From: Chryseobacterium sp. MFBS3-17
Lineage (GTDB): Bacteria > Bacteroidota > Bacteroidia > Flavobacteriales > Weeksellaceae
Direction of reading: 5' to 3'
Assembly: GCF_020687745.1 (NCBI RefSeq)
Contig: NZ_JAJEWK010000012.1
Span: forward strand, 1-64,000
Length of the DNA stretch: 64,000 nucleotides
Shown here: positions 1-64,000 of the stretch, in pieces
Position numbering within the stretch: position 1 is the first letter of the stretch
Layout of the letters: each line of letters begins with the position of its first letter
Notes under the pieces: generated by a model
Seen by the model: the letters and a program-made list of their open reading frames with translations, nothing else
Database searches by the model: none
What the model was told of the DNA's origin: nothing
Position numbers and translations under genes: made by a program

Positions 1-252
1 AAGAACCAAAAGATCAAGACTTGGAAACTCAGCTAAAAAATGGAATGGAAGCCTGATGATTCTAAACTCGCTCGCTAATGTTGTTGTGGTGAATGTATAG
101 CATTTACAGGCTCGCTTTACATGCTGGTTTTTTTGACTTCTGTAGAGTAAAGCATTTTTGCCTCTCTGCTGGTTTATTTTTTTAATGGAATCGGCGAACC
201 TTCGGTTTTTAAACGCCTCCGTTTCCGATGTCCTTTTTTGCTGGGTTTTCAT
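1..252. repeat. Long inverted repeat, left copy (IR-A)
   Basis: About 250 bases that reappear as reverse complement at 5109-5362. The match runs from the start of the window through the GC-rich part near 195-225 to the ATG-like end near 250, with some mismatches and small indels between about 75 and 115. The copy may extend left of the window. It contains no convincing gene. Confidence 0.85.
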
Positions 253-444
253 GAGTGTGCTTTGTCAGCTCCCTCCCGATAGCTATCTGGACTAAAGGGA
301 GCAGCAAAGAGATTGAAACTGATTTTCCTTAATCCGCCCTTTAGGGCAGGGGTAAGGGTTATGGAAAATCAGTTTTGCTGTGATTTTACTTCAAGATAGG
401 GGTTAAGGGAAAGAAAAGAGCAGCTAATGACAAAAAGCGACCCT

Positions 445-481
445 TGTCATCCTGAGCGAGCGCAGCGTAGCCGAAGGATCT
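445..481. repeat. Short interspersed repeat
   Basis: A 37-base element beginning GTCATCCTGAGCGAGCGC and ending in GGATCTC. Its reverse complement recurs with one visible mismatch at 5389-5425. Further degenerate copies lie near 5013-5075 and 5528-5540. It looks like a dispersed intergenic element. Confidence 0.8.
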
Positions 482-539
482 CATTCTTCTTTTCTGGGTT
501 TCACGTTATCGTTTTCTCATCTCCTTATCTCCCCCTCAC

Positions 540-665
540 CAAGTCCCCAAGTCTCTCAGTCTCTCGTCTCTCAGCCTCTTGTCTCAATTCTCCAATCTCT
601 CAATCTCTTGTCTCTCGTCTCTTGTCTCTCGTCTCTTGTCTCTCGTCTCTCGTCTCTCGTCTCCC
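540..665. repeat. Heptamer tandem repeat (CTCTYGT)n
   Basis: A pyrimidine-rich array with a 7-base period, alternating CTCTTGT and CTCTCGT at 600-660, preceded by looser AGTCTCTC-like units. The complementary heptamer family (GATTAGA, GGAGACT) appears at 4877-4957, on the other side of the wza-wzc-epimerase block. Confidence 0.8.
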
Positions 666-712
666 CCGCCATAATTATTATTCAATTAACATAATTAAAA
701 TTCATTTTTATG

Positions 713-720
713 TATCTTTG
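713..720 (+). promoter_or_regulatory. -7 box (TATCTTTG) for wza-wzc operon
   Basis: Matches the Bacteroidota -7 consensus TAnnTTTG and lies 15 bases before the chosen ATG at 736. No clear -33 box was picked out. Its position supports starting wza at 736 rather than at upstream in-frame codons. Confidence 0.55.
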
Positions 721-735
721 CCAGAATTATTTTTA

Positions 736-1539
736 ATGATGAAGAATATCAGATTTTTATATATTTTACCGGTGCTGCTTCTGGCCCTGTTCTCCTGTAA
801 ACCAAAAGAAAATATGGTGTATATGGAACATCAGAGACAAAGTGCGGAGCAGCAGATACAACAAGCCGTTTACACGGGGTCACGCCTTCAGGAAGGAGAT
901 CTGCTGGATATTAAAGTAACAGCTTTTGATGACTATGCCGTTCGTCCATTTAACCTTCATTCGATGAATTTATCTACCTCTGCTAATCCCATTGCGACTC
1001 AGCAAACGGCACAGACTGCCCCTCAGGGTTATCTGGTAGATACAGATGGCAATATATCCTTCCCCGTTATAGGAAGAATTTTTGTGAAGGGTATGACCAA
1101 GGAACAACTGAAGCAGGATCTTGAAGCCCGATTGCTGCAATACCTCACGGATCCCATGGTGTCCATCCGGCAGCTTAATTTTAATGTGACCGTAATTGGT
1201 GAAGTGCGCAAACCAGGGCAATACAGTAGTCCTACAGAGAAAATTACAGTTTTTCAGGCACTCGGTCTGGCAGGAGATATGACGGAATATGCAAACCGTA
1301 CCGAAGTCATGCTGATCCGCAGCGAAAACGGCTCAGAACAAACCCATGCGCTGGATTTCACGGATAAGAATATTGTGTCGTCGCCCTATTACTATTTGCG
1401 CCAGAATGATGTACTGTATGTACAGCCGGACGATATCCGGAAAAAATCTGCCAATGTGGATCCCAACCGTAACCTTCTCTTTCAGATTGGGGGTGTGGCA
1501 CTGGGCGTAGCTTCTTTATTAATTACTCTGTTACGTTAA
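736..1539 (+). CDS. wza: Wza-like polysaccharide export lipoprotein (copy 1)
   Basis: Predicted outer-membrane export protein of 267 residues for capsule or exopolysaccharide. The start at 736 gives a type II signal peptide with lipobox ending LFSC (Cys 21). A Poly_export domain follows, including the DGNISFPVIGRI stretch, then a SLBB-like segment (VIGEVRKPGQY) and a hydrophobic C-terminal helix. It is shorter than enterobacterial Wza but typical for Bacteroidota. The frame is open upstream to 427, but that part is repeat sequence. It is 4 bases from the Wzc-like kinase, so the two are probably co-transcribed. A paralogue lies at 26881. Confidence 0.9.
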   Translation: MMKNIRFLYILPVLLLALFSCKPKENMVYMEHQRQSAEQQIQQAVYTGSRLQEGDLLDIKVTAFDDYAVRPFNLHSMNLSTSANPIATQQTAQTAPQGYLVDTDGNISFPVIGRIFVKGMTKEQLKQDLEARLLQYLTDPMVSIRQLNFNVTVIGEVRKPGQYSSPTEKITVFQALGLAGDMTEYANRTEVMLIRSENGSEQTHALDFTDKNIVSSPYYYLRQNDVLYVQPDDIRKKSANVDPNRNLLFQIGGVALGVASLLITLLR

Positions 1540-1543
1540 TTTT

Positions 1544-3892
1544 ATGGAATATTTAGACGACGTTCCCGCACAGGAAGTAAATGCCGCTGATTTAAAACGT
1601 ACGCTTCGCAGATACCTGCGTTTCTGGCCCCTTTTTGCAATCTGCATCATTCTGGCTCTGGCCGCTGCGTGGTTGTATCTGCGCTATACCACACCCCAGT
1701 ATTTGTCCAGAGCTTCTCTCTATGTACAATCATCCACCGGGGGGAAAAAGGGTGACTTTACCGGACTTTCGGATATACAAAGTATGGCATTGCCTTCAGG
1801 ATTTGGAAGCAATGAGGTTGATAATGAGGTTTCCATCATCCAGAGAAAACCTTTGATGCTGAAAGTGGTCAAAAAATTGAATCTGGATGTCAAGCTTGTG
1901 AAGGAGGGCAAAATACGGGAAACTGACTGGTATGTGAACGCACCGGTGCGAGGTACCGTTTTACACCTGAAGGATCCGCGTAATTTTGGCAACTGTGTTT
2001 ACACCCTGACACCACTGCGCGGCAACTCGTTTCAACTTCAATCTGAAACCGGCAAAATAACGGGTGTCTATGGTACACCTGTGCAGGACAAATTTGGTTC
2101 ATTCGTGTTGCATAGAACGGAATTTCCGCTTACCACACCTGTAAAACTTGTCGTAAGCAATCCGCAACTTATAGCTGATGGCCTGGAGGCATCCCTGAAT
2201 GTTCAGATTCCTGAGAAGAAATCCAGCATCATGGAACTGAGCAGAATCGGCGCAGATCCTATGCGTTCAGAGGATATTCTGAACGAGATCATGGCGCAGT
2301 ATAATGCAGAAGGCATTGAGGAAAGAAATGAAGAGGCAGTTGCCACTGCAAAATTTGTAGATGAAAGGCTGGACCTGATTACTGCAGAACTTGGTGGCAT
2401 TGAGTCTCAGAAAGAAAATTTCAAAGAAGCCAATAAAATTGCAGATCTTCAGGCACAGGCACAGCTCAGTTTACAGAATGCAAGTGAAAGCACCAGAAAG
2501 CTGATGGAACTCAATACTCAAATGGAAATGGTAGATGGGGTCCTGCGTGCGGCCAGTTCTTCTTCTAATGATCAGTTGCTCCCTACCAATCTGGGCATGC
2601 CCTCGGGACTGGATCCTGTTATCAATGAATACAATCAGTTGGTGCTTACCAGAAACAGAACTGCCAAGCAAGCTACTCCGTCTAATCCTGCCATACAGCA
2701 GTTTAATAAAGATATTTCCAGTTTGCGGGATGTCATCAGAGAAAACCTGCGGAAATCTAAAGCCAATCTGCAGGTGTCAATTTCTCAACTGCAAACGGAA
2801 ATCAATAAAACGTCCGGTGAACTGGGCAAGTTTCCGCAGCAGGAGCGAATCTTCAGAAATATTGAAAGACAACAAAACCTGAAGGAGGCCTTATTTCTTT
2901 ATCTCCTCCAGAAACGGGAAGAAACCTCCCTTGCGATGGCGGTAACGGCCCCGAAAGCGAAAGTAGTGAATCCGGCTTTTACCGGCCGGATCCCGGTTTC
3001 TCCCAAGAAGAATATTGTTCTTCTGGGTGCAGCCATTATCGGTTTCCTGCTCCCGTTCATATTCCTTTATGTTCGTTTTCTGCTGGATACCTACATCCAC
3101 AGTCGCAAACAGATTGCCGAAGCAATTCCCGAGGCGGTTATTCTGGGTGAAATTCCCAATGCAGGTAAGGATAATGAAGGCATCATCGGAAAAAATGACT
3201 TTTCTTCTTTTGCCGAAGCTTTCCGGATTGTCCACACCAATATGAAATTTATGCTCAAGAAAATTTCGAAAGGACAAACGCCTGTTTTGTTGGTAACTTC
3301 TGCCGTGAAGGGTGAAGGGAAAACCACCATCAGCATCAATACAGCACTTACGCTGGCTCAAAGCAAAAAGGTACTCTTAATAGGTGCTGATATCAGGAAT
3401 CCCCAATTGAAAAGATTTATGGAAGTTCAGACGGTTGGTCTTTCAGATTATCTGGCAGATCCGGATATGAAGGTGCTGGACATTGTGTCTCCCTCTCCGT
3501 TTTCAGAAAAACTGGATATTATTCACAGTGGGACCATTCCGCCAAATCCTACAGAGCTTCTAGAAGATCGAAAATTCGGAACGATGCTGGAGGAATTAAA
3601 ACCCCTGTATGACGTCATTCTTATAGACAGTGCTCCGGTTATGATGGTGAGTGATTCGTTCAGTTTGATTGATTATGCAGATTTGCTTGTTTTTGTAATG
3701 CGTGCCGGTCATACGGATAAGGAGATGCTGGAGTTTGCAAAACATCTGATGCAGGACAAGGCCAAAGGAAAAATAGGAATCGTTCTGAATGATGTAAATG
3801 CTTTAAATTTAAGTTACGGCAATAAATATGGCTACGGCTATTATACAGAAGGTGTAAAAAAGAAAAGTTTCCTTTCTAAACTGAAAATATAA
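1544..3892 (+). CDS. wzc: Wzc-like tyrosine autokinase / polysaccharide co-polymerase (copy 1)
   Basis: Inner-membrane co-polymerase fused to a BY-kinase, 782 residues, expected to control chain length and contact the Wza-like channel. An N-terminal Wzz domain has a membrane helix near residues 28-47. A long helical, coiled-coil-rich periplasmic part and a second helix near 498-520 follow. The cytoplasmic kinase shows Walker A (VKGEGKTT, about 587-594), Walker A' (GADIRNP, about 611) and Walker B (VILIDSAP, about 690). The tail carries a Tyr cluster ([10 protein letters not shown]). The stop overlaps the start of the next gene by one base. No Wzb phosphatase gene is nearby. Confidence 0.93.
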   Translation: MEYLDDVPAQEVNAADLKRTLRRYLRFWPLFAICIILALAAAWLYLRYTTPQYLSRASLYVQSSTGGKKGDFTGLSDIQSMALPSGFGSNEVDNEVSIIQRKPLMLKVVKKLNLDVKLVKEGKIRETDWYVNAPVRGTVLHLKDPRNFGNCVYTLTPLRGNSFQLQSETGKITGVYGTPVQDKFGSFVLHRTEFPLTTPVKLVVSNPQLIADGLEASLNVQIPEKKSSIMELSRIGADPMRSEDILNEIMAQYNAEGIEERNEEAVATAKFVDERLDLITAELGGIESQKENFKEANKIADLQAQAQLSLQNASESTRKLMELNTQMEMVDGVLRAASSSSNDQLLPTNLGMPSGLDPVINEYNQLVLTRNRTAKQATPSNPAIQQFNKDISSLRDVIRENLRKSKANLQVSISQLQTEINKTSGELGKFPQQERIFRNIERQQNLKEALFLYLLQKREETSLAMAVTAPKAKVVNPAFTGRIPVSPKKNIVLLGAAIIGFLLPFIFLYVRFLLDTYIHSRKQIAEAIPEAVILGEIPNAGKDNEGIIGKNDFSSFAEAFRIVHTNMKFMLKKISKGQTPVLLVTSAVKGEGKTTISINTALTLAQSKKVLLIGADIRNPQLKRFMEVQTVGLSDYLADPDMKVLDIVSPSPFSEKLDIIHSGTIPPNPTELLEDRKFGTMLEELKPLYDVILIDSAPVMMVSDSFSLIDYADLLVFVMRAGHTDKEMLEFAKHLMQDKAKGKIGIVLNDVNALNLSYGNKYGYGYYTEGVKKKSFLSKLKI

Positions 3893-4866
3893 TGAAGAAC
3901 ATTCTCATCACCGGAGGGGCCGGTTTTATCGGGTCCAATTTGTGTGACCATTTTATTAACAAAGGCTATACGGTAACCTGTCTGGATAATTTTGCCACCG
4001 GGTACCGGCACAATATCGAACACCTGCTGACGCATCCCCAGTTTACCCTCATGGAGGGCGATATCCGCGATATGACTGCCTGCCAAAACGCCTGCGAGGG
4101 TCAGGACTATGTGCTGCACCAGGCCGCTCTGGGTTCGGTGCCACGCTCCATCAATGACCCTGTGACCAGCAATGAGGTGAACGTGAGCGGATTTCTGAAT
4201 ATGCTGGTAGCAGCGCGGGATGCCGGCGTGAAGCGTTTTATCTACGCCGCCAGTTCTTCTACCTATGGCGACTCGGCTTCGCTCCCGAAAGTGGAAGATG
4301 TCATCGGGAAACCACTTTCGCCGTATGCCATTACCAAATATGTAAATGAACTCTATGCCGATGTCTTTGCCAAAACCTATGGCATGGAATGCATCGGACT
4401 GCGGTATTTCAACGTATTCGGTCGTCGCCAAAATACTCGTGGAGCGTATGCAGCGGTTATTCCATTGTTTACCAAACAATTCATTCAACACGAAAGCCCC
4501 ACGATTAACGGCACTGGTGAAAATTCTCGAGATTTTACCTATATCGACAATGTCATACAGATGAATGAACGTGCTATGTTGACGGAAAATGCCGAAGCGG
4601 TAAATACCGTTTACAATACAGCCGTAGGCGACCGGACCAATTTAAATGAACTGGCTGCTTATTTAAAAGAATTCCTCACGGAGTTTGATCCGGCCATCGC
4701 CACGATAGAAATTAAACACGGTCCGAACAGAGTAGGGGATATTCCCCATTCACTGGCAGCGGTAGAGAAGGCGAAAACCTTGTTGGGCTATGAACCGACC
4801 CATAAAATTAAAGAAGGTCTGAAAGAAGCAGTTCAATGGTATTGGGAACATCAGGAGAGGCTGTGA
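3892..4866 (+). CDS. NAD-dependent epimerase, UDP-GlcNAc 4-epimerase type (WbpP/TviC-like)
   Basis: Extended short-chain dehydrogenase of 324 residues. The Rossmann motif GGAGFIGS is at residues 7-14, a catalytic Ser/Thr region SSSTYGDS is near 121-128 and the YAITK catalytic pair near 144-148. Overall similarity to WbpP/TviC-type UDP-N-acetylhexosamine 4-epimerases suggests interconversion of UDP-GlcNAc and UDP-GalNAc, or of their uronic acids. It fits with the 6-dehydrogenase at 5591. It is coupled to wzc by a one-base overlap and is followed by a 700-base repeat region. Substrate is inferred from family resemblance only. Confidence 0.85.
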   Translation: MKNILITGGAGFIGSNLCDHFINKGYTVTCLDNFATGYRHNIEHLLTHPQFTLMEGDIRDMTACQNACEGQDYVLHQAALGSVPRSINDPVTSNEVNVSGFLNMLVAARDAGVKRFIYAASSSTYGDSASLPKVEDVIGKPLSPYAITKYVNELYADVFAKTYGMECIGLRYFNVFGRRQNTRGAYAAVIPLFTKQFIQHESPTINGTGENSRDFTYIDNVIQMNERAMLTENAEAVNTVYNTAVGDRTNLNELAAYLKEFLTEFDPAIATIEIKHGPNRVGDIPHSLAAVEKAKTLLGYEPTHKIKEGLKEAVQWYWEHQERL

Positions 4867-4876
4867 TTCTGAGACT

Positions 4877-4957
4877 CGAGACCAGAAGATTAGAGATTAG
4901 AGATTAGAGATTAGAGATTAGAGAGTGGAGACTGGAGACTGGAGACTGGAGACTGGG
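4877..4957. repeat. Heptamer tandem repeats (GATTAGA)n and (GGAGACT)n
   Basis: About four units of a GATTAGA-type heptamer are followed by about four to five GGAGACT-type heptamers. The second unit is complementary to the AGTCTCC-like units at 540-665, so related arrays flank the first three genes in opposite orientation. Confidence 0.85.
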
Positions 4958-5108
4958 GGAGTGGGAGATGAGGAGCGATGACAAAACGATGAAGCGAAAA
5001 CCAAAAACAACAAATGAGATCCTTCGGTTACGCTTCTGAGCTACGCTCGCAGACTACGTCTGTACTCAGGATGACAATGTTCGACTCTTAGGATAACGAC
5101 ACGAATTA

Positions 5109-5362
5109 ATGAAAACCCGGCAAAAAAAATGACATAGGAAACGGAGGCGTTAAAAAACCGAAGGTTCGCCGATTCCATTAAAAAAATAAACCAGCAGAGA
5201 GGCAAAAATGCTTTACTCTACAGAAGTCAAAATAACCAGCATGTAAAGCGAGCCTGATCATCAACTAACGAAACTTTCGTACTATGAGCGAGCGAGTTTA
5301 GAATCATCAGGATTCAGTTCCATTTTTTAGCCGAGTTTCCAGGTCTTGATTTTTTGATTCTT
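5109..5362. repeat. Long inverted repeat, right copy (IR-B)
   Basis: Reverse complement of 1-252 over its whole visible length. The best-matched part spans 5130-5255 and the end near 5339-5362 is also well matched. Together the copies bracket wza, wzc and the epimerase. Confidence 0.85.
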
Positions 5363-5388
5363 TTGTATCAAGACAAAAGAATGAAATA

Positions 5389-5425
5389 GAGATCCTTCGG
5401 CTCCGCTGCGCTCGCTCAGGATGAC
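5389..5425. repeat. Short interspersed repeat, inverted copy
   Basis: Reverse complement of the 445-481 element with one visible mismatch. A degenerate and internally expanded relative lies at 5013-5075, sharing only the GAGATCCTTCGG and CAGGATGAC ends. Confidence 0.8.
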
Positions 5426-5590
5426 AAAAAGCGACCTCTGTCATTGGCTACGCCGAATCTTCGATTTCAGAATGAAGCGCAGCGGAATGAAGAATCTCTG
5501 AAAAAAAAACACGCTGTGAGACGAACGAGATCCTTCGGCTTCACGTTGTGACAAAAAGAATAGAAATAATAAAAAACATTATAAAAACAA

Positions 5591-7006
5591 ATGACAAACA
5601 TGTCAGATACTGCAAAAAAACACCAGATCGCCATCATTGGCCTTGGCTATGTTGGGCTTCCTTTGGCCAGACTTTTCGCTACCCAATACCCGGTAGTGGG
5701 TTTTGATATCAACCAAAACCGCATTGAAGAATTAAATAGGGGAACCGACTCTACTTTAGAAGTAGAAGACGATATTCTGCAGGCAGTTCTCGTGCAGGGA
5801 AACCCTTTCTCTGTCATCCAGAGCGAAGCCGAAGGACTTCAAACAGGCCTTTTCTGTTCCGCAAACCTGAACGACATCCAGGATGCCAACATTTACGTTA
5901 TCACCGTTCCCACGCCGGTGGATAAGAATAACCGCCCGGACCTTACGCCGCTCTACAAAGCCAGCGAAACCGTGGGCAAGGTGCTGAAGAAAGGCGATAT
6001 TGTTATTTACGAATCAACCGTGTATCCAGGGGTTACGGAAGAAGAATGCATTCCGGTATTAGAAAAAGTATCAGGATTGAAATTCAACCAAGATTTCTTT
6101 GCAGGCTATTCGCCAGAACGCATCAACCCAGGCGATAAAGAACATACCGTAGAAAAAATATTAAAAGTAACTTCAGGTTCAACACCAGAAATCGGAGTTA
6201 TTGTGAATGATTTATACAAATCAGTGATTACTGCTGGTACGCATTTAGCACCATGTATTAAAGTGGCAGAAGCGGCTAAAGTGATTGAAAACTCACAACG
6301 TGATATCAACATCGCTTTCGTGAACGAATTAGCTAAAATTTTTAATTTATTGGATATTGATACACATGCGGTATTAGAAGCTGCAGGTACTAAATGGAAT
6401 TTCTTACCGTTTAAACCAGGATTAGTGGGAGGACATTGTATTGGTGTTGATCCTTATTACTTGGCACAAAAAGCCCAAGAACACGGCTATCATCCAGAAA
6501 TTATTTTGGCAGGACGTCGTTTAAATGATTCCATGGGAGAATATGTTGCTTCTCAAGTGGTGAAAACGATGATTAAAAAAGGCATCAATGTCTGCAATGC
6601 CAAAGTATTAAACTTAGGAATTACCTTTAAAGAAAACTGCCCGGATGTACGCAACACGAAGGCGGTAGATGTAATCCGTGGTTTAGAAGATTACGGCATT
6701 AACGTAGCCACTTTTGACCCTTGGGCAAACCCAGCGGAGGTATTGCACGAATACGGCATTAAAAGCTGTCAAAACATCAACGAATGTTTTTCGGGCACTA
6801 AGGCTCTCGAAGTGCAACCCTTCGACACCATCACCCCATCACCCGGTCACTCGGTCACCCAGTCACCTCATCACCAATTTGATGCCATCATCTTAACTGT
6901 TGCTCATAAAGAATTTGCAGAGCTTGATTTGAACCAATACCTAAAAGAAAGTGGTGTGATTTATGATGTGAAAGGGATTTTAGAGCAAGCAGATAATAGA
7001 TTGTAA
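5591..7006 (+). CDS. UDP-N-acetylhexosamine 6-dehydrogenase (WbpA/TviB-like)
   Basis: Nucleotide-sugar dehydrogenase of 471 residues that would oxidise UDP-GlcNAc or UDP-GalNAc at C6 to the uronic acid. The N-terminal NAD motif [10 protein letters not shown] is at 17-26, the catalytic Cys lies in [11 protein letters not shown] (near 282) and the C-terminal UDP-binding domain holds [15 protein letters not shown]. An in-frame Thr/Ser/Pro/His insertion of about 17 residues (412-428) comes from octamer repeat DNA. Composition changes within the gene: the first ~460 bases resemble the host genome, and from about 6060 it is much more A+T-rich. Met 4 is an alternative start. Confidence 0.9.
6832..6884. 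repeat. Octamer-like repeat inserted inside the dehydrogenase gene
   Basis: Units such as GGTCACTC, GGTCACCC and AGTCACCT follow one another inside the 3' part of the 5591 gene and encode Pro/Ser/His/Thr-rich residues without breaking the frame. Style and base content resemble the intergenic arrays at 540-665 and 4877-4957. Confidence 0.7.
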
Positions 7007-7083
7007 GAATAAATTAATAAAGTACTCAATATCTCTTTGTCAATTTGATAAAGAGATATTTGTACTTATAAAACAAGCTAACT

Positions 7084-8520
7084 ATGGGATTTATTTCTCA
7101 AGCTAAACAAGGTGTAGTTTGGACATTTTTACAGCAGTTTAGTGTTCAAATTATTAATTTTGTAGTCCAAATTTTTTTAGCAAGACTATTACTTCCTTCT
7201 GATTTTGGTTTAATAGCTATGATAACTATTTTCATCGCAATTGGTCAAAGTTTAAGTGATAGTGGAATGACTTCTTCTTTAATTAGAGGAAAGAATAATA
7301 CGGAAAACGATTACGGAACAGTTTTTATAACCAATTTTGTAATAAGTATTCTCATCTATTTAATTGTATTTTTTCTTGCTCCTTTTGTTGCTCAATTTTA
7401 TGACCAACCAATATTAGCCAGTATATTAAGAGTGTATGCTTTGATATTTATTATATCCTCTTTCTATGTGGTACAAATTGCAAAGTTTACAAAAGAACTA
7501 AATTTCAAATCCCAGTTTACGTATCAATTACCCTCCGTAATTATTGGGGCATTGACAGGTTTATGGATGGCTTATAAGGGATTCGGAGTTTGGAGTTTAG
7601 TAGGATTGAATATTGTGCAGGCATTATCTTTTACGATTATTTTATTAGTATTTTATAGATGGCGACCAAAATTAATTTTTGATCAATCAATTTTTAAACA
7701 GCATTTTGATTATGGTTATAAATTAACATTATCAGGTCTATTAAATACAATTTATCAAAATTTATATAAAATTATTATAGGTAAAATGTTTTCACCATCA
7801 AATGTTGGTTTTTTTACTCAAGCAGATAGTTTAAGACTTTTTCCTGTTAATCAATTATCAACAATCTTAAATAAAGTAACTTTCCCCTTATTTGCAACGA
7901 TACAAGATGATGATATGAAACTTAAAAAGGCATATCAATCAGCGTTGAGATTAGTTTTATCAATTACTGCTGCAATGATGTTAATTTTATTATTAATAGC
8001 CAAACCTTTGTTTCTGATTGTTTTTGGAGAAAAATGGTTGCCATCTGTACCGTATTTTCAAATTTTATGTATTGCATCAATTTTTTTACCAATAGGAACT
8101 TATAACCTAAATATTTTAAAAATTAAAGGTAGAAGTGACTTGTTTTTGAAGGTAGAAGTGATTAAAAAAATTATTGGAGTTACATCTCTTTTAATATGCA
8201 TACCATTTGGTATAAATGCAATAGTTTGGTCATTGTGTATTACCAATGTATTCTTTGCTTATTTAAATGGTTATTTTAGTGGGAAATTTATTAATTACTC
8301 TGTTTTACAACAGGTGAAGAATAGTCTGAGCATTATTATGATTGCAGTATTGCCTATGCTTATCATATATTTTATAAAAGATATATTAGAGACATTCATA
8401 ACAAGCAGTATTTTAGAAATTGTAGGAATTATCTTTATATATTTGATATTGTATATTCCTTTAGTGTATATATTTAATAAAGCTTTATTAAATGATTTAA
8501 AATTAGTATTAAAAAGATGA
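7084..8520 (+). CDS. wzx: Wzx-type flippase, MOP superfamily (module A)
   Basis: Polytopic membrane protein of 478 residues, hydrophobic throughout with roughly 12-14 predicted helices. The N-terminus (FISQAKQGVVWTFLQQFSVQ) is typical of WzxC-like polysaccharide transporters that flip lipid-linked repeat units across the inner membrane. It is the first gene of the very A+T-rich block. A 78-base gap separates it from the dehydrogenase, and it overlaps the pyruvyl transferase start by four bases, so the genes are probably co-transcribed. Confidence 0.88.
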   Translation: MGFISQAKQGVVWTFLQQFSVQIINFVVQIFLARLLLPSDFGLIAMITIFIAIGQSLSDSGMTSSLIRGKNNTENDYGTVFITNFVISILIYLIVFFLAPFVAQFYDQPILASILRVYALIFIISSFYVVQIAKFTKELNFKSQFTYQLPSVIIGALTGLWMAYKGFGVWSLVGLNIVQALSFTIILLVFYRWRPKLIFDQSIFKQHFDYGYKLTLSGLLNTIYQNLYKIIIGKMFSPSNVGFFTQADSLRLFPVNQLSTILNKVTFPLFATIQDDDMKLKKAYQSALRLVLSITAAMMLILLLIAKPLFLIVFGEKWLPSVPYFQILCIASIFLPIGTYNLNILKIKGRSDLFLKVEVIKKIIGVTSLLICIPFGINAIVWSLCITNVFFAYLNGYFSGKFINYSVLQQVKNSLSIIMIAVLPMLIIYFIKDILETFITSSILEIVGIIFIYLILYIPLVYIFNKALLNDLKLVLKR

Positions 8521-9626
8521 TAAAAACAGATATATTATTCGCAGGATTTTATGGTCAAAGAAATACAGGTGATGATGCCTTTGTAGAGGTAACTTCTTGG
8601 GGAGCAAAAAAATATTGGAATAAAACTAATAATCGTTTTATAGCAATAGAAAAAAACCTACCACAAACAATAGAGTTAGTAAAAGGATATCCATTGCAGT
8701 TTCCAAAAACATACGGTTTCCAGAAAAAATTATTACTTAATAATACACAATATCTAATATCATCTGGAGGTTCAACAATCCATAGTATACTGAAACCTAA
8801 TAATCCTAAACACATTGCATTAGAATTAAAAGAAAAAGGTAAAAATATTAAAATTGGTGCGATAGGAGTATCTGTTGGTCCGTTTAAAACTATTGAAGAT
8901 GAAAAAGCGGTTCAAAAATATTTAAAATCAATAGATTTTATTGCTTTGCGAGATCAAAGATCTTATGACTATGTTAAAAGTTTAGAAACAAATTATGATC
9001 CTGTTAATGCATTTGATATGGCTGCATTAATACCGGAAATTTATAATTATTCTATTACAAAAGAAAAGCAAAAAAAAATTATAGGAATTAGTGTTTGTCC
9101 ATATGAATCTGTTCATTTAGGTGGTGATATTGCAAATGAAGAAAGAAGAAATAATCAATTAATAGAGTTAATTAAAGTAATTGATAAAAATGAAGAGGTA
9201 GAATTCAAATTTTTTATTATCAATGGTAATCCAAAAATTGGTGATTTAAAAATAACCAAAGAAGTTATAAATAAATCTAAGCCTAAGAGATATACCATAG
9301 TAGATTACAATAAAGATACTAGATATATTTGGGAAGAAATAAACAGATGTAGTGTTGTTATTTCTACAAGGTTACATGCTGCGATTTTTGCTTGTTTTGG
9401 TCAAACACCATTTATACTAGTGGAGTATCATAAAAAATGTTCTGATTTTTTAGAAGATGTAGGTTATTGTAAAGAAGCAAGAATATACGATGCTGAATTT
9501 GATGTACAAGAAAAATCTAAAATAGTTTTGGACTGGTGTAACGACTATAGTAGTTATAAAACACCAACAAAACTTAAACAAAAATTTGAGCAAGCAAGAC
9601 TTAATTTTACTGATATTAAACTTTAA
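8517..9626 (+). CDS. Polysaccharide pyruvyl transferase family protein
   Basis: A 369-residue cytoplasmic protein resembling the CsaB/WcaK-type pyruvyl transferase family (PF04230), which adds pyruvate ketals from phosphoenolpyruvate to sugars; some members act as glycosyltransferases. Family-like features are the N-terminal GFYGQRNTGDDAF segment and the late STRLHAAIFACFGQTPFI segment with its conserved Arg-Leu-His. It overlaps the flippase by four bases. The acceptor sugar cannot be inferred. Confidence 0.82.
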   Translation: MIKTDILFAGFYGQRNTGDDAFVEVTSWGAKKYWNKTNNRFIAIEKNLPQTIELVKGYPLQFPKTYGFQKKLLLNNTQYLISSGGSTIHSILKPNNPKHIALELKEKGKNIKIGAIGVSVGPFKTIEDEKAVQKYLKSIDFIALRDQRSYDYVKSLETNYDPVNAFDMAALIPEIYNYSITKEKQKKIIGISVCPYESVHLGGDIANEERRNNQLIELIKVIDKNEEVEFKFFIINGNPKIGDLKITKEVINKSKPKRYTIVDYNKDTRYIWEEINRCSVVISTRLHAAIFACFGQTPFILVEYHKKCSDFLEDVGYCKEARIYDAEFDVQEKSKIVLDWCNDYSSYKTPTKLKQKFEQARLNFTDIKL

Positions 9627-9635
9627 AATGAACAA

Positions 9636-10517
9636 ATGTTTTCAGTTGTAATTCCATTATATAATAAACAAGAAAGTATTTATAATACAATAAAATCTGT
9701 ATTAAACCAAACTTATACAAATTTTGAAATTGTACTAGTAAATGATGGTTCTACAGATAACAGTTTGGAGGTTGTTGAAAAAATAATAGATCCACGTATT
9801 CGCATTATAGATAAACCCAATGGAGGTGTATCTAGTGCAAGGAATAAAGGAATAGAAGAAGCAACCAAAGAATGGATTGCTTTTTTAGATGGAGATGATC
9901 TATGGAAAGAAAATCATTTGGAAGAATATAACAAAGCAATAATTAATAATAAAAATTTAAATTGGTTATTTTCTGGCTATACATCCCGAAACTCAATTAA
10001 AGAATATAATTTTATTTACCATAAAAAAGGTGTACTAGAAAATATATTCGTTGATTTGTTAAATGGTATTAAAATCCATACTAGTGCAGTGTGTATAAAT
10101 AAATCATTATATATTAAATACAAAGATTTATATTTTACAGAAGGAATCAACAACTCAGAAGATAGAGAAGTATGGTATAAGTTATGTTGTATTGATCAAT
10201 CACCATATTATATAAATAAAAGTCTATCAATATATACTTTGGATAATATAAATTCATTAACAAGGACTAATCAAAATTTATTTTTTTTAACAATGCTTGA
10301 TAGATTAAAGAATTATATAAAATTAATAAATTGTCATGATAGAAAAATTTTAGTATCTATTATTTATAAAATTAATAAAATTGCGTTATATAACAGGTGG
10401 GATAAAACAAAGAAAGAAGAGTATTTAAACAATGAATATTTTAATAAATATGAACGTAAATTTTTAAAGATTGTTCCTAAGAAAATATATATAGAATATG
10501 TTAAAAAATATAATTAA
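9636..10517 (+). CDS. Glycosyltransferase family 2
   Basis: GT-A fold glycosyltransferase of 293 residues. The N-terminus FSVVIPLYNKQESI, the nucleotide-binding VNDGSTDNS segment and the metal-binding FLDGDDLW (DxD-like) are classic family 2 features, and an ED motif (SEDREVW) near 179 is the likely catalytic base region. The C-terminal third is Lys/Asn/Tyr-rich as a result of the A+T-rich DNA. The 3' end overlaps the next gene by 20 bases. Confidence 0.88.
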   Translation: MFSVVIPLYNKQESIYNTIKSVLNQTYTNFEIVLVNDGSTDNSLEVVEKIIDPRIRIIDKPNGGVSSARNKGIEEATKEWIAFLDGDDLWKENHLEEYNKAIINNKNLNWLFSGYTSRNSIKEYNFIYHKKGVLENIFVDLLNGIKIHTSAVCINKSLYIKYKDLYFTEGINNSEDREVWYKLCCIDQSPYYINKSLSIYTLDNINSLTRTNQNLFFLTMLDRLKNYIKLINCHDRKILVSIIYKINKIALYNRWDKTKKEEYLNNEYFNKYERKFLKIVPKKIYIEYVKKYN

Positions 10518-11019
10518 AAAATATAAAAAGAAATTTTATAGTCCGGAAAAATATGCAAAATTTTTAGGAGTCAAAATTGGTGATAATTGTTTAATTTCTA
10601 CTAAAAGATTTCCAACAGAAGCTTATTTGATTGAAATTGGTGATTATTGTAGAATAGCTAATAATGTAGCATTTTATACACATGGAGGTTTATGGTCTGT
10701 ACGAAAAAAATATAATAAGAAGAATTTAGAAAATTTTGGTAAAATAAAAATAGGTAATTATACATATATTGGAGATGATGCTAAAATTATGCCTGGTATA
10801 ACCATAGGAAATAATGTAATTGTTGGAGCAGGTTCAATTGTAACTAAATCAATACCAGATAATGTTATATGTGCAGGAAATCCTGCTAAAATAGTTGGTA
10901 ATATAGATGATTTTGTAAATAAAATAGAAAATTTTAATATACCAATTCATGGAAAATCAGCTAAGGAAAAGAAAAAAATATTACTGGCTTTAGCAGATAA
11001 TTATTTTATAAGAAAATAA
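10498..11019 (+). CDS. Left-handed beta-helix (hexapeptide) acetyltransferase
   Basis: Acyltransferase of 173 residues with repeated [I/V/L]-G-x-x hexapeptides, for example IGDNCL, IGDYCR, IGNYTYIGDDAKI and IGNNVIVGAGSIV. This is the fold of the sugar and serine O-acetyltransferases. The NPAKIVG end after the helix is typical of the family. It probably O- or N-acetylates a sugar of the repeat unit. The ATG used lies inside the end of the preceding GT2 gene, a common arrangement in such operons. Confidence 0.85.
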   Translation: MLKNIIKKYKKKFYSPEKYAKFLGVKIGDNCLISTKRFPTEAYLIEIGDYCRIANNVAFYTHGGLWSVRKKYNKKNLENFGKIKIGNYTYIGDDAKIMPGITIGNNVIVGAGSIVTKSIPDNVICAGNPAKIVGNIDDFVNKIENFNIPIHGKSAKEKKKILLALADNYFIRK

Positions 11020-11042
11020 TAATATAAATTCAATTCAATTCA

Positions 11043-12230
11043 ATGAAATTTACTAAAGGATATTTAGAAACATTGTTCATATTCATTTTCTCACCTTTTT
11101 TATCAGTTCCGTTAATTATTTTACAGACGATAAAAAGGGATAAAAATGTGATAATGTTAATTTCACTATTATTTGGATTTTTAGGATTTCTTTACATCCC
11201 TACAATTACAAATGATAAGGCTAAATATTTTATAAGATTTGAATATTTTGAAAAAATAAGTTTAGAAAATTTTTTACAATATTTAGTTTTAACCAAAAGG
11301 CCTGATTTTATATTTGAAACCTTAATGTATTTATTTGCGCAATCAAAAGTAAATATACAATGGCTTTTTTTTATCATTTCTACTTTTGTAGTTTATTCAA
11401 TATTAACTTTTTGTAATAAAATTTTAGAAATAAATTTAATAAAATCTAAAAGATTACTATTGACACCATTTATGGTGTTAATTACAATCTTTTCTTTATC
11501 CTATTCAGGTTTATTGTCAGGAGTTAGATTCTATTTCGCATTATCCATTTTTATATGGAGTATTTATTTTTTGTTTATAGATAAAAATCGAACCAAAGGA
11601 ATTCTTCTTTTAGTAGTTACTATTGCAACTCATTTTAGTTTTTCTTTTTTTATACCAGCAATTATAATAACGTTCTTTTTTCAGAAAAAACTAAATCTTA
11701 AATTAATATTAGCTATATCATTAATATTTCTATTTTTACCCCAAAATATATTAGCTAACATATTGGGGTTCTTAGAAATGCCAGAAACTTATGGAAATAA
11801 AGCAGATGCTTATTTAAATAATGAGGTAGAATTTTCAAAAAATTCAATCATTCTGACTTTTTTAAGAAATGCTTGGATCTATTTTCTCTACGTATTTATT
11901 TTATTTATTAATAAGGATAAAAAAGACCTATTAACTAAAATCTTAGTTGTATTTACTGCTTTTGTAAATATTACCTATTCTGTACCTATAATTTTTAATC
12001 GATACGTTATTGTATTAAAAGTACTGTTTTTAAGTGTAATTTTTATTAGATGTTTACATTCAAAAAATCAATTAAAATATTTGTACATTCTAGGAATTCT
12101 ATTTTTTATAAATTTTGTTGTAGATATAAATGTATTGCGATATAATATTCTTGCATCTTATAAAATGAAAGAAATGTGGAATATTATACTTTTAATCACA
12201 AATAAAATTTCACCTCATGACTTTCTCTAA
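11043..12230 (+). CDS. EpsG-family polysaccharide polymerase (Wzy-like, module A)
   Basis: Integral membrane protein of 395 residues with about ten hydrophobic segments. Segments such as NDKAKYFIRFEYFEK followed by RPDFIFETLMYLF resemble the EpsG family, whose members act as Wzy polymerases joining repeat units on the periplasmic side. It lies 23 bases after the acetyltransferase and overlaps the beta-helix gene by 14 bases. As usual for Wzy proteins, assignment rests on topology and context. Confidence 0.78.
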   Translation: MKFTKGYLETLFIFIFSPFLSVPLIILQTIKRDKNVIMLISLLFGFLGFLYIPTITNDKAKYFIRFEYFEKISLENFLQYLVLTKRPDFIFETLMYLFAQSKVNIQWLFFIISTFVVYSILTFCNKILEINLIKSKRLLLTPFMVLITIFSLSYSGLLSGVRFYFALSIFIWSIYFLFIDKNRTKGILLLVVTIATHFSFSFFIPAIIITFFFQKKLNLKLILAISLIFLFLPQNILANILGFLEMPETYGNKADAYLNNEVEFSKNSIILTFLRNAWIYFLYVFILFINKDKKDLLTKILVVFTAFVNITYSVPIIFNRYVIVLKVLFLSVIFIRCLHSKNQLKYLYILGILFFINFVVDINVLRYNILASYKMKEMWNIILLITNKISPHDFL

Positions 12231-13323
12231 ATATTTAATATTACTGTTATTAATTTTTAATTTTAGTTTAGTAATTGCACAAGATAAGATTCCTGCGCAG
12301 TATAATTTTTATAGTAATTCCTATAGTACAAATTTAAAATCTAATTTAGAGAAAAGAATTAATAAAAACCAAAAAGGCGAAGAATCGACAAGAATTATAC
12401 AAGATTATATAGATAAAAATAAGGAAATAATTTTACCAAATAAAGAAATTTACATATCAAAAAAAGGATTGTTTTTGAAAGATAACAGTACTATTATTTT
12501 TCAAAAATACACAAAGTTAGTAATGGAATCCAATGATTTGGAAAGATACGGGGTTATCAATGTTATTAATGTTAATAATGTAAAAATTATTAACCCAAAT
12601 ATTATAGGAGATCGTAAAAGTCACACAGGTAATAAAGGTGAATGGGGACATGGAATTAATATTTTAGGTAGCAAAAATGTTTTAATCTCTAATTTTAATA
12701 TTTCTAATTGTTGGGGAGATGGTATTTATATAGGTAGAGATAATAACAAATTTTCCTCTAATATTACCCTAAAAAATGGTATTGTTTATAACAATAGAAG
12801 GAATGGTATTAGTATAACAAGTGTTGATGGTTTATTAATGAATAATATTACCTCAGCATTTAATCAAGGAACTAGTCCTCAATATGGGATTGATTTTGAA
12901 GCAAATGATTCTCGAGACGAAATGAATAATATCAAATTAAATAATATTATTACATATTACAACAAAAGTGGAGGGATGATGATATCTTTTGATCGATTGA
13001 ATGCAAAAGGAAGTAAAACAGTTACTAAAGAAGTAAATTTTGAAGTTACAAATTTTAAAGATATTGGTTCAAAAAATACTGGGTTATTAATTGCTCAGAT
13101 AACTTCAGGATTTAAAAATATTAAAGGAGGTATTACATTTAATGGATTAGAAGTGGAAGGGAATTTAAAGCCTATACAGATAAGAAGAAATGAATGGGAG
13201 CATTTTTATATAAAATTGAATGATGTCAATATAAAAAACCCCTTAAATAAAAATGCACATAATAAAGAATTATTGAGAGTTACAAAAGACAGAAAGAATA
13301 TTATAATTAATTTAGCTAAATAA
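12217..13323 (+). CDS. Secreted right-handed beta-helix protein (module A)
   Basis: A 368-residue protein with an N-terminal signal peptide (LILLLLIFNFSLVIAQ, cleavage near 22). After this come many short Asn/Ile-rich strands such as VINVNNVKIINPNI, SKNVLISNFNISN and GDGIYIGRDNNKFSSN, the pattern of pectate-lyase-like parallel beta-helix folds. Such proteins in polysaccharide loci can be lyases, epimerases or hydrolases acting on the glycan in the periplasm. No catalytic residues could be assigned. It is coupled to both neighbours by short overlaps. A protein of the same general kind sits in module B at 37591. Confidence 0.75.
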   Translation: MTFSKYLILLLLIFNFSLVIAQDKIPAQYNFYSNSYSTNLKSNLEKRINKNQKGEESTRIIQDYIDKNKEIILPNKEIYISKKGLFLKDNSTIIFQKYTKLVMESNDLERYGVINVINVNNVKIINPNIIGDRKSHTGNKGEWGHGINILGSKNVLISNFNISNCWGDGIYIGRDNNKFSSNITLKNGIVYNNRRNGISITSVDGLLMNNITSAFNQGTSPQYGIDFEANDSRDEMNNIKLNNIITYYNKSGGMMISFDRLNAKGSKTVTKEVNFEVTNFKDIGSKNTGLLIAQITSGFKNIKGGITFNGLEVEGNLKPIQIRRNEWEHFYIKLNDVNIKNPLNKNAHNKELLRVTKDRKNIIINLAK

Positions 13324-14408
13324 TGACTAAAACCATATTTTTTGTAACAGGGTTAGATTCTGGTGGATTGGAGAATTATTTATTACGATTTCTTAAATAT
13401 AAACATACTGAATTTTCAGATATTATTGTTTATTGTAAAGGAGGCAAAGGTGGTATACTTGAAGAAGAGTATAAAAAAATTCCTAATGTTAAAATTATTA
13501 AAAATACGATAGGTACTGTACATCCAAAAGATTATATAAATTTATATAAATGGTTAAAAGGTTATTCTGACTATTCAATTTGTGATTTTACCGGAAATTT
13601 TGCAGGCCCGGTACTATGGTCTGCTAAAAAAGCAGGGATAAAAAAAAGGATTGTTTTTTATCGATCTTCTTCCAATCGCTTTAAAGAATCTTTTTTTAAA
13701 ATGAAAATTAATAAGTTCTATAATTCGCTGGTATTAAAATACAGCACTCACATATTGGCAAATTCCTCTTATGGATTACAATTTTTCTTTGGAGAAAAGT
13801 TAAAAGATAATCGAATGAAGGTCATCTATAATGGAATAGATGCTACTATTTTCGATGGTAATTTAAAAAACCTTAGAAATGAATTTAATATACCAGACGA
13901 TGGTTTTATTGTGGGGCATACAGGTCGATTTAACGAAGCAAAAAATCATCAGACTATAATAAATGTTGCAAAAAAGATTGTAAATAAGAATACAACTATT
14001 TATTTTATTCTATGTGGTAAAGGGGTAAAAGAGAATTTATTGAAGACTCTTACTTCTGAAGAACGAAAAAATATTCTTTTATTTGAGAACAGGAATGACA
14101 TTCCAGACTTTTTAAATACGATGAATCTGTATTTTTTTCCATCCATTACCGAAGGACAACCCAATTCTTTAATTGAAGCGATGATCTTAGGTAAACCTTT
14201 TTTAGCATCAAACATACCTTCTATTAAAGAAACCGTATATAAAAAATATTATCATTGTTTATTTGATCCGTTGGACGAAAATGCATTTATTAAGCAAATT
14301 GAAAATGCTTCTTTAAGTAAAATTCAATCGGATTCACAATTAAAAAAATTAACTATAGAAAAATTTAATCATCAATTATTATTTGATGAATTTTATAAAG
14401 AATTATAA
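13323..14408 (+). CDS. Glycosyltransferase family 4 (GT-B)
   Basis: A 361-residue GT-B glycosyltransferase. The N-terminal domain begins TKTIFFVTGLDSGGLENYLLRF with the glycine-rich acceptor loop. The C-terminal domain has IVGHTGRFNEAKNH and the nucleotide-sugar binding EX7E-type motif EGQPNSLIEAMILG. It would add one sugar to the lipid-linked repeat unit at the cytoplasmic membrane. It starts on the last base of the beta-helix gene's stop codon and is part of the A+T-rich block. Confidence 0.88.
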   Translation: MTKTIFFVTGLDSGGLENYLLRFLKYKHTEFSDIIVYCKGGKGGILEEEYKKIPNVKIIKNTIGTVHPKDYINLYKWLKGYSDYSICDFTGNFAGPVLWSAKKAGIKKRIVFYRSSSNRFKESFFKMKINKFYNSLVLKYSTHILANSSYGLQFFFGEKLKDNRMKVIYNGIDATIFDGNLKNLRNEFNIPDDGFIVGHTGRFNEAKNHQTIINVAKKIVNKNTTIYFILCGKGVKENLLKTLTSEERKNILLFENRNDIPDFLNTMNLYFFPSITEGQPNSLIEAMILGKPFLASNIPSIKETVYKKYYHCLFDPLDENAFIKQIENASLSKIQSDSQLKKLTIEKFNHQLLFDEFYKEL

Positions 14409-14410
14409 TA

Positions 14411-15583
14411 ATGAGAATATTATTTGTACATGATCATCCATTTTATCAGGATAATGATAATAAAGTTTATACAGGTGGTGCATTTCCTGATAGTATATGG
14501 AATAATTATTTGATGAATTTTGACGAAATTAACATATACGCAAGACGTTCTAAATCTTTAGCTTCGAAAAAAGCGATTAGCTCCGGTAATGTTAATGTCA
14601 ATTTTTTTTTAACAGATTTATATTCTTCAGTATCAGGGCTATTTAAAAATTACAATTTAATAAAAAAAGAGCTTACAGATTTAATTACTAAAAATGATGT
14701 GATACTAGTTCGACTTCCGAGTGTATTAGGATTTATTACAGCTGAAATTGCAATGAAATTGAATAAAAAAATTTGGGTTGAACAAGTAGGAAATGCTAGT
14801 GAGGCGTTAGGTATGCATGGTTCATTATTAGGAAAATTTGCTGCACCTATTTTCGATAAATTTAATCGTAAATATGTTTCGAAAGCAAATTATATTACTT
14901 ATGTAACAAAATATAAATTACAAAAAGATTATCCTCATAATGATAAAGCCATTGTTACAAATCTATCAAATGTTATTATCAAAAAGATTTTAAATAATTC
15001 AGAAATAGATAATCAACGTTTTTTTTTACAAATTCTTAAGATTGGTTTGATAGGTGGTTTTGATGTTAGATATAAAGGACAAGACATACTATTAAAGGCT
15101 ATAAATGAACTTCCAAAACATATAAAATCTAATATTGAAATATATTTTATTGGAAAAGGCAATTTTGACTGGATTAATGAAATGGCAAAATCCTATAACT
15201 TGAATGACAATATTAAATTTATAGGAGCTTTAATGCCAGGTGATGAGATAAATGAAATGTTGAAAAATCTTTCTTTGTATGTCCAGCCATCATTTACTGA
15301 AGGTATGCCTAGGGCTACAATTGAAGCTATGGCAATGGGATGTCCTGTTATTGGTAGTAATGTTGGGGGAATACCTGAATTAATAACAAATAGTTTTATA
15401 CATGATAGTGGTAATTATCAATTGCTTTCTAAACATATATTGGAGCTATATAATAATAGGAAATTATTAAAACAAGAATCAAATCGTAGTCTTATTAAGG
15501 CAGAAGATTATTTATTAGATAACTTAATAAATAGAAGAAAAAAATTTTATTCATTAATGAATGAAGATATTGAAGTAAAATGA
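14411..15583 (+). CDS. Glycosyltransferase family 4 (GT-B)
   Basis: A 390-residue GT-B enzyme. The N-terminus MRILFVHDHPFYQDNDN leads to a YTGGAFPDS acceptor-side loop. The C-terminal half has KIGLIGGFDVRYKGQD and the family EX7E motif TEGMPRATIEAMAMGCPVIG. It probably adds another residue of the same repeat unit. It is two bases from the previous gene and overlaps the next by four. Confidence 0.88.
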   Translation: MRILFVHDHPFYQDNDNKVYTGGAFPDSIWNNYLMNFDEINIYARRSKSLASKKAISSGNVNVNFFLTDLYSSVSGLFKNYNLIKKELTDLITKNDVILVRLPSVLGFITAEIAMKLNKKIWVEQVGNASEALGMHGSLLGKFAAPIFDKFNRKYVSKANYITYVTKYKLQKDYPHNDKAIVTNLSNVIIKKILNNSEIDNQRFFLQILKIGLIGGFDVRYKGQDILLKAINELPKHIKSNIEIYFIGKGNFDWINEMAKSYNLNDNIKFIGALMPGDEINEMLKNLSLYVQPSFTEGMPRATIEAMAMGCPVIGSNVGGIPELITNSFIHDSGNYQLLSKHILELYNNRKLLKQESNRSLIKAEDYLLDNLINRRKKFYSLMNEDIEVK

Positions 15584-16713
15584 AAATATTAATTGGTGTA
15601 ACTTCATATTTAAGTTATAAATTAATTGAAGGACAGATTAATTATCTTGTTAATAAAGGAAATGAAGTTTGTTTTGTTTCCTCTTTTAATGAAAATACAA
15701 AAGATAAAGTTGAAAAAGAGTTAGGAAAATATTATCCTATTGAAATGGAAAGAGAAATAAATCCTATCAAAGATTTTATTTCTTTAATTAAAATATATTT
15801 CCTGTTAAAAAAATTAAAACCAGATGTAATAAATGTTAGTACACCAAAAGCAGCATTATTATTTACTATAATTTCTAAATTATTTTTCCGAAATAAAATC
15901 AAAACTATTTTCACTTTAAGAGGGTTAAGATCAGATACATTAACTGGCCTAAAATATAGAATAGTATTTTTAACAGAAAAAATAACGTGTTATTTAGCCG
16001 ACAAAATTATAGTAATTTCTCCGTCGCTAGAACAACATGCAATTAATAAAAAATTATTTTCTAAATCTAAGAGTGAAGTTGTATTGAAGGGTAGTAGTAA
16101 TGGAATCAATATTAATAAATTTAGAAAAGTTAATAATAATTTACGAGAGGTTCTAAAAATATCAGAAGACACTATAGTTTATGGTTATGTAGGTAGATTA
16201 GTTAATGATAAGGGTATTAGAGAGTTATTCGATGCTTTTCAATTACTTAAAGCTAAACATAAAAATGTAAAATTATTGTTAATAGGTTCTTACAATGAAG
16301 CGGATTGTATTGATAAAAATTTATTAAATAAAATAATAAATGATACTTCAATTATTTTAATTGACTATACAGAAAATATAGAGGAGTATTATTCTATAAT
16401 GGATGTTTTTATATTATTTTCTTATAGAGAAGGATTTGGCAACGTTGTGATTGAAGCAGGATTAATGGAAGTACCTGCTTTAGTTTCGAATATTCCAGGA
16501 CTAAAAGATACAATTGTAGATGGTGAAACAGGATTTTTAGTAGAATCAAAAAATGTAAAAAGTTTAGTATCCAAAATGGATTTGCTATATAAAGAAAAAG
16601 ATTTACGATTAAAATTCGGTCAATCTAGCAAAGAAAGGATATTGAATTTTTTTTCACATGATAAAATTTGGGATGGACAATTGAGTATTTATAAAAAATT
16701 GATAAATAAATAA
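15580..16713 (+). CDS. Glycosyltransferase family 4, PglA-like
   Basis: A 377-residue GT-B enzyme. The N-terminal region ([22 protein letters not shown], then [16 protein letters not shown] and [12 protein letters not shown]) resembles PglA-type transferases that add the second sugar onto an undecaprenyl-diphosphate-linked initiating sugar. The C-terminal domain has [16 protein letters not shown] and [15 protein letters not shown]. Its position directly before a PglC-like initiating transferase fits that role. It is the last gene of the A+T-rich block. The acceptor is inferred. Confidence 0.85.
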
Positions 16714-16714
16714 T

Positions 16715-17323
16715 ATGTTATATCAAAACTATATCAAGCGAGTTTTTGATTTCCTAATCGCTTTAGTTGGGTTAATCTGTTTATCTCCAATTTTTATTTT
16801 GGTAACGATTGGTTTATATTTTGCCAATCAAGGAAAACCGTTTTTCTTTCAAGCTCGTCCGGGTAAAAACGAACGCATCTTTAAAATCATAAAGTTTAAA
16901 ACCATGAGCGATAAAAAAGATGTACATGGTAATTTACTGTCTGATGCCGATCGCCTGACATCAATTGGCGCATTCGTGCGGAAAACCTCTTTAGACGAAC
17001 TCCCCCAACTCATCAATGTGCTGAAAGGAGATATGAGTTTGATTGGTCCGCGGCCGTTATTGCCTCAATATTTACCTTTGTATAATGCAGAGCAGAAAAG
17101 AAGACATGAAGTCCGTCCGGGAATTACCGGCTGGGCACAGGTCAATGGCCGAAATGCCATCAGCTGGCAACAGAAATTTGAATATGATGTCTGGTATGTG
17201 GATCACCTTTCTTTTGCCACAGATATAAAGGTTTTTTTAATGACCTTTAAAAAAGTTTTTAGAAGCGAGGGAATTAGTCAGGAAGGACAAGCGACAGCAG
17301 AGCCTTTTAATGGTGATAATTAA
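16715..17323 (+). CDS. Initiating sugar-phosphate transferase, PglC-like
   Basis: Monotopic phosphoglycosyl transferase of 202 residues that would move a sugar phosphate from a UDP-sugar onto undecaprenyl phosphate. There is one N-terminal membrane segment ([24 protein letters not shown]) and the family core: [51 protein letters not shown]-type region at about 90-115, and [14 protein letters not shown]. Base composition returns from very A+T-rich to normal within the first part of this gene. It ends in AEPFNGDN, a tail that reappears downstream at 17630-17654. It would pair with the PglD-like gene at 17666. Confidence 0.9.
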
Positions 17324-17536
17324 AGCGGTAGATATAAAAAAGAAGGTTTGGATTATCTACAACAGAAAGCAGTAGAAAATTCTATACATGAAAATAAAGC
17401 ATTAGGTTTACCCTACATAATCGTTGAAAACGGAGAATTGCTTAAAGTTCATACAGATGGAACAAAAATAAAAATAGGAAAGCCTAAATACGACACTGTT
17501 AAAGTAAAAAAGAGAATCTTTAAGCTAAAGAAGTAA
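17324..17536 (+). pseudogene. Small ORF or 5'-truncated remnant of unknown function
   Basis: An open frame continuing in the same frame as the PglC-like gene right after its stop. It has no ATG; the first usable codon is TTG at 17348, giving 62 residues (LDYLQQKAVENSI, then GLPYIIVENGELLKVHTDG and a Lys-rich end). The reading looks coding up to the TAA at 17534 and may be the 3' part of a small gene whose start was lost. I do not recognise the family. It sits between a transferase gene and a stump resembling that gene's tail. Confidence 0.4.
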
Positions 17537-17537
17537 T

Positions 17538-17654
17538 ATGAAACGTTTTCGAATGTTTGCTGATTTCAATGGGTCAGAGAAGTCATTCTCTATAAATAAA
17601 ATTAAAAACGAAGCATTGGTTAGGAAAGATAAACCTTTTAACGGAAATAATTAA
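17538..17654 (+). pseudogene. 38-codon ORF whose tail resembles the end of the PglC-like gene
   Basis: ATG to TAA gives 38 residues starting MKRFRMFADFNG and ending KPFNGNN. The last 20 bases match the last bases of the 16715 gene (ending EPFNGDN) at about 17 positions, including the stop codon. One reading is that the 3' stump of an older sugar-transferase allele remains here after gene replacement or tandem duplication. It could also be a real short ORF; I do not recognise its first half. Confidence 0.35.
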
Positions 17655-17665
17655 AAAAACATATA

Positions 17666-18313
17666 ATGAAAAATATAACAATTTTTGGCGCAGGTGGTTT
17701 TGGTCGAGAAGTTAAAACCATTATTGATGCAATTAATAAAGCAGAGCCTAATACTTATAATTTTGTAGGTTTTTATGATGATGGTATCGAAAAAGGAACG
17801 ATTGTAAACGGTTACCCTGTTTTAGGAGGAATTCAGGAATTAAATGAAGTCACTTCTGAATTATCATTAATTATTTCAGTAGGTGATCCCAGAATAAAGA
17901 AAATCATTCTCGATAAAATAGAAAATTCATTTATTAAATTTCCCGCAATTGTTCATCCAAACGCATCTGTCTCGTCAGATGATGTTCAAATTGGTAAGGG
18001 AACAATTATTTGCGAAGGAACAATAATTACATGTAATATTAAAATTGGAGATTTCGTAATTTTTAATTTACTGTGTACAGTAGGACACGACACAATAATT
18101 GACGATTATTGTGCTTTTATGCCAAGTGTAAATATCTCAGGAGAAGTATATTTACACCATAGTGTATATGTTGGTACAGGAGCTAAAATCATTAATTTAT
18201 TAGAAATTGGACAAGAAACTATTGTAGGTGCTGGTGCTGTTGTTTCAAAATCTTTGCCTGCTAAATGTACAGCTGTGGGCATCCCTGCTAAGCCTATTAA
18301 ATTTCATGAATAA
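17666..18313 (+). CDS. PglD/NeuD-like sugar N/O-acetyltransferase
   Basis: A 215-residue acyltransferase with the PglD/NeuD layout: an N-terminal Rossmann-like substrate domain (ITIFGAGGFGREVKTIIDAI, residues 3-22) and a C-terminal left-handed beta-helix with hexapeptides such as IGKGTIICEGTII, DDYCAFMPSVNISGEVYLHHSVYVGTGAKI-type repeats and IVGAGAVVSKSLPAK. PglD acetylates UDP-4-amino-4,6-dideoxy-GlcNAc. The likely partners here are the PglE-like gene at 22430 and the PglF-like gene at 23642, now separated from it by the ATPase insertion. The catalytic His was not assigned. Confidence 0.85.
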   Translation: MKNITIFGAGGFGREVKTIIDAINKAEPNTYNFVGFYDDGIEKGTIVNGYPVLGGIQELNEVTSELSLIISVGDPRIKKIILDKIENSFIKFPAIVHPNASVSSDDVQIGKGTIICEGTIITCNIKIGDFVIFNLLCTVGHDTIIDDYCAFMPSVNISGEVYLHHSVYVGTGAKIINLLEIGQETIVGAGAVVSKSLPAKCTAVGIPAKPIKFHE

Positions 18314-18326
18314 AATAGGGAAGTAG

Positions 18327-18425
18327 TTTACTATTGGTGCAGGTACTGTTATTATTAATGATATTCCTGATGGGGCAACCGTTGTAGGTAACCCCAGCAG
18401 AATCATCAAAATAAAACAACCATGA
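18327..18425 (+). pseudogene. 3' stump of a second PglD-like acetyltransferase
   Basis: After a TAG at 18324, an open frame reads FTIGAGTVIINDIPDG and then VVGNPSRIIKIKQP before TGA (18423-18425). This is the characteristic last turn and tail of a hexapeptide acetyltransferase, and it aligns with the end of the intact gene just upstream (VGAGAVVSKSLPAK, then VGIPAKPIKF). The rest of the gene is missing. Its stop overlaps the next ATG as in an operon, suggesting the lost gene once directly preceded the 98-residue protein gene. Confidence 0.7.
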
Positions 18426-18718
18426 AAAACGTTTTCTTTCTTTTCGTTGTTAGTCTTTGGGTATCTTTTTCAGGTATTGCACCCGTTGCAGGAAGTCAGC
18501 TACTTGTAGAAAAAGTTGCGGTCAAAGAACAAGTAGTGTACACTACCAAAACAGGGAAGAAATTTCACCCGAGCAGTTGTCACCACCTGAGAGCCAGTAA
18601 AATTAAAACAGACCGTACAAAAGCTTTGCGTGCCGGCTATACCGCATGCAAAGTGTGTAAACCCTGCAGCGCCAGTCCTGAAGTCCTGGCTCGTTTAAGG
18701 CTTCAGACTTTGAAATAA
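18422..18718 (+). CDS. Small secreted protein with Ada-like Cys motif
   Basis: A 98-residue protein with a signal peptide (VFFLFVVSLWVSFSGIAPVAG, cleavage near 25). The mature part contains TKTGKKFHPSSCHHLRAS followed by AGYTACKVCKPC. This is the Cys/His arrangement found in small Ada-type metal-binding modules and at the ends of some secreted nucleases, so zinc binding is likely. Enzymatic function is unknown. The ATG overlaps the stop of the acetyltransferase stump. It is followed by the 22-bp repeat array. Confidence 0.7.
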   Translation: MKNVFFLFVVSLWVSFSGIAPVAGSQLLVEKVAVKEQVVYTTKTGKKFHPSSCHHLRASKIKTDRTKALRAGYTACKVCKPCSASPEVLARLRLQTLK

Positions 18719-18734
18719 TCTGCAAATGATTCCC

Positions 18735-18881
18735 TGTAATTTCAAAATTCACTTCATGTAATTTCAAAATTCACGGTTTGTAATTTCAAAATTCATTGCT
18801 TTTAATTTCAAAATTTACTTCATGTAATTTCAAAATTAGCCTCTTGTAATTTCAAAATTTGTCCTGTGTAATTTTAAAATT
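18735..18881. repeat. Seven direct repeats with exact 22-bp period (putative operator array)
   Basis: The 15-base core TGTAATTTCAAAATT starts at 18735, 18757, 18779, 18801, 18823, 18845 and 18867. Copies 4 and 7 carry a substitution (TTTAATTTC; TGTAATTTTAAAATT). The 7 bases between cores vary. The core contains an imperfect palindrome around AATTTCAAAATT. The last copy ends six bases before the -7 box of the AAA ATPase gene. The 22-bp phase puts all copies on one face of the helix. Confidence 0.9.
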
Positions 18882-18886
18882 AATTG

Positions 18887-18894
18887 TACATTTG
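18887..18894 (+). promoter_or_regulatory. -7 box (TACATTTG) for first AAA ATPase
   Basis: Matches TAnnTTTG, immediately after the repeat array and 20 bases before the ATG at 18914. The -33 region would fall in the last repeat copy, so a protein bound to the array could block or steer transcription. Confidence 0.6.
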
Positions 18895-18913
18895 TATTGA
18901 AATTCAATGTACT

Positions 18914-20077
18914 ATGTCATTATTCAGAAATATAAAATTTCCCATACAGGATTTGTTAGGTAAGTATCCTGTTGTTGCTGTTACCGGACCTCGGCAATCC
19001 GGCAAAACAACGATGCTCAAAACCGAATTCCCCGATTATCGTTATGTCAATCTCGAGAACCCCGATATGCGTTCGTATGCCGAAAAAGACCCGAATGGTT
19101 TTTTGGCAGAGTTTGACAAGTTTGTGATTTTTGATGAAGCACAAAGAGTACCGCATTTGTTTTCGTACATACAATCCATTGTAGATGATTCGGGAATTAT
19201 GGGGCAGTTCATCTTGTCGGGTTCTCAAAACTTCCATTTGATGCAGAGTATTACCCAAAGTTTGGCAGGTAGGGTGGCGATTTTTAAGTTGTTTCCTTTT
19301 GATAACAATGAAATGAAATCAGCCGGTTGGCTCAACGAAGATGATTTTTTATACAGTTTAGTCAAAGGGTTTTATCCTGCCATTTACGACCGGGGCATTC
19401 CGTCAAAAACATTTTATGCGAATTATGTGCAGACTTATATTCAACGGGACGTAACCGAATTAATCAACATTCGCAATATGCGTTTGTTTCAGAATTTCCT
19501 GGCTTTATGTGCTACCCGGGCAGGGCAATTGCTCAATCTGAATGCGTTGGCAAACGAATGTGGAATCACTCAGCCTACGGCAAAAGCGTGGTTATCGGCT
19601 TTGGAAAACAGTTATATCGTTTATCAGTTGTATCCGTATTACAAAAACTTTAGTAAACGCATCGTCAAAACCCCAAAATTGTATTTTTATGATTCGGGAT
19701 TGTTGTGCTATTTGTTGAAAATAACCGATGAGAAACAACTGCGAACCCATTCTCTGAAAGGATGTCTGTTTGAAAATATGATGATCGCCGAATACATCAA
19801 ACAGATGTCGCACAAAAACGTGGTGGACGACCTTTGGTTTTGGAGAGATTCTTCGGGCAATGAAGTGGATTTTTTAATTGAAAACGACAAAGGTTTCCGG
19901 ATTGTGGAGTTCAAAGCTTCTATGACGGTGATGCCTGATATGTTTAAAGGAATGGAAAAGTTTCAGCAACTTTCGGGCTGGAAAGATCTGGACAAAGCTT
20001 TGGTTTACGGCGGAAATGACCGGCAAAACCGGACAGCAGGAAAAGTAATCCCCTGGAAAGAATTTGGGGTGGAGTGA
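18914..20077 (+). CDS. AAA family ATPase with DUF4143 (PD-(D/E)XK-like) C-terminal domain
   Basis: A 387-residue protein. The N-terminal AAA_14-type ATPase has Walker A GPRQSGKT (25-32), Walker B FVIFDEAQ (about 70) and sensor-like FILSGSQNF. The middle region LNALANECGITQPTAKAWLSALENS looks like a winged helix. The C-terminal DUF4143 region has NEVDFLIE, then RIVEFKAS, the D...ExK pattern of the PD-(D/E)XK nuclease fold. The start is taken at 18914 because upstream codons lie in the promoter. Biological role is not established for this family. It breaks up the PglC-PglD-PglE-PglF set. A second, different ATPase of the same architecture follows. Confidence 0.87.
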   Translation: MSLFRNIKFPIQDLLGKYPVVAVTGPRQSGKTTMLKTEFPDYRYVNLENPDMRSYAEKDPNGFLAEFDKFVIFDEAQRVPHLFSYIQSIVDDSGIMGQFILSGSQNFHLMQSITQSLAGRVAIFKLFPFDNNEMKSAGWLNEDDFLYSLVKGFYPAIYDRGIPSKTFYANYVQTYIQRDVTELINIRNMRLFQNFLALCATRAGQLLNLNALANECGITQPTAKAWLSALENSYIVYQLYPYYKNFSKRIVKTPKLYFYDSGLLCYLLKITDEKQLRTHSLKGCLFENMMIAEYIKQMSHKNVVDDLWFWRDSSGNEVDFLIENDKGFRIVEFKASMTVMPDMFKGMEKFQQLSGWKDLDKALVYGGNDRQNRTAGKVIPWKEFGVE

Positions 20078-20095
20078 ACGGTTTTGGTTAATTTT

Positions 20096-20142
20096 GCACT
20101 CTGACAGTGCAAATTATCATGAAAAACGCACTGTGACAGTGC
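20096..20142. promoter_or_regulatory. Two palindromic operator-like sites, 32 bp apart
   Basis: Sites GCACTCTGACAGTGC (20096-20110) and GCACTGTGACAGTGC (20128-20142). The second is a perfect palindrome apart from its central base, and each is followed by AAA. They start 32 bp apart, about three helical turns. The second overlaps where the -33 region of the next promoter should be. Confidence 0.8.
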
Positions 20143-20151
20143 AAAATATAC

Positions 20152-20159
20152 TATATTTG
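20152..20159 (+). promoter_or_regulatory. -7 box (TATATTTG) for second AAA ATPase
   Basis: Exact TAnnTTTG match, nine bases after the second palindrome and 14 bases before the ATG at 20174. Confidence 0.65.
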
Positions 20160-20173
20160 TATAAAAAGTAGAA

Positions 20174-21343
20174 ATGGACACTTTATTTGAATATTCCAAT
20201 CGTTTGATTTCCGGGGTAGATACGGCATTTATCCGTTATTCCTATCATCAGATCAATTGGCAAAACAGATTGGTTGGACTCATCGGTCCCCGGGGTGTCG
20301 GAAAAACAACTTTGGTCTTACAGTACATCAAAAATAATCTCAACATTCATCAGACTTTATATGTTACCGCCGAAGATTTTTATTTTGCCAAAAATCGGCT
20401 GATCGATTTGGCAGATGCTTTTGTGAAATCAGGAGGGAAATATTTGCTTATAGACGAAATACACAAATACCCGGATTGGTCGAAAGAATTGAAATTGATT
20501 TATGACTATCACAAAGAGCTGAAAATGGTTTTTACAGGTTCTTCGGTGCTTGATATCAAAAAAGGCAGTTCCGATTTAAGCCGCAGAGCAGTGGTTTATG
20601 CCATGCAGGGATTATCATTTCGGGAATATTTGGGGCTTTTTCATCAGTTAGAAGTTTCGAAATTCAGTTTAGAAGAAATTCTGAATCATCAAGTTGATTT
20701 GCCGCAAATTCCGCATCCATTGCCGTTGTTTGATGATTATCTGAAAAGAGGGTATTATCCCTTTGCCATAGAAGATGATTTTGATCTGCGCTTACAGCAG
20801 GTGGTGAGTCAGACCCTGGAAAGCGATATCCCGACTTATGCAGATATGAATGTGTCAACAGGCAGAAAGCTAAAGCAACTGTTAGCCGTTGTGGCAGAGA
20901 GTGTTCCGTTTAAACCCAATATGAGCAAAATTGCTGAAATGCTCAATGTCAGCCGAAACAACATCGCAGATTATCTCCTTTATATGGAAGAGGCAGGAAT
21001 GGTGGCACAGTTGAGAAATGAAACGGGAGGAATCCGTGGATTAGGAAAGTTGGAAAAAGTTTATTTGGACAATACCAATTTGGTGTATAACTTAGCCAGC
21101 GAAAACCAGAACACAGGAAACGTCAGAGAAACTTTTTTTCTGAATCAGTTAAGGATTGCTCATCAAGTGGTTTCATCATCATTGGCAGATTTTAGAATTG
21201 ACCATGTGGAATTTGAAGTAGGAGGAAAAAACAAAGGACTAAAACAAATAAAAAATGCTGAAAAAGGCTTTGTAGTCAAAGCCGATATCGAAAAAGGTTA
21301 TCTCAATACGATACCATTATGGCATTTTGGATTGATGTATTAA
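20174..21343 (+). CDS. AAA family ATPase, second and divergent copy
   Basis: A 389-residue protein. Walker A is GPRGVGKT (38-45), Walker B is KYLLIDEIHKYP (about 92-103) and the sensor-like strand is KMVFTGSSVLD. A likely winged-helix region is NMSKIAEMLNVSRNNIADYLLYMEEAGM. The C-terminal part has VEFEVGGKNKG, which could supply the E-x-K of a nuclease-like fold. Sequence differs clearly from the 18914 protein but the layout is the same. It has its own promoter and palindromic sites, so it is regulated separately. Function unknown; a regulatory or defence role is speculation. Confidence 0.85.
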   Translation: MDTLFEYSNRLISGVDTAFIRYSYHQINWQNRLVGLIGPRGVGKTTLVLQYIKNNLNIHQTLYVTAEDFYFAKNRLIDLADAFVKSGGKYLLIDEIHKYPDWSKELKLIYDYHKELKMVFTGSSVLDIKKGSSDLSRRAVVYAMQGLSFREYLGLFHQLEVSKFSLEEILNHQVDLPQIPHPLPLFDDYLKRGYYPFAIEDDFDLRLQQVVSQTLESDIPTYADMNVSTGRKLKQLLAVVAESVPFKPNMSKIAEMLNVSRNNIADYLLYMEEAGMVAQLRNETGGIRGLGKLEKVYLDNTNLVYNLASENQNTGNVRETFFLNQLRIAHQVVSSSLADFRIDHVEFEVGGKNKGLKQIKNAEKGFVVKADIEKGYLNTIPLWHFGLMY

Positions 21344-21379
21344 AAATTTTTCCTGCCTGCACCCATAAACCAAAAAAGA

Positions 21380-21931
21380 ATGCTTGTCAAACGACTTTTC
21401 GACTTTATCTTATCGCTGGTGCTTCTGGTGCTGCTGAGTCCGGTGCTGATTGCCGGTTATATGGCGGCAAGTCTGGATACCCGCTCCGGCGGTATTTTTA
21501 CCCAGAAAAGAGTGGGGCAGTATGGCCGTCTGTTCATCATCTATAAACTGAAAACCGTGCATCCGGTGACCCGCACCATTTCCCCGCTGGGTCGTTTCCT
21601 GCGCCGCTCCAAGATTGATGAACTTCCCCAGCTGGTGAATGTGCTGAAAGGCGAGATGTCGTTCGTAGGACCCCGGCCGGATCTGCCCGGTTATTATGAT
21701 ACCCTTACCGGCGAAGACCGGAAGGTGCTGGAGCTGAAACCGGGAATTACCTCGGAAGCGAGCATTAAATATGCAGATGAAGAGGTTTTGCTGGCCGCTA
21801 AAGAGAACCCGCTGAAGTACAATGATGAGGTCCTGTTTCCGGATAAGGTAAAGATGAACCTGGACTATTACCACCGGCGTTCCTTCTGGCTGGATTTGCA
21901 GATCATGCTGCGCACGGTATGGCGTAAATAA
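21380..21931 (+). CDS. Initiating sugar-phosphate transferase (second PglC/WbaP-like)
   Basis: Monotopic phosphoglycosyl transferase of 183 residues. The N-terminal membrane segment (ILSLVLLVLLSPVLIAGYMA) is followed by FTQKRVGQYGRLFIIYKLKT, the SKIDELPQLVNVLKGEMSFVG core (about 72-92) and GPRPDLPGYY. The C-terminal end (KPGITSEASIKYADEE) differs from the 16715 enzyme, so substrate specificity may differ. It is preceded at 36 bases by the second ATPase gene and followed by a 500-base spacer before the aminotransferase. Confidence 0.88.
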   Translation: MLVKRLFDFILSLVLLVLLSPVLIAGYMAASLDTRSGGIFTQKRVGQYGRLFIIYKLKTVHPVTRTISPLGRFLRRSKIDELPQLVNVLKGEMSFVGPRPDLPGYYDTLTGEDRKVLELKPGITSEASIKYADEEVLLAAKENPLKYNDEVLFPDKVKMNLDYYHRRSFWLDLQIMLRTVWRK

Positions 21932-22429
21932 GTATCATCTCTGTGATTTAGCGATGTTTTTTCACCGCTGAAACCGGTATAAACAGAGGGTTGGCATGAA
22001 ATTTGGTTACTCTTCCGCTGCTTAAAATTTGAAAAAAATAGTAAAATTATCTAGCAGAAAACCATTACCTGTACTAAAATTCCCTATTTTTGTATCCAAC
22101 GAAACTCCCAGAAAGACGTGGGCCGGTCTCTCGCCATACCGCTTAAGTCCAGTATTGATGGATGATACGGAAGGGAGTTGCCTGAAAAAACACGAAAAAA
22201 AACACTATGAGTGCTTCACACTTTGCAGGGCATTGCAAAACCCATGAGGTATTGATGCTGCGCTGTATTTTTAACGTTGCCCTTGCTGCAGATGCATGCA
22301 GCAACCTGCGCATTGAAGTTCCTGGATTTGCAGGGATAAAGCGGGTGTCGCAAGGGCATTCTGCCATACACAATGATCAAAATTTCATACTCGCCTTCGG
22401 CATGAACCTAATTTAGCATCTTCCATTCT
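21932..22429. other. Non-coding spacer with promoter and possible structured leader
   Basis: No reading frame here is convincing; short frames at 22143-22416 on both strands resemble nothing I know. There is a -7-like box TATTTTTG at 22085-22092. Downstream lie an 8-bp hairpin (22283-22290 with 22297-22304), a competing long-range 8-bp pairing (22278-22285 with 22351-22358), a small hairpin near 22319-22336, and a distant ACTCCC/GGGAGT pairing around 22107 and 22174. Confidence 0.5.
22085..22092 (+). promoter_or_regulatory. -7 box (TATTTTTG), long leader before aminotransferase
   Basis: TAnnTTTG match in the spacer, giving a predicted leader of about 330 bases before the ATG at 22430. No other good box is seen nearer the gene. 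Confidence 0.4.
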
Positions 22430-23569
22430 ATGAGCAACAGAATCTGGCTATCATCTCCGCACATGGGCGGCAATGAACTCAAGTATATTCACGAAGCCTT
22501 CAGTAATAACTGGGTGGCACCACTGGGTCCCAATGTTAATGGTTTTGAGGGTGATCTGGAACGCTATCTGGGAGCGGGATGTTATGTCTCGGCGCTCAGC
22601 TCCGGTACAGCAGCCCTGCATCTGGCGTTGCTGATGCTGGGTGTGGAAGCTGGCGATGATGTCTTTTGCCAGTCCATGACGTTTGCGGCTTCTGCCAATC
22701 CTATTGCCTATCTGGGTGCCCGTCCCGTTTTTATAGACAGTGAGCCGGATACTTGGAATCTTTGTCCGGATGCTTTGCGTGAAGCACTGCAGGCTTTCGC
22801 GGCAAAAGGCAGACTTCCGAAAGCCGTGATTGTAGTTCATCTCTACGGAATGCCAGCCAAAATGAAGGAGATTACAGAAATTTGCGCCGAATACGGAGTT
22901 CCCCTGATAGAAGATGCCGCCGAAGCGCTGGGGTCTGCCTATAAAGGACAGAAATGTGGGACTTTTGGCGATATGGCGGTGCTGAGCTTTAACGGCAACA
23001 AAATCATTACCACTTCGGGAGGGGGTGCGCTGGTCACCCGAAATTCAGAATATAAAAGCAAATCGATATTTTATGCCACCCAGGCACGGGATAATGCACC
23101 GCACTATGAGCATTCCCACATCGGGTACAACTACAGGCTCAGCAATGTTTCTGCAGGGATAGGCCGCGGACAGATGGAAGTATTGCAGGATCGGGTAAAC
23201 GGACGCCGCCGCAATCATCAGTTTTATACCGAGCTTTTCAAAGATGCAGCGGGCATTACTGTTTTCACGGAACCTGATGCAGATTTTTTCTCCAATCACT
23301 GGCTGTCGGTCATTCTGATTGATGAAGAAAAGACGGGTTTCAGCCGGGAAGATCTGCGCAACAGCTTCTTCAATATGGAAATTGAATCCAGACCGCTCTG
23401 GAAGCCGATGCATATGCAACCGGTATTTAAAGATGCTGCCTACTACGGCGGTACCGTAGCCGAGGATTTGTTCCGTATAGGCTTGTGTCTGCCTTCCGGA
23501 TCCAATCTTCAGGAGCATGAAAAGCAGCGGATTTCTGAAACCGTGAACAAAAAACTAAATCGTAATTAA
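22430..23569 (+). CDS. DegT/DnrJ/EryC1-type aminotransferase, PglE-like
   Basis: PLP-dependent sugar aminotransferase of 379 residues. Signature parts are SNNWVAPLGPNVNGFE, SALSSGTAALHLAL (PLP phosphate contact) and IEDAAEALGSAYKGQKCGTFGDMAVLSFNGNK-type region near 162-195, in which the Lys of FNGNK is the expected Schiff-base residue. The PglE/WbpE-like N-terminus suggests 4-amination of UDP-4-keto-6-deoxy-GlcNAc, the product of the dehydratase at 23642. With the PglD-like and PglC-like genes this would give a bacillosamine-type sugar. Exact substrate is inferred. Confidence 0.87.
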   Translation: MSNRIWLSSPHMGGNELKYIHEAFSNNWVAPLGPNVNGFEGDLERYLGAGCYVSALSSGTAALHLALLMLGVEAGDDVFCQSMTFAASANPIAYLGARPVFIDSEPDTWNLCPDALREALQAFAAKGRLPKAVIVVHLYGMPAKMKEITEICAEYGVPLIEDAAEALGSAYKGQKCGTFGDMAVLSFNGNKIITTSGGGALVTRNSEYKSKSIFYATQARDNAPHYEHSHIGYNYRLSNVSAGIGRGQMEVLQDRVNGRRRNHQFYTELFKDAAGITVFTEPDADFFSNHWLSVILIDEEKTGFSREDLRNSFFNMEIESRPLWKPMHMQPVFKDAAYYGGTVAEDLFRIGLCLPSGSNLQEHEKQRISETVNKKLNRN

Positions 23570-23641
23570 AAAATGGTGATATTTGCTTAAGAAAAGCAGA
23601 GCATCAGCCCCGGGATTACCGGACCAGAACCGAACAGCTTC

Positions 23642-25573
23642 ATGAAGGGACAGCATATTTTTAACCGGATATATAACAGTGATAATTTGTTAAGCATTAC
23701 CGACATCCGGTATCTGCCCAGATGGGTTGTACTGGTGCTGGATGTGATTCTGATTTCTATAGCCATTTACTTTTCTAACTATCTCCTCAGAAAACTGACC
23801 TACGGACAGTCCATTTTCATGTATCTTGATGTGGTCTATCTGCTGATCATCGGGCTCAGTATGTTGTTCATGTTCATGTTCCGCACCTATGCGGGCATTA
23901 TACGCCACTCCACGTTCATAGATCTCTTCAAACTGTTTATGGCGTGCTTCTGCACTACGGTAGTGAACGGACTCATTTGCTTTTCGTATTATCTGTTTAC
24001 CGGCGAGCGGCTCATTTATATGCTGATTCCGTTTTCGGCCATTTTCTTTTCGTCCTCCTTTATTCTGCTCTTCATCTTCCGGCTCACGGTGAAAGAATTT
24101 TTTCACTATGCCCGCGAGTTCCGAAGAAGCGCCCTGCGCAAAAAAATATGGGTGCTGGGTATAGACGAGCAGGCGGTAGCCGTAGCCCGTGCGGTTATTG
24201 ATAATCCGAATATGCCATATGATATTTCCGGATTCCTCACCGAAAGACACGATTCCAACCATGCCATTTTATTGGGCAAACCCATTTATTCCAAATCAAA
24301 ACTGGAAACGTTCACCAAAGAAGACCTGATGCTGGACGGTATTCTGGTGGTGCAGGAAATGATGTCTAAAGAAGAACTGAACCGCTGGGTGTCCTTCTTT
24401 CTGGAAAAAGACCTTAAGGTATATAAAACCCCTACGGTGCAGCAGTTGCAGAACAATGATTCTGAAATGACCATCAAATCCATGCAGATTGAGGATTTAC
24501 TGAACCGTAAGCCCATCAAAATTGATAATTCCGAGGTGAAATTACGGCACGAGGGCAAAACTGTGCTGGTTACCGGGGGTGCAGGATCCATTGGCAGTGA
24601 GATAGTAAGGCAGGTAGCGCTGTTCCGCCCGGCCATGATTGTGGTGCTGGATCAGGCAGAAACTCCGCTGCACGAAATGGAATTGGAAATGCGGGATGCC
24701 TTCCCGAATGTGACCTTTAAATTTGTCCTCGCCGATATCTCCAACCGCCATAGGCTGGTGCCGTTATTTGAAAAGTATCGATTCTCTATGGTGTATCATG
24801 CAGCGGCTTATAAACATGTTCCCCTCATTGAAGAAAACCCGCATGAGGCCGTTTTGGTCAATGTGCTGGGTAGTAAAAACCTGGCATCGCTGGCCAGTGA
24901 ATATCAGGTGAACCGTTTTGTAATGATCTCTACCGATAAGGCCGTGAACCCGACCAATGTGATGGGAGCGTCCAAGCGAACCGCAGAACTTATCGTTCAG
25001 GCATTGCAGGAACAGGAAGGCAATACAACAAAGTTTATTACCACCCGGTTTGGTAATGTGTTGGGCTCCAACGGCTCTGTAATCCCTCATTTTAAGAAAC
25101 AGATTGCCAACGGCGGGCCGGTAACCATCACCCATCCGGATATTGTGCGGTATTTCATGACCATTCCCGAAGCCTGTGAACTGGTGCTGCAGGCCGGAAC
25201 CATGGGCAATGGTGGTGAGATTTTTGTGTTTGATATGGGCGAGCCCGTGAAAATCCTGGATCTGGCCGAAAGAATGATCAAACTCTCCGGACTGGAGCCG
25301 CATGGCGACATCCGCATCATCTATACAGGATTGAGACCGGGAGAGAAACTTTATGAGGAACTCCTTTCTGATGGTACCAAAACGCTGCCTACCCACCATG
25401 AGAAAATCATGATTTCAAAAGATGCCAGTATGCCATATGACGTGATAGACGGACATACCACTCTGGTGGTGAAAGCCGCTCTGAGACGGGATAAATTGGA
25501 AGTGGTGAGTGGCCTGAAGAGAATTGTACCCGAATTCATCAGCAATAATTCCATCTACGAAATTCTGGATTAA
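23642..25573 (+). CDS. Membrane-bound UDP-GlcNAc 4,6-dehydratase, PglF/CapD-like
   Basis: A 643-residue protein with four N-terminal membrane segments (about 25-150), a CoA-binding-like Rossmann region (KIWVLGIDEQAVAVARAV), then the SDR catalytic domain with VTGGAGSIGSEIVRQ near 305-319. Downstream are the STDKAVNPTNVMGASKR segment and TTRFGNVLGSNGSVIP. These features are typical of PglF/WbpM/CapD dehydratases that make UDP-4-keto-6-deoxyhexoses. The product could feed the aminotransferase at 22430 and the WbpV-like reductase at 39854. It is followed by a terminator. Confidence 0.92.
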   Translation: MKGQHIFNRIYNSDNLLSITDIRYLPRWVVLVLDVILISIAIYFSNYLLRKLTYGQSIFMYLDVVYLLIIGLSMLFMFMFRTYAGIIRHSTFIDLFKLFMACFCTTVVNGLICFSYYLFTGERLIYMLIPFSAIFFSSSFILLFIFRLTVKEFFHYAREFRRSALRKKIWVLGIDEQAVAVARAVIDNPNMPYDISGFLTERHDSNHAILLGKPIYSKSKLETFTKEDLMLDGILVVQEMMSKEELNRWVSFFLEKDLKVYKTPTVQQLQNNDSEMTIKSMQIEDLLNRKPIKIDNSEVKLRHEGKTVLVTGGAGSIGSEIVRQVALFRPAMIVVLDQAETPLHEMELEMRDAFPNVTFKFVLADISNRHRLVPLFEKYRFSMVYHAAAYKHVPLIEENPHEAVLVNVLGSKNLASLASEYQVNRFVMISTDKAVNPTNVMGASKRTAELIVQALQEQEGNTTKFITTRFGNVLGSNGSVIPHFKKQIANGGPVTITHPDIVRYFMTIPEACELVLQAGTMGNGGEIFVFDMGEPVKILDLAERMIKLSGLEPHGDIRIIYTGLRPGEKLYEELLSDGTKTLPTHHEKIMISKDASMPYDVIDGHTTLVVKAALRRDKLEVVSGLKRIVPEFISNNSIYEILD

Positions 25574-25595
25574 AATACAGCAATCTACCGCTTTT

Positions 25596-25630
25596 GCTTG
25601 TCAATTTTCTGATGACAGGCATTTTTTCTT
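25596..25630 (+). terminator. Rho-independent-like terminator after the dehydratase
   Basis: Stem GCTTGTCA (25596-25603) pairs with TGACAGGC (25613-25620) with one G-T pair, followed by ATTTTTTCTT. Confidence 0.7.
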
Positions 25631-25771
25631 ATGATGATGATAGTTTTTTACCAATTCATGCAGTCAGACCGTAATTTTTCACTATTTTAGACCCCATTTT
25701 CACGGTGGAATACAGGAACTGGAAATTCTGCCGCCCTCTGCCCTGCGCAGCGGGCTTTAATTAGTACGTAG

Positions 25772-26791
25772 ATGTTGAAAAAGATATCATTTGCCGTAGT
25801 AGGTTGCGGTCAGATCGGGAAAAGACACGCCGGAATTATAGAACAGAGTGAGAGCTGTGAACTTGCCGCGCTGATCGATATTAAAATGAAAGAAACCCTG
25901 AATCTGGAAGCCTTTCAGGCTCCGTTTTTTCAGAGTCTGGAAGCGTATCTGAACTCCGGTGAGGTGGCAGATGTCATCACACTGGCCACGCCAAACGGAC
26001 TTCATTACAGCCAGGCCCTGCAGGTGCTGGAGGCCTGCCGCCATGTGGTGATTGAAAAGCCGATGGCCCTGAAAAAAGAAGAGGCAGAACACCTGATGAA
26101 CCTGGCACAGCAAAAAAATCTACGCGTCTTCATGGTAATGCAGAACCGATTTTCGCCACCGTCACAATGGTTGAAAAATATGGTGGACAGCGGAACGCTG
26201 GGCGATATTTATATGGTACAGATGAACTGTTACTGGAACCGCGATGAGCGGTACTACCTGCACCACGATTGGCATGGCCGCAGCGATATGGATGGTGGAA
26301 CCCTGTACACGCAGTTCTCTCACTTTATAGACATCATGTACTGGCTGTTTGGCGATATAGAGAACATCAGCGCCCGCTTCGCCGATTTTAACCATGAGCA
26401 TCTTACAGCATTCGAGGACAGCGGTACGGTACATTTTGATTTTGTGAACGGGGGAATGGGGACGCTGAATTTTTCTACCGCCGTGTGGAATCAGAATCTG
26501 GAAAGTTCGCTGACGGTCATTGCGCAGAACGGATCGGTAAAAATAGGCGGCCAGTATATGGACAAGGTAGAAGTGTGTACTGTAAAGGATTATGAAATGC
26601 CACAGCTGATCCCCACCAATCCGGGAACAGATTATGGACATTATAAAGGCTCGGCGGCCAACCATCAGCATATTCTGGATAATATTGTAGAGGTGCTTAC
26701 TCAGAATGGCCGTCCGGCGGTAGAAGTCTCAGACGGCGTGCAGGTCACCGATATCATTTGCAGAATCTACGCTGCTGGAAAAAAAATTTAA
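25772..26791 (+). CDS. Gfo/Idh/MocA-family oxidoreductase, WbpB/WlbA-like
   Basis: A 339-residue NAD-dependent sugar oxidoreductase. The Rossmann start VVGCGQIGKRHAGII is at about 8-22, the family EKP motif (VVIEKPMALKK) near 93 and the catalytic region GGTLYTQFSHFIDIMYWLFG near 173-192. It resembles WbpB/WlbA, which oxidise UDP-GlcNAc-uronate at C3 before amination. The uronate could come from the 6-dehydrogenase at 5591, and the aminotransferase and acetyltransferase at 31386 and 30893 could follow, but those also fit a dTDP-sugar route. It stands alone between a terminator and the second wza promoter. Confidence 0.85.
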   Translation: MLKKISFAVVGCGQIGKRHAGIIEQSESCELAALIDIKMKETLNLEAFQAPFFQSLEAYLNSGEVADVITLATPNGLHYSQALQVLEACRHVVIEKPMALKKEEAEHLMNLAQQKNLRVFMVMQNRFSPPSQWLKNMVDSGTLGDIYMVQMNCYWNRDERYYLHHDWHGRSDMDGGTLYTQFSHFIDIMYWLFGDIENISARFADFNHEHLTAFEDSGTVHFDFVNGGMGTLNFSTAVWNQNLESSLTVIAQNGSVKIGGQYMDKVEVCTVKDYEMPQLIPTNPGTDYGHYKGSAANHQHILDNIVEVLTQNGRPAVEVSDGVQVTDIICRIYAAGKKI

Positions 26792-26848
26792 TTCACGGTA
26801 TGTTGCACTCCTGGTGATGTTGCAGCCCGCCTTAAAAAATCAATATTG

Positions 26849-26856
26849 TATATTTG
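26849..26856 (+). promoter_or_regulatory. -7 box (TATATTTG) for second wza-wzc operon
   Basis: Exact TAnnTTTG match 24 bases before the ATG at 26881. A TTG in-frame codon at 26854 lies inside this box, which argues against the longer reading of the next gene. Confidence 0.65.
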
Positions 26857-26880
26857 CAAAACTCAAATCCTGAAAAACAT

Positions 26881-27702
26881 ATGAACCGGTATAAATTGCT
26901 GATTTTAGGAACTTTAATTGCGGGTCTCACCGCTTGTACACCCCAGCAGGGACCCAGTGAACTCAATTATTTACAGAATGTGGAACAGCTGGCTACGGAT
27001 GCGGCGCTGCGGAATGCGGTGACCACTATTCAGAAAGGCGACCAGCTGGCCATTTTCATTACCGCCAAAGACATGACGGTAGTGGCACCTTTCAATCAGA
27101 ATTATTCTTCTGCAGAAGCCTCCCAATATTCAACACCCAGCACCAATGCGCCCATGGCTCAGGTTCTGGATAAAGCTACGGCGCCCATTTATCTGGTCAA
27201 TTCGCAGGGCCAGATCGACTTTCCGGTCATTGGCAAGATGAATACCACGGGGAAAACGCTGGTGGAGTTTCAGGATGAACTGCGGGATGAAGTTTCGCGC
27301 TATGTTAAGAATCCTTCGGTGAGCATCAAAATTACTAATTATAAAGTAACGGTTTTGGGTGAGGTGAACCAACCCGGGCAGTACACGATTCCGGACGGGC
27401 AGGCTACGGTGCTCAATGCGCTGGGTCTGGCAGGTGATCTCACGATGTACGGGAAGCGGGACAATGTTTTGCTGGTGCGAACCGAAAATGGCCAGATCAC
27501 GAAAGAGCGCATCAATCTGATGGATGTGGATTTCATTGATTCACCGTACTATCAGCTGAAGCAGAATGACGTGATTTACATTTCTGCCAATGAGACCAAG
27601 GAAAAAGCCGCTCGTCTGAATCCCAACACCGGAACCTATATTGCCGTAGCCGGCACAATTATAGGCCTTGCCGGGATTTTTGTAACCATCTTTAAAAATT
27701 AA
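26881..27702 (+). CDS. wza: Wza-like polysaccharide export lipoprotein (copy 2)
   Basis: A 273-residue outer-membrane export lipoprotein. The start at 26881 gives signal peptide MNRYKLLILGTLIAGLTAC with Cys 19 as lipidation site. Poly_export features (KGDQLAIFITAKDMTVVAPF, SQGQIDFPVIGKMN) and a SLBB-like part (TVLGEVNQPGQYTIPDG) follow, ending in a hydrophobic helix (IAVAGTIIGLAGIFVTIF). It is a clear paralogue of the protein at 736. It heads module B, 15 bases before the second Wzc-like kinase. Confidence 0.9.
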   Translation: MNRYKLLILGTLIAGLTACTPQQGPSELNYLQNVEQLATDAALRNAVTTIQKGDQLAIFITAKDMTVVAPFNQNYSSAEASQYSTPSTNAPMAQVLDKATAPIYLVNSQGQIDFPVIGKMNTTGKTLVEFQDELRDEVSRYVKNPSVSIKITNYKVTVLGEVNQPGQYTIPDGQATVLNALGLAGDLTMYGKRDNVLLVRTENGQITKERINLMDVDFIDSPYYQLKQNDVIYISANETKEKAARLNPNTGTYIAVAGTIIGLAGIFVTIFKN

Positions 27703-27717
27703 TCATACCCAATAATC

Positions 27718-30075
27718 ATGAGCGAAAACTCAGTTTCAAAACCATCTGCGGAGGTGGATATTAATGAAATTATTAAACCATATATCCGGAAATGGTGGTG
27801 GTTTGTATTATCTGCTTTAGCATTTCTGGCCCTGGCTGTTTTTTATATTAAAAATACCGCACCTTCTTATGAAATCAAATCACAGGTACTGATAAAAGAT
27901 GCCAAAAAAGGGATGTCCGGAGATTTAAGTATGCTCACTGATTTGTCCGGTTTTGGAGGAATGGCTACCAACAGCATCGAAAACGAATTAGAAGTTTTCA
28001 AATCAAAGAAAATGATGCACAAAGTGGTGACCGACCTTGGCTTGCAGGTTCATGTATATGATAAGGAAGGTTTCCTGACAACAGAACTTTACAAAGAAAG
28101 TGCACCGGTGGTGGTTACGGTAATATCAGAAAAAGATTATGAAGATGAAATTCAACCGCTGGAAGTGACGCTGGCCGGCGACAAAATCACCCTGGTTTCA
28201 GAAGATCTCAGCAAACCGCTGGTGACTACGTTCAGCAAGACCATCAGCCTGCCATATGCGAATATCATGATTTTGCGTAACAAAGATTATGATGCAAAAA
28301 AATATCCGGTAAAAGGACAGCTCCTGCTTTCTTATGCATCTTCAGATTCCAGAGTGTCTCAGTATCAGAAGCAAATGTCCATTGATCTGGCCAATAAAGA
28401 TGTAACCGTAATTGATCTCATTTTGAAGTATGGCAATGTAACCAAAGCCAAGGAGATGGTGAACAAACTGGTTGAAGCTTATAATGAGGATGCGATGGAA
28501 GACAAAAATTCTGAGTCACAGAAAACCAAAGACTTCATTGATGAAAGAATAGCCATTATTGCAGAAGAACTGGGAGATGTGGAAGGGCAGAAGGAACGGT
28601 TCAAAACCCAGAATCAGATTGTAGACCTTCTTACCGAGGCTAGAATAAATTATGGTACCTCTGAGGCTGCCAGAGCCAAATTACTGGAAACAGAAACGAA
28701 GTTGCAACTGATTAATGATCTGAGTAGCTTCATCCAAAGGCAGGGTATTAATCAGACCTTACCCATGGGACTTGGTCTGGAGACAGAAGGAGTACAATCT
28801 GCGATTTCGGCATATAACCTTCTGGTGCTGGAACGCAACAGGTTACTGGAAAATGCCACGCCCGAAAATCCATTGGTTGTGGAACTTACAAAACAACTGA
28901 ATTCTACTAAAGGACTGGTAATGGAAAATCTGCGAAATGGCAGAAAAGCACTTTCCGCAGCCAGAGATCAGATTATGTCCGAACAGGGAACTGCCCGGGC
29001 TAATATTTCAAAAATACCTGCGCAGGAAAAAATGTTCCGGAATATTGAAAGACAACAGCAAATTAAAGAAAGTTTGTACCTTCTTTTGCTGGAAAAGAGA
29101 GAAGAGGCCGCCATTTCCATGGCAATTACAGCTTCAAAAGCCAGAGTGGTGGATGCGGCCTATGCATCAGAAAAACCGGTATCTCCCAAGAAGATAATGA
29201 TTTTAGGAGGTGCTTTGCTCATGGGGCTTCTGCTGCCGTTTTCCCTGATCTATCTTAAAGATTTACTGAACAATAAAGTGCGGTCCAAGGAAGATCTTCT
29301 TACCCTATCAGATAAAAAACCAGTATTGGGTGAAGTTCCGAGCTTACGCCGTGGCGATAACGAACTGGTCCAGGTAAATGATCTGACACCTATGGCTGAA
29401 GCCTTCAGAATCATTATTACCAACCTAAGTTTTATGCTGCCGAAGCAGGAGCAGGGGAATGTGGTATTTGTAACATCGACTGTGCAGGGTGAGGGAAAAA
29501 CGTTTGTGTCAGTGAATCTGGCGCTGACTTTGGCGGGTCCCGGCAAAAAGGTCATCATCATTGGATCTGATATACGGAACCCGCAGTTGCAGCGTTATAA
29601 TAAAGAACGTAAAGGAGTCGACGGACTTACAGAATATTTATATGATGATACCCGAACGGTCTCAGAGCTTATTCACCAATCTGTTTATAACCCGCATCTG
29701 GATGTGATTTATTCCGGAAGCATTCCGCCAAATCCTACCGAACTGCTTACTAATGGCCGGTATGAAGAATTGCTGGCAGAATTGAAACACCGCTATCAGT
29801 ATATTATTCTGGATACTGCACCAATGATGCTGGTTACCGATACGGCGCTGATTGCAGCGCTTGCCGATGCCACCATCTATGTAACCCGTTCCGGCTATAC
29901 AGAGAAGCCTCTGATTGATTTTGCCAATAAACAATTTGAATCAGAAAGGGTTAAAAATGCAGCTTTCGTGCTGAATGATGTGTCCAAAGAGTATTTTGGC
30001 TATGGGAATAAGTATGGATATGGGTATAGTGCCAGAGACGAGTCATTTTTAAGTAAGTTGAAAAGCAGATTTTAG
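27718..30075 (+). CDS. wzc: Wzc-like tyrosine autokinase / co-polymerase (copy 2)
   Basis: A 785-residue BY-kinase co-polymerase, same layout as the 1544 protein. A membrane helix lies near 32-48 ([19 protein letters not shown]), followed by a long coiled-coil periplasmic part and a second helix near 490-515. Walker A is VQGEGKT (about 588), Walker A' GSDIRNPQ, Walker B YIILDTAP. The C-terminal Tyr cluster is [13 protein letters not shown]. It probably works with the adjacent Wza copy. Eight bases separate it from the dTDP-sugar cassette, which suggests joint transcription. Confidence 0.93.
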
Positions 30076-30083
30076 CATTCCCG

Positions 30084-30488
30084 ATGAAGATCGTTCCACA
30101 AATTATACAAGTACCGAAGATTCTGGATGCGCGGGGAAACCTCTCGTTTTTTGAGCATCCGAAACAGTTGCCTTTTGAGATCGCCCGCACGTACTGGGTC
30201 TATGATGTGCCGGGTGGTGAAACCCGCGGCAGCCACGCTTTCAGAGAGCAGCAGGAATTCATTGTGGCGCTTTCCGGAAGTTTTGATGTGGTACTTCATG
30301 ACGGGGAAGAAGAGCAGAAATTTCAGTTGAATCGTTCTTATTACGGATTGTTTGTGCCGAAAATGTACTGGCGCCGCATGGAAAATTTCTCCACCAATTC
30401 ACTGGCACTCATCGTGTCAGATAAATTGTATGATGCCGGTGATTACATCAGGGATTTTGAAGAATTTAAAGCATTACGGAATGGATAG
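30084..30488 (+). CDS. FdtA/QdtA-like cupin (3,4-ketoisomerase family), first of a tandem pair
   Basis: A 134-residue single-domain cupin of the FdtA/WxcM-like family, whose active members convert dTDP-4-keto-6-deoxyglucose to the 3-keto sugar. Family features: LDARGNLSFFEHPKQLPF, YDVPGGETRGSHAF, LSGSFDVVLHDG and the DYIRDFEEF end. Canonical enzymes have His-Ala-His in the RGxHAH motif; here it is His-Ala-Phe, so one of the two conserved active-site histidines is missing. The neighbour at 30481 keeps both. This copy may have changed or lost activity. Confidence 0.85.
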   Translation: MKIVPQIIQVPKILDARGNLSFFEHPKQLPFEIARTYWVYDVPGGETRGSHAFREQQEFIVALSGSFDVVLHDGEEEQKFQLNRSYYGLFVPKMYWRRMENFSTNSLALIVSDKLYDAGDYIRDFEEFKALRNG

Positions 30489-30900
30489 ACTTACAGTTTT
30501 TGACTGCTCGGTGATTGATCTGGGAAAGGTGAACTTTGCAGAAGGAAATTTGACCGTTGTAGAAAATCAGTCGGCTTTTCCTTTTGATGTTAAAAGAGTC
30601 TTTTATCTCTATGACATTGCCGGTGGCGAAAGCAGGGGAGCGCATGCACATATAGAGTGTCACCAGTTTCTTATAGCAGCCAGCGGAAGTTTTGAAGTAA
30701 GTCTGGATGATGGAAAGTACAAAAGACAAGTATTTCTGAACCGGCCCGATTTAGGTTTGCATATTCCGCCGGGCGTATGGGCATCAGAAATGAACTTTTC
30801 TTCCGGAGCGATCTGTCTGGTTCTGGCATCGCATGCGTATAACGAGGCAGATTATATTCGGAATTATGATGATTATTTAAAATATCTCAAACATGGTTAA
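30481..30900 (+). CDS. FdtA/QdtA-like dTDP-4-keto-6-deoxyglucose 3,4-ketoisomerase, second of pair
   Basis: A 139-residue cupin. The ATG at 30481 overlaps the end of the first cupin by eight bases; a longer upstream reading would run through that gene and is rejected. Motifs are [31 protein letters not shown] with the intact His-Ala-His pair, [12 protein letters not shown], and a [13 protein letters not shown] end. It is expected to make dTDP-3-keto-6-deoxy-galactose or -glucose for the aminotransferase at 31386. RmlA and RmlB, needed for the precursor, are not in the window. Confidence 0.87.
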
Positions 30901-31393
30901 GATTCATCCGCTTGCAGATGTGCAGTCAGAAAATATCGGAGAAGGCAGCATGGTATGGCAATTTTCAGTGATTCTGAAAGATGCGGTCATCGGCAGGAAC
31001 TGCAATATCAATTGCCAGGTTTTTATTGAAAATGATGTAAACATCGGCGACAATGTCACGATTAAGCCCGGCGTGCAGATTTGGGATGGAGTCATGCTGG
31101 AAGATGATGTTTTCATAGGCCCGAACGTGACCTTTACCAATGATTTGGTTCCGAGATCCAAGCAGTATCCGGAGAAGTTTGAAAGAACTGTAGTGAAAAA
31201 AGGAGCTTCCATAGGCGCCAACGCCACGGTAGTTGCCGGAAACACCATTGGCGAATATGCCTTAATTGGTGCCGGTAGTGTGATTACCAAAGATATTCCG
31301 CCATACTCGGTGTGGTTCGGAAATCCCGCAAAACAAAGAGGAACCATAGATAAAACGGGTACCATTACTTACACAAACAAGAACAATGATTAA
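30893..31393 (+). CDS. Hexapeptide N-acetyltransferase (FdtC/WlbB-like)
   Basis: A 166-residue left-handed beta-helix acyltransferase. Repeats include [47 protein letters not shown], and [14 protein letters not shown], the loop seen in 3-amino-sugar N-acetyltransferases such as WlbB and FdtC. It would acetylate the 3-amino group made by the next enzyme. It overlaps both neighbours by eight bases, so the four-gene cassette is tightly coupled. Confidence 0.87.
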
Positions 31394-32495
31394 GTTTTTA
31401 GATTTACAAAAAATAAACCTGGCGCATCAGCAGGAAATAGAAGAACGAATGGTCAATACCTTCCGGTCAGGTTGGTATTTGCTGGGAAATGAAGTGAAGA
31501 ATTTTGAAACCAATCTTGCCGGCTATATCGGTGCCCATCATGCCATCGGAGTTGCCAATGGTCTGGATGCACTGCGGCTGATTCTTCGTGGTTATATTGA
31601 AATGGGTGTGATGCAGGCGGGAGATGAAGTCATTGTGCCTGCCAATACCTATATCGCCTCGGTTCTTGCCATTTCAGATAATGGTCTGGTGCCGGTTTTG
31701 GTAGAACCGGATCGTGAAACTTTTAACATCAACATTTCTGCAATCGAGGAAAAAATCAGTTCCAGAACAAAAGCGATTATGATTGTACATCTGTACGGTA
31801 GAATTGTCTTTTCTGAAGAACTTAAAGAAATGGCAAAGAAACATAATCTGAAGATTGTTGAAGACAATGCACAGGCCATTGGAGCGAAGTGGAACGCCAT
31901 CAAATCCGGAAATCTGGGAGATGCTGCAGGCTTTAGTTTTTATCCAGGTAAAAATTTAGGTGCTCTGGGCGATGCAGGAGCAGTGACCACCAACGATGAA
32001 GAACTGGCCAAAACCATCCGTGCACTGGCTAACTATGGCTCCAATCAGAAATATGTCAATATTTACCAGGGATTAAATTCGCGCTTAGACGAAATTCAGG
32101 CTGCGGTTTTAAATGTGAAACTGAAATATATTGATGCTGAAAACGCAAGAAGAAGAGAAATTGCCAACAGATACGTTACAGAAATCAATAATAAGAATAT
32201 CACGCTTCCTCAATTACCTGAAAATCAGGAAGAGCACGTGTGGCACTTGTTTGTAATCCGTACAAAGGAGCGGGAATCGCTGCAGCAATACCTGCAGGAA
32301 AACGGGGTGCAGACTTTAATTCACTATCCCATCCCGCCGCATCACCAGCAAGCGTATCGAGAATGGAACCAGTGGGCGTTTCCCGTTACAGAAGCCATTC
32401 ACTGCGAAGTGCTGAGTCTGCCCATCAGTCCGGTAATGAGTGATGATGAGGTGAGTGCAGTGATTACGGTAATCAATTCATTTAATGTTAAGTAA
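31386..32495 (+). CDS. DegT/DnrJ-type sugar aminotransferase (FdtB-like)
   Basis: A 369-residue PLP-dependent aminotransferase. Features: [51 protein letters not shown] and [18 protein letters not shown], where the Lys of YPGKN is the expected PLP-binding residue. The [14 protein letters not shown] form is typical of 3-amination enzymes such as FdtB, QdtB and WlbC. Context with the FdtA-like cupins and acetyltransferase points to dTDP-Fuc3NAc or dTDP-Qui3NAc, though UDP-linked substrates cannot be excluded. It overlaps the flippase start by 11 bases. Confidence 0.87.
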
Positions 32496-33771
32496 GATAA
32501 AATCTTTATTGATGACTGACCTGATAAAAGTTTTTTCTTTTACAGGTCTTTCTACTTTGGTAAAGATGCTTACCAGCTATGTCACCATTAAAGTGGTAGC
32601 ATCAGTGGTGGGACCTGGTGGCATTGCTCTGATAGGTCAGTTACAGAATTTAGTTGGAATTATGACGGCTTTGGGAGGTGGCGGAATTAATAATGGAGTA
32701 GTAAAGTATGTAGCTGAGTATAAGGATGATGAAACCCTTCTCGATAAATATATTCAAATTGGCTTAAGAATAACCATAATCTTTTCTCTGATTTTGGGTG
32801 CATTTCTGATTCTAGCTGCAGAATATTTTAGTATCCAATTGCTGCTTGATGATAAGTATTCATATGTTTTTACTTGCCTGGGAATTAATTTAATACTCAT
32901 TTCGTTAAATAATTATTTTGTTTCTATCCTTAACGGCTTTAAAGAATTCAAAAAGTTTGTTACGTTAAATATTATAACAAGCATAGTGGGGCTGTTTTTT
33001 ACGGTTTGCCTTGTCTATATTTATAAACTCGAAGGAGCGCTTTTATCTTTGGTGACTTATCAAAGTATCATCATTTTCATTACGTATTTATTTGTACGAA
33101 AAACCCCTTGGTTTAAAAGAACTAAATTATGGGGGGCTTGGAATAGAGTGATAGTAAAGAAGTATTTATCCTATTCCCTGATGGCAGTAGTTTCTGCACT
33201 CACGCTGCCGCTGGCTCAGCTATTTATCCGAAGTGAAATTATAAATAATCTATCACTTACTGATGCTGGGTACTGGGAGGCTATGAATCGAGTTTCAGCT
33301 TTATATTTAATGTTTATTACTACTTCTTTTACAGTTTACTATTTGCCCATACTATCAGAAATACAGGACAAACTGATGCTTCGCCGGGAAATTTTTAAAA
33401 TTTACAAGATTATAACTCCGGTTATTATAGTAAGTTTAATCTTTATTTATTATACAAAAGATTTTGTAATTACATTATTGTTTTCAGATGAGTTCAGACC
33501 CATGCTGGGTTTGTTTTTCTGGCAGTTACTGGGGGATTTTTTCAAAATCATGAGTTGGATTTTAGCATTTATCATGGTGGCGAAATCTATGACAAAGGTA
33601 TATATTGTAACAGAGGTTGTGTTTTCGCTGCTCTTTGTAGTCCTCGCCATGAAATTTATGTACCATTTTGGTCTCTTAGGTATTACCCAGGCTTATTGTT
33701 TAAATTATTTTTTATATTTGGGAATTATGGTTATTATATTTAGAAAACTTTTGCTTGGTAAATCGTTATGA
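32485..33771 (+). CDS. wzx: Wzx-type O-antigen translocase (module B)
   Basis: A 428-residue MOP-family membrane protein with about twelve hydrophobic segments. The N-terminal part ([20 protein letters not shown], then [17 protein letters not shown]) resembles WzxE/RfbX-type O-antigen translocases and differs from the module A flippase. Base composition drops again from this gene through about 39840. It overlaps the preceding aminotransferase by 11 bases and the following glycosyltransferase by four. Confidence 0.88.
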
Positions 33772-34835
33772 AGATATTAATTCCTTTAGTGGGTAGTTTC
33801 AGTAAAGAGGGAGGATGGCGCGTACTTTCTGAATTGGCTAACAAATGGATGGATTTTAATCATGAAGTCATATTTCTGTCTCACAAAAAATTAAAACCAC
33901 CGTATTATCCTACCAAGGCACGCATTATTTATTATGATAACAGTGGAAACGTAGTCACAGAAGGAGACGAGGATTATCCAGCGCCCATCGGCGGGCCATT
34001 CATTTTACGTATATTACTAAGAAAAGCATTAAATAAACTCGAGGCTGATGTCGTACTTGCCACACAACATTTCACTGCAGATCCGGTTGCGAAAAGTACG
34101 ATTAAAGCTAAAAAGTTTTATTATGTACAGGCATATGAGCCTGATTTCTATAATTCGGGTCCTTTAAGATATAAAATTTATAAGCAGATAGCAAAAAATT
34201 CCTACAAAAAGGGTTTAAATATCATTGTCAATGCCCCTATGTATAAAAATTATAAGGAAATCATTTCTGACAAGGTTGTGTATCCTGGTTTAGATATGGA
34301 ACTATTTTATTCTAATTCTAAAGGCATTACAGACCGCGAAGTATTCATCTTGGGAACGATAGGCAGAATGGAGATTTTTAAAGGAACTCATATAATTCTG
34401 GAAGCTTTTTCGAAACTGCGATTGCAACTCGGCAGTTCTATAGAATTACATATCGCATTTGGTGATGAAAACTGGTCAAATATAGATGGGGTGACGATGC
34501 ATTTTCCGAAAGGAGATCGGGAGCTGGCAGAATATTACAGAAGTTTGGATTGTTATGTATGTGCGCAGTATATTCAACTTGATGCCGTGCACTATCCCAT
34601 CATAGAATCTATGGCATGTGGAGTGCCGGTAATCACAACAGGCTATTATCCAAGTAACGAGTATAATTCCTGGCAAATCGAGATAAAGAATGTACAATCA
34701 ATAGTTGATAAGGTAATGGACTTGCAAAGCAATAAGGAATTAGTGCTAGAAAAGGTAGAGCGTGGTCTACATTCCATAAAAGAATTTGAATGGAGTTTAT
34801 TAGCAAGAAAAATGATTAATTATTTCAAAGAATGA
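33768..34835 (+). CDS. Glycosyltransferase family 4 (GT-B), WsaF-like
   Basis: A 355-residue GT-B enzyme. The N-terminus ([26 protein letters not shown]) and the VVLATQHFTADPVAKS region resemble rhamnosyltransferases such as WsaF. The C-terminal domain has ILGTIGRMEIFKGTHIILEAF and YPIIESMACGVPVITTGY. It would add one sugar of the module B repeat unit, perhaps a deoxyhexose. Both ends overlap neighbours by four bases. Confidence 0.82.
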   Translation: MKILIPLVGSFSKEGGWRVLSELANKWMDFNHEVIFLSHKKLKPPYYPTKARIIYYDNSGNVVTEGDEDYPAPIGGPFILRILLRKALNKLEADVVLATQHFTADPVAKSTIKAKKFYYVQAYEPDFYNSGPLRYKIYKQIAKNSYKKGLNIIVNAPMYKNYKEIISDKVVYPGLDMELFYSNSKGITDREVFILGTIGRMEIFKGTHIILEAFSKLRLQLGSSIELHIAFGDENWSNIDGVTMHFPKGDRELAEYYRSLDCYVCAQYIQLDAVHYPIIESMACGVPVITTGYYPSNEYNSWQIEIKNVQSIVDKVMDLQSNKELVLEKVERGLHSIKEFEWSLLARKMINYFKE

Positions 34836-35866
34836 TTGTAGGTATTTTCGTTGTTTTTTTTGTTTCGTTTGTACTTCTGGTCCATCCTTCTAAAATTAAG
34901 TCTATTAATAGGATTACTTCGTCTGTGTTAGTACTTATATTAATAGCGTTTGCAGGTTTCCGAGATGGTAAAAAGTTTAACGACTATGGAATGTATGTTC
35001 AGGCGTGGAATAGACTAGATTATTCAGCAAACCAAATCGAAATCTCTTATATTTTTATCCGGAATTTATTACGGGATAATTTTGAATTCTCCTATATAAG
35101 TATCTTCGTGCTATATGCTATTCTAGGCGTAACATCGAAAGTGATTGCGATAAGAAACATGACAAATTTATTTTATTTGTCCATTCTCATGTATGTGAGT
35201 CATTTTTATATACTGCATGAATTGACACAGATAAGAGCCGGTGTTGCAGCTGGTTTTATATTACTTGCTATAAAGCCTCTTTACGATCGAAATTTTAAAT
35301 ATTTTGTTTTATTTGTAGCTATTGCTACATTTTTTCATTATTCAGCTATACTTATTCTCACCTTGTGGTTGCTCAAGAATAATAGCAAAATTAAAGTTCT
35401 ATATTTTATAGTTCCTGCTGGATATATATTATATTTTGTTGGTTTTAATTTTATTCAGAATATTCCAATTCCCTACTTCCAAACAAAACTGGAAGCTTAT
35501 CAAGATCTTTCACGTAAAGGTGTGGGAGGGTATGATACAATTAATGTATTTAATGCATTTTATTTGGTAAAGGTTGCAATGTTTTATTTGATACTAATCA
35601 ATCATAAGAATATAGCACCATATAACAAATACTTCTACTTATTAGTGAAAATTGAGGGCATTGCGCTTTGTGCATTACCTAGTTTATCTCTAATACCTGC
35701 CATTGCCTATAGGGTACATGAATTGTTTGGTATTGTGGAATTGATTTTATTTCCTTTAGTTATTTATATTTTTAAGGTGAGAATTGTAGGCTATTGCTTT
35801 GCGATTGCTTTAGCATTAATTTTTCTTTGTATGAATGTATTTTATAATCAGCTAATTCTTAGTTAA
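34832..35866 (+). CDS. EpsG-family polymerase (Wzy-like, module B)
   Basis: A 344-residue membrane protein with about ten segments. The early part (AFAGFRDGKKFNDYGMYVQAWNRL) and the HELTQIRAGVAAGFILLAIKPLYDRNFKYFVLFVAIATFFHYSA-type region at about 129-170, with conserved Arg and His, are typical of EpsG polymerases. It is presumed to polymerise the module B repeat unit. It directly abuts the following GT2 gene. Confidence 0.82.
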   Translation: MIVGIFVVFFVSFVLLVHPSKIKSINRITSSVLVLILIAFAGFRDGKKFNDYGMYVQAWNRLDYSANQIEISYIFIRNLLRDNFEFSYISIFVLYAILGVTSKVIAIRNMTNLFYLSILMYVSHFYILHELTQIRAGVAAGFILLAIKPLYDRNFKYFVLFVAIATFFHYSAILILTLWLLKNNSKIKVLYFIVPAGYILYFVGFNFIQNIPIPYFQTKLEAYQDLSRKGVGGYDTINVFNAFYLVKVAMFYLILINHKNIAPYNKYFYLLVKIEGIALCALPSLSLIPAIAYRVHELFGIVELILFPLVIYIFKVRIVGYCFAIALALIFLCMNVFYNQLILS

Positions 35867-36694
35867 GTGAAAATTTCTATACTCTTAGCAACATATAATT
35901 CTTCTAAGTATTTACGAGCACAATTGGATTCTTTATTTGCGCAAACTGAAAAGAAATGGGACCTGGTAATCAGAGATGATGGGTCGTCTGATGATACCAT
36001 TGAAATAATTCATGAATACCAGGCAAAATTTTCTAATGTCCATTTAATTCAAGATGGTGATAGGAATTTAGGTCCCAAGGTAAGTTTTATGAGATTATTG
36101 ACAGTGACCGAAGCTGATTACTACTTCTTTTGCGATCATGATGATGTTTGGATGCCAACTAAAATAGAACGCTCGTTAAAATTGATGATTTCCACTGAAT
36201 TAGAATTTAGTAAAAGTCCGGTAATTGTTCATACGGATTTAACAGTCGCAGACCAAGATCTCAATATAATTTCGGATTCTTTTTGGAATTTTTCTAAAAT
36301 ACAACCCAAAATATTGGAAAATAAGAACTTGATACAAGTTTTTAATTGTGTTACGGGTTGCACAATGGTCTGCAATCACCGGGTTAAGGATATAGCATTT
36401 CCTTATCCTTCTTCTATTCCAATGCATGATTGGTGGCTAGCCCTAAATACGTTACGATATGGTGGTGTAATAAAGCATGTTCCAGAATCCACAATTTTAT
36501 ATCGACAACATATGAGTAACGAGGTAGGCGCAAGGAAGGTAGGTTTATCATATTTTAGGAATAAAATGAGGAACATATTCTCCACTTTACGAGGACAAAA
36601 GCAAATATTAGATTTTTTAAATGATATTGAAGGGTTAAATTTTGTACAATATTATTTTTACAAAATTTTATATACAATTCAGAGAAATTATTGA
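35867..36694 (+). CDS. Glycosyltransferase family 2 (rhamnosyltransferase-like)
   Basis: A 275-residue GT-A enzyme starting at a GTG that immediately follows the stop of the polymerase gene. Motifs are ISILLATYNSSKYL, LVIRDDGSSDDT, YFFCDHDDVWMPTK (metal-binding region) and HDWWLALNTLRYGG. The FCDHDDVW type is common among rhamnosyltransferases such as RgpB-like enzymes, but the donor is not proven. Confidence 0.85.
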   Translation: MKISILLATYNSSKYLRAQLDSLFAQTEKKWDLVIRDDGSSDDTIEIIHEYQAKFSNVHLIQDGDRNLGPKVSFMRLLTVTEADYYFFCDHDDVWMPTKIERSLKLMISTELEFSKSPVIVHTDLTVADQDLNIISDSFWNFSKIQPKILENKNLIQVFNCVTGCTMVCNHRVKDIAFPYPSSIPMHDWWLALNTLRYGGVIKHVPESTILYRQHMSNEVGARKVGLSYFRNKMRNIFSTLRGQKQILDFLNDIEGLNFVQYYFYKILYTIQRNY

Positions 36695-36695
36695 T

Positions 36696-37604
36696 ATGAT
36701 AAATAATTATTATAAACTGAAGTTTTTGCTGATAATGATTTATGAACTTGTTTTTTTGCCTATTCTTATGATTTATGAAGAATATAAAAAAATAGTTAGT
36801 TCCAGAAAGCCCTTGAATGTAACAAAAAGGAGAGAAATAGTTCAGAACAAAAGGATCTTTATAAATATACATGAATGGGGGGGGTATGATTATGAAAGGA
36901 AAAAGGAAATAAAGGGTGTAATTCCGTTTAAGTGCGGACTAAAACATCAACTTGAAAGATTTAAAAATAATCAATGTAAATATGAGAAAGTAATAAATGT
37001 CACTATTTCGGAAATTGAAAAATTTAAATACTTAGACCAAGTGAAAGAGTATGGGTGCAATGTCGAGTCAGTTTCAAACAAAGGAATGGACTTTTCTGGT
37101 TATGAGTATTTTTATAATAACGTTAAATATGAGCCGAATGCTTTCGTTATCTTAACAAATTCTTCTGTACATAAGGAGCAAACAATATTTTTGAATACGT
37201 ATGTCCAGTATATGGAGAGGAATACCGATGTTGCTATATTAGGTGTGTCCTATTGCGCAAAAAGAATGCAAACTCTGGTACGAAACAATTTTACCCCTCA
37301 TCTACAGAGTTTTTTTCTACTCACTACAATAAAAGTGTTGGAAGAGATTGTTGAAGCAAATGGAAATAAATTTCCGGGCTCGGGAATTAATCATAAATTA
37401 TTGCTAATAAGAGAAGGTGAGATAAAGATTTCTAGGATAGCACTAAAACTTGGTTATAATCTTGCAGTTACTCAGCATGATGGTTCAGTTTTCAAATTCG
37501 GTCAGAATTCTGCAACTGATAACGGATGGAAGCGATGGACATTGAAGAAAACTGACGTAAGACTTTTCTTAAAAAAACCCAATTTGATTAATGAAATTAC
37601 GTAA
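36696..37604 (+). CDS. Unrecognised protein, possibly glycosyltransferase-like
   Basis: A 302-residue protein using the ATG at 36696, two bases after the GT2 stop; the frame is open 18 codons further upstream inside that gene. An N-terminal hydrophobic segment (KLKFLLIMIYELVFLPILMI) may anchor it to the membrane. Segments such as FINIHEWGGYDYERKKE, SNKGMDFSGYEYFYNN and FVILTNSSVHKEQ loosely recall Rgp-type rhamnan synthesis proteins, but I could not place it in a family. Context suggests a role in building or modifying the module B glycan. Confidence 0.7.
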   Translation: MINNYYKLKFLLIMIYELVFLPILMIYEEYKKIVSSRKPLNVTKRREIVQNKRIFINIHEWGGYDYERKKEIKGVIPFKCGLKHQLERFKNNQCKYEKVINVTISEIEKFKYLDQVKEYGCNVESVSNKGMDFSGYEYFYNNVKYEPNAFVILTNSSVHKEQTIFLNTYVQYMERNTDVAILGVSYCAKRMQTLVRNNFTPHLQSFFLLTTIKVLEEIVEANGNKFPGSGINHKLLLIREGEIKISRIALKLGYNLAVTQHDGSVFKFGQNSATDNGWKRWTLKKTDVRLFLKKPNLINEIT

Positions 37605-39036
37605 CATCTTATTTATATTATTTTGTATGGCCTCAGTTAACCTTTCTGCGGGCATAATTACGCTTCGGATGTTTGGAGCGGCGGGTGATGGTATCACAGA
37701 TGATGTCGAAGCAATGAAAACTGCTTTAAGATACAGTCAGGTAAATAAAGATACCATCGATGGTGAAAATCTCACTTATTTCGTTTCCGGAAAATCAGAA
37801 ATAACCCTTAATCATTTTCTGTTAAAGAATATAAACTTTGTAACTTCCAAAAAGTATGCTGATCAATTTTCCATGAAGGTAGATAGTGAGGAGGTATATA
37901 TGTTAAATGTAAATTTTGATGGAGGGCGAGGCACTTATAAAACAGATATAGAAAGCTGGAAAGATTTTGCGCAGGAAAGTAATGTTGTAAGTATCTATCC
38001 AGTTCCGGATGATTTATTCTATTTTGTGAGTTTGAAGAAAGAATCAAAAATGTTGTTTGAAGAAATTAATATGAAAAATATTCATGCATCATCCTGCCTT
38101 ACAGTGATAACTTTCGGAACAGTATATTTAAATAACTTATACTTTAAGAACATTAGTAACAAGACGTATCATGTTTATCATTCTGTAGATGAAGGTAAGT
38201 ATCAATATGGAAAAACGATAGTGGGCGAAGTATTCGCAGAAGATATAGGAATTTTTCCGCAAAGAATAAAAGTAAATAATAAAGTGATTAATCATCAGAA
38301 CATTCAAAAAATGCCTCAAGCTTCGTTTAATTTTATTGTTAGCTTTGGAGAGTATTATTTAAAGAAAGCCACAGTGAAAAATTATGGTTCTTCCGGGGTT
38401 ACATCTGATAGGAACACGATTTTTAAATCAGAACTAATAAATATCGAAAATTTCTCGAACAAAACCTTCTCAAATAATCCATCTGCAGCAATGTGGTTTG
38501 AAGGAACCTCGCAAATCACCATGGAGGACGTCATCATTACTATTCGTAATCGTGATTCCCGTGATTTGCTATTTGACAGTTCTGCATTTCATATTTTTGG
38601 TATTAATTCCGTAGCAAATATCAACAATCTTACTATCAGCGGTAATATGCTAAATAAAGGATTGCGGGGTTCATTTATTGGTAAGAACAACATAAGATTT
38701 AATAATATTGTAATCTCAGGCAATTACAAGCAGGCAGTGGCCATGTTTGCGATGATGCCATTGTCCAAGATTGAAACCAAATTGTCTTTCGGGAAGGCTA
38801 CAATTAATGGGGGGACTGTTGAATTTTACGGAGTAAAAGAAGTGGAAATAGATGATTTGATAGGAGTTACGGGAAAAGAACAGATTAATTTCAAACTTCC
38901 TGATAGTTCTATAACAAAAGAAAAGTACCGTATCAGTCGTTCCAATGTAAAAAATATATTTAAGAATGATGTAATAGAAAATATTGAAATATTTGATGTG
39001 AATCTAAAGGAAATTCAAACAAAAAAATTAAATTAA
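37591..39036 (+). CDS. Secreted right-handed beta-helix protein, pectate-lyase-like (module B)
   Basis: A 481-residue protein with signal peptide (ILFILFCMASVNLSAG, cleavage near 20). The mature protein opens ITLRMFGAAGDGITDDVEAMKTAL, the standard Pectate_lyase_3 / GH28-like N-terminal motif. Many Asn/Ile-rich strands follow. Probable roles are a periplasmic lyase or a modifying enzyme for the glycan. It overlaps the preceding gene by 14 bases. Compare the shorter beta-helix protein in module A at 12217. Catalytic residues not assigned. Confidence 0.8.
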   Translation: MKLRNILFILFCMASVNLSAGIITLRMFGAAGDGITDDVEAMKTALRYSQVNKDTIDGENLTYFVSGKSEITLNHFLLKNINFVTSKKYADQFSMKVDSEEVYMLNVNFDGGRGTYKTDIESWKDFAQESNVVSIYPVPDDLFYFVSLKKESKMLFEEINMKNIHASSCLTVITFGTVYLNNLYFKNISNKTYHVYHSVDEGKYQYGKTIVGEVFAEDIGIFPQRIKVNNKVINHQNIQKMPQASFNFIVSFGEYYLKKATVKNYGSSGVTSDRNTIFKSELINIENFSNKTFSNNPSAAMWFEGTSQITMEDVIITIRNRDSRDLLFDSSAFHIFGINSVANINNLTISGNMLNKGLRGSFIGKNNIRFNNIVISGNYKQAVAMFAMMPLSKIETKLSFGKATINGGTVEFYGVKEVEIDDLIGVTGKEQINFKLPDSSITKEKYRISRSNVKNIFKNDVIENIEIFDVNLKEIQTKKLN

Positions 39037-39041
39037 TTATC

Positions 39042-39857
39042 ATGATTTCCGCAAGTATTGTTCTGTATAAAAATAATATAGAAATCCTGAACGACACTAT
39101 AAAAAGTATTGAAAAAAGCATAAATGCAAATGATATCTATATATTCTTAATTGATAATTCTCCAACAGATAGGTTAAAAGAAATTAATCTCCATAATAAA
39201 ATGGATTATTTTCATAATCCTAGCAATCCCGGATTTGGTTCAGGGCACAATATCGCAATTAGAAGATCCATGGAACTGGATTGTCAGTATCATTTCGTAA
39301 TAAACCCAGATGTATGTTTTAATAGTAATGTGATCAAACAAATGATAAGGTATATGGAAGAACATCACGATGTAGGTATGCTGATGCCTAAAATTGTTAA
39401 TAATGATGGATCTGTGCAGAACCTGCCAAAATTGTTGCCGTCGCCGTATGCTCTGCTTATGCGAAAATTGCGCAGGCCAGCCTTTCTATATAACAATTTT
39501 ATAAGAAATTATGAATTAAGATTTGTGCCGCAGCAAACTACTTATAATGCTCCTGTACTGTCAGGTTGTTTTACTTTGTTGAGAAACAGCGCATTAAAGG
39601 AGGTTGGATTTTACGATGAACGATTTTTCATGTATTTTGAAGATTGGGATTTGTCCAGAAGAATGCACATGAAATATAAAACCATCTATTATCCACTTGT
39701 TTCTGTGATACATGGATATGAATCTGGAGCGAATAAGAATAAAAGATTATTTGTTATTTTTGTGAAATCTGCAATCGCATATTTCAATAAATGGGGTTGG
39801 ATTTGTGACCAAGGTAGAAGGAGGATTAATCGAAAAACACTTAACCAATTCTCGTGA
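39042..39857 (+). CDS. Glycosyltransferase family 2 (WbbL-like)
   Basis: A 271-residue GT-A enzyme. Motifs are ISASIVLYKNNIEILNDTIKS, FLIDNSPTDRL, NPGFGSGHNIAIR, and FVINPDVCFN, then GFYDERFFMYFEDWDLSRRM. These fit WbbL/RfbF-type rhamnosyltransferases. It overlaps the GTG start of the next gene by four bases. Base composition returns to normal right after this gene. Confidence 0.87.
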   Translation: MISASIVLYKNNIEILNDTIKSIEKSINANDIYIFLIDNSPTDRLKEINLHNKMDYFHNPSNPGFGSGHNIAIRRSMELDCQYHFVINPDVCFNSNVIKQMIRYMEEHHDVGMLMPKIVNNDGSVQNLPKLLPSPYALLMRKLRRPAFLYNNFIRNYELRFVPQQTTYNAPVLSGCFTLLRNSALKEVGFYDERFFMYFEDWDLSRRMHMKYKTIYYPLVSVIHGYESGANKNKRLFVIFVKSAIAYFNKWGWICDQGRRRINRKTLNQFS

Positions 39858-40753
39858 ACATCACCATCACCGGAATATCAGGTTTTGTAGGAAGCAATCT
39901 GGCCGAATATCTCTCGGGCAGAGGCATGCAGGTGCACGGTGTTTCCATGAGAGATCAGTTGTGGAAAAACGGACTGAATGGTGAAAGTGATGCCATTATT
40001 CACCTCGCAGGTAAAGCACATGATACCCAGCACACAGCAGATGAGGCAGACTATTTCCGGGTAAACAGAGATCTGACCATAGAACTTTTTGATTGGTTTC
40101 TGAGTTCCAATGTGCGGGAATTTTACTATTTCAGTTCCGTAAAAGCTGCTGCAGATCAGGTAACTGGTGCATTAACCGAAGATGTTATTCCTAATCCGCA
40201 AACTCCATATGGAAAATCGAAACTGGCTGCCGAGCAATATCTACTTAGTAAGGACTTGCCCGCAGGTAAAAGATTATTCATCATCCGCCCATGTATGATT
40301 CACGGACCGGGAAACAAGGGAAATCTGAACCTGCTTTTTCAGGTAGTGAAAAAGGGACTTCCCTGGCCACTGGCCGCCTTTGATAACCGAAGATCATTTT
40401 TAAGCATCGGAAACCTCAATGCCCTGCTGGAGCAAATGCTGACCCGTGGCGTCCCCTCCGGAGTTTATCATTTTGCCGATGACCAGACTATTTCCACCAA
40501 TACCGTCATACAAATCATAGGGCGTATTACAGAAAGACCCATAAAACTTTGGAAAATCCCCCGAAAACTTATATCTTTCGCTGCCAAAACCGGAGATGTT
40601 TTTGGGTTGCCTCTGAACACTGAAAGATTACAGAAACTGACAGAAAATTATGTGGTTAGTAATCAGAAAATCAAGGATTTGCTGGAAATTGAGCAGCTCC
40701 CTTTATCAGCAGAAGAAGGTTTAGAGATTACCATAAAAAGTTTTAAAAGTTAA
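39854..40753 (+). CDS. NAD-dependent epimerase/reductase, WbpV/WreQ-like
   Basis: A 299-residue SDR protein starting at GTG (39854). The Rossmann motif TGISGFVGSNLAEYL is near 5-19, the catalytic region YFSSVKAAAD near 95 and the YGKSKLAAEQ pair near 115. Members of this group (WbpV, WreQ) reduce UDP-4-keto-6-deoxy-GlcNAc to UDP-QuiNAc or similar. They typically sit next to a WbpL-type initiating transferase, as here. The keto substrate would come from the PglF-like dehydratase at 23642. Confidence 0.85.
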   Translation: MNITITGISGFVGSNLAEYLSGRGMQVHGVSMRDQLWKNGLNGESDAIIHLAGKAHDTQHTADEADYFRVNRDLTIELFDWFLSSNVREFYYFSSVKAAADQVTGALTEDVIPNPQTPYGKSKLAAEQYLLSKDLPAGKRLFIIRPCMIHGPGNKGNLNLLFQVVKKGLPWPLAAFDNRRSFLSIGNLNALLEQMLTRGVPSGVYHFADDQTISTNTVIQIIGRITERPIKLWKIPRKLISFAAKTGDVFGLPLNTERLQKLTENYVVSNQKIKDLLEIEQLPLSAEEGLEITIKSFKS

Positions 40754-41745
40754 TGGAATATAGTATAGTTACAGTTTTATTACTCATTTTTTCCTTTATA
40801 TATTTCCGAATCGCCGGCCATTATAATATTACGGATGCCCCAAACCAAAGAAGTGCACATTCGGTAGTTACAGTGCGTGGCGGTGGGGTATTGTACCCGT
40901 TTGCCTATATTCTTTTCATCTTGTATGAACTGTGGTTCGGCACCGCACTCATTCAGAATTATCTGATCCTGGGCACCGGGATGATGATGCTGTGCACCGT
41001 GAGTTTTATGGATGATGTGAAACAACTTTCTTCAAAAATAAGACTCGTTTTCCAGTTTCTCTCTGTCATTCCCCTCTTGTATTTCCTGGGCGTTTTCCAG
41101 GTCATATCTCTCTGGTGGCTCCCCGTAGTGCTGATTCTGATCATCGGTATCCTCAACGCCTTTAATTTTATGGATGGAATCAACGGGATTTCCGGCTTAT
41201 ACAGCCTGGTAACCCTGGGGACTCTTTTGTACATCAATCAGTATGTCGTTTCATTTGCAGATACAGATTTTATTGTTTATCCTGCCCTGGCCAGTATCGT
41301 TTTTCTCTTCTTTAATTTCAGAAAGAAAGCCAAATGCTTTATGGGAGACGTGGGCAGTATGGGAATCGCATTCTGGATTGTAGTGCTCATCGGACTGCTG
41401 ATGATGAAAACCGGCGAATTGAAATGGATCTTACTCCTCACCGTCTATGGCGTAGAAACGGTAGTCACCATCATGGAGCGGATCCGGCTGAGAGAGAATA
41501 TTATGGAAGCGCACTGCAAGCACTTGTATCAGTTGCTGGTCAATAAATTTCATATGCCGCATCTGTCTGTAAGTACGCTGTATGCCGGTCTGCAACTGGT
41601 AATCAGTATCCTGATTATTCAGGTGCAAATCTCAGACTACCTGCTCATTCCTGCAGTCATCATCACGGCGGCTGCTCTGTATGTCTTGTTGAAGTATAAC
41701 TTAAAAAAAAGGATTGCCAATGACCATCTCAGAAACTCCGCTTAA
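40753..41745 (+). CDS. WbpL/WecA-like UDP-HexNAc-1-phosphate transferase
   Basis: A 330-residue polytopic phosphoglycosyl transferase with about eleven membrane helices. Family landmarks are the early RSAHSVVTVRGGGVLYPF segment, MDDVKQLSSKIRL (aspartates in the Mg site), LNAFNFMDGINGISGLYS, and FMGDVGSMGIAF. It would put a HexNAc-1-phosphate such as QuiNAc or FucNAc on undecaprenyl phosphate to start module B chains. Its 3' end overlaps rmlC by about 25 bases. Confidence 0.9.
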   Translation: MEYSIVTVLLLIFSFIYFRIAGHYNITDAPNQRSAHSVVTVRGGGVLYPFAYILFILYELWFGTALIQNYLILGTGMMMLCTVSFMDDVKQLSSKIRLVFQFLSVIPLLYFLGVFQVISLWWLPVVLILIIGILNAFNFMDGINGISGLYSLVTLGTLLYINQYVVSFADTDFIVYPALASIVFLFFNFRKKAKCFMGDVGSMGIAFWIVVLIGLLMMKTGELKWILLLTVYGVETVVTIMERIRLRENIMEAHCKHLYQLLVNKFHMPHLSVSTLYAGLQLVISILIIQVQISDYLLIPAVIITAAALYVLLKYNLKKRIANDHLRNSA

Positions 41746-42265
41746 AGATTGTTATATTATAGATCCTGTACTCTTTGAGGACGAGAGGGGCTATTTCTTC
41801 GAAAAGTTTAATGAAAGAAAATTTGAAGAACTTACCGGCATGAACGGGCATTTCGTGCAGGATAATATCTCGAAATCTTCTTACGGCGTCCTCCGTGGCC
41901 TGCACCTGCAAAAAGGAGCACATGCACAGGCCAAGCTGGTTTCATGCCTGGAGGGCCGGGTGTACGATGTGGCGGTGGACCTGCGCAGAGAGTCGCCTAC
42001 CTTCGGTCAATGGTTCGGAGTAGAGCTTACCGCTGAAAACAAAAGACAGTTCTATGTGCCCCGTGGATTCGGACACGGATTCTCCGTGCTCTCAGAAACG
42101 GCTGTTTTTGCCTATAAATGTGATAATTTTTATAATAAAGAATCAGAAGGGGGCGTTTTGTGGAACGATCCCGAACTCAACATCAACTGGCAACTCCCCG
42201 CCGAAGATGTTATCCTTTCAGAGAAAGATAAAGTACAGCCTACTTTTGCCAGCGGCAATTTCTGA
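41720..42265 (+). CDS. rmlC: dTDP-4-dehydrorhamnose 3,5-epimerase
   Basis: A 181-residue cupin enzyme of dTDP-L-rhamnose synthesis. The ATG at 41720 is preferred to the TTG six bases upstream. Clear RmlC motifs are VFEDERGYFFEKFNERKFEE-type N-terminus, FVQDNISKSSYGVLRGLHLQ with the catalytic His, KLVSCLEGRVYDVAVDLR, and FYVPRGFGHGFSVLSE. RmlA, RmlB and RmlD are absent from the window and must be elsewhere. It is the last gene of the polysaccharide locus. Confidence 0.92.
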   Translation: MTISETPLKDCYIIDPVLFEDERGYFFEKFNERKFEELTGMNGHFVQDNISKSSYGVLRGLHLQKGAHAQAKLVSCLEGRVYDVAVDLRRESPTFGQWFGVELTAENKRQFYVPRGFGHGFSVLSETAVFAYKCDNFYNKESEGGVLWNDPELNINWQLPAEDVILSEKDKVQPTFASGNF

Positions 42266-42450
42266 TCAGTTGGCCATCTGCATTCCAGACGGCAATTTTT
42301 CATCAGTCTATCAAATGTTATCACGGTTGCACAGGCGTCCGGAAGAATAAATCTGCATATTTTAGAGCCGCGAAATATCCCGGATTTGCTACATCAGAAA
42401 ATCCCTTTTTTATTCCTAAATTTGCACCCGCAAACAGACATTCAACTTTC

Positions 42451-43752
42451 ATGAGAACAAAATCAACCGGCCGGAAAAAAATCAACATTGTAACACTTGG
42501 ATGTTCCAAAAATGTATACGATTCAGAAGTCCTGATGGGGCAGCTGCAGGCCAATGGTAAGGAGGTGGTGCATGAGGACCGCGGCGATATTGTGGTCATC
42601 AATACCTGCGGATTTATAGACAATGCCAAGGAAGAATCCATCAATACCATTCTGGATTTTGTGGAAGCCAAAAACCGGGGAGAAGTAGAACAGGTTTTCG
42701 TTACCGGATGCCTTTCTGAAAGATATAAACCGGATCTGGTACGTGAAATTCCCGATGTGGATCAGTATTTCGGTACCCGGGATCTCCCGCTGCTGCTGAA
42801 ACATCTGGGCGCAGATTATAAACATGAATTGGTAGGGGAGCGGCTTACCACCACCCCCAGACATTATGCATACCTGAAAATTGCCGAGGGCTGTGACCGT
42901 CCGTGCGCTTTCTGTGCCATTCCGCTCATGCGCGGTAAAAATATTTCTACCCCAATAGAAGATCTGGTGACAGAAGCGGAAAAGCTGGCCGCAAAAGGCG
43001 TGAAAGAGTTAATCCTGATTGCTCAGGATCTGACGTATTACGGTCTGGATTTGTACAAAAAAAGGGCGTTAGGAGATTTACTGCTTCGCCTGGTAAAAGT
43101 GGAAGGCATTGAGTGGATCCGCTTGCATTACGCATTTCCTACAGGTTTTCCGGAGGACGTGCTGGAGATTATTAAAAACGAACCCAAAGTCTGCAATTAT
43201 ATAGACATCCCCCTGCAGCATATCAATTCCGATATTCTGAAAGCCATGAAACGGGGAACTACACACGGAAAAACCAATGCTTTGCTGGATAAATTCCGGG
43301 AGAAAGTGCCGGATATGGCCATCAGAACGACCCTGATTGTTGGTTTTCCGGGAGAAACTGAGGAGCGTTTTCAGGAACTGAAAGAGTGGGTTCGTACCCA
43401 GCGTTTTGACAGACTGGGATGCTTTACCTATTCTCACGAAGAAAACACCTCTGCCTATGCGCTGGAAGATGATGTGCCGCAGGAGGTAAAAGAAGCCCGG
43501 GTAGAGGAAATTATGGAACTGCAGTCACAGATTTCCTGGGAGAAAAATCAGGAAAGAATCGGCAAAGTGTACCGCTGTATCTTTGACCGCAAAGAAGGCA
43601 ACTATTTTGTAGGCAGAACAGAATTTGATTCGCCCGATGTAGATAATACCGTGCTGGTGGAAGCCACAGATGTGTATCTGTCCATCGGTGAATTTGCAGA
43701 CATCAGAATTACCGCCGCCGAAGAATTTGACCTGTATGGAGAACTGGTGTAG
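42451..43752 (+). CDS. rimO: Ribosomal protein S12 methylthiotransferase RimO
   Basis: A 433-residue radical-SAM methylthiotransferase acting on an aspartate of ribosomal protein S12. The N-terminal MTTase domain has INIVTLGCSKNVYDSEVL, with cluster cysteines in NTCGF and TGCLSE. The radical-SAM motif is CDRPCAFCAIP (CxxxCxxC). A C-terminal TRAM domain follows. The length is normal for the family. It marks the return to core genome. A terminator follows at 43797. Confidence 0.95.
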   Translation: MRTKSTGRKKINIVTLGCSKNVYDSEVLMGQLQANGKEVVHEDRGDIVVINTCGFIDNAKEESINTILDFVEAKNRGEVEQVFVTGCLSERYKPDLVREIPDVDQYFGTRDLPLLLKHLGADYKHELVGERLTTTPRHYAYLKIAEGCDRPCAFCAIPLMRGKNISTPIEDLVTEAEKLAAKGVKELILIAQDLTYYGLDLYKKRALGDLLLRLVKVEGIEWIRLHYAFPTGFPEDVLEIIKNEPKVCNYIDIPLQHINSDILKAMKRGTTHGKTNALLDKFREKVPDMAIRTTLIVGFPGETEERFQELKEWVRTQRFDRLGCFTYSHEENTSAYALEDDVPQEVKEARVEEIMELQSQISWEKNQERIGKVYRCIFDRKEGNYFVGRTEFDSPDVDNTVLVEATDVYLSIGEFADIRITAAEEFDLYGELV

Positions 43753-43796
43753 CAAATCATCAGAATTCTGCACTTGTTTTTATCAATAATTGAAAG

Positions 43797-43829
43797 AGGC
43801 TTTTGGGGTTTAAAAAAGCCTTTTCTTTT
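43797..43829 (+). terminator. Terminator after rimO
   Basis: Stem AGGCTTTT (43797-43804) with AAAAGCCT (43814-43821), followed by TTTCTTTTT. Confidence 0.85.
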
Positions 43830-43891
43830 TGGCTAATCCCTGATGGTGAGGGTTTTAGCAGGGGTACAGCAGAAGGTACTATGTAAAACTT

Positions 43892-44017
43892 CGTTAATTA
43901 TGTTAACATTCATCGTTAAAAATTAACATTTTTTAACAAACTTTCTAAAAGCCCTATTTTGAGCGGGTTTGCGATGGTGTTAACATAAAATTAACGTTTT
44001 GTTAAGAAATATTAACG
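43892..44017. promoter_or_regulatory. Cluster of GTTAA/TTAAC motifs upstream of the RlpA-like gene
   Basis: About nine GTTAA or TTAAC pentamers lie within some 125 bases, at roughly 43892, 43902, 43915, 43923, 43932, 43981, 43992, 44002 and 44013. Several are complete or near-complete palindromes (GTTAAC). They precede the promoter at 44048 and there is no gene between 43753 and 44085. They may be binding sites, or just A+T-rich sequence. Confidence 0.45.
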
Positions 44018-44024
44018 GTTGGGT

Positions 44025-44055
44025 TGTGGCTCTGTACAGATTCGGTTTACCTTTG
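44025..44055 (+). promoter_or_regulatory. Promoter (TTG ... TACCTTTG)
   Basis: A -33-like TTG at 44025-44027 and the -7 box TACCTTTG at 44048-44055, 20 bases apart, as expected for Bacteroidota. The ATG used for the next gene is 31 bases further on. Confidence 0.65.
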
Positions 44056-44085
44056 CCCCGTCAAAAACCAATAAAATTATTCAAC

Positions 44086-44469
44086 ATGATGAAAAGATTT
44101 GTTCTCGTAATCATAATGATGATTTCAGCTCTTGGTCTCAGTTCTTTTAAGAACACCAGTACCAATGATAACGATGAGGTGAAAACAAGTTATGCGTCGT
44201 ATTACCACGACAAGTTTAATGGAAGAAAAACCGCAAGCGGAGAAGTGTTCAGCAATTCGAAACTTACCGCAGCACACAGAACTCTTCCTTTTGGAACTAA
44301 GGTGAAAGTAACCAACCTTAGAAACGGTGAAAGTGTAGTGGTTACCATTAACGACAGAGGTCCTTTCCATGCATCCCGCGCCCTGGATTTATCCAAAGCA
44401 GCGTTTGATGAGATTGGTAGTCTGCACAGAGGCACCATGCCTGTAGAGTACCAGATTGTAGAAGGATAA
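44086..44469 (+). CDS. RlpA-like septal ring / lytic transglycosylase-family protein
   Basis: A 127-residue protein with a signal peptide (RFVLVIIMMISALGLSSF) and one double-psi beta-barrel domain: YASYYHDKFNGRKTASGEVF, TAAHRTLPFGTKVKVTN, and VTINDRGPFHASRALDLSKAA with the conserved Asp residues of RlpA. It lacks an SPOR domain, as is common in Bacteroidota. Longer readings upstream lie before the promoter and are rejected. It is probably a periplasmic peptidoglycan-related protein. Confidence 0.88.
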   Translation: MMKRFVLVIIMMISALGLSSFKNTSTNDNDEVKTSYASYYHDKFNGRKTASGEVFSNSKLTAAHRTLPFGTKVKVTNLRNGESVVVTINDRGPFHASRALDLSKAAFDEIGSLHRGTMPVEYQIVEG

Positions 44470-44490
44470 GAGTTTACAATTAAAATTCAG

Positions 44491-44522
44491 AATGCCGGTC
44501 CATGTGGGCCGGCATTTTTTAT
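44491..44522. terminator. Strong hairpin terminator between convergent genes
   Basis: Stem AATGCCGGTCC (44491-44501) with GGGCCGGCATT near 44506-44516, followed by T residues on the + strand. It ends the RlpA-like gene and may serve the convergent gene at 44555 too. Confidence 0.85.
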
Positions 44523-44554
44523 GAATATAAATAGTGTCTGTACTGGCGCAGAAA

Positions 44555-45097
44555 TCAGGAATTAAAGTTCATCAGTGCCTCGTAAAATTCTTCTTCCATT
44601 AATCCTGCCTGCTGACAAAGCAGACGCAGGCCTTCCAGATTCTCCGCTACTGCAGGGTCCTGAAAAGGGATAGGTACGCTCCCGATTTCCGTATGAAGGG
44701 TCAGTGTATTGCCGTTTACCTCAAAATCAGGTCTGTCATAAGGGATTTTCCGGAAAAAATTGGTAATTCCTTCCATGTGCTCCAGCACCGTGCTGTCCTT
44801 CTCGGGAAAAATCAAAACACCGCCTCCCACAATGCTGCTGAGCAGTAAAGTGCTTTCCGGACTTAATGCCGACGAATGGAGTACGATATTGGGTTGAAAT
44901 AAGGCGCCTTCTTCCATTTGCCGCGTGCTGAACATAGCGAAATCTTCTGGTGTTTCCTCAGACTCCTCACTGGATACTACGGTGGTGGCTTTTCCGTGAA
45001 AGGTTAAAATATGGAGAAAAAGTTCCTGCAGGGCAGGGTCTGTAAGTAATATCCGGGTAGAATTGCGGTAGTGCTGATGCAGATAAGGGACTGTCAC
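44555..45097 (-). CDS. Conserved hypothetical protein
   Basis: A 180-residue soluble-looking protein that I do not recognise. It has no signal peptide, membrane helix or clear catalytic motif. The sequence is acidic with segments such as PDFEVNGNTLTLHTEIGSVPIPF and a C-terminal helix (EGLRLLCQQAGLMEEEFYEALM). It starts five bases after the stop of the lipoprotein gene at 45103, so it probably shares its operon. Confidence 0.7.
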   Translation of the reverse strand: MTVPYLHQHYRNSTRILLTDPALQELFLHILTFHGKATTVVSSEESEETPEDFAMFSTRQMEEGALFQPNIVLHSSALSPESTLLLSSIVGGGVLIFPEKDSTVLEHMEGITNFFRKIPYDRPDFEVNGNTLTLHTEIGSVPIPFQDPAVAENLEGLRLLCQQAGLMEEEFYEALMNFNS

Positions 45098-45102
45098 GAT
45101 GT

Positions 45103-45543
45103 TTACTGACCTGTTTTAGAATTCATAATTTCCTGAAAAACACGCACCACATTATCCCATCTTTCCTGATCTTGCGGCATAATCTGGCTGGCGTCTGATT
45201 TGCTGGCGGCATTGGCACCTTTTTTCACGCGGATAGAGGTGGATACTTGGTCGTACAGCTTCTTATAATCTTCCTGAATCATCCGGAAGTTATTGGCCGT
45301 CAGTGCCTGCTCCAGCTTTTGAAGGTCGGCGGTACTTATCTTCACTTTTTTGGTGGTTTTTTTGCCATTGGCTTCATAGGAATAGTGCCCGTGTCCATCT
45401 TTTATCAGAAAGTTTTCGTACACCGGATTTACACCTCCGTTTCTGGAGTAGCTGTAATCATAGTCAGAATAAACCTTTTGGCTGTTGCAGGATGCCAGGA
45501 TCCACAGCAGTAGTATGGGGAGTAATTTCACTGCGTTTTTCAT
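45103..45543 (-). CDS. Putative lipoprotein of unknown function
   Basis: A 146-residue protein with a type II signal peptide (LLPILLLWILASC, Cys 19). A Tyr/Ser-rich linker (YSDYDYSYSRNGG) and an alpha/beta domain of about 100 residues follow (FLIKDGHGHYSYEANGKKTTKK, LQKLEQALTANNF). It resembles small cell-envelope lipoproteins of flavobacteria. It lies two bases downstream of the acyltransferase gene and is probably co-transcribed with it. Confidence 0.78.
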   Translation of the reverse strand: MKNAVKLLPILLLWILASCNSQKVYSDYDYSYSRNGGVNPVYENFLIKDGHGHYSYEANGKKTTKKVKISTADLQKLEQALTANNFRMIQEDYKKLYDQVSTSIRVKKGANAASKSDASQIMPQDQERWDNVVRVFQEIMNSKTGQ

Positions 45544-45545
45544 GA

Positions 45546-46349
45546 TCAGTTTGTTTGATTTTCGACTTGTTTTTTTTCCTTCAGTTGCTCTTCGTAATCG
45601 TACAGCACGTTGAACTCCTGGGTTTGTTCTATAGCGGTCATGATTTTATCCAGAATCTGCTGGGCATTTTCATTTTCATAATCAATTTCCAGAGGCTTTT
45701 TGAATTCCAGTGTAGGCTTTACACCGGTAACTTTAATGAGCAGCCCTTTTTTATCAAACGCACGGCGAAAGCCGTTTATTTTTATGGGAATAACTATAGG
45801 TTTCTGGTTTTTAACCACCTTGGCCGTACCCCGTCTTCCCTGTGCAAAGGCAGAGGTAGTTCCCTGAGGGAAGGTGATGACCCAGCCGTTATCCAGTGCT
45901 TTCATGATGTTGTCTACCTCTTTCAGATCCACATTCCGGTTCACATTTTTGCCTTCAGCACGCCAGGTTCTTTTTACGGTAATGGCTCCTGCCATTTTGA
46001 AAATTCTGGCCAGAACACCTTTGTTTACCGTTTCTTCTGCGGCCACGTAGTAAAAATCTACTTTGGGATTCAGCAGATAAACCGGATTCTTGATGGTGTT
46101 GTGAAAACCATTATTTACCGCACAAAACACATGGTACATGGCAGCTACATCTGCAAAATACGTCTGGTGATTGGATACAAAAAGCACATTGCTGTCCGGC
46201 AGATTTTCAAGATTTTCTGTACCGGTAATTTTCAGTTTGTTAAAACCGTTAAATCTTCTGTAGGAAATAAGACCCACCACAAAAATGACCAGTCTTTTGA
46301 TGATATATAAATTGCCAAAGGCGTCAGTAAAAATACTTTTCTTCTTCAT
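45546..46349 (-). CDS. 1-acyl-sn-glycerol-3-phosphate acyltransferase family protein (PlsC-like)
   Basis: A 267-residue membrane-associated acyltransferase of phospholipid synthesis. The catalytic H-x4-D motif is in VSNHQTYFAD (near 61-67), and the FPQGTTS stretch corresponds to the second conserved block (usually FPEGTRS). An N-terminal hydrophobic segment is present. The acceptor may be lysophosphatidate; other PlsC-family acceptors are possible. Confidence 0.85.
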   Translation of the reverse strand: MKKKSIFTDAFGNLYIIKRLVIFVVGLISYRRFNGFNKLKITGTENLENLPDSNVLFVSNHQTYFADVAAMYHVFCAVNNGFHNTIKNPVYLLNPKVDFYYVAAEETVNKGVLARIFKMAGAITVKRTWRAEGKNVNRNVDLKEVDNIMKALDNGWVITFPQGTTSAFAQGRRGTAKVVKNQKPIVIPIKINGFRRAFDKKGLLIKVTGVKPTLEFKKPLEIDYENENAQQILDKIMTAIEQTQEFNVLYDYEEQLKEKKQVENQTN

Positions 46350-46376
46350 TTTTTCTGGTAAACATAATGTGCGAAA

Positions 46377-47006
46377 TTACAACTTTTTCATCAATTTGCT
46401 GAACTCGCTCAGGATCATGGAAGTTGCTCCCCAGATCAGATAACCGTTAAAATCAATCACCGGTACTTCTGTTCCCTGTGAACTGGGCAATACCATCATC
46501 TGAGGCTGCTCCGTGAGGTTCAGAATAGAATTCAGCGGAAACTCTATGAGTTCTACAGCTTCTGATTCCTGCAGAAAAAACTGTGGGTTTCTTTTGGTAT
46601 AAGATATAAAAGGCCGTACATAAAAATTGCTGGGCGGGATGTAGATGGGAGACATCTCGCGGATGATGCGGATGTAGGGTTCTTCTATTCCCAACTCTTC
46701 CGAAGTTTCGCGCTTTGCGGTATGTTCAAAATCCCGGTCGGTGGCTTCTTTTTTGCCGCCCGGCAGTGAAATCTGTCCGCTGTGGCGGTCCCGTTCGTTC
46801 TTGCTGCGTACAATGAGCGGAAAGTGCCACCCGTCTTCCTTCCGGTATAACACAATATTTACGGCAGCAAATTTGGGATTTTTTTGTAAAATTTCTTCAT
46901 AGGTAAAAAGTTGACGATACGGCGGCGAATAAATGGCGTGGGCAAGCTCGCCCTCCAACTCCGAATCCTGTATTTTTTTTACTAAATCTCTTCCGAAAAA
47001 TTCCAT
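46377..47006 (-). CDS. NUDIX hydrolase, CoA pyrophosphatase type
   Basis: A 209-residue NUDIX enzyme. The UPF0035-like motif that marks CoA pyrophosphatases is visible as RSKNERDRHSGQISLPGG, and the NUDIX box ends RETSEELGI. It would hydrolyse CoA or oxidised CoA to phosphopantetheine and ADP. The length is normal for the family. It is separated from rng by a terminator at 47132-47168. Confidence 0.88.
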   Translation of the reverse strand: MEFFGRDLVKKIQDSELEGELAHAIYSPPYRQLFTYEEILQKNPKFAAVNIVLYRKEDGWHFPLIVRSKNERDRHSGQISLPGGKKEATDRDFEHTAKRETSEELGIEEPYIRIIREMSPIYIPPSNFYVRPFISYTKRNPQFFLQESEAVELIEFPLNSILNLTEQPQMMVLPSSQGTEVPVIDFNGYLIWGATSMILSEFSKLMKKL

Positions 47007-47131
47007 CTTACAAAGTTACTCATTACCCGCTGAATTCTGTTCTAAAGGAAAGTTAAATTCCTGTTTCTGCTTTAGAAATACAACCGGTTTTTTATTTTCC
47101 CGGCTTTTTGTTTTGGCTGAAGCGGTTGTTT

Positions 47132-47168
47132 AAAAAAAAATCTCCCGCACGGAACGCTCGGGAGATTT
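47132..47168 (-). terminator. Terminator after RNase G gene
   Basis: On the minus strand, a 10-bp stem (47138-47147 with 47159-47168, AAATCTCCCG/CGGGAGATTT) is followed by a run of T residues (A run on + at 47132-47140). Confidence 0.9.
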
Positions 47169-47189
47169 ATTACACATATCTTGCCTTTT

Positions 47190-48749
47190 CTAATTAGAGT
47201 AACTCATCAGCTCTTCTTTGTTGGCATTTATAATTTTATATTCCAGATACTTAAAAGAATCTCTTGGAATTACCGTTACCCATTTTTTGTATTTCAGATA
47301 CCATTTCATCTGGATGCTCATTAAACCTTTGGTTAAATAGGCTTCTACAAACGGGTGCACGTGCAGAAAGATTTTTCCCTTTTCTTTTTGAATGATATTC
47401 CGGATTACCTCTTCCATGCGTTCTACAACTACGATGGGAGCTAGGATTTCGCCGGTGGCATTAGGGTTTTCTTCCTTGGTTTCTATCTGTTTTTCGGGTC
47501 TGTTTCGCTGTCTTGTGATTTGAATGAGCCCGAATTTACTCGGTGGTAAAATTTTATGTCTGGCTTTGTCACGGCTCATCTCACTGCGGAAATGATCGTA
47601 CAATTCTTTTCGGTGTTCTGCATTCACCATGTCTATAAAGTCTACAACAATGATTCCGCCCATATCGCGCAGTCTCAGTTGTCTGGCAATCTCTGTGGCT
47701 GCCATTTTGTTCACGTTCAGTGCGTGTTCTTTGTTTCCGGCACCGCCGGAAGAGATATTGTTCCCGGAGTTCACATCAATCACGTGCAGGGCTTCGGTAT
47801 GTTCAATTACCAGGTAAGCTCCTTTAGAACTCGGGATGTTCACATGTTTGCCAAAACTTTGTTTCATCTGTTTTTCTACGTTGTAATACTCCAGTAGTGG
47901 AGTAGGCTTGTCATAGTACTGAACGATGTTTTTGCGTTCGGGCGCAATGACTTCCAGGTACGCCTTCATGTCTTCTACCATTTGCTCGTCATCACAGATA
48001 ATGGATACGAAATCTGAGTTGAAATTATCCCTCAGAATGGCAGATGCTTTGTCTTCTTCGCTCAGAATTTTTCCCGGAACTTTATTTTTCTGGATGTTCT
48101 TAAAAGTAGTTTCCCATTTCTGAACCAGCTGGTTCATATCGTTATGCAGTTCGGCTACTTTTTTGCCCTCTGCTACTGTCCTGATGATCACGCCAAAACC
48201 TTCCGGCTTTATACTTTCTATCAGGGTTCGTAAGCGTTCGCGCTCTTCTGCGCTCGCTATTTTTTTGGAAATGGAAACACTTTTATCAAACGGAATCAGC
48301 ACCAGGAAACGCCCGGTGAGGGAAATCTGTGTGGATATCCGCGGGCCTTTGGTAGAAATAGGCTCCTTGGTGATCTGTAGAATCACACTGTCATCCTTGG
48401 ACGTTACTTTGTCTATAACTCCGTGTTTGTTAATTTCCGGCTGAATGTCAAAGTTCTTCAGCGATGAGTTTTTTTGTTTCTTAGAAACAGTGTCTTTCAG
48501 GAACTTTTTATAAGTGAGGAACTGTGGCCCCAGATCCTGATAGTGCAGAAATGCGTCCTTTTCATACCCAATGTTTACAAATGCAGCATTGAGGTTAGGC
48601 GCCAGTTTTTTTACTTTACCGATAAACAGATCTCCTACAACGAAGGCACTGTCTCCCTCTTCCTTATGAAGCTCAAAGAGACGGCCGTCTTCCAGCAGGG
48701 CAATTTTGGTATCCCCGCCTTCCTGTGATATAATCAGTTCTTTTTTCAT
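47190..48749 (-). CDS. rng: Ribonuclease E/G family (RNase G)
   Basis: A 519-residue endoribonuclease for rRNA and mRNA processing. An N-terminal S1-like domain (FIGKVKKLAPNLNAAFVNIGY) leads to the catalytic DNase I-like domain with VIDVNSGNN and VVDFIDM carrying the metal-binding aspartates. The length is that of RNase G, without the long RNase E scaffold. Downstream on the minus strand is a strong terminator; upstream lie the small basic protein and HU genes in the same orientation. Confidence 0.93.
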   Translation of the reverse strand: MKKELIISQEGGDTKIALLEDGRLFELHKEEGDSAFVVGDLFIGKVKKLAPNLNAAFVNIGYEKDAFLHYQDLGPQFLTYKKFLKDTVSKKQKNSSLKNFDIQPEINKHGVIDKVTSKDDSVILQITKEPISTKGPRISTQISLTGRFLVLIPFDKSVSISKKIASAEERERLRTLIESIKPEGFGVIIRTVAEGKKVAELHNDMNQLVQKWETTFKNIQKNKVPGKILSEEDKASAILRDNFNSDFVSIICDDEQMVEDMKAYLEVIAPERKNIVQYYDKPTPLLEYYNVEKQMKQSFGKHVNIPSSKGAYLVIEHTEALHVIDVNSGNNISSGGAGNKEHALNVNKMAATEIARQLRLRDMGGIIVVDFIDMVNAEHRKELYDHFRSEMSRDKARHKILPPSKFGLIQITRQRNRPEKQIETKEENPNATGEILAPIVVVERMEEVIRNIIQKEKGKIFLHVHPFVEAYLTKGLMSIQMKWYLKYKKWVTVIPRDSFKYLEYKIINANKEELMSYSN

Positions 48750-48843
48750 TTTAAAATTTCAGTGTTCTCTTCTAAATAATTTTTTGGTTTTAGTTGATTG
48801 TTTTCATACTGATTATCAGTTGGTTTACATTCTCTTTTTGGCT

Positions 48844-48896
48844 AAAAACAAAAATATAGCTGGTGATCGTTTTTAAAACAAAAACACCAACTATAT
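48844..48896 (-). terminator. Terminator after the small basic protein gene
   Basis: On the minus strand, a 13-bp stem (48854-48866 region with 48884-48896, one wobble pair) is followed by TTTTTGTTTTT. It separates the HU/basic-protein unit from rng, which therefore needs its own promoter. Confidence 0.8.
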
Positions 48897-48925
48897 TGTA
48901 TATTATTTAAAAAAAAACGAAGAGA

Positions 48926-49021
48926 TTAAGATTTCTTCTTCTTATGTCTGTTTGCTCTCCTTCTTTTCTTTCTTTTGTGCGTAGACACCTTGTGTCTTTT
49001 TCTTTTCTTTCCGCTTGGCAT
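48926..49021 (-). CDS. 31-residue highly basic conserved protein
   Basis: ATG at 49021 to TAA at 48926 encodes MPSGKKRKRHKVSTHKRKKR and then RRANRHKKKKS. Nearly every residue is Lys, Arg or His. A protein of this type is found at this position (between RNase G and HU) in many Bacteroidota; it is probably nucleic-acid or ribosome associated, but its role is not established. It is too short for usual gene finding. It begins 31 bases downstream of the HU stop. Confidence 0.8.
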   Translation of the reverse strand: MPSGKKRKRHKVSTHKRKKRRRANRHKKKKS

Positions 49022-49051
49022 TTTTAATTAATTTTTAAATATTATTACTCG

Positions 49052-49348
49052 TTAATTATTCTCTACAGCTACTTTAGCTTTTACCTTTTCTGTGAATGTT
49101 TTGGAAGGCTTGAAAGCCGGGATATTGTGTGCCGGGATTTCAATTGCAGTGTTTTTGGAAATGTTTCTACCAGTCTTTGCGGCTCTGGTTTTGATGATGA
49201 AAGAGCCAAATCCTCTCAAATAAACATTATCGCCTTTGTACATTGCACTTCTGATTTCATGCATAAAAGCTTCCACAACTTTCTGAGTTTCACCCTTCTC
49301 GGTTCCCAATTTACTGGAAATGGTATTGACCAATTCTGCCTTTGTCAT
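49052..49348 (-). CDS. HU/IHF-family DNA-binding protein
   Basis: A 98-residue histone-like protein. Signature features are MTKAELVNTISSKLG, the helix VVEAFMHEIRSAM, and the arm region GSFIIKTRAAKTGRNISKNTAIEIPAHNIPAFKPSK-type segment at about 47-82, with the R-x-A-x-x-G-R-N motif. It forms dimers that bend DNA. Its promoter faces that of mutY. Confidence 0.95.
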   Translation of the reverse strand: MTKAELVNTISSKLGTEKGETQKVVEAFMHEIRSAMYKGDNVYLRGFGSFIIKTRAAKTGRNISKNTAIEIPAHNIPAFKPSKTFTEKVKAKVAVENN

Positions 49349-49377
49349 TTTCTTTTTTTTCTTTTAATTTTGGTGTG

Positions 49378-49385
49378 CAAATATA
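49378..49385 (-). promoter_or_regulatory. -7 box (TATATTTG) for HU gene
   Basis: CAAATATA on the + strand, read as TATATTTG on the minus strand, 30 bases before the HU start. It is only five bases from the mutY-side box at 49391, so the two promoters are back to back. Confidence 0.65.
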
Positions 49386-49395
49386 AAACTTATTT

Positions 49396-50430
49396 TTGAA
49401 AACTTACAAACAAAACCCTGATTTTCTTTACCTTGGTGGCAAACTGCTCGCCTGGTATGAAATCAATGGCAGGGATCTTCCCTTTAGAAAAACCCGGAAT
49501 CCATACTTCATCTGGATCTGTGAAATTATTTTTCAGCAAACCAGAATCTCACAGGGTCTGGATCATTATCACCGTTTCGTGCAGCGCTTTCCGGATGTGA
49601 AATCTCTGGCAGAGTCCGATCAGGACGAGGTTTTGCTCTACTGGAAAGGACTGGGATATTACTCCCGGGCCATTAACCTGCACAAAGCAGCCCGGCAGAT
49701 TGTGGATGAATTTAATGGTGTTTTCCCAAAGGATCATCGGGATATCCTGAAACTGAAAGGTGTGGGAAAGTACACCGCTGCAGCAGTGGTCAGTATTTGC
49801 TATGGTGAAAAAATTCCGGCAGTAGACGGTAATTTCTACCGGGTACTCTCGCGGGTTTTTGCCGATGATTTTGATACCGCTTCGCCAAAAGCGTTCTCTT
49901 ATTTCTCTGAACTGGCACTCCGCATGATGCCGGATGAGAACCCGGGAAGTTTTAATGAAGCGGTCATGGATCTGGGTTCGGAAGTCTGCAAGCCACGGAA
50001 TCCCGAATGTGGTATTTGTCCGCTTCAGCAGGATTGCCTGGCGTTTGCGCTGGGAAAAACTGCTGATTTTCCTGTGAAATCAAGAAAAGTGAAGGTTTCT
50101 GCACTGGAACTGAACTATTATTTCGTCCATCATCAGAAAGAATTCCTCATCCGCCGCCGCGGCGATGATTTTATCTGGAAAAACCTCTATGACTTTCCCG
50201 ATGCTGTGCCGCCGGAATGGCTGCACGCAGATACCCCCGTGATCACTATAAAACATAAACTGACTCATAGAAATCTGACCATATACATCCATGATATTGA
50301 ACTGGATGATGTTATTGATTTTCAGAATTTTGCAACTATTGAGGGATTCAGTACTGCAACACTGGAATCTTCTCACAGGAAATCATTCCCCAAACCGTTG
50401 GAGAACTATTTACAACAGGTTTTTATATGA
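49396..50430 (+). CDS. mutY: A/G-specific adenine glycosylase MutY
   Basis: A 344-residue DNA repair glycosylase removing adenine opposite 8-oxoguanine. The catalytic Glu lies in ICEIIFQQTRIS, the helix-hairpin-helix is LKGVGKYTAAAVVS with the catalytic Asp in AVDGN, and the iron-sulfur cluster is CKPRNPECGICPLQQDC (C-x6-C-x2-C-x5-C). A C-terminal NUDIX-like domain is present. The start is TTG at 49396, because no in-frame ATG exists before the conserved core. That TTG lies inside a TAnnTTTG-like box. The gene overlaps the longer reading of gldD by four bases. Confidence 0.93.
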   Translation: MKTYKQNPDFLYLGGKLLAWYEINGRDLPFRKTRNPYFIWICEIIFQQTRISQGLDHYHRFVQRFPDVKSLAESDQDEVLLYWKGLGYYSRAINLHKAARQIVDEFNGVFPKDHRDILKLKGVGKYTAAAVVSICYGEKIPAVDGNFYRVLSRVFADDFDTASPKAFSYFSELALRMMPDENPGSFNEAVMDLGSEVCKPRNPECGICPLQQDCLAFALGKTADFPVKSRKVKVSALELNYYFVHHQKEFLIRRRGDDFIWKNLYDFPDAVPPEWLHADTPVITIKHKLTHRNLTIYIHDIELDDVIDFQNFATIEGFSTATLESSHRKSFPKPLENYLQQVFI

Positions 50431-50477
50431 GCGAATCTCCTGACCGGAATCTGAAATCAAATTCGTATTTTTGCCCA

Positions 50478-51035
50478 ATGTTTAAAAAACTCATTTTCAT
50501 TTTCTTAAGCACAATCCTGCTTTCCTGTGGTCAGGACACTGTGCCGAAACCTGCCGGTGAACTGCGTCTGGAATATCCCGCACCGAATTATGTGCAGTTT
50601 GACGGGCCTTGTCCTTTTACCTTTGAATATTCTGACTTTTCCGTGATTACGGATGCGGAAAAGAAACCGTGCTGGTACTACATCAACTATCCGGAAATGA
50701 AAGGGAAGGTGTTTTTTACGTACTATCCGGTGAATAATGATTTTAAAGAACATGTAAAGGAGTCAGAAAAAATGGTGTATGAACATACCATACGGGCCAG
50801 TTCCATAGATACCAAGTTTTTTGAATATCCCGAGCGCCGCGTGTACGGTAATTTTTATGAACTGAAAGGGCAGAGCGCAGCCAATCTTCAGTTCTTCATC
50901 ACAGACAGTACCCGCCATTTTGTAACCGGGTACCTGTACTTCAACAGCAGACCGAAACCGGATTCCCTGGGACCGGCCGTAGATTATGTAAAAAAAGATT
51001 TAATGCACCTTATAGATACTTTCGAGTGGAAATAA
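50478..51035 (+). CDS. gldD: Gliding motility lipoprotein GldD
   Basis: A 185-residue lipoprotein. The start at 50478 gives signal peptide FKKLIFIFLSTILLSC with Cys 17; an earlier ATG at 50427 would put 17 charged residues before it. The sequence PKPAGELRLEYPAPNY and the C-terminal DYVKKDLMHLIDTFEW match GldD, required for gliding and type IX secretion-related functions in flavobacteria. A TATTTTTG box at 50466 precedes it. The usual neighbour gldE is not seen. Confidence 0.92.
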   Translation: MFKKLIFIFLSTILLSCGQDTVPKPAGELRLEYPAPNYVQFDGPCPFTFEYSDFSVITDAEKKPCWYYINYPEMKGKVFFTYYPVNNDFKEHVKESEKMVYEHTIRASSIDTKFFEYPERRVYGNFYELKGQSAANLQFFITDSTRHFVTGYLYFNSRPKPDSLGPAVDYVKKDLMHLIDTFEWK

Positions 51036-51079
51036 AGGCCGGCATGAATCCCATTAACCAATAAAAAATTCAGAAATAA

Positions 51080-52000
51080 ATGAAACTATTAGTTGTAGGA
51101 AGTGTAGCGTTTGACGCCATAGAAACCCCTTTTGGAAAAACCGATAAAATTCTGGGCGGGGCGGCAACATACATCAGTTTGGCAGCTTCTTTAATGAATG
51201 TGAAATCAGGAATCGTATCCATAGTAGGAGGCGATTTTCCGCAGGAATATTTTGATTTGCTGACCTCCAGAAATGTGAATCTGGACGGCGTGGAAATTGT
51301 GAAAGAAGGAAAGACATTCTTCTGGAGCGGTAAATATCATAATGACCTGAACTCCCGCGATACGCTGGTTACCGAAGTGAATGTGCTGGAGCAGTTTAAT
51401 CCCGTAATCCCAGAATCCATGCAGGACGCAGAAGTTTTGCTGCTGGGAAATCTTCATCCGGGTGTGCAGCTTTCTGTGCTGGAAAATATGCCGCAGCGAC
51501 CAAAACTGGTGATTCTGGATACCATGAATTTCTGGATGGACACCGCCATGGATGTACTGAAATTAACCATCGCAAAAACGGATGTGATTTCCATTAATGA
51601 TGAGGAGGCCAGACAACTTTCCGGAGAGTATTCTCTGGTAAAAGCAGCAAAGAAAATCCATGAAATGGGACCGGAATACGTCATCATCAAAAAAGGGGAA
51701 CACGGAGCACTGTTGTTTCATGACGGAAAGGTGTTTGCTATACCCGCTATGCCACTGGAGGAAGTTTTTGATCCTACCGGTGCCGGAGATACCTTTGCTG
51801 GTGGATTTGCCTCTTACCTGGCCAAAAAACAAAAATTTGACTTTGATACCATGAAATCTGCACTGATTGCCGGCTCTGCTCTGGCATCTTTTACCGTAGA
51901 AAAATTCGGGACAGAACGTCTGCAGGAGATTTCTGAAGCCGAACTGGCAGGCAGAATTCAGGAGTTCAAGGAACTGACTACTTTTGAAGTAGAGATCTGA
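51080..52000 (+). CDS. PfkB-family carbohydrate/nucleoside kinase
   Basis: A 306-residue ribokinase-fold kinase. The N-terminal motif is LGGAATYISLAASLMN, and the C-terminal signature DPTGAGDTFAGGFASYL holds the catalytic Asp and anion hole. The substrate is not clear from sequence; adenosine, sugars and sugar phosphates are all used in this family. It lies 44 bases after gldD. Confidence 0.88.
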   Translation: MKLLVVGSVAFDAIETPFGKTDKILGGAATYISLAASLMNVKSGIVSIVGGDFPQEYFDLLTSRNVNLDGVEIVKEGKTFFWSGKYHNDLNSRDTLVTEVNVLEQFNPVIPESMQDAEVLLLGNLHPGVQLSVLENMPQRPKLVILDTMNFWMDTAMDVLKLTIAKTDVISINDEEARQLSGEYSLVKAAKKIHEMGPEYVIIKKGEHGALLFHDGKVFAIPAMPLEEVFDPTGAGDTFAGGFASYLAKKQKFDFDTMKSALIAGSALASFTVEKFGTERLQEISEAELAGRIQEFKELTTFEVEI

Positions 52001-52074
52001 GAAACCGCTCCCCGAAGCGTTAAAAATTAAGAAATTATTATAATAAAATATGAAGCGTAATCCGCGAAGAATTC

Positions 52075-52082
52075 TAAATTTG
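52075..52082 (+). promoter_or_regulatory. -7 box (TAAATTTG) for SurA-like gene
   Basis: TAnnTTTG match 18 bases before the ATG at 52101. It lies inside the longer open frame starting 52050, supporting the shorter protein. Confidence 0.6.
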
Positions 52083-52100
52083 CAGATTGATTTAATAGAT

Positions 52101-53468
52101 ATGACACACAAATTGAAATTTTCCTTTCTGTTGGGCGTTTTCTTTACATTTTTTTCCGTGACTGCATTTGCACAACTGGAAAAAGGAAAACTGGTAGATG
52201 GAATTGCAGCAGTAATTGGGGATGAAATCATCCTGGAGTCAGATATTGCGGAGCAAATGAACTATGCCGCACAACAGGGACAAGGTCAGATGACCGATAA
52301 ATGCCAGGTGATAGAGAGTATTCTGACCAATAAAATTATTGTGTACGAAGCCAAAAGAGATACCCTGATTGAAAACCGCTCGGCAGCCATCAAAGAAAAT
52401 GCGCAACTGAAGTACAACCAGATTATGGCGCAGTTTCCGGATGAAAAAACCATGCTCGCCGCCTATAAATTCCGTACCGGTTTCGAAATGAGAAGTGCCA
52501 TAGAAAAAATAGACAGTGACCAGTACTACGGACAGGCAAAATACATGAGCATCACAGATAAAGCGGATGTTACTCCAAATGAAGTGACCGATTTCTACAA
52601 CATGTACCGTCTGGAACTGCCGGAGGTAAGAGATGAAGTAACCCTGGCACAGATCAGTATCCATCCGAAACTTACAGATGCCCATAAACAGGAAATCATA
52701 GACCGGCTGAAGAAAATAAAACAGGACATTCTGAACGGCGAAAGCTTTGACAGCCAGGCACGGATTTACTCTGAAGATCCGGGTTCTGCCGCTGCCGGAG
52801 GCCTCATTAAAAATATTTCCAAAGGCCAGATGGTGAAACCTTTTGAAGCTGCTGCACTGAACCTGCAGGAAGGTGAAATTTCCGATCCGGTAGAATCTGA
52901 ATTCGGGTTCCACATTATTCAGTTGGAAAGAAAGGCCGGGAAAATATACGATGCACGCCATATACTCATTATGGCGACTCCTACTGCCGAGGAAATTGAA
53001 ACGGCTCGCCGCGATCTGGATAAAATCCGAACCGATATTTCAAACGGTAAAATTACTTTTAAAGAAGCGGCTTATAAATACTCGGATGATAAAAGAACAA
53101 AATTCAATGCCGGTATCCTGACCGATAATGAAGGTTCTGATAAAATGGAAAAAATAAATCTGCCGCCTACACTGGGATATCAGATTATTGGCTTGAACAA
53201 AGGCGACATTACAGAGGTTTTCGAAGATGAATTGAACCGTAAAAAATCGGTAAGCATCGTAAAAGTAGAAGAGGTAATCCCTGCGCATCAGCTTACCATA
53301 GAAACCGACTACGACCGTATCAAGCAAATGGCTCTGAACAAAAAGCGTAACGAAATGGTAGAGAAATGGGTAAAACAAAGAATTCCAAATATCTTTTTAT
53401 CCATAGACAACCGTTACTCAAACTGCCAGTTTGATCCGGATCTTCAAAAATCAGTTTTAAGTAAATAA
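52101..53468 (+). CDS. SurA-like periplasmic peptidyl-prolyl isomerase
   Basis: A 455-residue periplasmic chaperone/foldase. The start at 52101 gives a signal peptide (LKFSFLLGVFFTFFSVTAFA). An N-terminal SurA-like region (GIAAVIGDEIILESDIAEQM) is followed by a parvulin domain near 175-280 (YSEDPGSAAAGGLIKNISKG, EFGFHIIQLERK) and a second, weaker one (DARHILIMATPTAEEIE). It assists outer-membrane protein folding. It ends at a strong terminator. Confidence 0.9.
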   Translation: MTHKLKFSFLLGVFFTFFSVTAFAQLEKGKLVDGIAAVIGDEIILESDIAEQMNYAAQQGQGQMTDKCQVIESILTNKIIVYEAKRDTLIENRSAAIKENAQLKYNQIMAQFPDEKTMLAAYKFRTGFEMRSAIEKIDSDQYYGQAKYMSITDKADVTPNEVTDFYNMYRLELPEVRDEVTLAQISIHPKLTDAHKQEIIDRLKKIKQDILNGESFDSQARIYSEDPGSAAAGGLIKNISKGQMVKPFEAAALNLQEGEISDPVESEFGFHIIQLERKAGKIYDARHILIMATPTAEEIETARRDLDKIRTDISNGKITFKEAAYKYSDDKRTKFNAGILTDNEGSDKMEKINLPPTLGYQIIGLNKGDITEVFEDELNRKKSVSIVKVEEVIPAHQLTIETDYDRIKQMALNKKRNEMVEKWVKQRIPNIFLSIDNRYSNCQFDPDLQKSVLSK

Positions 53469-53475
53469 TTTATTC

Positions 53476-53501
53476 AGCCTCCGCATCCGGAGGCTTTTTT
53501 A
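53476..53501 (+). terminator. Terminator after SurA-like gene
   Basis: Perfect 8-bp stem AGCCTCCG/CGGAGGCT with loop CATC, followed by TTTTT. Confidence 0.92.
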
Positions 53502-53551
53502 TACCCATAATCACTGCTGAATTCACTATTTTAGCAGAAAATTAGACTTGT

Positions 53552-54490
53552 ATGGCTTCAAACAGAATTACGCAGTTGTTTCAGATAAAGTATCCTGTGA
53601 TTCAGGGAGGAATGATTTGGCACTCCGGCTGGCGGCTGGCTTCAGCGGTGTCACGCTGTGGCGGGCTCGGGCTCATAGGCGCTGGCAGCATGTATCCGGA
53701 TGTGCTGCGGGAAAATATTCAGAAATGTAAAGCGGCCACAGATCAGCCTTTTGGGGTTAATGTACCCATGCTGTATCCCAATCTGGAAGAAATCATCAAC
53801 ATCATCCTGGAGGAAGGGGTGAAAATCGTTTTTACCTCTGCCGGAAATCCTAAAACCTACACCGAAACTCTGCAGAAAGAAGGTTTGAAGGTGGGGCACG
53901 TGGTTTCCTCTACGAAATTTGCAATAAAATGCGAAGAGGCCGGCGTGGATGCTATTGTGGCTGAGGGTTTCGAAGCCGGAGGGCACAACGGACGGGACGA
54001 AACCACCACCATGGTGTTAATCCCCAATGTTAAAAAGCATATTTCCACCCCACTTATTGCCGCCGGTGGTATCGCACTGGGTTCGCAGATGAAAGCAGCC
54101 ATGATTCTGGGTGCAGACGGCGTGCAGATCGGATCCCGGTTTGCGGCTACTTCAGAAGCGAGTTCCCATGCAGACTGGAAGCAAAAAATTACAACGCTGA
54201 GCGAGGGCGATACCCACCTTACCCTGAAAGAACTGGCACCCGTGAGAATGGTGAAGAATGAATTTTTCCATGAACTGGAAAAATTGTACGACAGCGGGCG
54301 GGATGCAGCAGCTCTGAAGGAAGTGTTGGGTCGGGCAAGAGCCAAGCGGGGCATGTTCGAAGGGGATCTGCAGCAGGGCGAACTGGAAATAGGGCAGGTG
54401 GCTGCACTCATAGATGAAGTGCTCCCGGTAGAGCAGGTGTTCCGCAACCTCCTGAAAGAATTTCATGAGGCAACTTACAGTGAGTTTTAG
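53552..54490 (+). CDS. Nitronate monooxygenase / FabK-like FMN protein
   Basis: A 312-residue TIM-barrel flavoprotein. Features are PVIQGGMIWHSGWRLASAVS, AEGFEAGGHNGRDETTTM (with the His of the HxG motif) and AAGGIALGSQMKAAMILGADGVQIGSRF near 172-199, the FMN phosphate site. It could be nitronate monooxygenase or enoyl-ACP reductase II; the motifs do not decide. Convergent with the rhodanese gene. Confidence 0.87.
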   Translation: MASNRITQLFQIKYPVIQGGMIWHSGWRLASAVSRCGGLGLIGAGSMYPDVLRENIQKCKAATDQPFGVNVPMLYPNLEEIINIILEEGVKIVFTSAGNPKTYTETLQKEGLKVGHVVSSTKFAIKCEEAGVDAIVAEGFEAGGHNGRDETTTMVLIPNVKKHISTPLIAAGGIALGSQMKAAMILGADGVQIGSRFAATSEASSHADWKQKITTLSEGDTHLTLKELAPVRMVKNEFFHELEKLYDSGRDAAALKEVLGRARAKRGMFEGDLQQGELEIGQVAALIDEVLPVEQVFRNLLKEFHEATYSEF

Positions 54491-54516
54491 AATCAGCAGA
54501 TCGAAATAAGATAAAG

Positions 54517-54543
54517 AATCCCGCAGCCATGGCTGCGGGATTT
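54517..54543. terminator. Bidirectional terminator
   Basis: Perfect palindrome AATCCCGCAGCC/GGCTGCGGGATT with a two-base centre, flanked by A and T tracts, between convergent genes ending at 54490 and 54548. Confidence 0.9.
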
Positions 54544-54547
54544 AATT

Positions 54548-54838
54548 CTAAATGTTTTGCAGGGTGTTCTTCAGTTCAGCCCAGCCACCACCGTTGTAAC
54601 CGTTTTCAAGCCCCTGGCTCTGCAGGTATTCCAGTGCCTTGCCGCTTCTGTTGCCGCTTCGGCAGAAAAGAATGACCGGCTTATCGATGCTCAGGATTTC
54701 TTCCTGTCTTTCTTCCACTTCTCCCAGCGGTATATTGGCAGCACCTTCTATTTCGCCGTCCATCATCAGTTCCATAGGCTCGCGCACATCAATCAGTGCG
54801 TAGTGGCCGTCTTTCAGTATTTCTTCCAGAGTTTTCAT
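54548..54838 (-). CDS. Rhodanese-like domain protein
   Basis: A 96-residue single rhodanese domain. The opening YALIDVREPMELMMDGEIEGAANIP is typical and the active loop is FCRSGNRSG with the catalytic Cys. It is probably a cytoplasmic sulfurtransferase (GlpE/PspE-like). No signal peptide. Confidence 0.9.
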   Translation of the reverse strand: MKTLEEILKDGHYALIDVREPMELMMDGEIEGAANIPLGEVEERQEEILSIDKPVILFCRSGNRSGKALEYLQSQGLENGYNGGGWAELKNTLQNI

Positions 54839-54903
54839 TTTTTCTGAAGTTTGATTTTTGTTAATGAGACAAATTTATGAAATAATGTTAGTTTTGCAAT
54901 CAT

Positions 54904-55836
54904 ATGTTGAAGTCACACGCAGAAAAGTACGCCGCACTCATCAAGACCAAAGCTCAGAAGTTTGGTTTTCAGAATTGTGGCATCTCCAGAGCAGGCTTTC
55001 TGGAAGAGGATGCGCAACCACTGGAAAACTGGCTGAAGAAGGACTATCACGGACAGATGAAGTACATGGAAGATTACTTTGACAAACGCCTGGATCCTGC
55101 ATTGCTGGTGCCGGGTGCAAAATCGGTCATTTCCTTGTCTTATAATTATTTTCCGGAAGAGCAACTGAGTTTTGAGGAGGGTTTTAAAATATCAAAATAC
55201 GCATACGGCAAGGACTATCATGAAATCATTAAAGAAATTCTGGTGGAGATGGTGGCAGAGCTGAAAGATGAAATCGGGGACTTTGATTGTAGGGTATTTA
55301 CAGATTCTGCTCCCGTGCTGGAGCGGAGCTGGGGCCGTAAATCGGGCATTGGCTGGGTAGGCAAAAATGCCAATCTCATTACCAAACAAAATGGCTCTTT
55401 TTATTTTTTGGCAGAAATCATCTGCGATCTGGACTTGGCAGAAGACCAGCCGGTTACCGATCACTGCGGAACCTGCCGCGCGTGTATCGATGCTTGTCCC
55501 ACAGATGCTATTGTAAATGAAAGACTGATTGATGGCAGCAAATGTATTTCCTACGCCACGATTGAGCTGAAGGATGAAATTCCGGACCATTTCCGCAACA
55601 AGATGGAAGACTGGATGTTCGGATGTGATATCTGCCAGGATGTATGTCCCTGGAATCGTTTTGCAAGTCCGCATCAGCAGGAAAAATTTCGCCCGGACTC
55701 AAGGCTGAAATCTTTTACCCGGAAAGACTGGCAGGAGTTGAGTCAGGAACTGTTCTCAGAAATATTCCGCAAATCTCCCGTAAAGCGGACCAAATTTGCC
55801 GGTCTGAAAAGGAATGTTGAATTTTTGTCAAAGTGA
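54904..55836 (+). CDS. queG: Epoxyqueuosine reductase QueG
   Basis: A 310-residue cobalamin and iron-sulfur enzyme for the last step of queuosine synthesis in tRNA. The catalytic region FTDSAPVLERSWGRKSGIGW is near 132-151. Two ferredoxin-type clusters are seen as CGTCRACIDACP and CDICQDVCPWN. The family is usually about 310-380 residues, so this lacks the extra HEAT repeat of longer versions. Confidence 0.94.
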   Translation: MLKSHAEKYAALIKTKAQKFGFQNCGISRAGFLEEDAQPLENWLKKDYHGQMKYMEDYFDKRLDPALLVPGAKSVISLSYNYFPEEQLSFEEGFKISKYAYGKDYHEIIKEILVEMVAELKDEIGDFDCRVFTDSAPVLERSWGRKSGIGWVGKNANLITKQNGSFYFLAEIICDLDLAEDQPVTDHCGTCRACIDACPTDAIVNERLIDGSKCISYATIELKDEIPDHFRNKMEDWMFGCDICQDVCPWNRFASPHQQEKFRPDSRLKSFTRKDWQELSQELFSEIFRKSPVKRTKFAGLKRNVEFLSK

Positions 55837-56193
55837 TTTGGAAAGGAAGCTGCCTGGAGTTTCAGACAATGGGCACCGAAAGAAATCCGGTACTTTGCCA
55901 TGATGAATTCCCGGTTTCAGAGAGGGTTGTTGTGGTGAGTCTTTTCGGCGGAAAAGGCTTATGGACAGAATGTGAATGGGTTACAAATAAAAAATGATTT
56001 TCAGAACAGAAAGCGTTCCATGAAAATCAATATCTTTTTTGGTTTCTTTTCGGGGCTACTTTTACCCGGAATTTGAATCTTTTCTGAGATTTGGATTTCT
56101 TTTGCATAAAATGTAATCTTTGTGCTAATAAATTTAGGAAAAAAAATCATACATTCAACTTTTTTGAAGTTAACTTTTTATTAAGTTTGCCGC
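55837..56193. other. Intergenic region without a recognisable gene
   Basis: These 357 bases hold no convincing gene or strong hairpin. The last 100 bases are A+T-rich with a near-match to a -7 box (AATCTTTG around 56111), plausible as promoter for the next gene. Confidence 0.5.
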
Positions 56194-56871
56194 ATGATAA
56201 AATTTCTGATGCGTATTATAAAGGCTGTTGGTGTTTTGCTGGGGTTGGTAGTACTGTATGTGATATGCGGCCTTATGTTGCCGCTCATTCCGGTGCAAGC
56301 CGAAGAAACCAATGAACCTGCTGTGATAGAACTGTATATTCTGACCAATGGCGTTCATACGGATCTGGTGATGCCTGTGAAAAACGACATCATGGACTGG
56401 TCTGCCGAGGTTTCTTTTGATCATACGCTGTCCAAACGCACAGATTTCAATTACCTTGCAATAGGCTGGGGCGACAAAGGGTTCTATCTGGAAACGCCTA
56501 CATGGGCAGAACTGCAACCGGGAACTGCATTGCGTGCAGCTTTCTGGATGAGCGAGTCTGCTTTGCACTGTACATTTTATGAAAAAATGACCGTGGGGGA
56601 TGATTGCCGGAAAATCATGCTCACAGAAACACAGTACCGCAATCTCGTGGCTTTTATTAAAGATAAGTTTGACCGCGATGCAGCCGGGAAACCTGTTTTT
56701 ATAGAAACAGAGGCCGTCTATGGTCGTAATGATGTGTTCTATGATGCCAAAGGCAGTTACAGCTTTCTCTATACCTGTAATACCTGGACCAATGACGGGT
56801 TAAAAGTTGCCGGACAGAAAGCGGCACTGTGGACTCCTACGGATTTCGGGATTTTCCGCCATTACAGATAG
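56194..56871 (+). CDS. DUF2459 / TIGR02117 family membrane-anchored protein
   Basis: A 225-residue protein with one N-terminal hydrophobic anchor (IIKAVGVLLGLVVLYVICGLMLPLI). The family-like core has ELYILTNGVHTDLVMPV, AIGWGDKGFYLETPTWAEL and NTWTNDGLKVAG. The Cys and His positions (NGVHTD, TCNTW) are conserved-looking and might form an NlpC-like catalytic pair, but this is inference. Function unknown. Confidence 0.83.
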   Translation: MIKFLMRIIKAVGVLLGLVVLYVICGLMLPLIPVQAEETNEPAVIELYILTNGVHTDLVMPVKNDIMDWSAEVSFDHTLSKRTDFNYLAIGWGDKGFYLETPTWAELQPGTALRAAFWMSESALHCTFYEKMTVGDDCRKIMLTETQYRNLVAFIKDKFDRDAAGKPVFIETEAVYGRNDVFYDAKGSYSFLYTCNTWTNDGLKVAGQKAALWTPTDFGIFRHYR

Positions 56872-56892
56872 TCGGGCCAGGTGCGGGGAGAA

Positions 56893-57393
56893 TTAGAAAT
56901 GATTCAGCCGCAAATTCAGTTCCAGGTGATCCCTCACCACTACGGCACCACCCATTCTGCGGGGCGGTACAATGCCAAAATCACTGAAACGTACTGTCTG
57001 TAAACCGCTCAGCACCCCCTTGCTTTCGTGCAGGTTCAGAGTGTAGAAACGTTTTTTGTTCATGATTTTTACTTCCACGATGGCATCGTATGCGTTTCCG
57101 CTGGCTTTTGTGAATTTGATGAACCTGACGCTGAAATAAGGATGCTGGTCTGCCTTCAGAATCTTGCGAAAGTCATTGGTCATCATCCGGTTGTGGCAGT
57201 CGAAGTCGGTGACTTTCAGCTGGATCACGGGCAGCTGGGTTTCGGTTCGGAAGCTTCCGCCGGGTTTGCTGATTTGTGAATTGGTGCATTTAAATGAATT
57301 CACATTTGTTTTGCCTAATATTTCAACCATATTTTCCTGCGAAAACCCAAGGCTGAAGAGGACGAGGAACGGAAGAATTATTATTTTTTTCAT
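56893..57393 (-). CDS. YceI-like secreted protein
   Basis: A 166-residue protein with signal peptide (KKIIILPFLVLFSLGFSQ) from the ATG at 57393; nine more codons upstream are open but would spoil it. The core LPVIQLKVTDFDCHNRMMTNDFRKILKA and HPYFSVRFIKFTK suggest the YceI lipocalin-like fold binding isoprenoids or other lipids, with RFSDFGIVPPRRMGG near the C-terminus. It is more divergent than the YceI protein at 58823. Confidence 0.75.
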   Translation of the reverse strand: MKKIIILPFLVLFSLGFSQENMVEILGKTNVNSFKCTNSQISKPGGSFRTETQLPVIQLKVTDFDCHNRMMTNDFRKILKADQHPYFSVRFIKFTKASGNAYDAIVEVKIMNKKRFYTLNLHESKGVLSGLQTVRFSDFGIVPPRRMGGAVVVRDHLELNLRLNHF

Positions 57394-57408
57394 AGCATAA
57401 AGATAAAG

Positions 57409-57433
57409 AAAGGGACTCAATACAGGTCCCTTT
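57409..57433 (-). terminator. Terminator after porin-like gene
   Basis: Stem AAAGGGAC (57409-57416) with GTCCCTTT (57426-57433); on the minus strand it is followed by a TTTCTTTAT run. It lies between the porin-like gene and the downstream YceI-like gene. Confidence 0.8.
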
Positions 57434-57458
57434 CCTCATGAAAAATTGAATTTAATAA

Positions 57459-58793
57459 TTAGAAACCTATGGTTGCTTCAATCATTAAGCCTTTGAACTC
57501 GCCTCCCTGCAGTGCACTGGTTGCACCCCATACCGGGCTGTTGTTGTATTTTTGGTTCACATATTCAATCTTGGCCAGGATGTTTTTAGTCATATAGTAT
57601 CCGCCACCAATATTGAAACGGTCAATTTTTCTTTCGTCTGCAGTTTCGTCATCTTTACCGCTGATGGTGTTGTAACGTCCGCCTACATAGAACTGCTCTT
57701 TTCCGCCGAATCTGTACAGTAACTCTGCTGCAAGCTGCGTATAGTTACCATCTGTGTCTCTCATGTTCATGCCGCTGGCTTTGTTACCGCTTACGTGCTC
57801 TATGGCTCCGAAGAATTCAAGTCCCTGGTATTTGACAAACGGGTTAATCTGAACCGCTTTCATTTTTTTGAAGCCTGGGTTGAATCTTCCGGTTGCATAA
57901 TTGGAAGTTCCCATAGCATCGTTCTGAGTCAGCAGTACGTAGTAGTATCTGGATCCTGCTCTGTCTGAGTTGTACAGATAGCCACCGGTACTCAGTCCGT
58001 TAGTCTGAATGAAAGATCCTGTAAGACGTACTCTCAGATCAGGGTTCAGTTGCTTGTCCCAGCCCAGTTTGGCATACACAGACGGTGAGTTGTAGTTTTC
58101 TCCTTTTACGGCCGTCTGGTTCAGTTTACCGTTAGAGATACCCAGCATCCCGATGAATCCGTTATAGAATACATACGCTTCCCCAAATGCCTCTGTAGAG
58201 AAATTGTCCATGATGAAGTTTCCTACGAACGGGTTGTTGATGGCTTCTGCGTTATCGGTTCTTCTGAAGTGATAATCCCCGTAGTTAATCTCGTCCATAC
58301 CCACTTTCACACGGGCGTGCTTCATGATGTCTGCGGCAAATCCGTCTTTAATGAAATCCAGATCATCAATCTGCAGGTAACCTCCTTTTACCCACGCTTC
58401 GTTATGGTGACGGGCAGACAGGTAGGTTCTTAAATGTAACTTTACACCTTTTGCCAGGTACGCATTTACATCCAGGTTGGCCGTAGGCAGGTTGAAGTCA
58501 CTTCCCATTTTTATCAGCGTGTTGGGCGTAGTGGTTGCACCTACATTTCCCAGTGATGCTGCTTCGGTAGTGTGATCCAGAGACTGGAACTGCAGTGCGA
58601 AGTCACCTCCTACGGATACTTTTACACCGTCATACGCCGGCGATTCACCTTTCGGGTCTTCAAAGATATTACGCTGAGATTTTTCTGGCGCCAGGTAGTC
58701 GCGCATAGATGGGGTAGCGTCTTCCTGTGCCATAAGGGCACCTCCGGTAATAAGGAACGCTAAAACTGATGATTTTAAGATTGAAGTTTTCAT
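57459..58793 (-). CDS. Porin-like outer-membrane beta-barrel protein
   Basis: A 444-residue outer-membrane protein with signal peptide (LKSSVLAFLITGGALMAQ). Alternating strands with aromatic ends run through to the C-terminal Phe (LMIEATIGF), typical of BamA-inserted barrels. Early segments (GVKVSVGGDFALQFQ, HLRTYLSARHHNEAW) fit a phosphate/anion-porin-like barrel. It may form an operon with the YceI-like gene upstream at 58823 (29-base gap). Substrate unknown. Confidence 0.83.
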   Translation of the reverse strand: MKTSILKSSVLAFLITGGALMAQEDATPSMRDYLAPEKSQRNIFEDPKGESPAYDGVKVSVGGDFALQFQSLDHTTEAASLGNVGATTTPNTLIKMGSDFNLPTANLDVNAYLAKGVKLHLRTYLSARHHNEAWVKGGYLQIDDLDFIKDGFAADIMKHARVKVGMDEINYGDYHFRRTDNAEAINNPFVGNFIMDNFSTEAFGEAYVFYNGFIGMLGISNGKLNQTAVKGENYNSPSVYAKLGWDKQLNPDLRVRLTGSFIQTNGLSTGGYLYNSDRAGSRYYYVLLTQNDAMGTSNYATGRFNPGFKKMKAVQINPFVKYQGLEFFGAIEHVSGNKASGMNMRDTDGNYTQLAAELLYRFGGKEQFYVGGRYNTISGKDDETADERKIDRFNIGGGYYMTKNILAKIEYVNQKYNNSPVWGATSALQGGEFKGLMIEATIGF

Positions 58794-58822
58794 TTTTCTA
58801 TTTTTTTAATGTCTATATTAAG

Positions 58823-59353
58823 TTATTGTGCCACTACGTTTACCGTTACGGTAATTGCATCACCTGTTTTTACACCCATGAAGCCGGGTCTTTCCATACC
58901 GTAATCAGACAATTTCATTTTTTCTACTGCGGTAATGGTGTAAGCAGCTCCGCTTTTTACTACATTAACCGGAATGGAAACATTCTTGGTCACTCCTGCA
59001 ATGGTCAGTCTGCCGGCCATATTCCCTTTTCCTATATTTACGGAAGTCGCTGTAAAACTGATGTTGGCGTTTTTGTCTGCCTTCAGGGTTGCATATGCTT
59101 TATTGTCCATTATTTTACCCTTTGTACTCTTCAGGTTTTTAGCAGGCATGGTGAATTTCACATTGTTAATGCTGTTGCCACTCACGGTTCCGCTGAAAGA
59201 TCCTGAACTGGCATTCATGTTCCAGTCATGCATAGGAGAAGTGCCTTCTACGGTAACTTTTACTGTTTTGGCCGCAATGCTCTGCGCAGATGCTAAACCT
59301 CCAATTAATCCTAAAGCTACCAATGCGATTTTGAATGTTCTGAAATTTCTCAT
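58823..59353 (-). CDS. YceI family periplasmic protein
   Basis: A 176-residue protein. The ATG at 59353 gives signal peptide TFKIALVALGLIGGLASAQS. The lipocalin-like YceI fold is indicated by KVTVEGTSPMHDWNMNASSG, VKFTMPAKNLKSTKGKIMDNKAYATLK and the C-terminal EKMKLSDYGMERPGFMGVKTGDAITVTV-type region. It is preceded by a clear -7 box at 59400-59407 and followed closely by the porin-like gene. Confidence 0.9.
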   Translation of the reverse strand: MRNFRTFKIALVALGLIGGLASAQSIAAKTVKVTVEGTSPMHDWNMNASSGSFSGTVSGNSINNVKFTMPAKNLKSTKGKIMDNKAYATLKADKNANISFTATSVNIGKGNMAGRLTIAGVTKNVSIPVNVVKSGAAYTITAVEKMKLSDYGMERPGFMGVKTGDAITVTVNVVAQ

Positions 59354-59399
59354 GATTTCTAATATTAAATTGTTATTATTTCGATTCATTTTTCTTATA

Positions 59400-59407
59400 C
59401 AAATGTA
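59400..59407 (-). promoter_or_regulatory. -7 box (TACATTTG) for YceI/porin genes
   Basis: CAAATGTA on the + strand; exact TAnnTTTG on the minus strand, 46 bases before the ATG at 59353. Confidence 0.65.
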
Positions 59408-59869
59408 CATCCTTTTTTAAATATTTGTCAATAATTACAGTTGTTTAATATATGATATATATCAAACTATGTTAATTAATTATTAATTACATATTAATAA
59501 ATAATTATTATTGAGTTTTTTTATATGAAATTCCATTCTGATATTTATTTCAGTAAATCACCATGGATATTATTGCATTAAATGGAAACATGACGGAAGT
59601 CATTATGATGAAAATCAGTACTCATTTTCCATTAATTTATTCCAAAATCGCTATATTATTTGGATGGATTCATATAGAATGGATAGTTTTTTTGAAATAT
59701 CATAATTTCGGGGACTTAACATATTGGTATTAAATACAGTATTCTGATTCATATGTGCAGCATATGGTTTTGCTGAGTCGCGGCAGGACAGGAATGTTTA
59801 CTTATTCCATTAAATACAACCGCCCCGAAAGCAAGCTTTTGGGACGGTTCATGATTTCAGGTCAGTGGT
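59408..59869. other. A+T-rich intergenic region
   Basis: No gene is supported in about 460 bases. It is low-complexity A+T-rich DNA. A hairpin at 59820-59847 (CCGCCCC / GGGACGG with inner AAGC/GCTT) just downstream of the DUF2911 gene on the minus strand may be its terminator, though without a strong T run. Confidence 0.5.
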
Positions 59870-60715
59870 TTATTTACTCCATTCTTTGATGGAGTCTTCG
59901 TTCATCTTAATATAATCGGTATTGCCTGCCTTTTTTGCTGCTTCCAACGATTTCCTCGCCAGTGAGATGGCTTCTTTTTGGTGACCGGCTTTGGCGTAAA
60001 TAAGGGCTTGCTGGCGGAGTTGCCAGAACTTGGGCTCTTTGATGTCCTTTATTCCCAAATCAATCCATTTCTTAGCCTGCTGAATGTCTTTGCCGGTAGT
60101 GAAATAATAATTGGCTGCAGCCATATAATCTTCCGGTTTCGGCTGGTTGCGCAGAGCTGCGTCTATGGATGCCTGCACTTTACGGTCAGTAGGTACCTTC
60201 ATTTTTACTTCTGCATAAACATCGCTCCACAGAAAATTCAGCTTGGCCTCATCATTTTTAATCTCGTCTATGGAAATGGAAAACGATTCCACACTCATAG
60301 GCAATTGGTGGACTTTAGCTTTTGTTTTCATAACGACTTTCGCATCGTCCCACTTCTCGGGCAGACCCCAGTTTTCGTTGTCGCTGTAAAAAAAGATTTC
60401 CCAGTTGTTTGGACCTGGCTTGGTGTAGATGGCGTATTTTCCGGCCTTTACGGTTTGTCCGTCTATTACAATATCATCGCTGAACTGTATGGTTGAGTTT
60501 TTGTTGGCCCCGGTGCGCCACATTTCTCCGTACGGAATCAGCCCGCCGAAAATCTTCCGGCCGTTCACATTAGGCCGGCTGTATTCCAGGTCAAATTCGG
60601 TAAGTCCTACATTTACCTCATATTCGGCTGCCACGGAAGCCGCTGGAATTTTTACTTGTGCGTCGGCCCAGATGGTAACGGCCACTATGCTTAAAAGAGT
60701 CAGTAATTTTTTCAT
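59870..60715 (-). CDS. DUF2911 domain protein
   Basis: A 281-residue secreted protein with signal peptide (KKLLTLLSIVAVTIWADAQ). The DUF2911 domain is recognisable from VKIPAASVAAEYEVNVGLTEF, DLEYSRPNVNGRKIFGGLIPYGEMWRTGANKNS-type region near 42-74, and GKYAIYTKPGPNNWEIFF. A C-terminal helical part (DYMAAANYYFTTGKD, KAISLARKSLEAAKKAG-like) resembles TPR repeats. Function unknown. Confidence 0.88.
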   Translation of the reverse strand: MKKLLTLLSIVAVTIWADAQVKIPAASVAAEYEVNVGLTEFDLEYSRPNVNGRKIFGGLIPYGEMWRTGANKNSTIQFSDDIVIDGQTVKAGKYAIYTKPGPNNWEIFFYSDNENWGLPEKWDDAKVVMKTKAKVHQLPMSVESFSISIDEIKNDEAKLNFLWSDVYAEVKMKVPTDRKVQASIDAALRNQPKPEDYMAAANYYFTTGKDIQQAKKWIDLGIKDIKEPKFWQLRQQALIYAKAGHQKEAISLARKSLEAAKKAGNTDYIKMNEDSIKEWSK

Positions 60716-61165
60716 AAAGGGTTTATTTCAAACGTCTAAAATACAATTTTTCTTCGTGTGCGGAAACTCCAGGTGCCTGATTTTTATTTTTAGGAGTACA
60801 CGTTTTGTACTTTATCCGGCGTTACTACCCGGCTGCCCGCTATTACTCCTCCAGCTTGTCCGCCGCCCGATTCCCTGGCACGCTGTGCGGGGTAGCCGCT
60901 CGCATCCGGACTATGCTCGCGTCCTGTAATTTTTCAGACGCAGAGCGTGTGCAGAAAAGCAGCCGGAGCAAGCAAGCTTCCCCCGGCCGCCAGGTTTGTA
61001 ATTTCCCTGAACTGTTACGGAATGGTAAACTTATTATTTGCCTTGTTAAGTGATGCTTTCGCAGCACAGGCTTGTTGGTTCTTCGTAAGTCATTAGCGTC
61101 TTGTAAACCGGTACCATGCGCTACCATTTGTATGGCGTAAAGCCATTTGTGGAATGTGCTGAGAC
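60716..61165. other. Intergenic region with a probable transposase remnant
   Basis: A 450-base stretch without an intact gene. The 60780-61010 part is unusually G+C-rich. The adjoining part (60990-61175) reads on the minus strand as a possible IS remnant, listed separately. Nothing else was identified. Confidence 0.5.
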
Positions 61166-61178
61166 TTAGCTCCATGGA
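60990..61178 (-). pseudogene. Possible IS1595-type transposase fragment
   Basis: The minus-strand frame ending upstream at 61199 contains LSTFHKWLYAIQMVAHGTG. This loosely resembles the start of IS1595-family transposases, where a Trp-containing helix (KWF-AI-LM) is followed by a helix-turn-helix. Similarity fades after about 25 residues and no DDE residues are seen, so any IS is decayed. Could be chance. Confidence 0.3.
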
Positions 61179-62232
61179 TCCAGAACCACCTTCACGCAAC
61201 CGCCTTCTTTTTTATCAAATATTTCATACGCCCTGCTCACCTCGGTCAGCGGCATCCGGTGGGTAATGACATCTTCCAGCGTTACCCGGCCTGCTTCCAC
61301 ATAACCCAGCAATTGATCAATAATGTTATGCACCGGCACCTGCCCGGCCCTGATCATCAGTCCTTTGTCAAATATCTGACCCAGCCTGAAATTATCATAG
61401 TGTACCGGGTACACCCCCCCAGAATACTGATCCGGCCGCCTCTGCGCGCAGCACTGAAACATGCATCCAGCACTTTGATGGAGCCTTTCTCAAAATTCAC
61501 GGTGGCTTTTACACGGTCCATAAAATTACGGTCAGGCTCAAAGCCTACTGCATCAATGCATAAATCTGCACCGCGGCCATCTGTAAGTTCTCGGATGCGC
61601 TCTCCGGTTTCTGGAGCATCGGTCCAGAGAATGGTTTCACAGCCGGTTTGCTTTTTCACTTTATCCAGCCGGTATTGCAGGGTATCAATCACAATAATCT
61701 GGCCGGCATCATGCAATACAGCACTTTTGGCAGCCATGACACCTACAGGTCCGGCACCAAAAATGGCCACGGTTTCACCCGGTTTCAGTTGACCCCACAT
61801 TACGCCTGTATAGCCGGTGGGGAAAATATCGGTGAGGAATAATACCTGCTCATCGGTCAGGGAATCCGGTACTTTTCGGGGTCCGTGTTGGGCATAGGGA
61901 ACCCGCACATATTGTGCCTGTCCGCCATCGTAACCACCATACAAATCACTGTATCCGAAAAGTCCGCCCCCTTTCTCAGTAAGAATGCCCCCCTCGGGAC
62001 CATACATTTTCGGATTGGAGTTTTCGCAGGCCACGGGCAGGTCGTGCTCGCAGAAATAACATCCGCCGCACGCTATAGGGAAGGGAACCACTACGCGGTC
62101 GCCTCTCTTCAAATGGTGAACATCCGGACCTGTTTCTTCTACGATACCCATGAATTCGTGGCCCATTACTATGGGACGTGCCTGGGGTACACCGCCGGAA
62201 TACATAAAAATTTGGTTGAAAAAAAAGAGCAA
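61166..62232 (-). pseudogene. Broken zinc-dependent alcohol dehydrogenase
   Basis: A medium-chain dehydrogenase (formaldehyde dehydrogenase-like) in two frames. The first frame (62232 to 61357) has VMGHEFMGIVEETG, structural-zinc cysteines (CGGCYFCEHDLPVAC) and the NAD motif GAGPVGVMAAK. At a run of seven C (61414-61420) the frame shifts and the rest (DNFRLGQIFDKGLMIRAGQVPVH to VKVVLDPW) continues in another frame. About the first 50 residues, with the catalytic-zinc Cys (CGSD), are missing next to the tRNA-Leu terminator. The frameshift alone might be a sequencing error, but the missing N-terminus makes a pseudogene likely. Confidence 0.8.
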
Positions 62233-62315
62233 AAATGTACTAAAAAACGATTCAGGTAAATCTTGTTAGATATGTTTGAAATGTTGTAAAAGGAAAGAAG
62301 CAGGAGTGAAAAACC

Positions 62316-62343
62316 AAAAAAAGCAACCATGGCGGTTGCTTTT
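62316..62343 (-). terminator. Terminator after tRNA-Leu
   Basis: Stem AAGCAACC (62321-62328) with GGTTGCTT (62334-62341); on the minus strand it is followed by a T run. It directly follows the tRNA 3' end. Confidence 0.85.
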
Positions 62344-62344
62344 G

Positions 62345-62425
62345 TACCCAGAGCCGGGATCGAACCGGCACTCCAAAGGAACTGGTGTTTGAGACCAGCG
62401 CGTCTACCAATTCCGCCATCTGGGC
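62345..62425 (-). tRNA. tRNA-Leu (anticodon CAA)
   Basis: On the minus strand the acceptor GCCCAGA (from 62425) pairs with TCTGGGT; the D-arm is GGCGGAATTGGTAGACGCG-like; the anticodon stem-loop is CTGGT CTCAAAC ACCAG with anticodon CAA. A short class II variable arm and a T-arm GCCGGTTCGATCCCGGC follow, then discriminator A at 62345. CCA is not encoded. A TATATTTG box lies at 62439-62446. Confidence 0.93.
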
Positions 62426-62438
62426 TTAAATTGGTGTG

Positions 62439-62446
62439 CAAATATA
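62439..62446 (-). promoter_or_regulatory. -7 box (TATATTTG) for tRNA-Leu
   Basis: CAAATATA on the + strand, 13 bases upstream of the tRNA 5' end. Confidence 0.6.
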
Positions 62447-62520
62447 ATATAAAAATTAAATCCGGAAAGAAAAAAAATGTAAAAATTATCCTCCGTGCTT
62501 CCTTTGGGAGTACGTGTTCA

Positions 62521-63285
62521 TCAGAACTCAATCTCCAAAGAATCGTACGCCAGCTGTACATTCGCCGGCAAGTCTGTGTGGGACTCGCTGTGCAGGCCGT
62601 ACTGGTGACTGATGTGGGTCAGGTACATATTGGCGGGTTTCAGTTCTTCATTCAGTTTCAGCACGTCTTCCAGAATAAAATGTGCCGGGTGTGGATTTTC
62701 TTTCCGGATGCAATTCAGAATCAGATGATCCAGGCCGCGCAGTTTATCTTTTTCTTCTTCTGGAATCAGACTCGCATCGGTAATGTACACCAGGTTTCTG
62801 AACCGGAATCCATAGATGCTGATGCGGTAGTGCATGACCTCTACGGGAAGAATCTGTGTGCCAAACAAATGAAGGTCGCCATTGATCAGATGAAGGTCAA
62901 AGGACGGCGCTCCCGGATACTTTTCTTCTGTAAAAGCATAAGGAAATCTTTGCTTGATTTCATGGCTTACACGTTCATTACAGTACACCGGTATTTCTTT
63001 TTTATTTTTGAAAATAAGTGGCCGCAGATCATCCAGGCCAATGACGTGATCATTATGTTCGTGGGTCAGCAGCAGGGCATCTACCTGGGTCTCATTGTTG
63101 CTGAGCATCTGTTGGCGGAAATCCGGTCCGCAGTCTATCAGGATTTTGTGACCGCTGTCAGTGGTGATCATGGCAGAGGCCCTGGTTCTCTTGTCCCGCG
63201 GGTCTGCAGAGCTGCATACGGGGCAATGGCAGCCGATTACCGGAATTCCCTGAGAAGTGCCTGTTCCTAAAAACTTTAATGTCAT
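62521..63285 (-). CDS. MBL-fold metallohydrolase, PhnP-like
   Basis: A 254-residue metallo-beta-lactamase fold phosphodiesterase. Features are LKFLGTGTSQGIPVIGCHCPVCSS, whose cysteines form the PhnP-type structural zinc site, LIDCGPDFRQQ and the metal motif LLTHEHNDHVIGLDDL. PhnP itself hydrolyses cyclic ribose phosphates; in Bacteroidota the family member stands outside phosphonate operons, so the substrate is uncertain. Confidence 0.88.
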   Translation of the reverse strand: MTLKFLGTGTSQGIPVIGCHCPVCSSADPRDKRTRASAMITTDSGHKILIDCGPDFRQQMLSNNETQVDALLLTHEHNDHVIGLDDLRPLIFKNKKEIPVYCNERVSHEIKQRFPYAFTEEKYPGAPSFDLHLINGDLHLFGTQILPVEVMHYRISIYGFRFRNLVYITDASLIPEEEKDKLRGLDHLILNCIRKENPHPAHFILEDVLKLNEELKPANMYLTHISHQYGLHSESHTDLPANVQLAYDSLEIEF

Positions 63286-63442
63286 GTTTTGCAGATTGTG
63301 TGTAAAGCTAAAAAAAAATGCGTTGTCTGAAAAGTTTTTTGTTATGATCCACCGGAAACCGTGTGGCTGTTGTCAATTCAGGATCTGTGATTTCCGGCGG
63401 ATTTGCGTTGTCGACGGATTTGCTTTACCCCTTAAGAATTCG

Positions 63443-63450
63443 TATTTTTG
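63443..63450 (+). promoter_or_regulatory. -7 box (TATTTTTG) for the last gene
   Basis: TAnnTTTG match 15 bases before the ATG at 63465, supporting that start. Confidence 0.6.
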
Positions 63451-63464
63451 CAAAAAATTTCTTC

Positions 63465-64000
63465 ATGTCTTTAAATCAGCCCAAACTGACCCCCAAACAG
63501 AAAGCTTTAGCCATCAATCTGGATTCCAAGATTTACGGAACATTTGCCGAAATTGGAGCCGGACAGGAAACGGTACGTCATTTTTTCCGGGCAGGAGGCG
63601 CATCCAAGACCATTGCCAAAGCGATGTCTGCCTATGATAAAGACTTCTCTGATGCCATTTACGGAAAAGAGCCCCATAACCGGTATGTTACCCAGCACCG
63701 CCTGCGCAAAATGCTGCGCTATGAGGTGGCTCTGATAGAAGAAAGACTCTCCCGTGAAGATAGTCCGGGCAGAAAATTCTTTTCCTATGCCAATACGGTG
63801 ACTACCATCAACTTTGAGAAAACCTTTAAAGGTCACGGTTGGGTAGGCGTGCGTTTTCAGCGGGAAGAAACAGAAGATTACAGTGAAGTGGTGCTTCATG
63901 TGAAATTTAAAGAGAATAATACGACTCTGCAGCAGGAAACGCTTGGGAATCTTGGGGTGAACCTCATTTATGGAGCCTACTTTTATCATGATAACCCAAG
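63465..64000 (+). CDS. Conserved protein of uncertain function, 3' end beyond window
   Basis: The first 178 codons of a + strand gene running off the window. It opens MSLNQPKLTPKQKALAINLD followed by YGTFAEIGAGQETVRHFFRAGGASKTIAKAMSAYDKDFSDAIYG-type sequence at about 24-68. This is a widespread conserved protein, sometimes labelled nicotinate-nucleotide adenylyltransferase, but I see no nucleotidyltransferase HxGH motif and would not adopt that name. A 160-codon minus-strand frame inside it is a shadow. Confidence 0.75.
   Translation, partial: MSLNQPKLTPKQKALAINLDSKIYGTFAEIGAGQETVRHFFRAGGASKTIAKAMSAYDKDFSDAIYGKEPHNRYVTQHRLRKMLRYEVALIEERLSREDSPGRKFFSYANTVTTINFEKTFKGHGWVGVRFQREETEDYSEVVLHVKFKENNTTLQQETLGNLGVNLIYGAYFYHDNP

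Follow-up and report, generated by a model that had tools for sequence, protein, structure and literature searches.

Two ATPase genes lying side by side in the window, i.e., the whole 64,000-nucleotide stretch of DNA analysed, were each found to be preceded by an array of repeated sites of its own, and sequence comparison makes it probable that both ATPases regulate their own genes by recognising specific sequences, most likely as autorepressors, and that each is encoded as a one-gene mobile module. The features are listed in Table 1.

Table 1. Predicted operators, promoter boxes and coding features of the two ATPase genes
Feature	Position	Strand	Basis or remark
Operator array 1 (predicted): seven 22-bp direct repeats TGTAATTTCAAAATT(N7)	18735..18881	+	Repeat finding and motif search
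TACATTTG, TAnnTTTG box of ORF1	18887..18894	+	Read off sequence; 5 nt past end of last repeat
ORF1 (P0001, 387 aa): AAA_14 ATPase, winged helix and DUF4143 nuclease-like domain	18914..20077	+	
ORF1 recognition helix, codons 220-232, starts QPT	19571..19609	+	Residue 221 is the top covarying column
ORF1 C-terminal PD-(D/E)XK-like part, codons 282-365	19757..20008	+	Conserved D319, E332, K334, E287
Operator 2a (predicted): palindrome GCACTCTGACAGTGC	20096..20110	.	
Operator 2b (predicted): palindrome GCACTGTGACAGTGC	20128..20142	.	Start 32 bp from 2a
TATATTTG, TAnnTTTG box of ORF2	20152..20159	+	Read off sequence
ORF2 (P0002, 389 aa): AAA_14 ATPase, winged helix and diverged DUF4143	20174..21343	+	
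ORF2 recognition helix, codons 261-273	20954..20992	+	Wing residues 288 and 291 are the family's top covarying columns

Tandem Repeats Finder reported the region upstream of ORF1 (18735-18881) as 6.7 copies with a period of 22, in which seven sites start at 18735, 18757, 18779, 18801, 18823, 18845 and 18867; five of the seven read TGTAATTTCAAAATT, one has T for C, and one begins with TTTAATTTC. Plain 7-bp microsatellite arrays were also seen elsewhere in the window. The ATG at 18914 was taken by choice as the start of ORF1, the frame being opened at TTG 18884 in the ORF list. Upstream of ORF2, the two palindromes are 15 bp each. Against 200 dinucleotide shuffles, z was 37 for the array 1 upstream and 9 for the ORF2 upstream, each with p=0.005, the floor of that number of shuffles. 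Both genes also have a TAnnTTTG box, which we take to be the Bacteroidota -7 promoter box and use as the label for TACATTTG and TATATTTG. An earlier note on this DNA had claimed distinct repeats and a TAnnTTTG box before each ATPase, and repeat finding, motif search and shuffles confirmed this. Since the families of the two genes differ and their operators are unlike, no cross-regulation between them is expected. The ORF1-type motif was present in every upstream of the ORF1 cluster (24/24, with 76 sites), and a GCACT half-site was seen in 17 of the 18 upstreams of the ORF2 cluster. The further idea that like sequences elsewhere might be recognised gained no support, motifs in the host genome being at control level outside the arrays save for two places with 2 mismatches: all 6 exact genome matches to TGTAATTTYAAAATT fell inside array 1, one mismatch gave 6 matches outside it versus 7 for the reversed control pattern, and the ORF2 motif at 0 or 1 mismatch matched the two palindromes only, 2 mismatches adding two more places (C8 and C9) versus 1 for the control.

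Homologue ORFs of 330-460 aa with a credible start were kept and assigned to families A, B and C by the best of three query proteins. From 279, 10 near-identical ones were dropped together with 2 more having less than 110 nt upstream, leaving 267, which still include the longer C relatives L033-L036 and L073, whose chosen start falls, judged by eye, within the gene, making this no fair test of their operators. A check of homologue upstreams for repeats, as proposed earlier, was positive, with arrays in most homologues: a repeat or palindrome at p<=0.005 was detected in 179 of the 267 upstreams (67%) versus 13 of 153 upstreams of other genes (8%), leaving 88 of the 267 without one at that threshold, and in 30 of 210 control downstreams. 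Direct repeats at p<=0.05 in the first homologue set occurred in 39/59 upstreams versus 11/57 downstreams. The period of direct repeats (p<=0.05) was 22/23 bp in 23/46 for family A, and 32/33 bp in 38/50 for family B and 69/76 for family C; the corresponding values at 22/23 bp and 32/33 bp were 2/17 and 0/17 for other genes, and 1/35 and 6/35 for downstreams. To judge from these periods, the spacing of the homologue sites (22/23 or 32/33 bp) is helical. All 18 [ST]QPT genes of family A had direct repeats of the 22-bp series, and 13 of 14 SKNT genes of family C fell in the 32-bp series. Out of sample, all nine fetched plasmid or phage homologues scored at the 97th percentile or higher when the better of two motifs was used, and a Ruminococcus protein of 37.6% identity with an SQPT helix had three copies of the ORF1-type motif at 23-bp spacing. 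Leave-one-out tests, for which the motifs were initially built with the held-out gene included, were weaker in some small clusters, 3/5 genes of cluster 32 and 1/2 of cluster 27 lying above the 95th percentile of other genes. Among the cluster motifs, that of cluster 16 (tataTTTG) was set aside as probably promoter rather than operator.

Pairwise comparison of the operators (n=266 upstreams, 1 more having been dropped for less than 150 nt upstream) revealed that motif similarity falls with protein identity, from a mean Z of 14.6 at 70-90% to 2.5 at 50-60% and about 0.5 at 40-50%, also among pairs without a shared flank. When overall identity was regressed out, residue 221 of P0001, the start of the winged-helix recognition helix, ranked first among columns in both A and C, and in family B the wing residues R288 and G291 and the helix residue D266 stood out. 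The best four-residue windows were 220-223 in A (of 278 windows) and 219-222 in C (of 274), and in B 245-248 (P0001 numbering, aligned to the wing) followed by 220-223 (of 287); windows outside the winged helix were also high, namely 95-98, 96-99 and 370-373 in A, 350-361 and 376-379 in C, and 122-125 in B. Covariation with the winged helix, which the earlier note had proposed to look for, was found: each of the three families has its peak either in the recognition helix or in the wing. For family C pairs of 50-65% identity, similar operators were found in 86% when residues 219-222 were identical (n=76), and in 43%, 23% and 3% with one, two and three differences there (n=81, 120 and 63, respectively). 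Below 45% identity, similar operators were seen in 13/20 C pairs with an identical tetrapeptide versus 100/3322 otherwise, 10 of these 13 pairs involving one gene, L300, and pair counts in such tests not being independent. A possible specificity switch is L237 (NKIT), which has an operator in common with L243 (NKIT) at 41% identity, its nearest relatives being NHHT with unlike operators; a third NKIT gene, L286, did not match L243 (Z -0.4) and matched L237 weakly (2.9). In family A, no same-tetrapeptide pair across clusters exceeded Z 3 (n=12). As for whole domains, partial correlations were higher for the winged helix than for the AAA domain in B and C, and were 0.072 versus 0.118 in A; in B, AAA identity alone was equalled or surpassed by at least one permutation. 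Since the sites shift in step with a few protein residues, predicted to be those that read DNA, it is very probably its own gene that each protein recognises and controls. Between paralogues of the same genome, operators were similar in 21 of 387 pairs; avoidance of shared operators was considered and rejected, with 4/23 similar at 45-55% identity versus 262/1973 between genomes and no clear difference from what divergence alone would give.

In several clusters, the operators also sit at a nearly constant distance from the promoter. As would suit an autoregulator, they adjoin their own promoter in the two clusters to which the window genes belong. In the ORF1 cluster (24 genes, 17 of them with a TAnnTTTG box), the last site ends 3-6 nt ahead of the box in 12 genes; in the ORF2 cluster, 15 genes have the box and the gap is 0-3 nt in 11 of them. 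The distance was more scattered in cluster 44. In cluster 33, TTGACN-16/18-TAnnnT was found in 11/49 upstreams versus 0/153 controls, with TTGAC inside a predicted site in 10 of the 11. Because the cluster-33 motif itself contains TTGAC, only the TTGAC-to-TAnnnT spacing adds evidence, and this -35 overlap applies to 10/49 genes of that one cluster; 25/49 have neither promoter type.

Both window proteins scored above the curated Pfam cut-offs for AAA_14 and DUF4143 (PF13173, PF13635), the DUF4143 match of ORF2 being weak (31.8 bits, cut-off 28.1), and the PADLOC PDC-S01 models matched both (best 1e-98 and 1.7e-28). In the AlphaFold models of both, helices and strands are arranged much as in a winged helix, and the C-terminal part is alpha/beta. 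STAND NTPase winged helices need not bind DNA, and it is with NLR and CED-4 chains that the winged-helix region was grouped by fold comparison. In the nuclease-like part of ORF1, D319 and E332-x-K334 are invariant and E287 nearly so (77 homologues); in the ORF2 C-terminus, D339 and K354 are invariant and E348 nearly so (66 homologues), and the ExK spacing is absent. The pattern D ... (D/E)xK is presumably the PD-(D/E)XK nuclease motif, which the ORF1 C-terminus fits, and a nuclease role is predicted for it. This assignment leans also on PMC12988326. No solved relative of ORF1 was found by sequence, and the only one for ORF2, a 38-residue stretch of recA fusion chains, was not taken as meaningful. 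By fold, the best-aligned chains to ORF1 were 2qen (Z 15.4, rmsd 3.2, 245 aligned) and 2fna (Z 14.5, rmsd 3.4, 246 aligned), the alignments to which stop near residue 269 and so leave the nuclease-like part uncovered, the comparison saying little past residue 303; STAND chains followed (RPP1 Z 12.6, CED-4 11.8, EfAvs5 11.2). For the ORF2 model, the matches were instead to RuvB, ORC and clamp-loader chains, with low TM-scores (0.25-0.40).

The window neighbours of the pair include sugar transferases, a glycosyltransferase, a PglD-type acyltransferase and a DegT-type aminotransferase. No contiguous match to the joined flanks, as an empty site would give, was found in 59 genomes, the window's own included, so the search gave no evidence for the insertion of the pair that the earlier note had put forward. 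Any shared flank (tblastx 1e-10, up to about 1.3 kb per side) was detected in 3/191 homologue pairs at 60-70% identity and 4/987 at 50-60%, and this comparison revealed no conserved adjoining partner gene of the kind that would form a two-gene toxin-antitoxin or restriction-modification unit. Gene and operator stay linked across unrelated sites, which bears out the earlier description of the system as self-contained insofar as the two remain together while their flanks vary.

That the array is instead the working site of the ATPase, for self-recognition, homing, partition or as replication iterons, with transcription control secondary, appears rather unlikely. It would account for up to seven sites, beyond the need of a simple repressor, for a nuclease-like domain with conserved D319, E332 and K334, for operator and gene moving together, for plasmid carriage (311/72556 records) and for homologue L022, in which the same palindromes flank the gene on both sides; against it are the near-fixed gap between last site and TAnnTTTG in the ORF1 and ORF2 clusters, some cluster-33 sites overlying a -35-like box, the cluster-33 genes with just two sites (28/49) or just one (13/49), and the location of the window copy on a 437-kb contig. 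We regard it as unlikely that the ATPase binds its array as an activator instead of a repressor, even though the window array extends to some 180 nt before the start codon and PMC5760070 describes two activators, MalT and IniR, the latter having an SSO1545-like ATPase domain. Against it, the last sites lie close to the box in both clusters (3-6 nt in 12/17 and 0-3 nt in 11/15), and -35-like boxes lie inside predicted sites in 10/49 cluster-33 genes. A protein bound at such promoter-adjoining or -35 sites would block polymerase.

Binding by a separate host transcription factor is very improbable, since paralogue operators in one genome mostly differ, operators follow the gene between unlike flanks, and they covary with residues of the encoded protein. 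Neutral tandem repeats without function, derived from replication slippage, might be suggested by the A+T richness of TGTAATTTCAAAATT and by the 7-bp microsatellite arrays; however, the same motif recurs in 24/24 ORF1-cluster members, nearly all at unlike sites, and the enrichment over controls and the covariation contradict such an origin, which we reject as having practically no chance of being correct.

Under autorepression, the ATPase would be STAND-like, with a central winged helix reading the dedicated operator array over its own promoter. It may bind the array as an oligomer, at sites spaced by two or three turns of the helix along a single DNA face, and so bound would repress its own transcription; it could then be released, and the promoter freed, through its ATP state or by a trigger (infection, for instance), upon which the C-terminal nuclease-like domain may act. 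More tentatively, it is possible that PDC-S01-type ATPases are self-addressed mobile genes, in which a private, swappable code (219-222 plus wing on the protein, phased array on the DNA) keeps an ATPase-nuclease with toxic potential inactive, docked at its own promoter, until it is freed to act against invading or competing DNA, with specificities resembling phage immunity groups.

By model match, the window proteins are like PDC-S01, a PADLOC phage-defence candidate that is ranked fourth among defences across prokaryotes in PMC12988326; the portions of that account and of PMC13356809 at hand do not mention an operator array, autoregulation or a recognition code. No settled function of the family was found in the literature searched, nor, by title and abstract start, any paper on its upstream arrays or autoregulation, most subscription journals and all of bioRxiv lying outside the search. 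A residue-to-base code that can be read, together with a private operator, would give a handle on this very common family, allowing the DNA site of a protein to be predicted from its sequence, reporters to be built, the release trigger to be sought and specificity groups to be assigned across phyla; the homologues also form a natural data set of many winged-helix specificities on one scaffold.

The best-aligned solved folds to ORF1 belong to the archaeal AAA+ ATPases SSO1545 and PABY2304 (2fna, 2qen), with an identity of only 16%. In its modelled ATPase and winged-helix arrangement, ORF1 may resemble STAND NTPases (NLRs, CED-4 and Avs5, as well as MalT and IniR). MalT and IniR are DNA-binding regulators, the DNA-binding domain of IniR being C-terminal, as given in PMC5760070. 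In the window ATPases, unlike IniR, DNA is probably read by the central winged helix, after which comes the nuclease-like domain. Phage immunity-group repressors evolve together with their operators and sort into many specificities; the window ATPases, as probable regulators, would be alike in their co-evolving operators but differ in being one-gene units that join an ATPase to a nuclease-like domain. Restriction-modification and toxin-antitoxin genes under autoregulation are mobile and self-controlled and have a possibly harmful nuclease. The window type would resemble them in mobility, self-control and a possibly harmful nuclease, but it differs in having no second gene, because flanks are rarely common to relatives.

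The two consecutive ATPase genes, ORF1 (387 aa) and ORF2 (389 aa), have polysaccharide genes on either side and each matched the PADLOC models of PDC-S01, a phage-defence candidate. Upstream of ORF1 were seven 22-bp direct repeats and upstream of ORF2 two palindromes 32 bp apart; both site sets lay at the floor of a shuffle test, and no second copy of either array was found elsewhere in the 2.64-Mb host genome. Other features of the region were also noticed. The acyltransferase-like remnant is perhaps a recombination scar next to the ATPase pair, and the Bac_transf genes, one on each side, suggest that a polysaccharide cassette was duplicated or recombined. The 98-aa ORF had no match in Pfam, NCBIfam or PADLOC at E ≤ 0.001. 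The host genome contained a third DUF4143 fragment (contig C4:23085-23249, in a 128-aa frame), sub-threshold at 22.1 bits.

Features of the ATPase region and other parts of the window
Feature	Position	Description
Microsatellite array	551-663	7-bp unit (GTCTCTC), unlike the ATPase arrays
Microsatellite array	4887-4956	7-bp unit (AGATTAG/GAGACTG), unlike the ATPase arrays
Bac_transf	16715-17323	Sugar transferase gene
Remnant	18323-18424	Between PglD-like gene and 98-aa ORF; reads by eye like a second acyltransferase's C-terminal tail (TIGAGTVIINDIPDGATVVGNPSRIIK)
98-aa ORF	18422-18718	Signal-like start, paired cysteines (KFHPSSCHHL...TACKVCKPC)
ORF1	18914-20077	AAA_14 ATPase joined to DUF4143
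ORF2	20174-21343	AAA_14 ATPase joined to DUF4143
Bac_transf	21380-21931	Sugar transferase gene

A set of 269 non-redundant homologues was split by best query into families A (ORF1-like, 93), B (ORF2-like, 81) and C (similar to homologue L053, 95). Within the 160 nt before the gene, direct repeats or palindromes reached p ≤ 0.005 in 179 of 267 upstreams (A, 60/92; B, 41/81; C, 78/94), compared with 13/153 upstreams of other genes (loci L106-L185 and the window) and 30/210 downstream regions, at least one of the latter matches being the upstream of an adjacent family member, as in the window pair. The characteristic repeat spacing was 22/23 bp in A and 32/33 bp in B and C. The upstreams blank at this threshold (88/267) include some accounted for by misplaced starts (L033-L036, by eye). 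Tandem neighbours are not rare, a second family member being present in the fetched flanks of 7 of 76 loci with a kept member (L106-L185). At locus L045 (genome G006, another genus), upstream of position 1197, a C and A pair directly follows a PglD-like acyltransferase tail that by eye closely resembles that of the window. At L022 (genome G135), one palindrome pair recurs both upstream and downstream of a single ATPase gene, perhaps because a second copy has decayed or because an element ends there.

Each protein cluster had its own operator motif, as detailed below for the five largest.

Operator motifs of the five largest protein clusters, with the genes exceeding the 95th percentile of other genes (I) and of other clusters' upstreams (II) in a leave-one-out test, which is mildly optimistic because the starting motif had seen the held-out gene; smaller clusters vary more
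Cluster	Motif	Genes with motif	I	II
ORF1 cluster	TGTAATTTCAAAATT	24/24 (76 sites)	24/24	23/24
Cluster 33 (49 genes, several phyla)	TTTACAAATTGnAAAT	45/49	42/49	32/49
C cluster 38	TAAATTCnGTCA	20/20	20/20	19/20
C cluster 44	GATTnTAATC	30/33	29/33	23/33
ORF2 cluster	AAAATGCACT	17/18	17/18	16/18

With the better of the two A motifs, none of the nine homologues kept out of motif building (the seven best-listed plasmid matches and two of eight phage matches, including two pairs of near relatives) fell below the 97th percentile of other genes. One of them, a protein carrying SQPT from a Ruminococcus albus plasmid (37.6% identity), reached the 99.3rd percentile with the ORF1 motif versus the 70.6th with that of cluster 33; its gene has three ACTTTGAA repeats spaced 23 bp, which by eye overlie TTGACT/TATACT.

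Sites of the ORF1 cluster share one orientation, with 22 bp between 48 of 55 same-strand neighbours, and TAnnTTTG, which like TTGACN-16/18-TAnnnT we take to be a promoter, was present in 17/24 genes, 3-6 nt from the site in 12. Spacing in the ORF2 cluster was 13/14 bp in 23/24 and 19 bp in 10/11 cases, the gap to TAnnTTTG being 0-3 nt in 11/15. Cluster 38 alternates between 18 and 14 bp (21 cases each), and cluster 44 was more scattered. Cluster 33 has a single head-to-head pair, with 19 bp separating 28 of 31 neighbours of this kind; the median distance from the end of the last site to the start codon is 19 nt. TTGACN-16/18-TAnnnT was found in 11 of its 49 genes versus 0/153 controls, and for 10 of these 11 genes the TTGAC falls within a predicted site; TAnnTTTG occurred in 14 genes and neither type in 25. 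Such placement of predicted sites over polymerase contacts points to repression.

Operator similarity climbed with protein identity, also where no flank is shared. When all alignment columns were ranked after regressing out overall identity, the top covarying columns were residues 221 and 220 in A, residues 221, 216, 219 and 220 in C, and ORF2 residues R288, G291 and D266 in B. In AlphaFold models (pLDDT 95.2 for ORF1, 89.6 for ORF2), the third helix of the winged helix comprises ORF1 residues 220-232 and ORF2 residues 261-273, and R288 and G291 sit in the loop joining wing strands 277-281 and 293-298. A four-residue window test agreed with the column test, and a few windows elsewhere scored too. 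Among pairs that are 50-65% identical and in which both members have strong operators, those with similar operators at 0, 1, 2 and 3 differences in the recognition-helix tetrapeptide (residues 219-222, ORF1 numbering) made up 86, 43, 23 and 3% in C (mean identity nearly equal, 0.55 to 0.53), 79, 70, 23 and 17% in A (mean identity 0.57, 0.57, 0.54 and 0.53), and 71 (n = 7), 18, 21 and 11% in B. All 14 C genes with SKNT had GTCA/TGAC within the last 110 nt and 13/14 a 32-bp series, all 18 A genes with [ST]QPT had a 22-bp series, and DKNT was paired with GGTGAA and KSET with TTTCC..GGAAA. These ATPases have private operators of defined geometry and a residue-to-site code, and the code is incomplete. 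Operators of A pairs sharing a tetrapeptide across different clusters failed to match (n = 12), those of the three NKIT genes matched one another only partly, and 10 of the 13 similar low-identity C pairs included a single gene, L300.

Among pairs with both flanks available, any similar flank was seen in 4/987 at 50-60% identity, 3/191 at 60-70% and 7/56 at 70-90%. Relatives of ORF1 were present in 311/72556 plasmid records (E ≤ 1e-20) and 8/50697 phage records (E ≤ 1e-5; one covering just 16% of the query), and DUF4143 matches at E ≤ 1e-15 in 31/149 genomes, own included, with up to 16 per genome. Therefore, gene and operator behave as one unit occurring at many places. On an Emticicia plasmid (L305, 4001-5167), the gene of one ORF1 relative lies on the opposite strand between an araD-like L-ribulose-5-phosphate 4-epimerase gene and the L-arabinose isomerase gene araA, as though it had landed inside an arabinose operon. 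No empty site for the window pair was found when the joined flanks were compared with 59 genomes, own included.

Judged from these sequence patterns, it is very likely that each ATPase binds its cognate sites directly, and autorepression is probable. Any specific downstream role is judged less likely than not. A role in defence would draw on the PADLOC label together with the papers that build on that label; a selfish role fits equally well. D319, E332 and K334 are kept among ORF1 relatives, making it plausible that the ORF1 C-terminal domain is a nuclease; the nuclease-like motif is altered in ORF2 relatives. The folds best aligned with the ORF1 model were the archaeal ATPases 2qen and 2fna, then STAND NTPases, and the ORF2 model matched RuvB, ORC and clamp-loader ATPases with low TM-scores. 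Since the proteins themselves are already known and abundant, and operator arrays and a residue code of PDC-S01-type ATPases were not found in the literature searched, which omits most subscription journals and bioRxiv, we class this system as the known kind of repressor-operator coevolution in a new setting, a one-gene mobile unit whose ATPase product has a nuclease-like domain.
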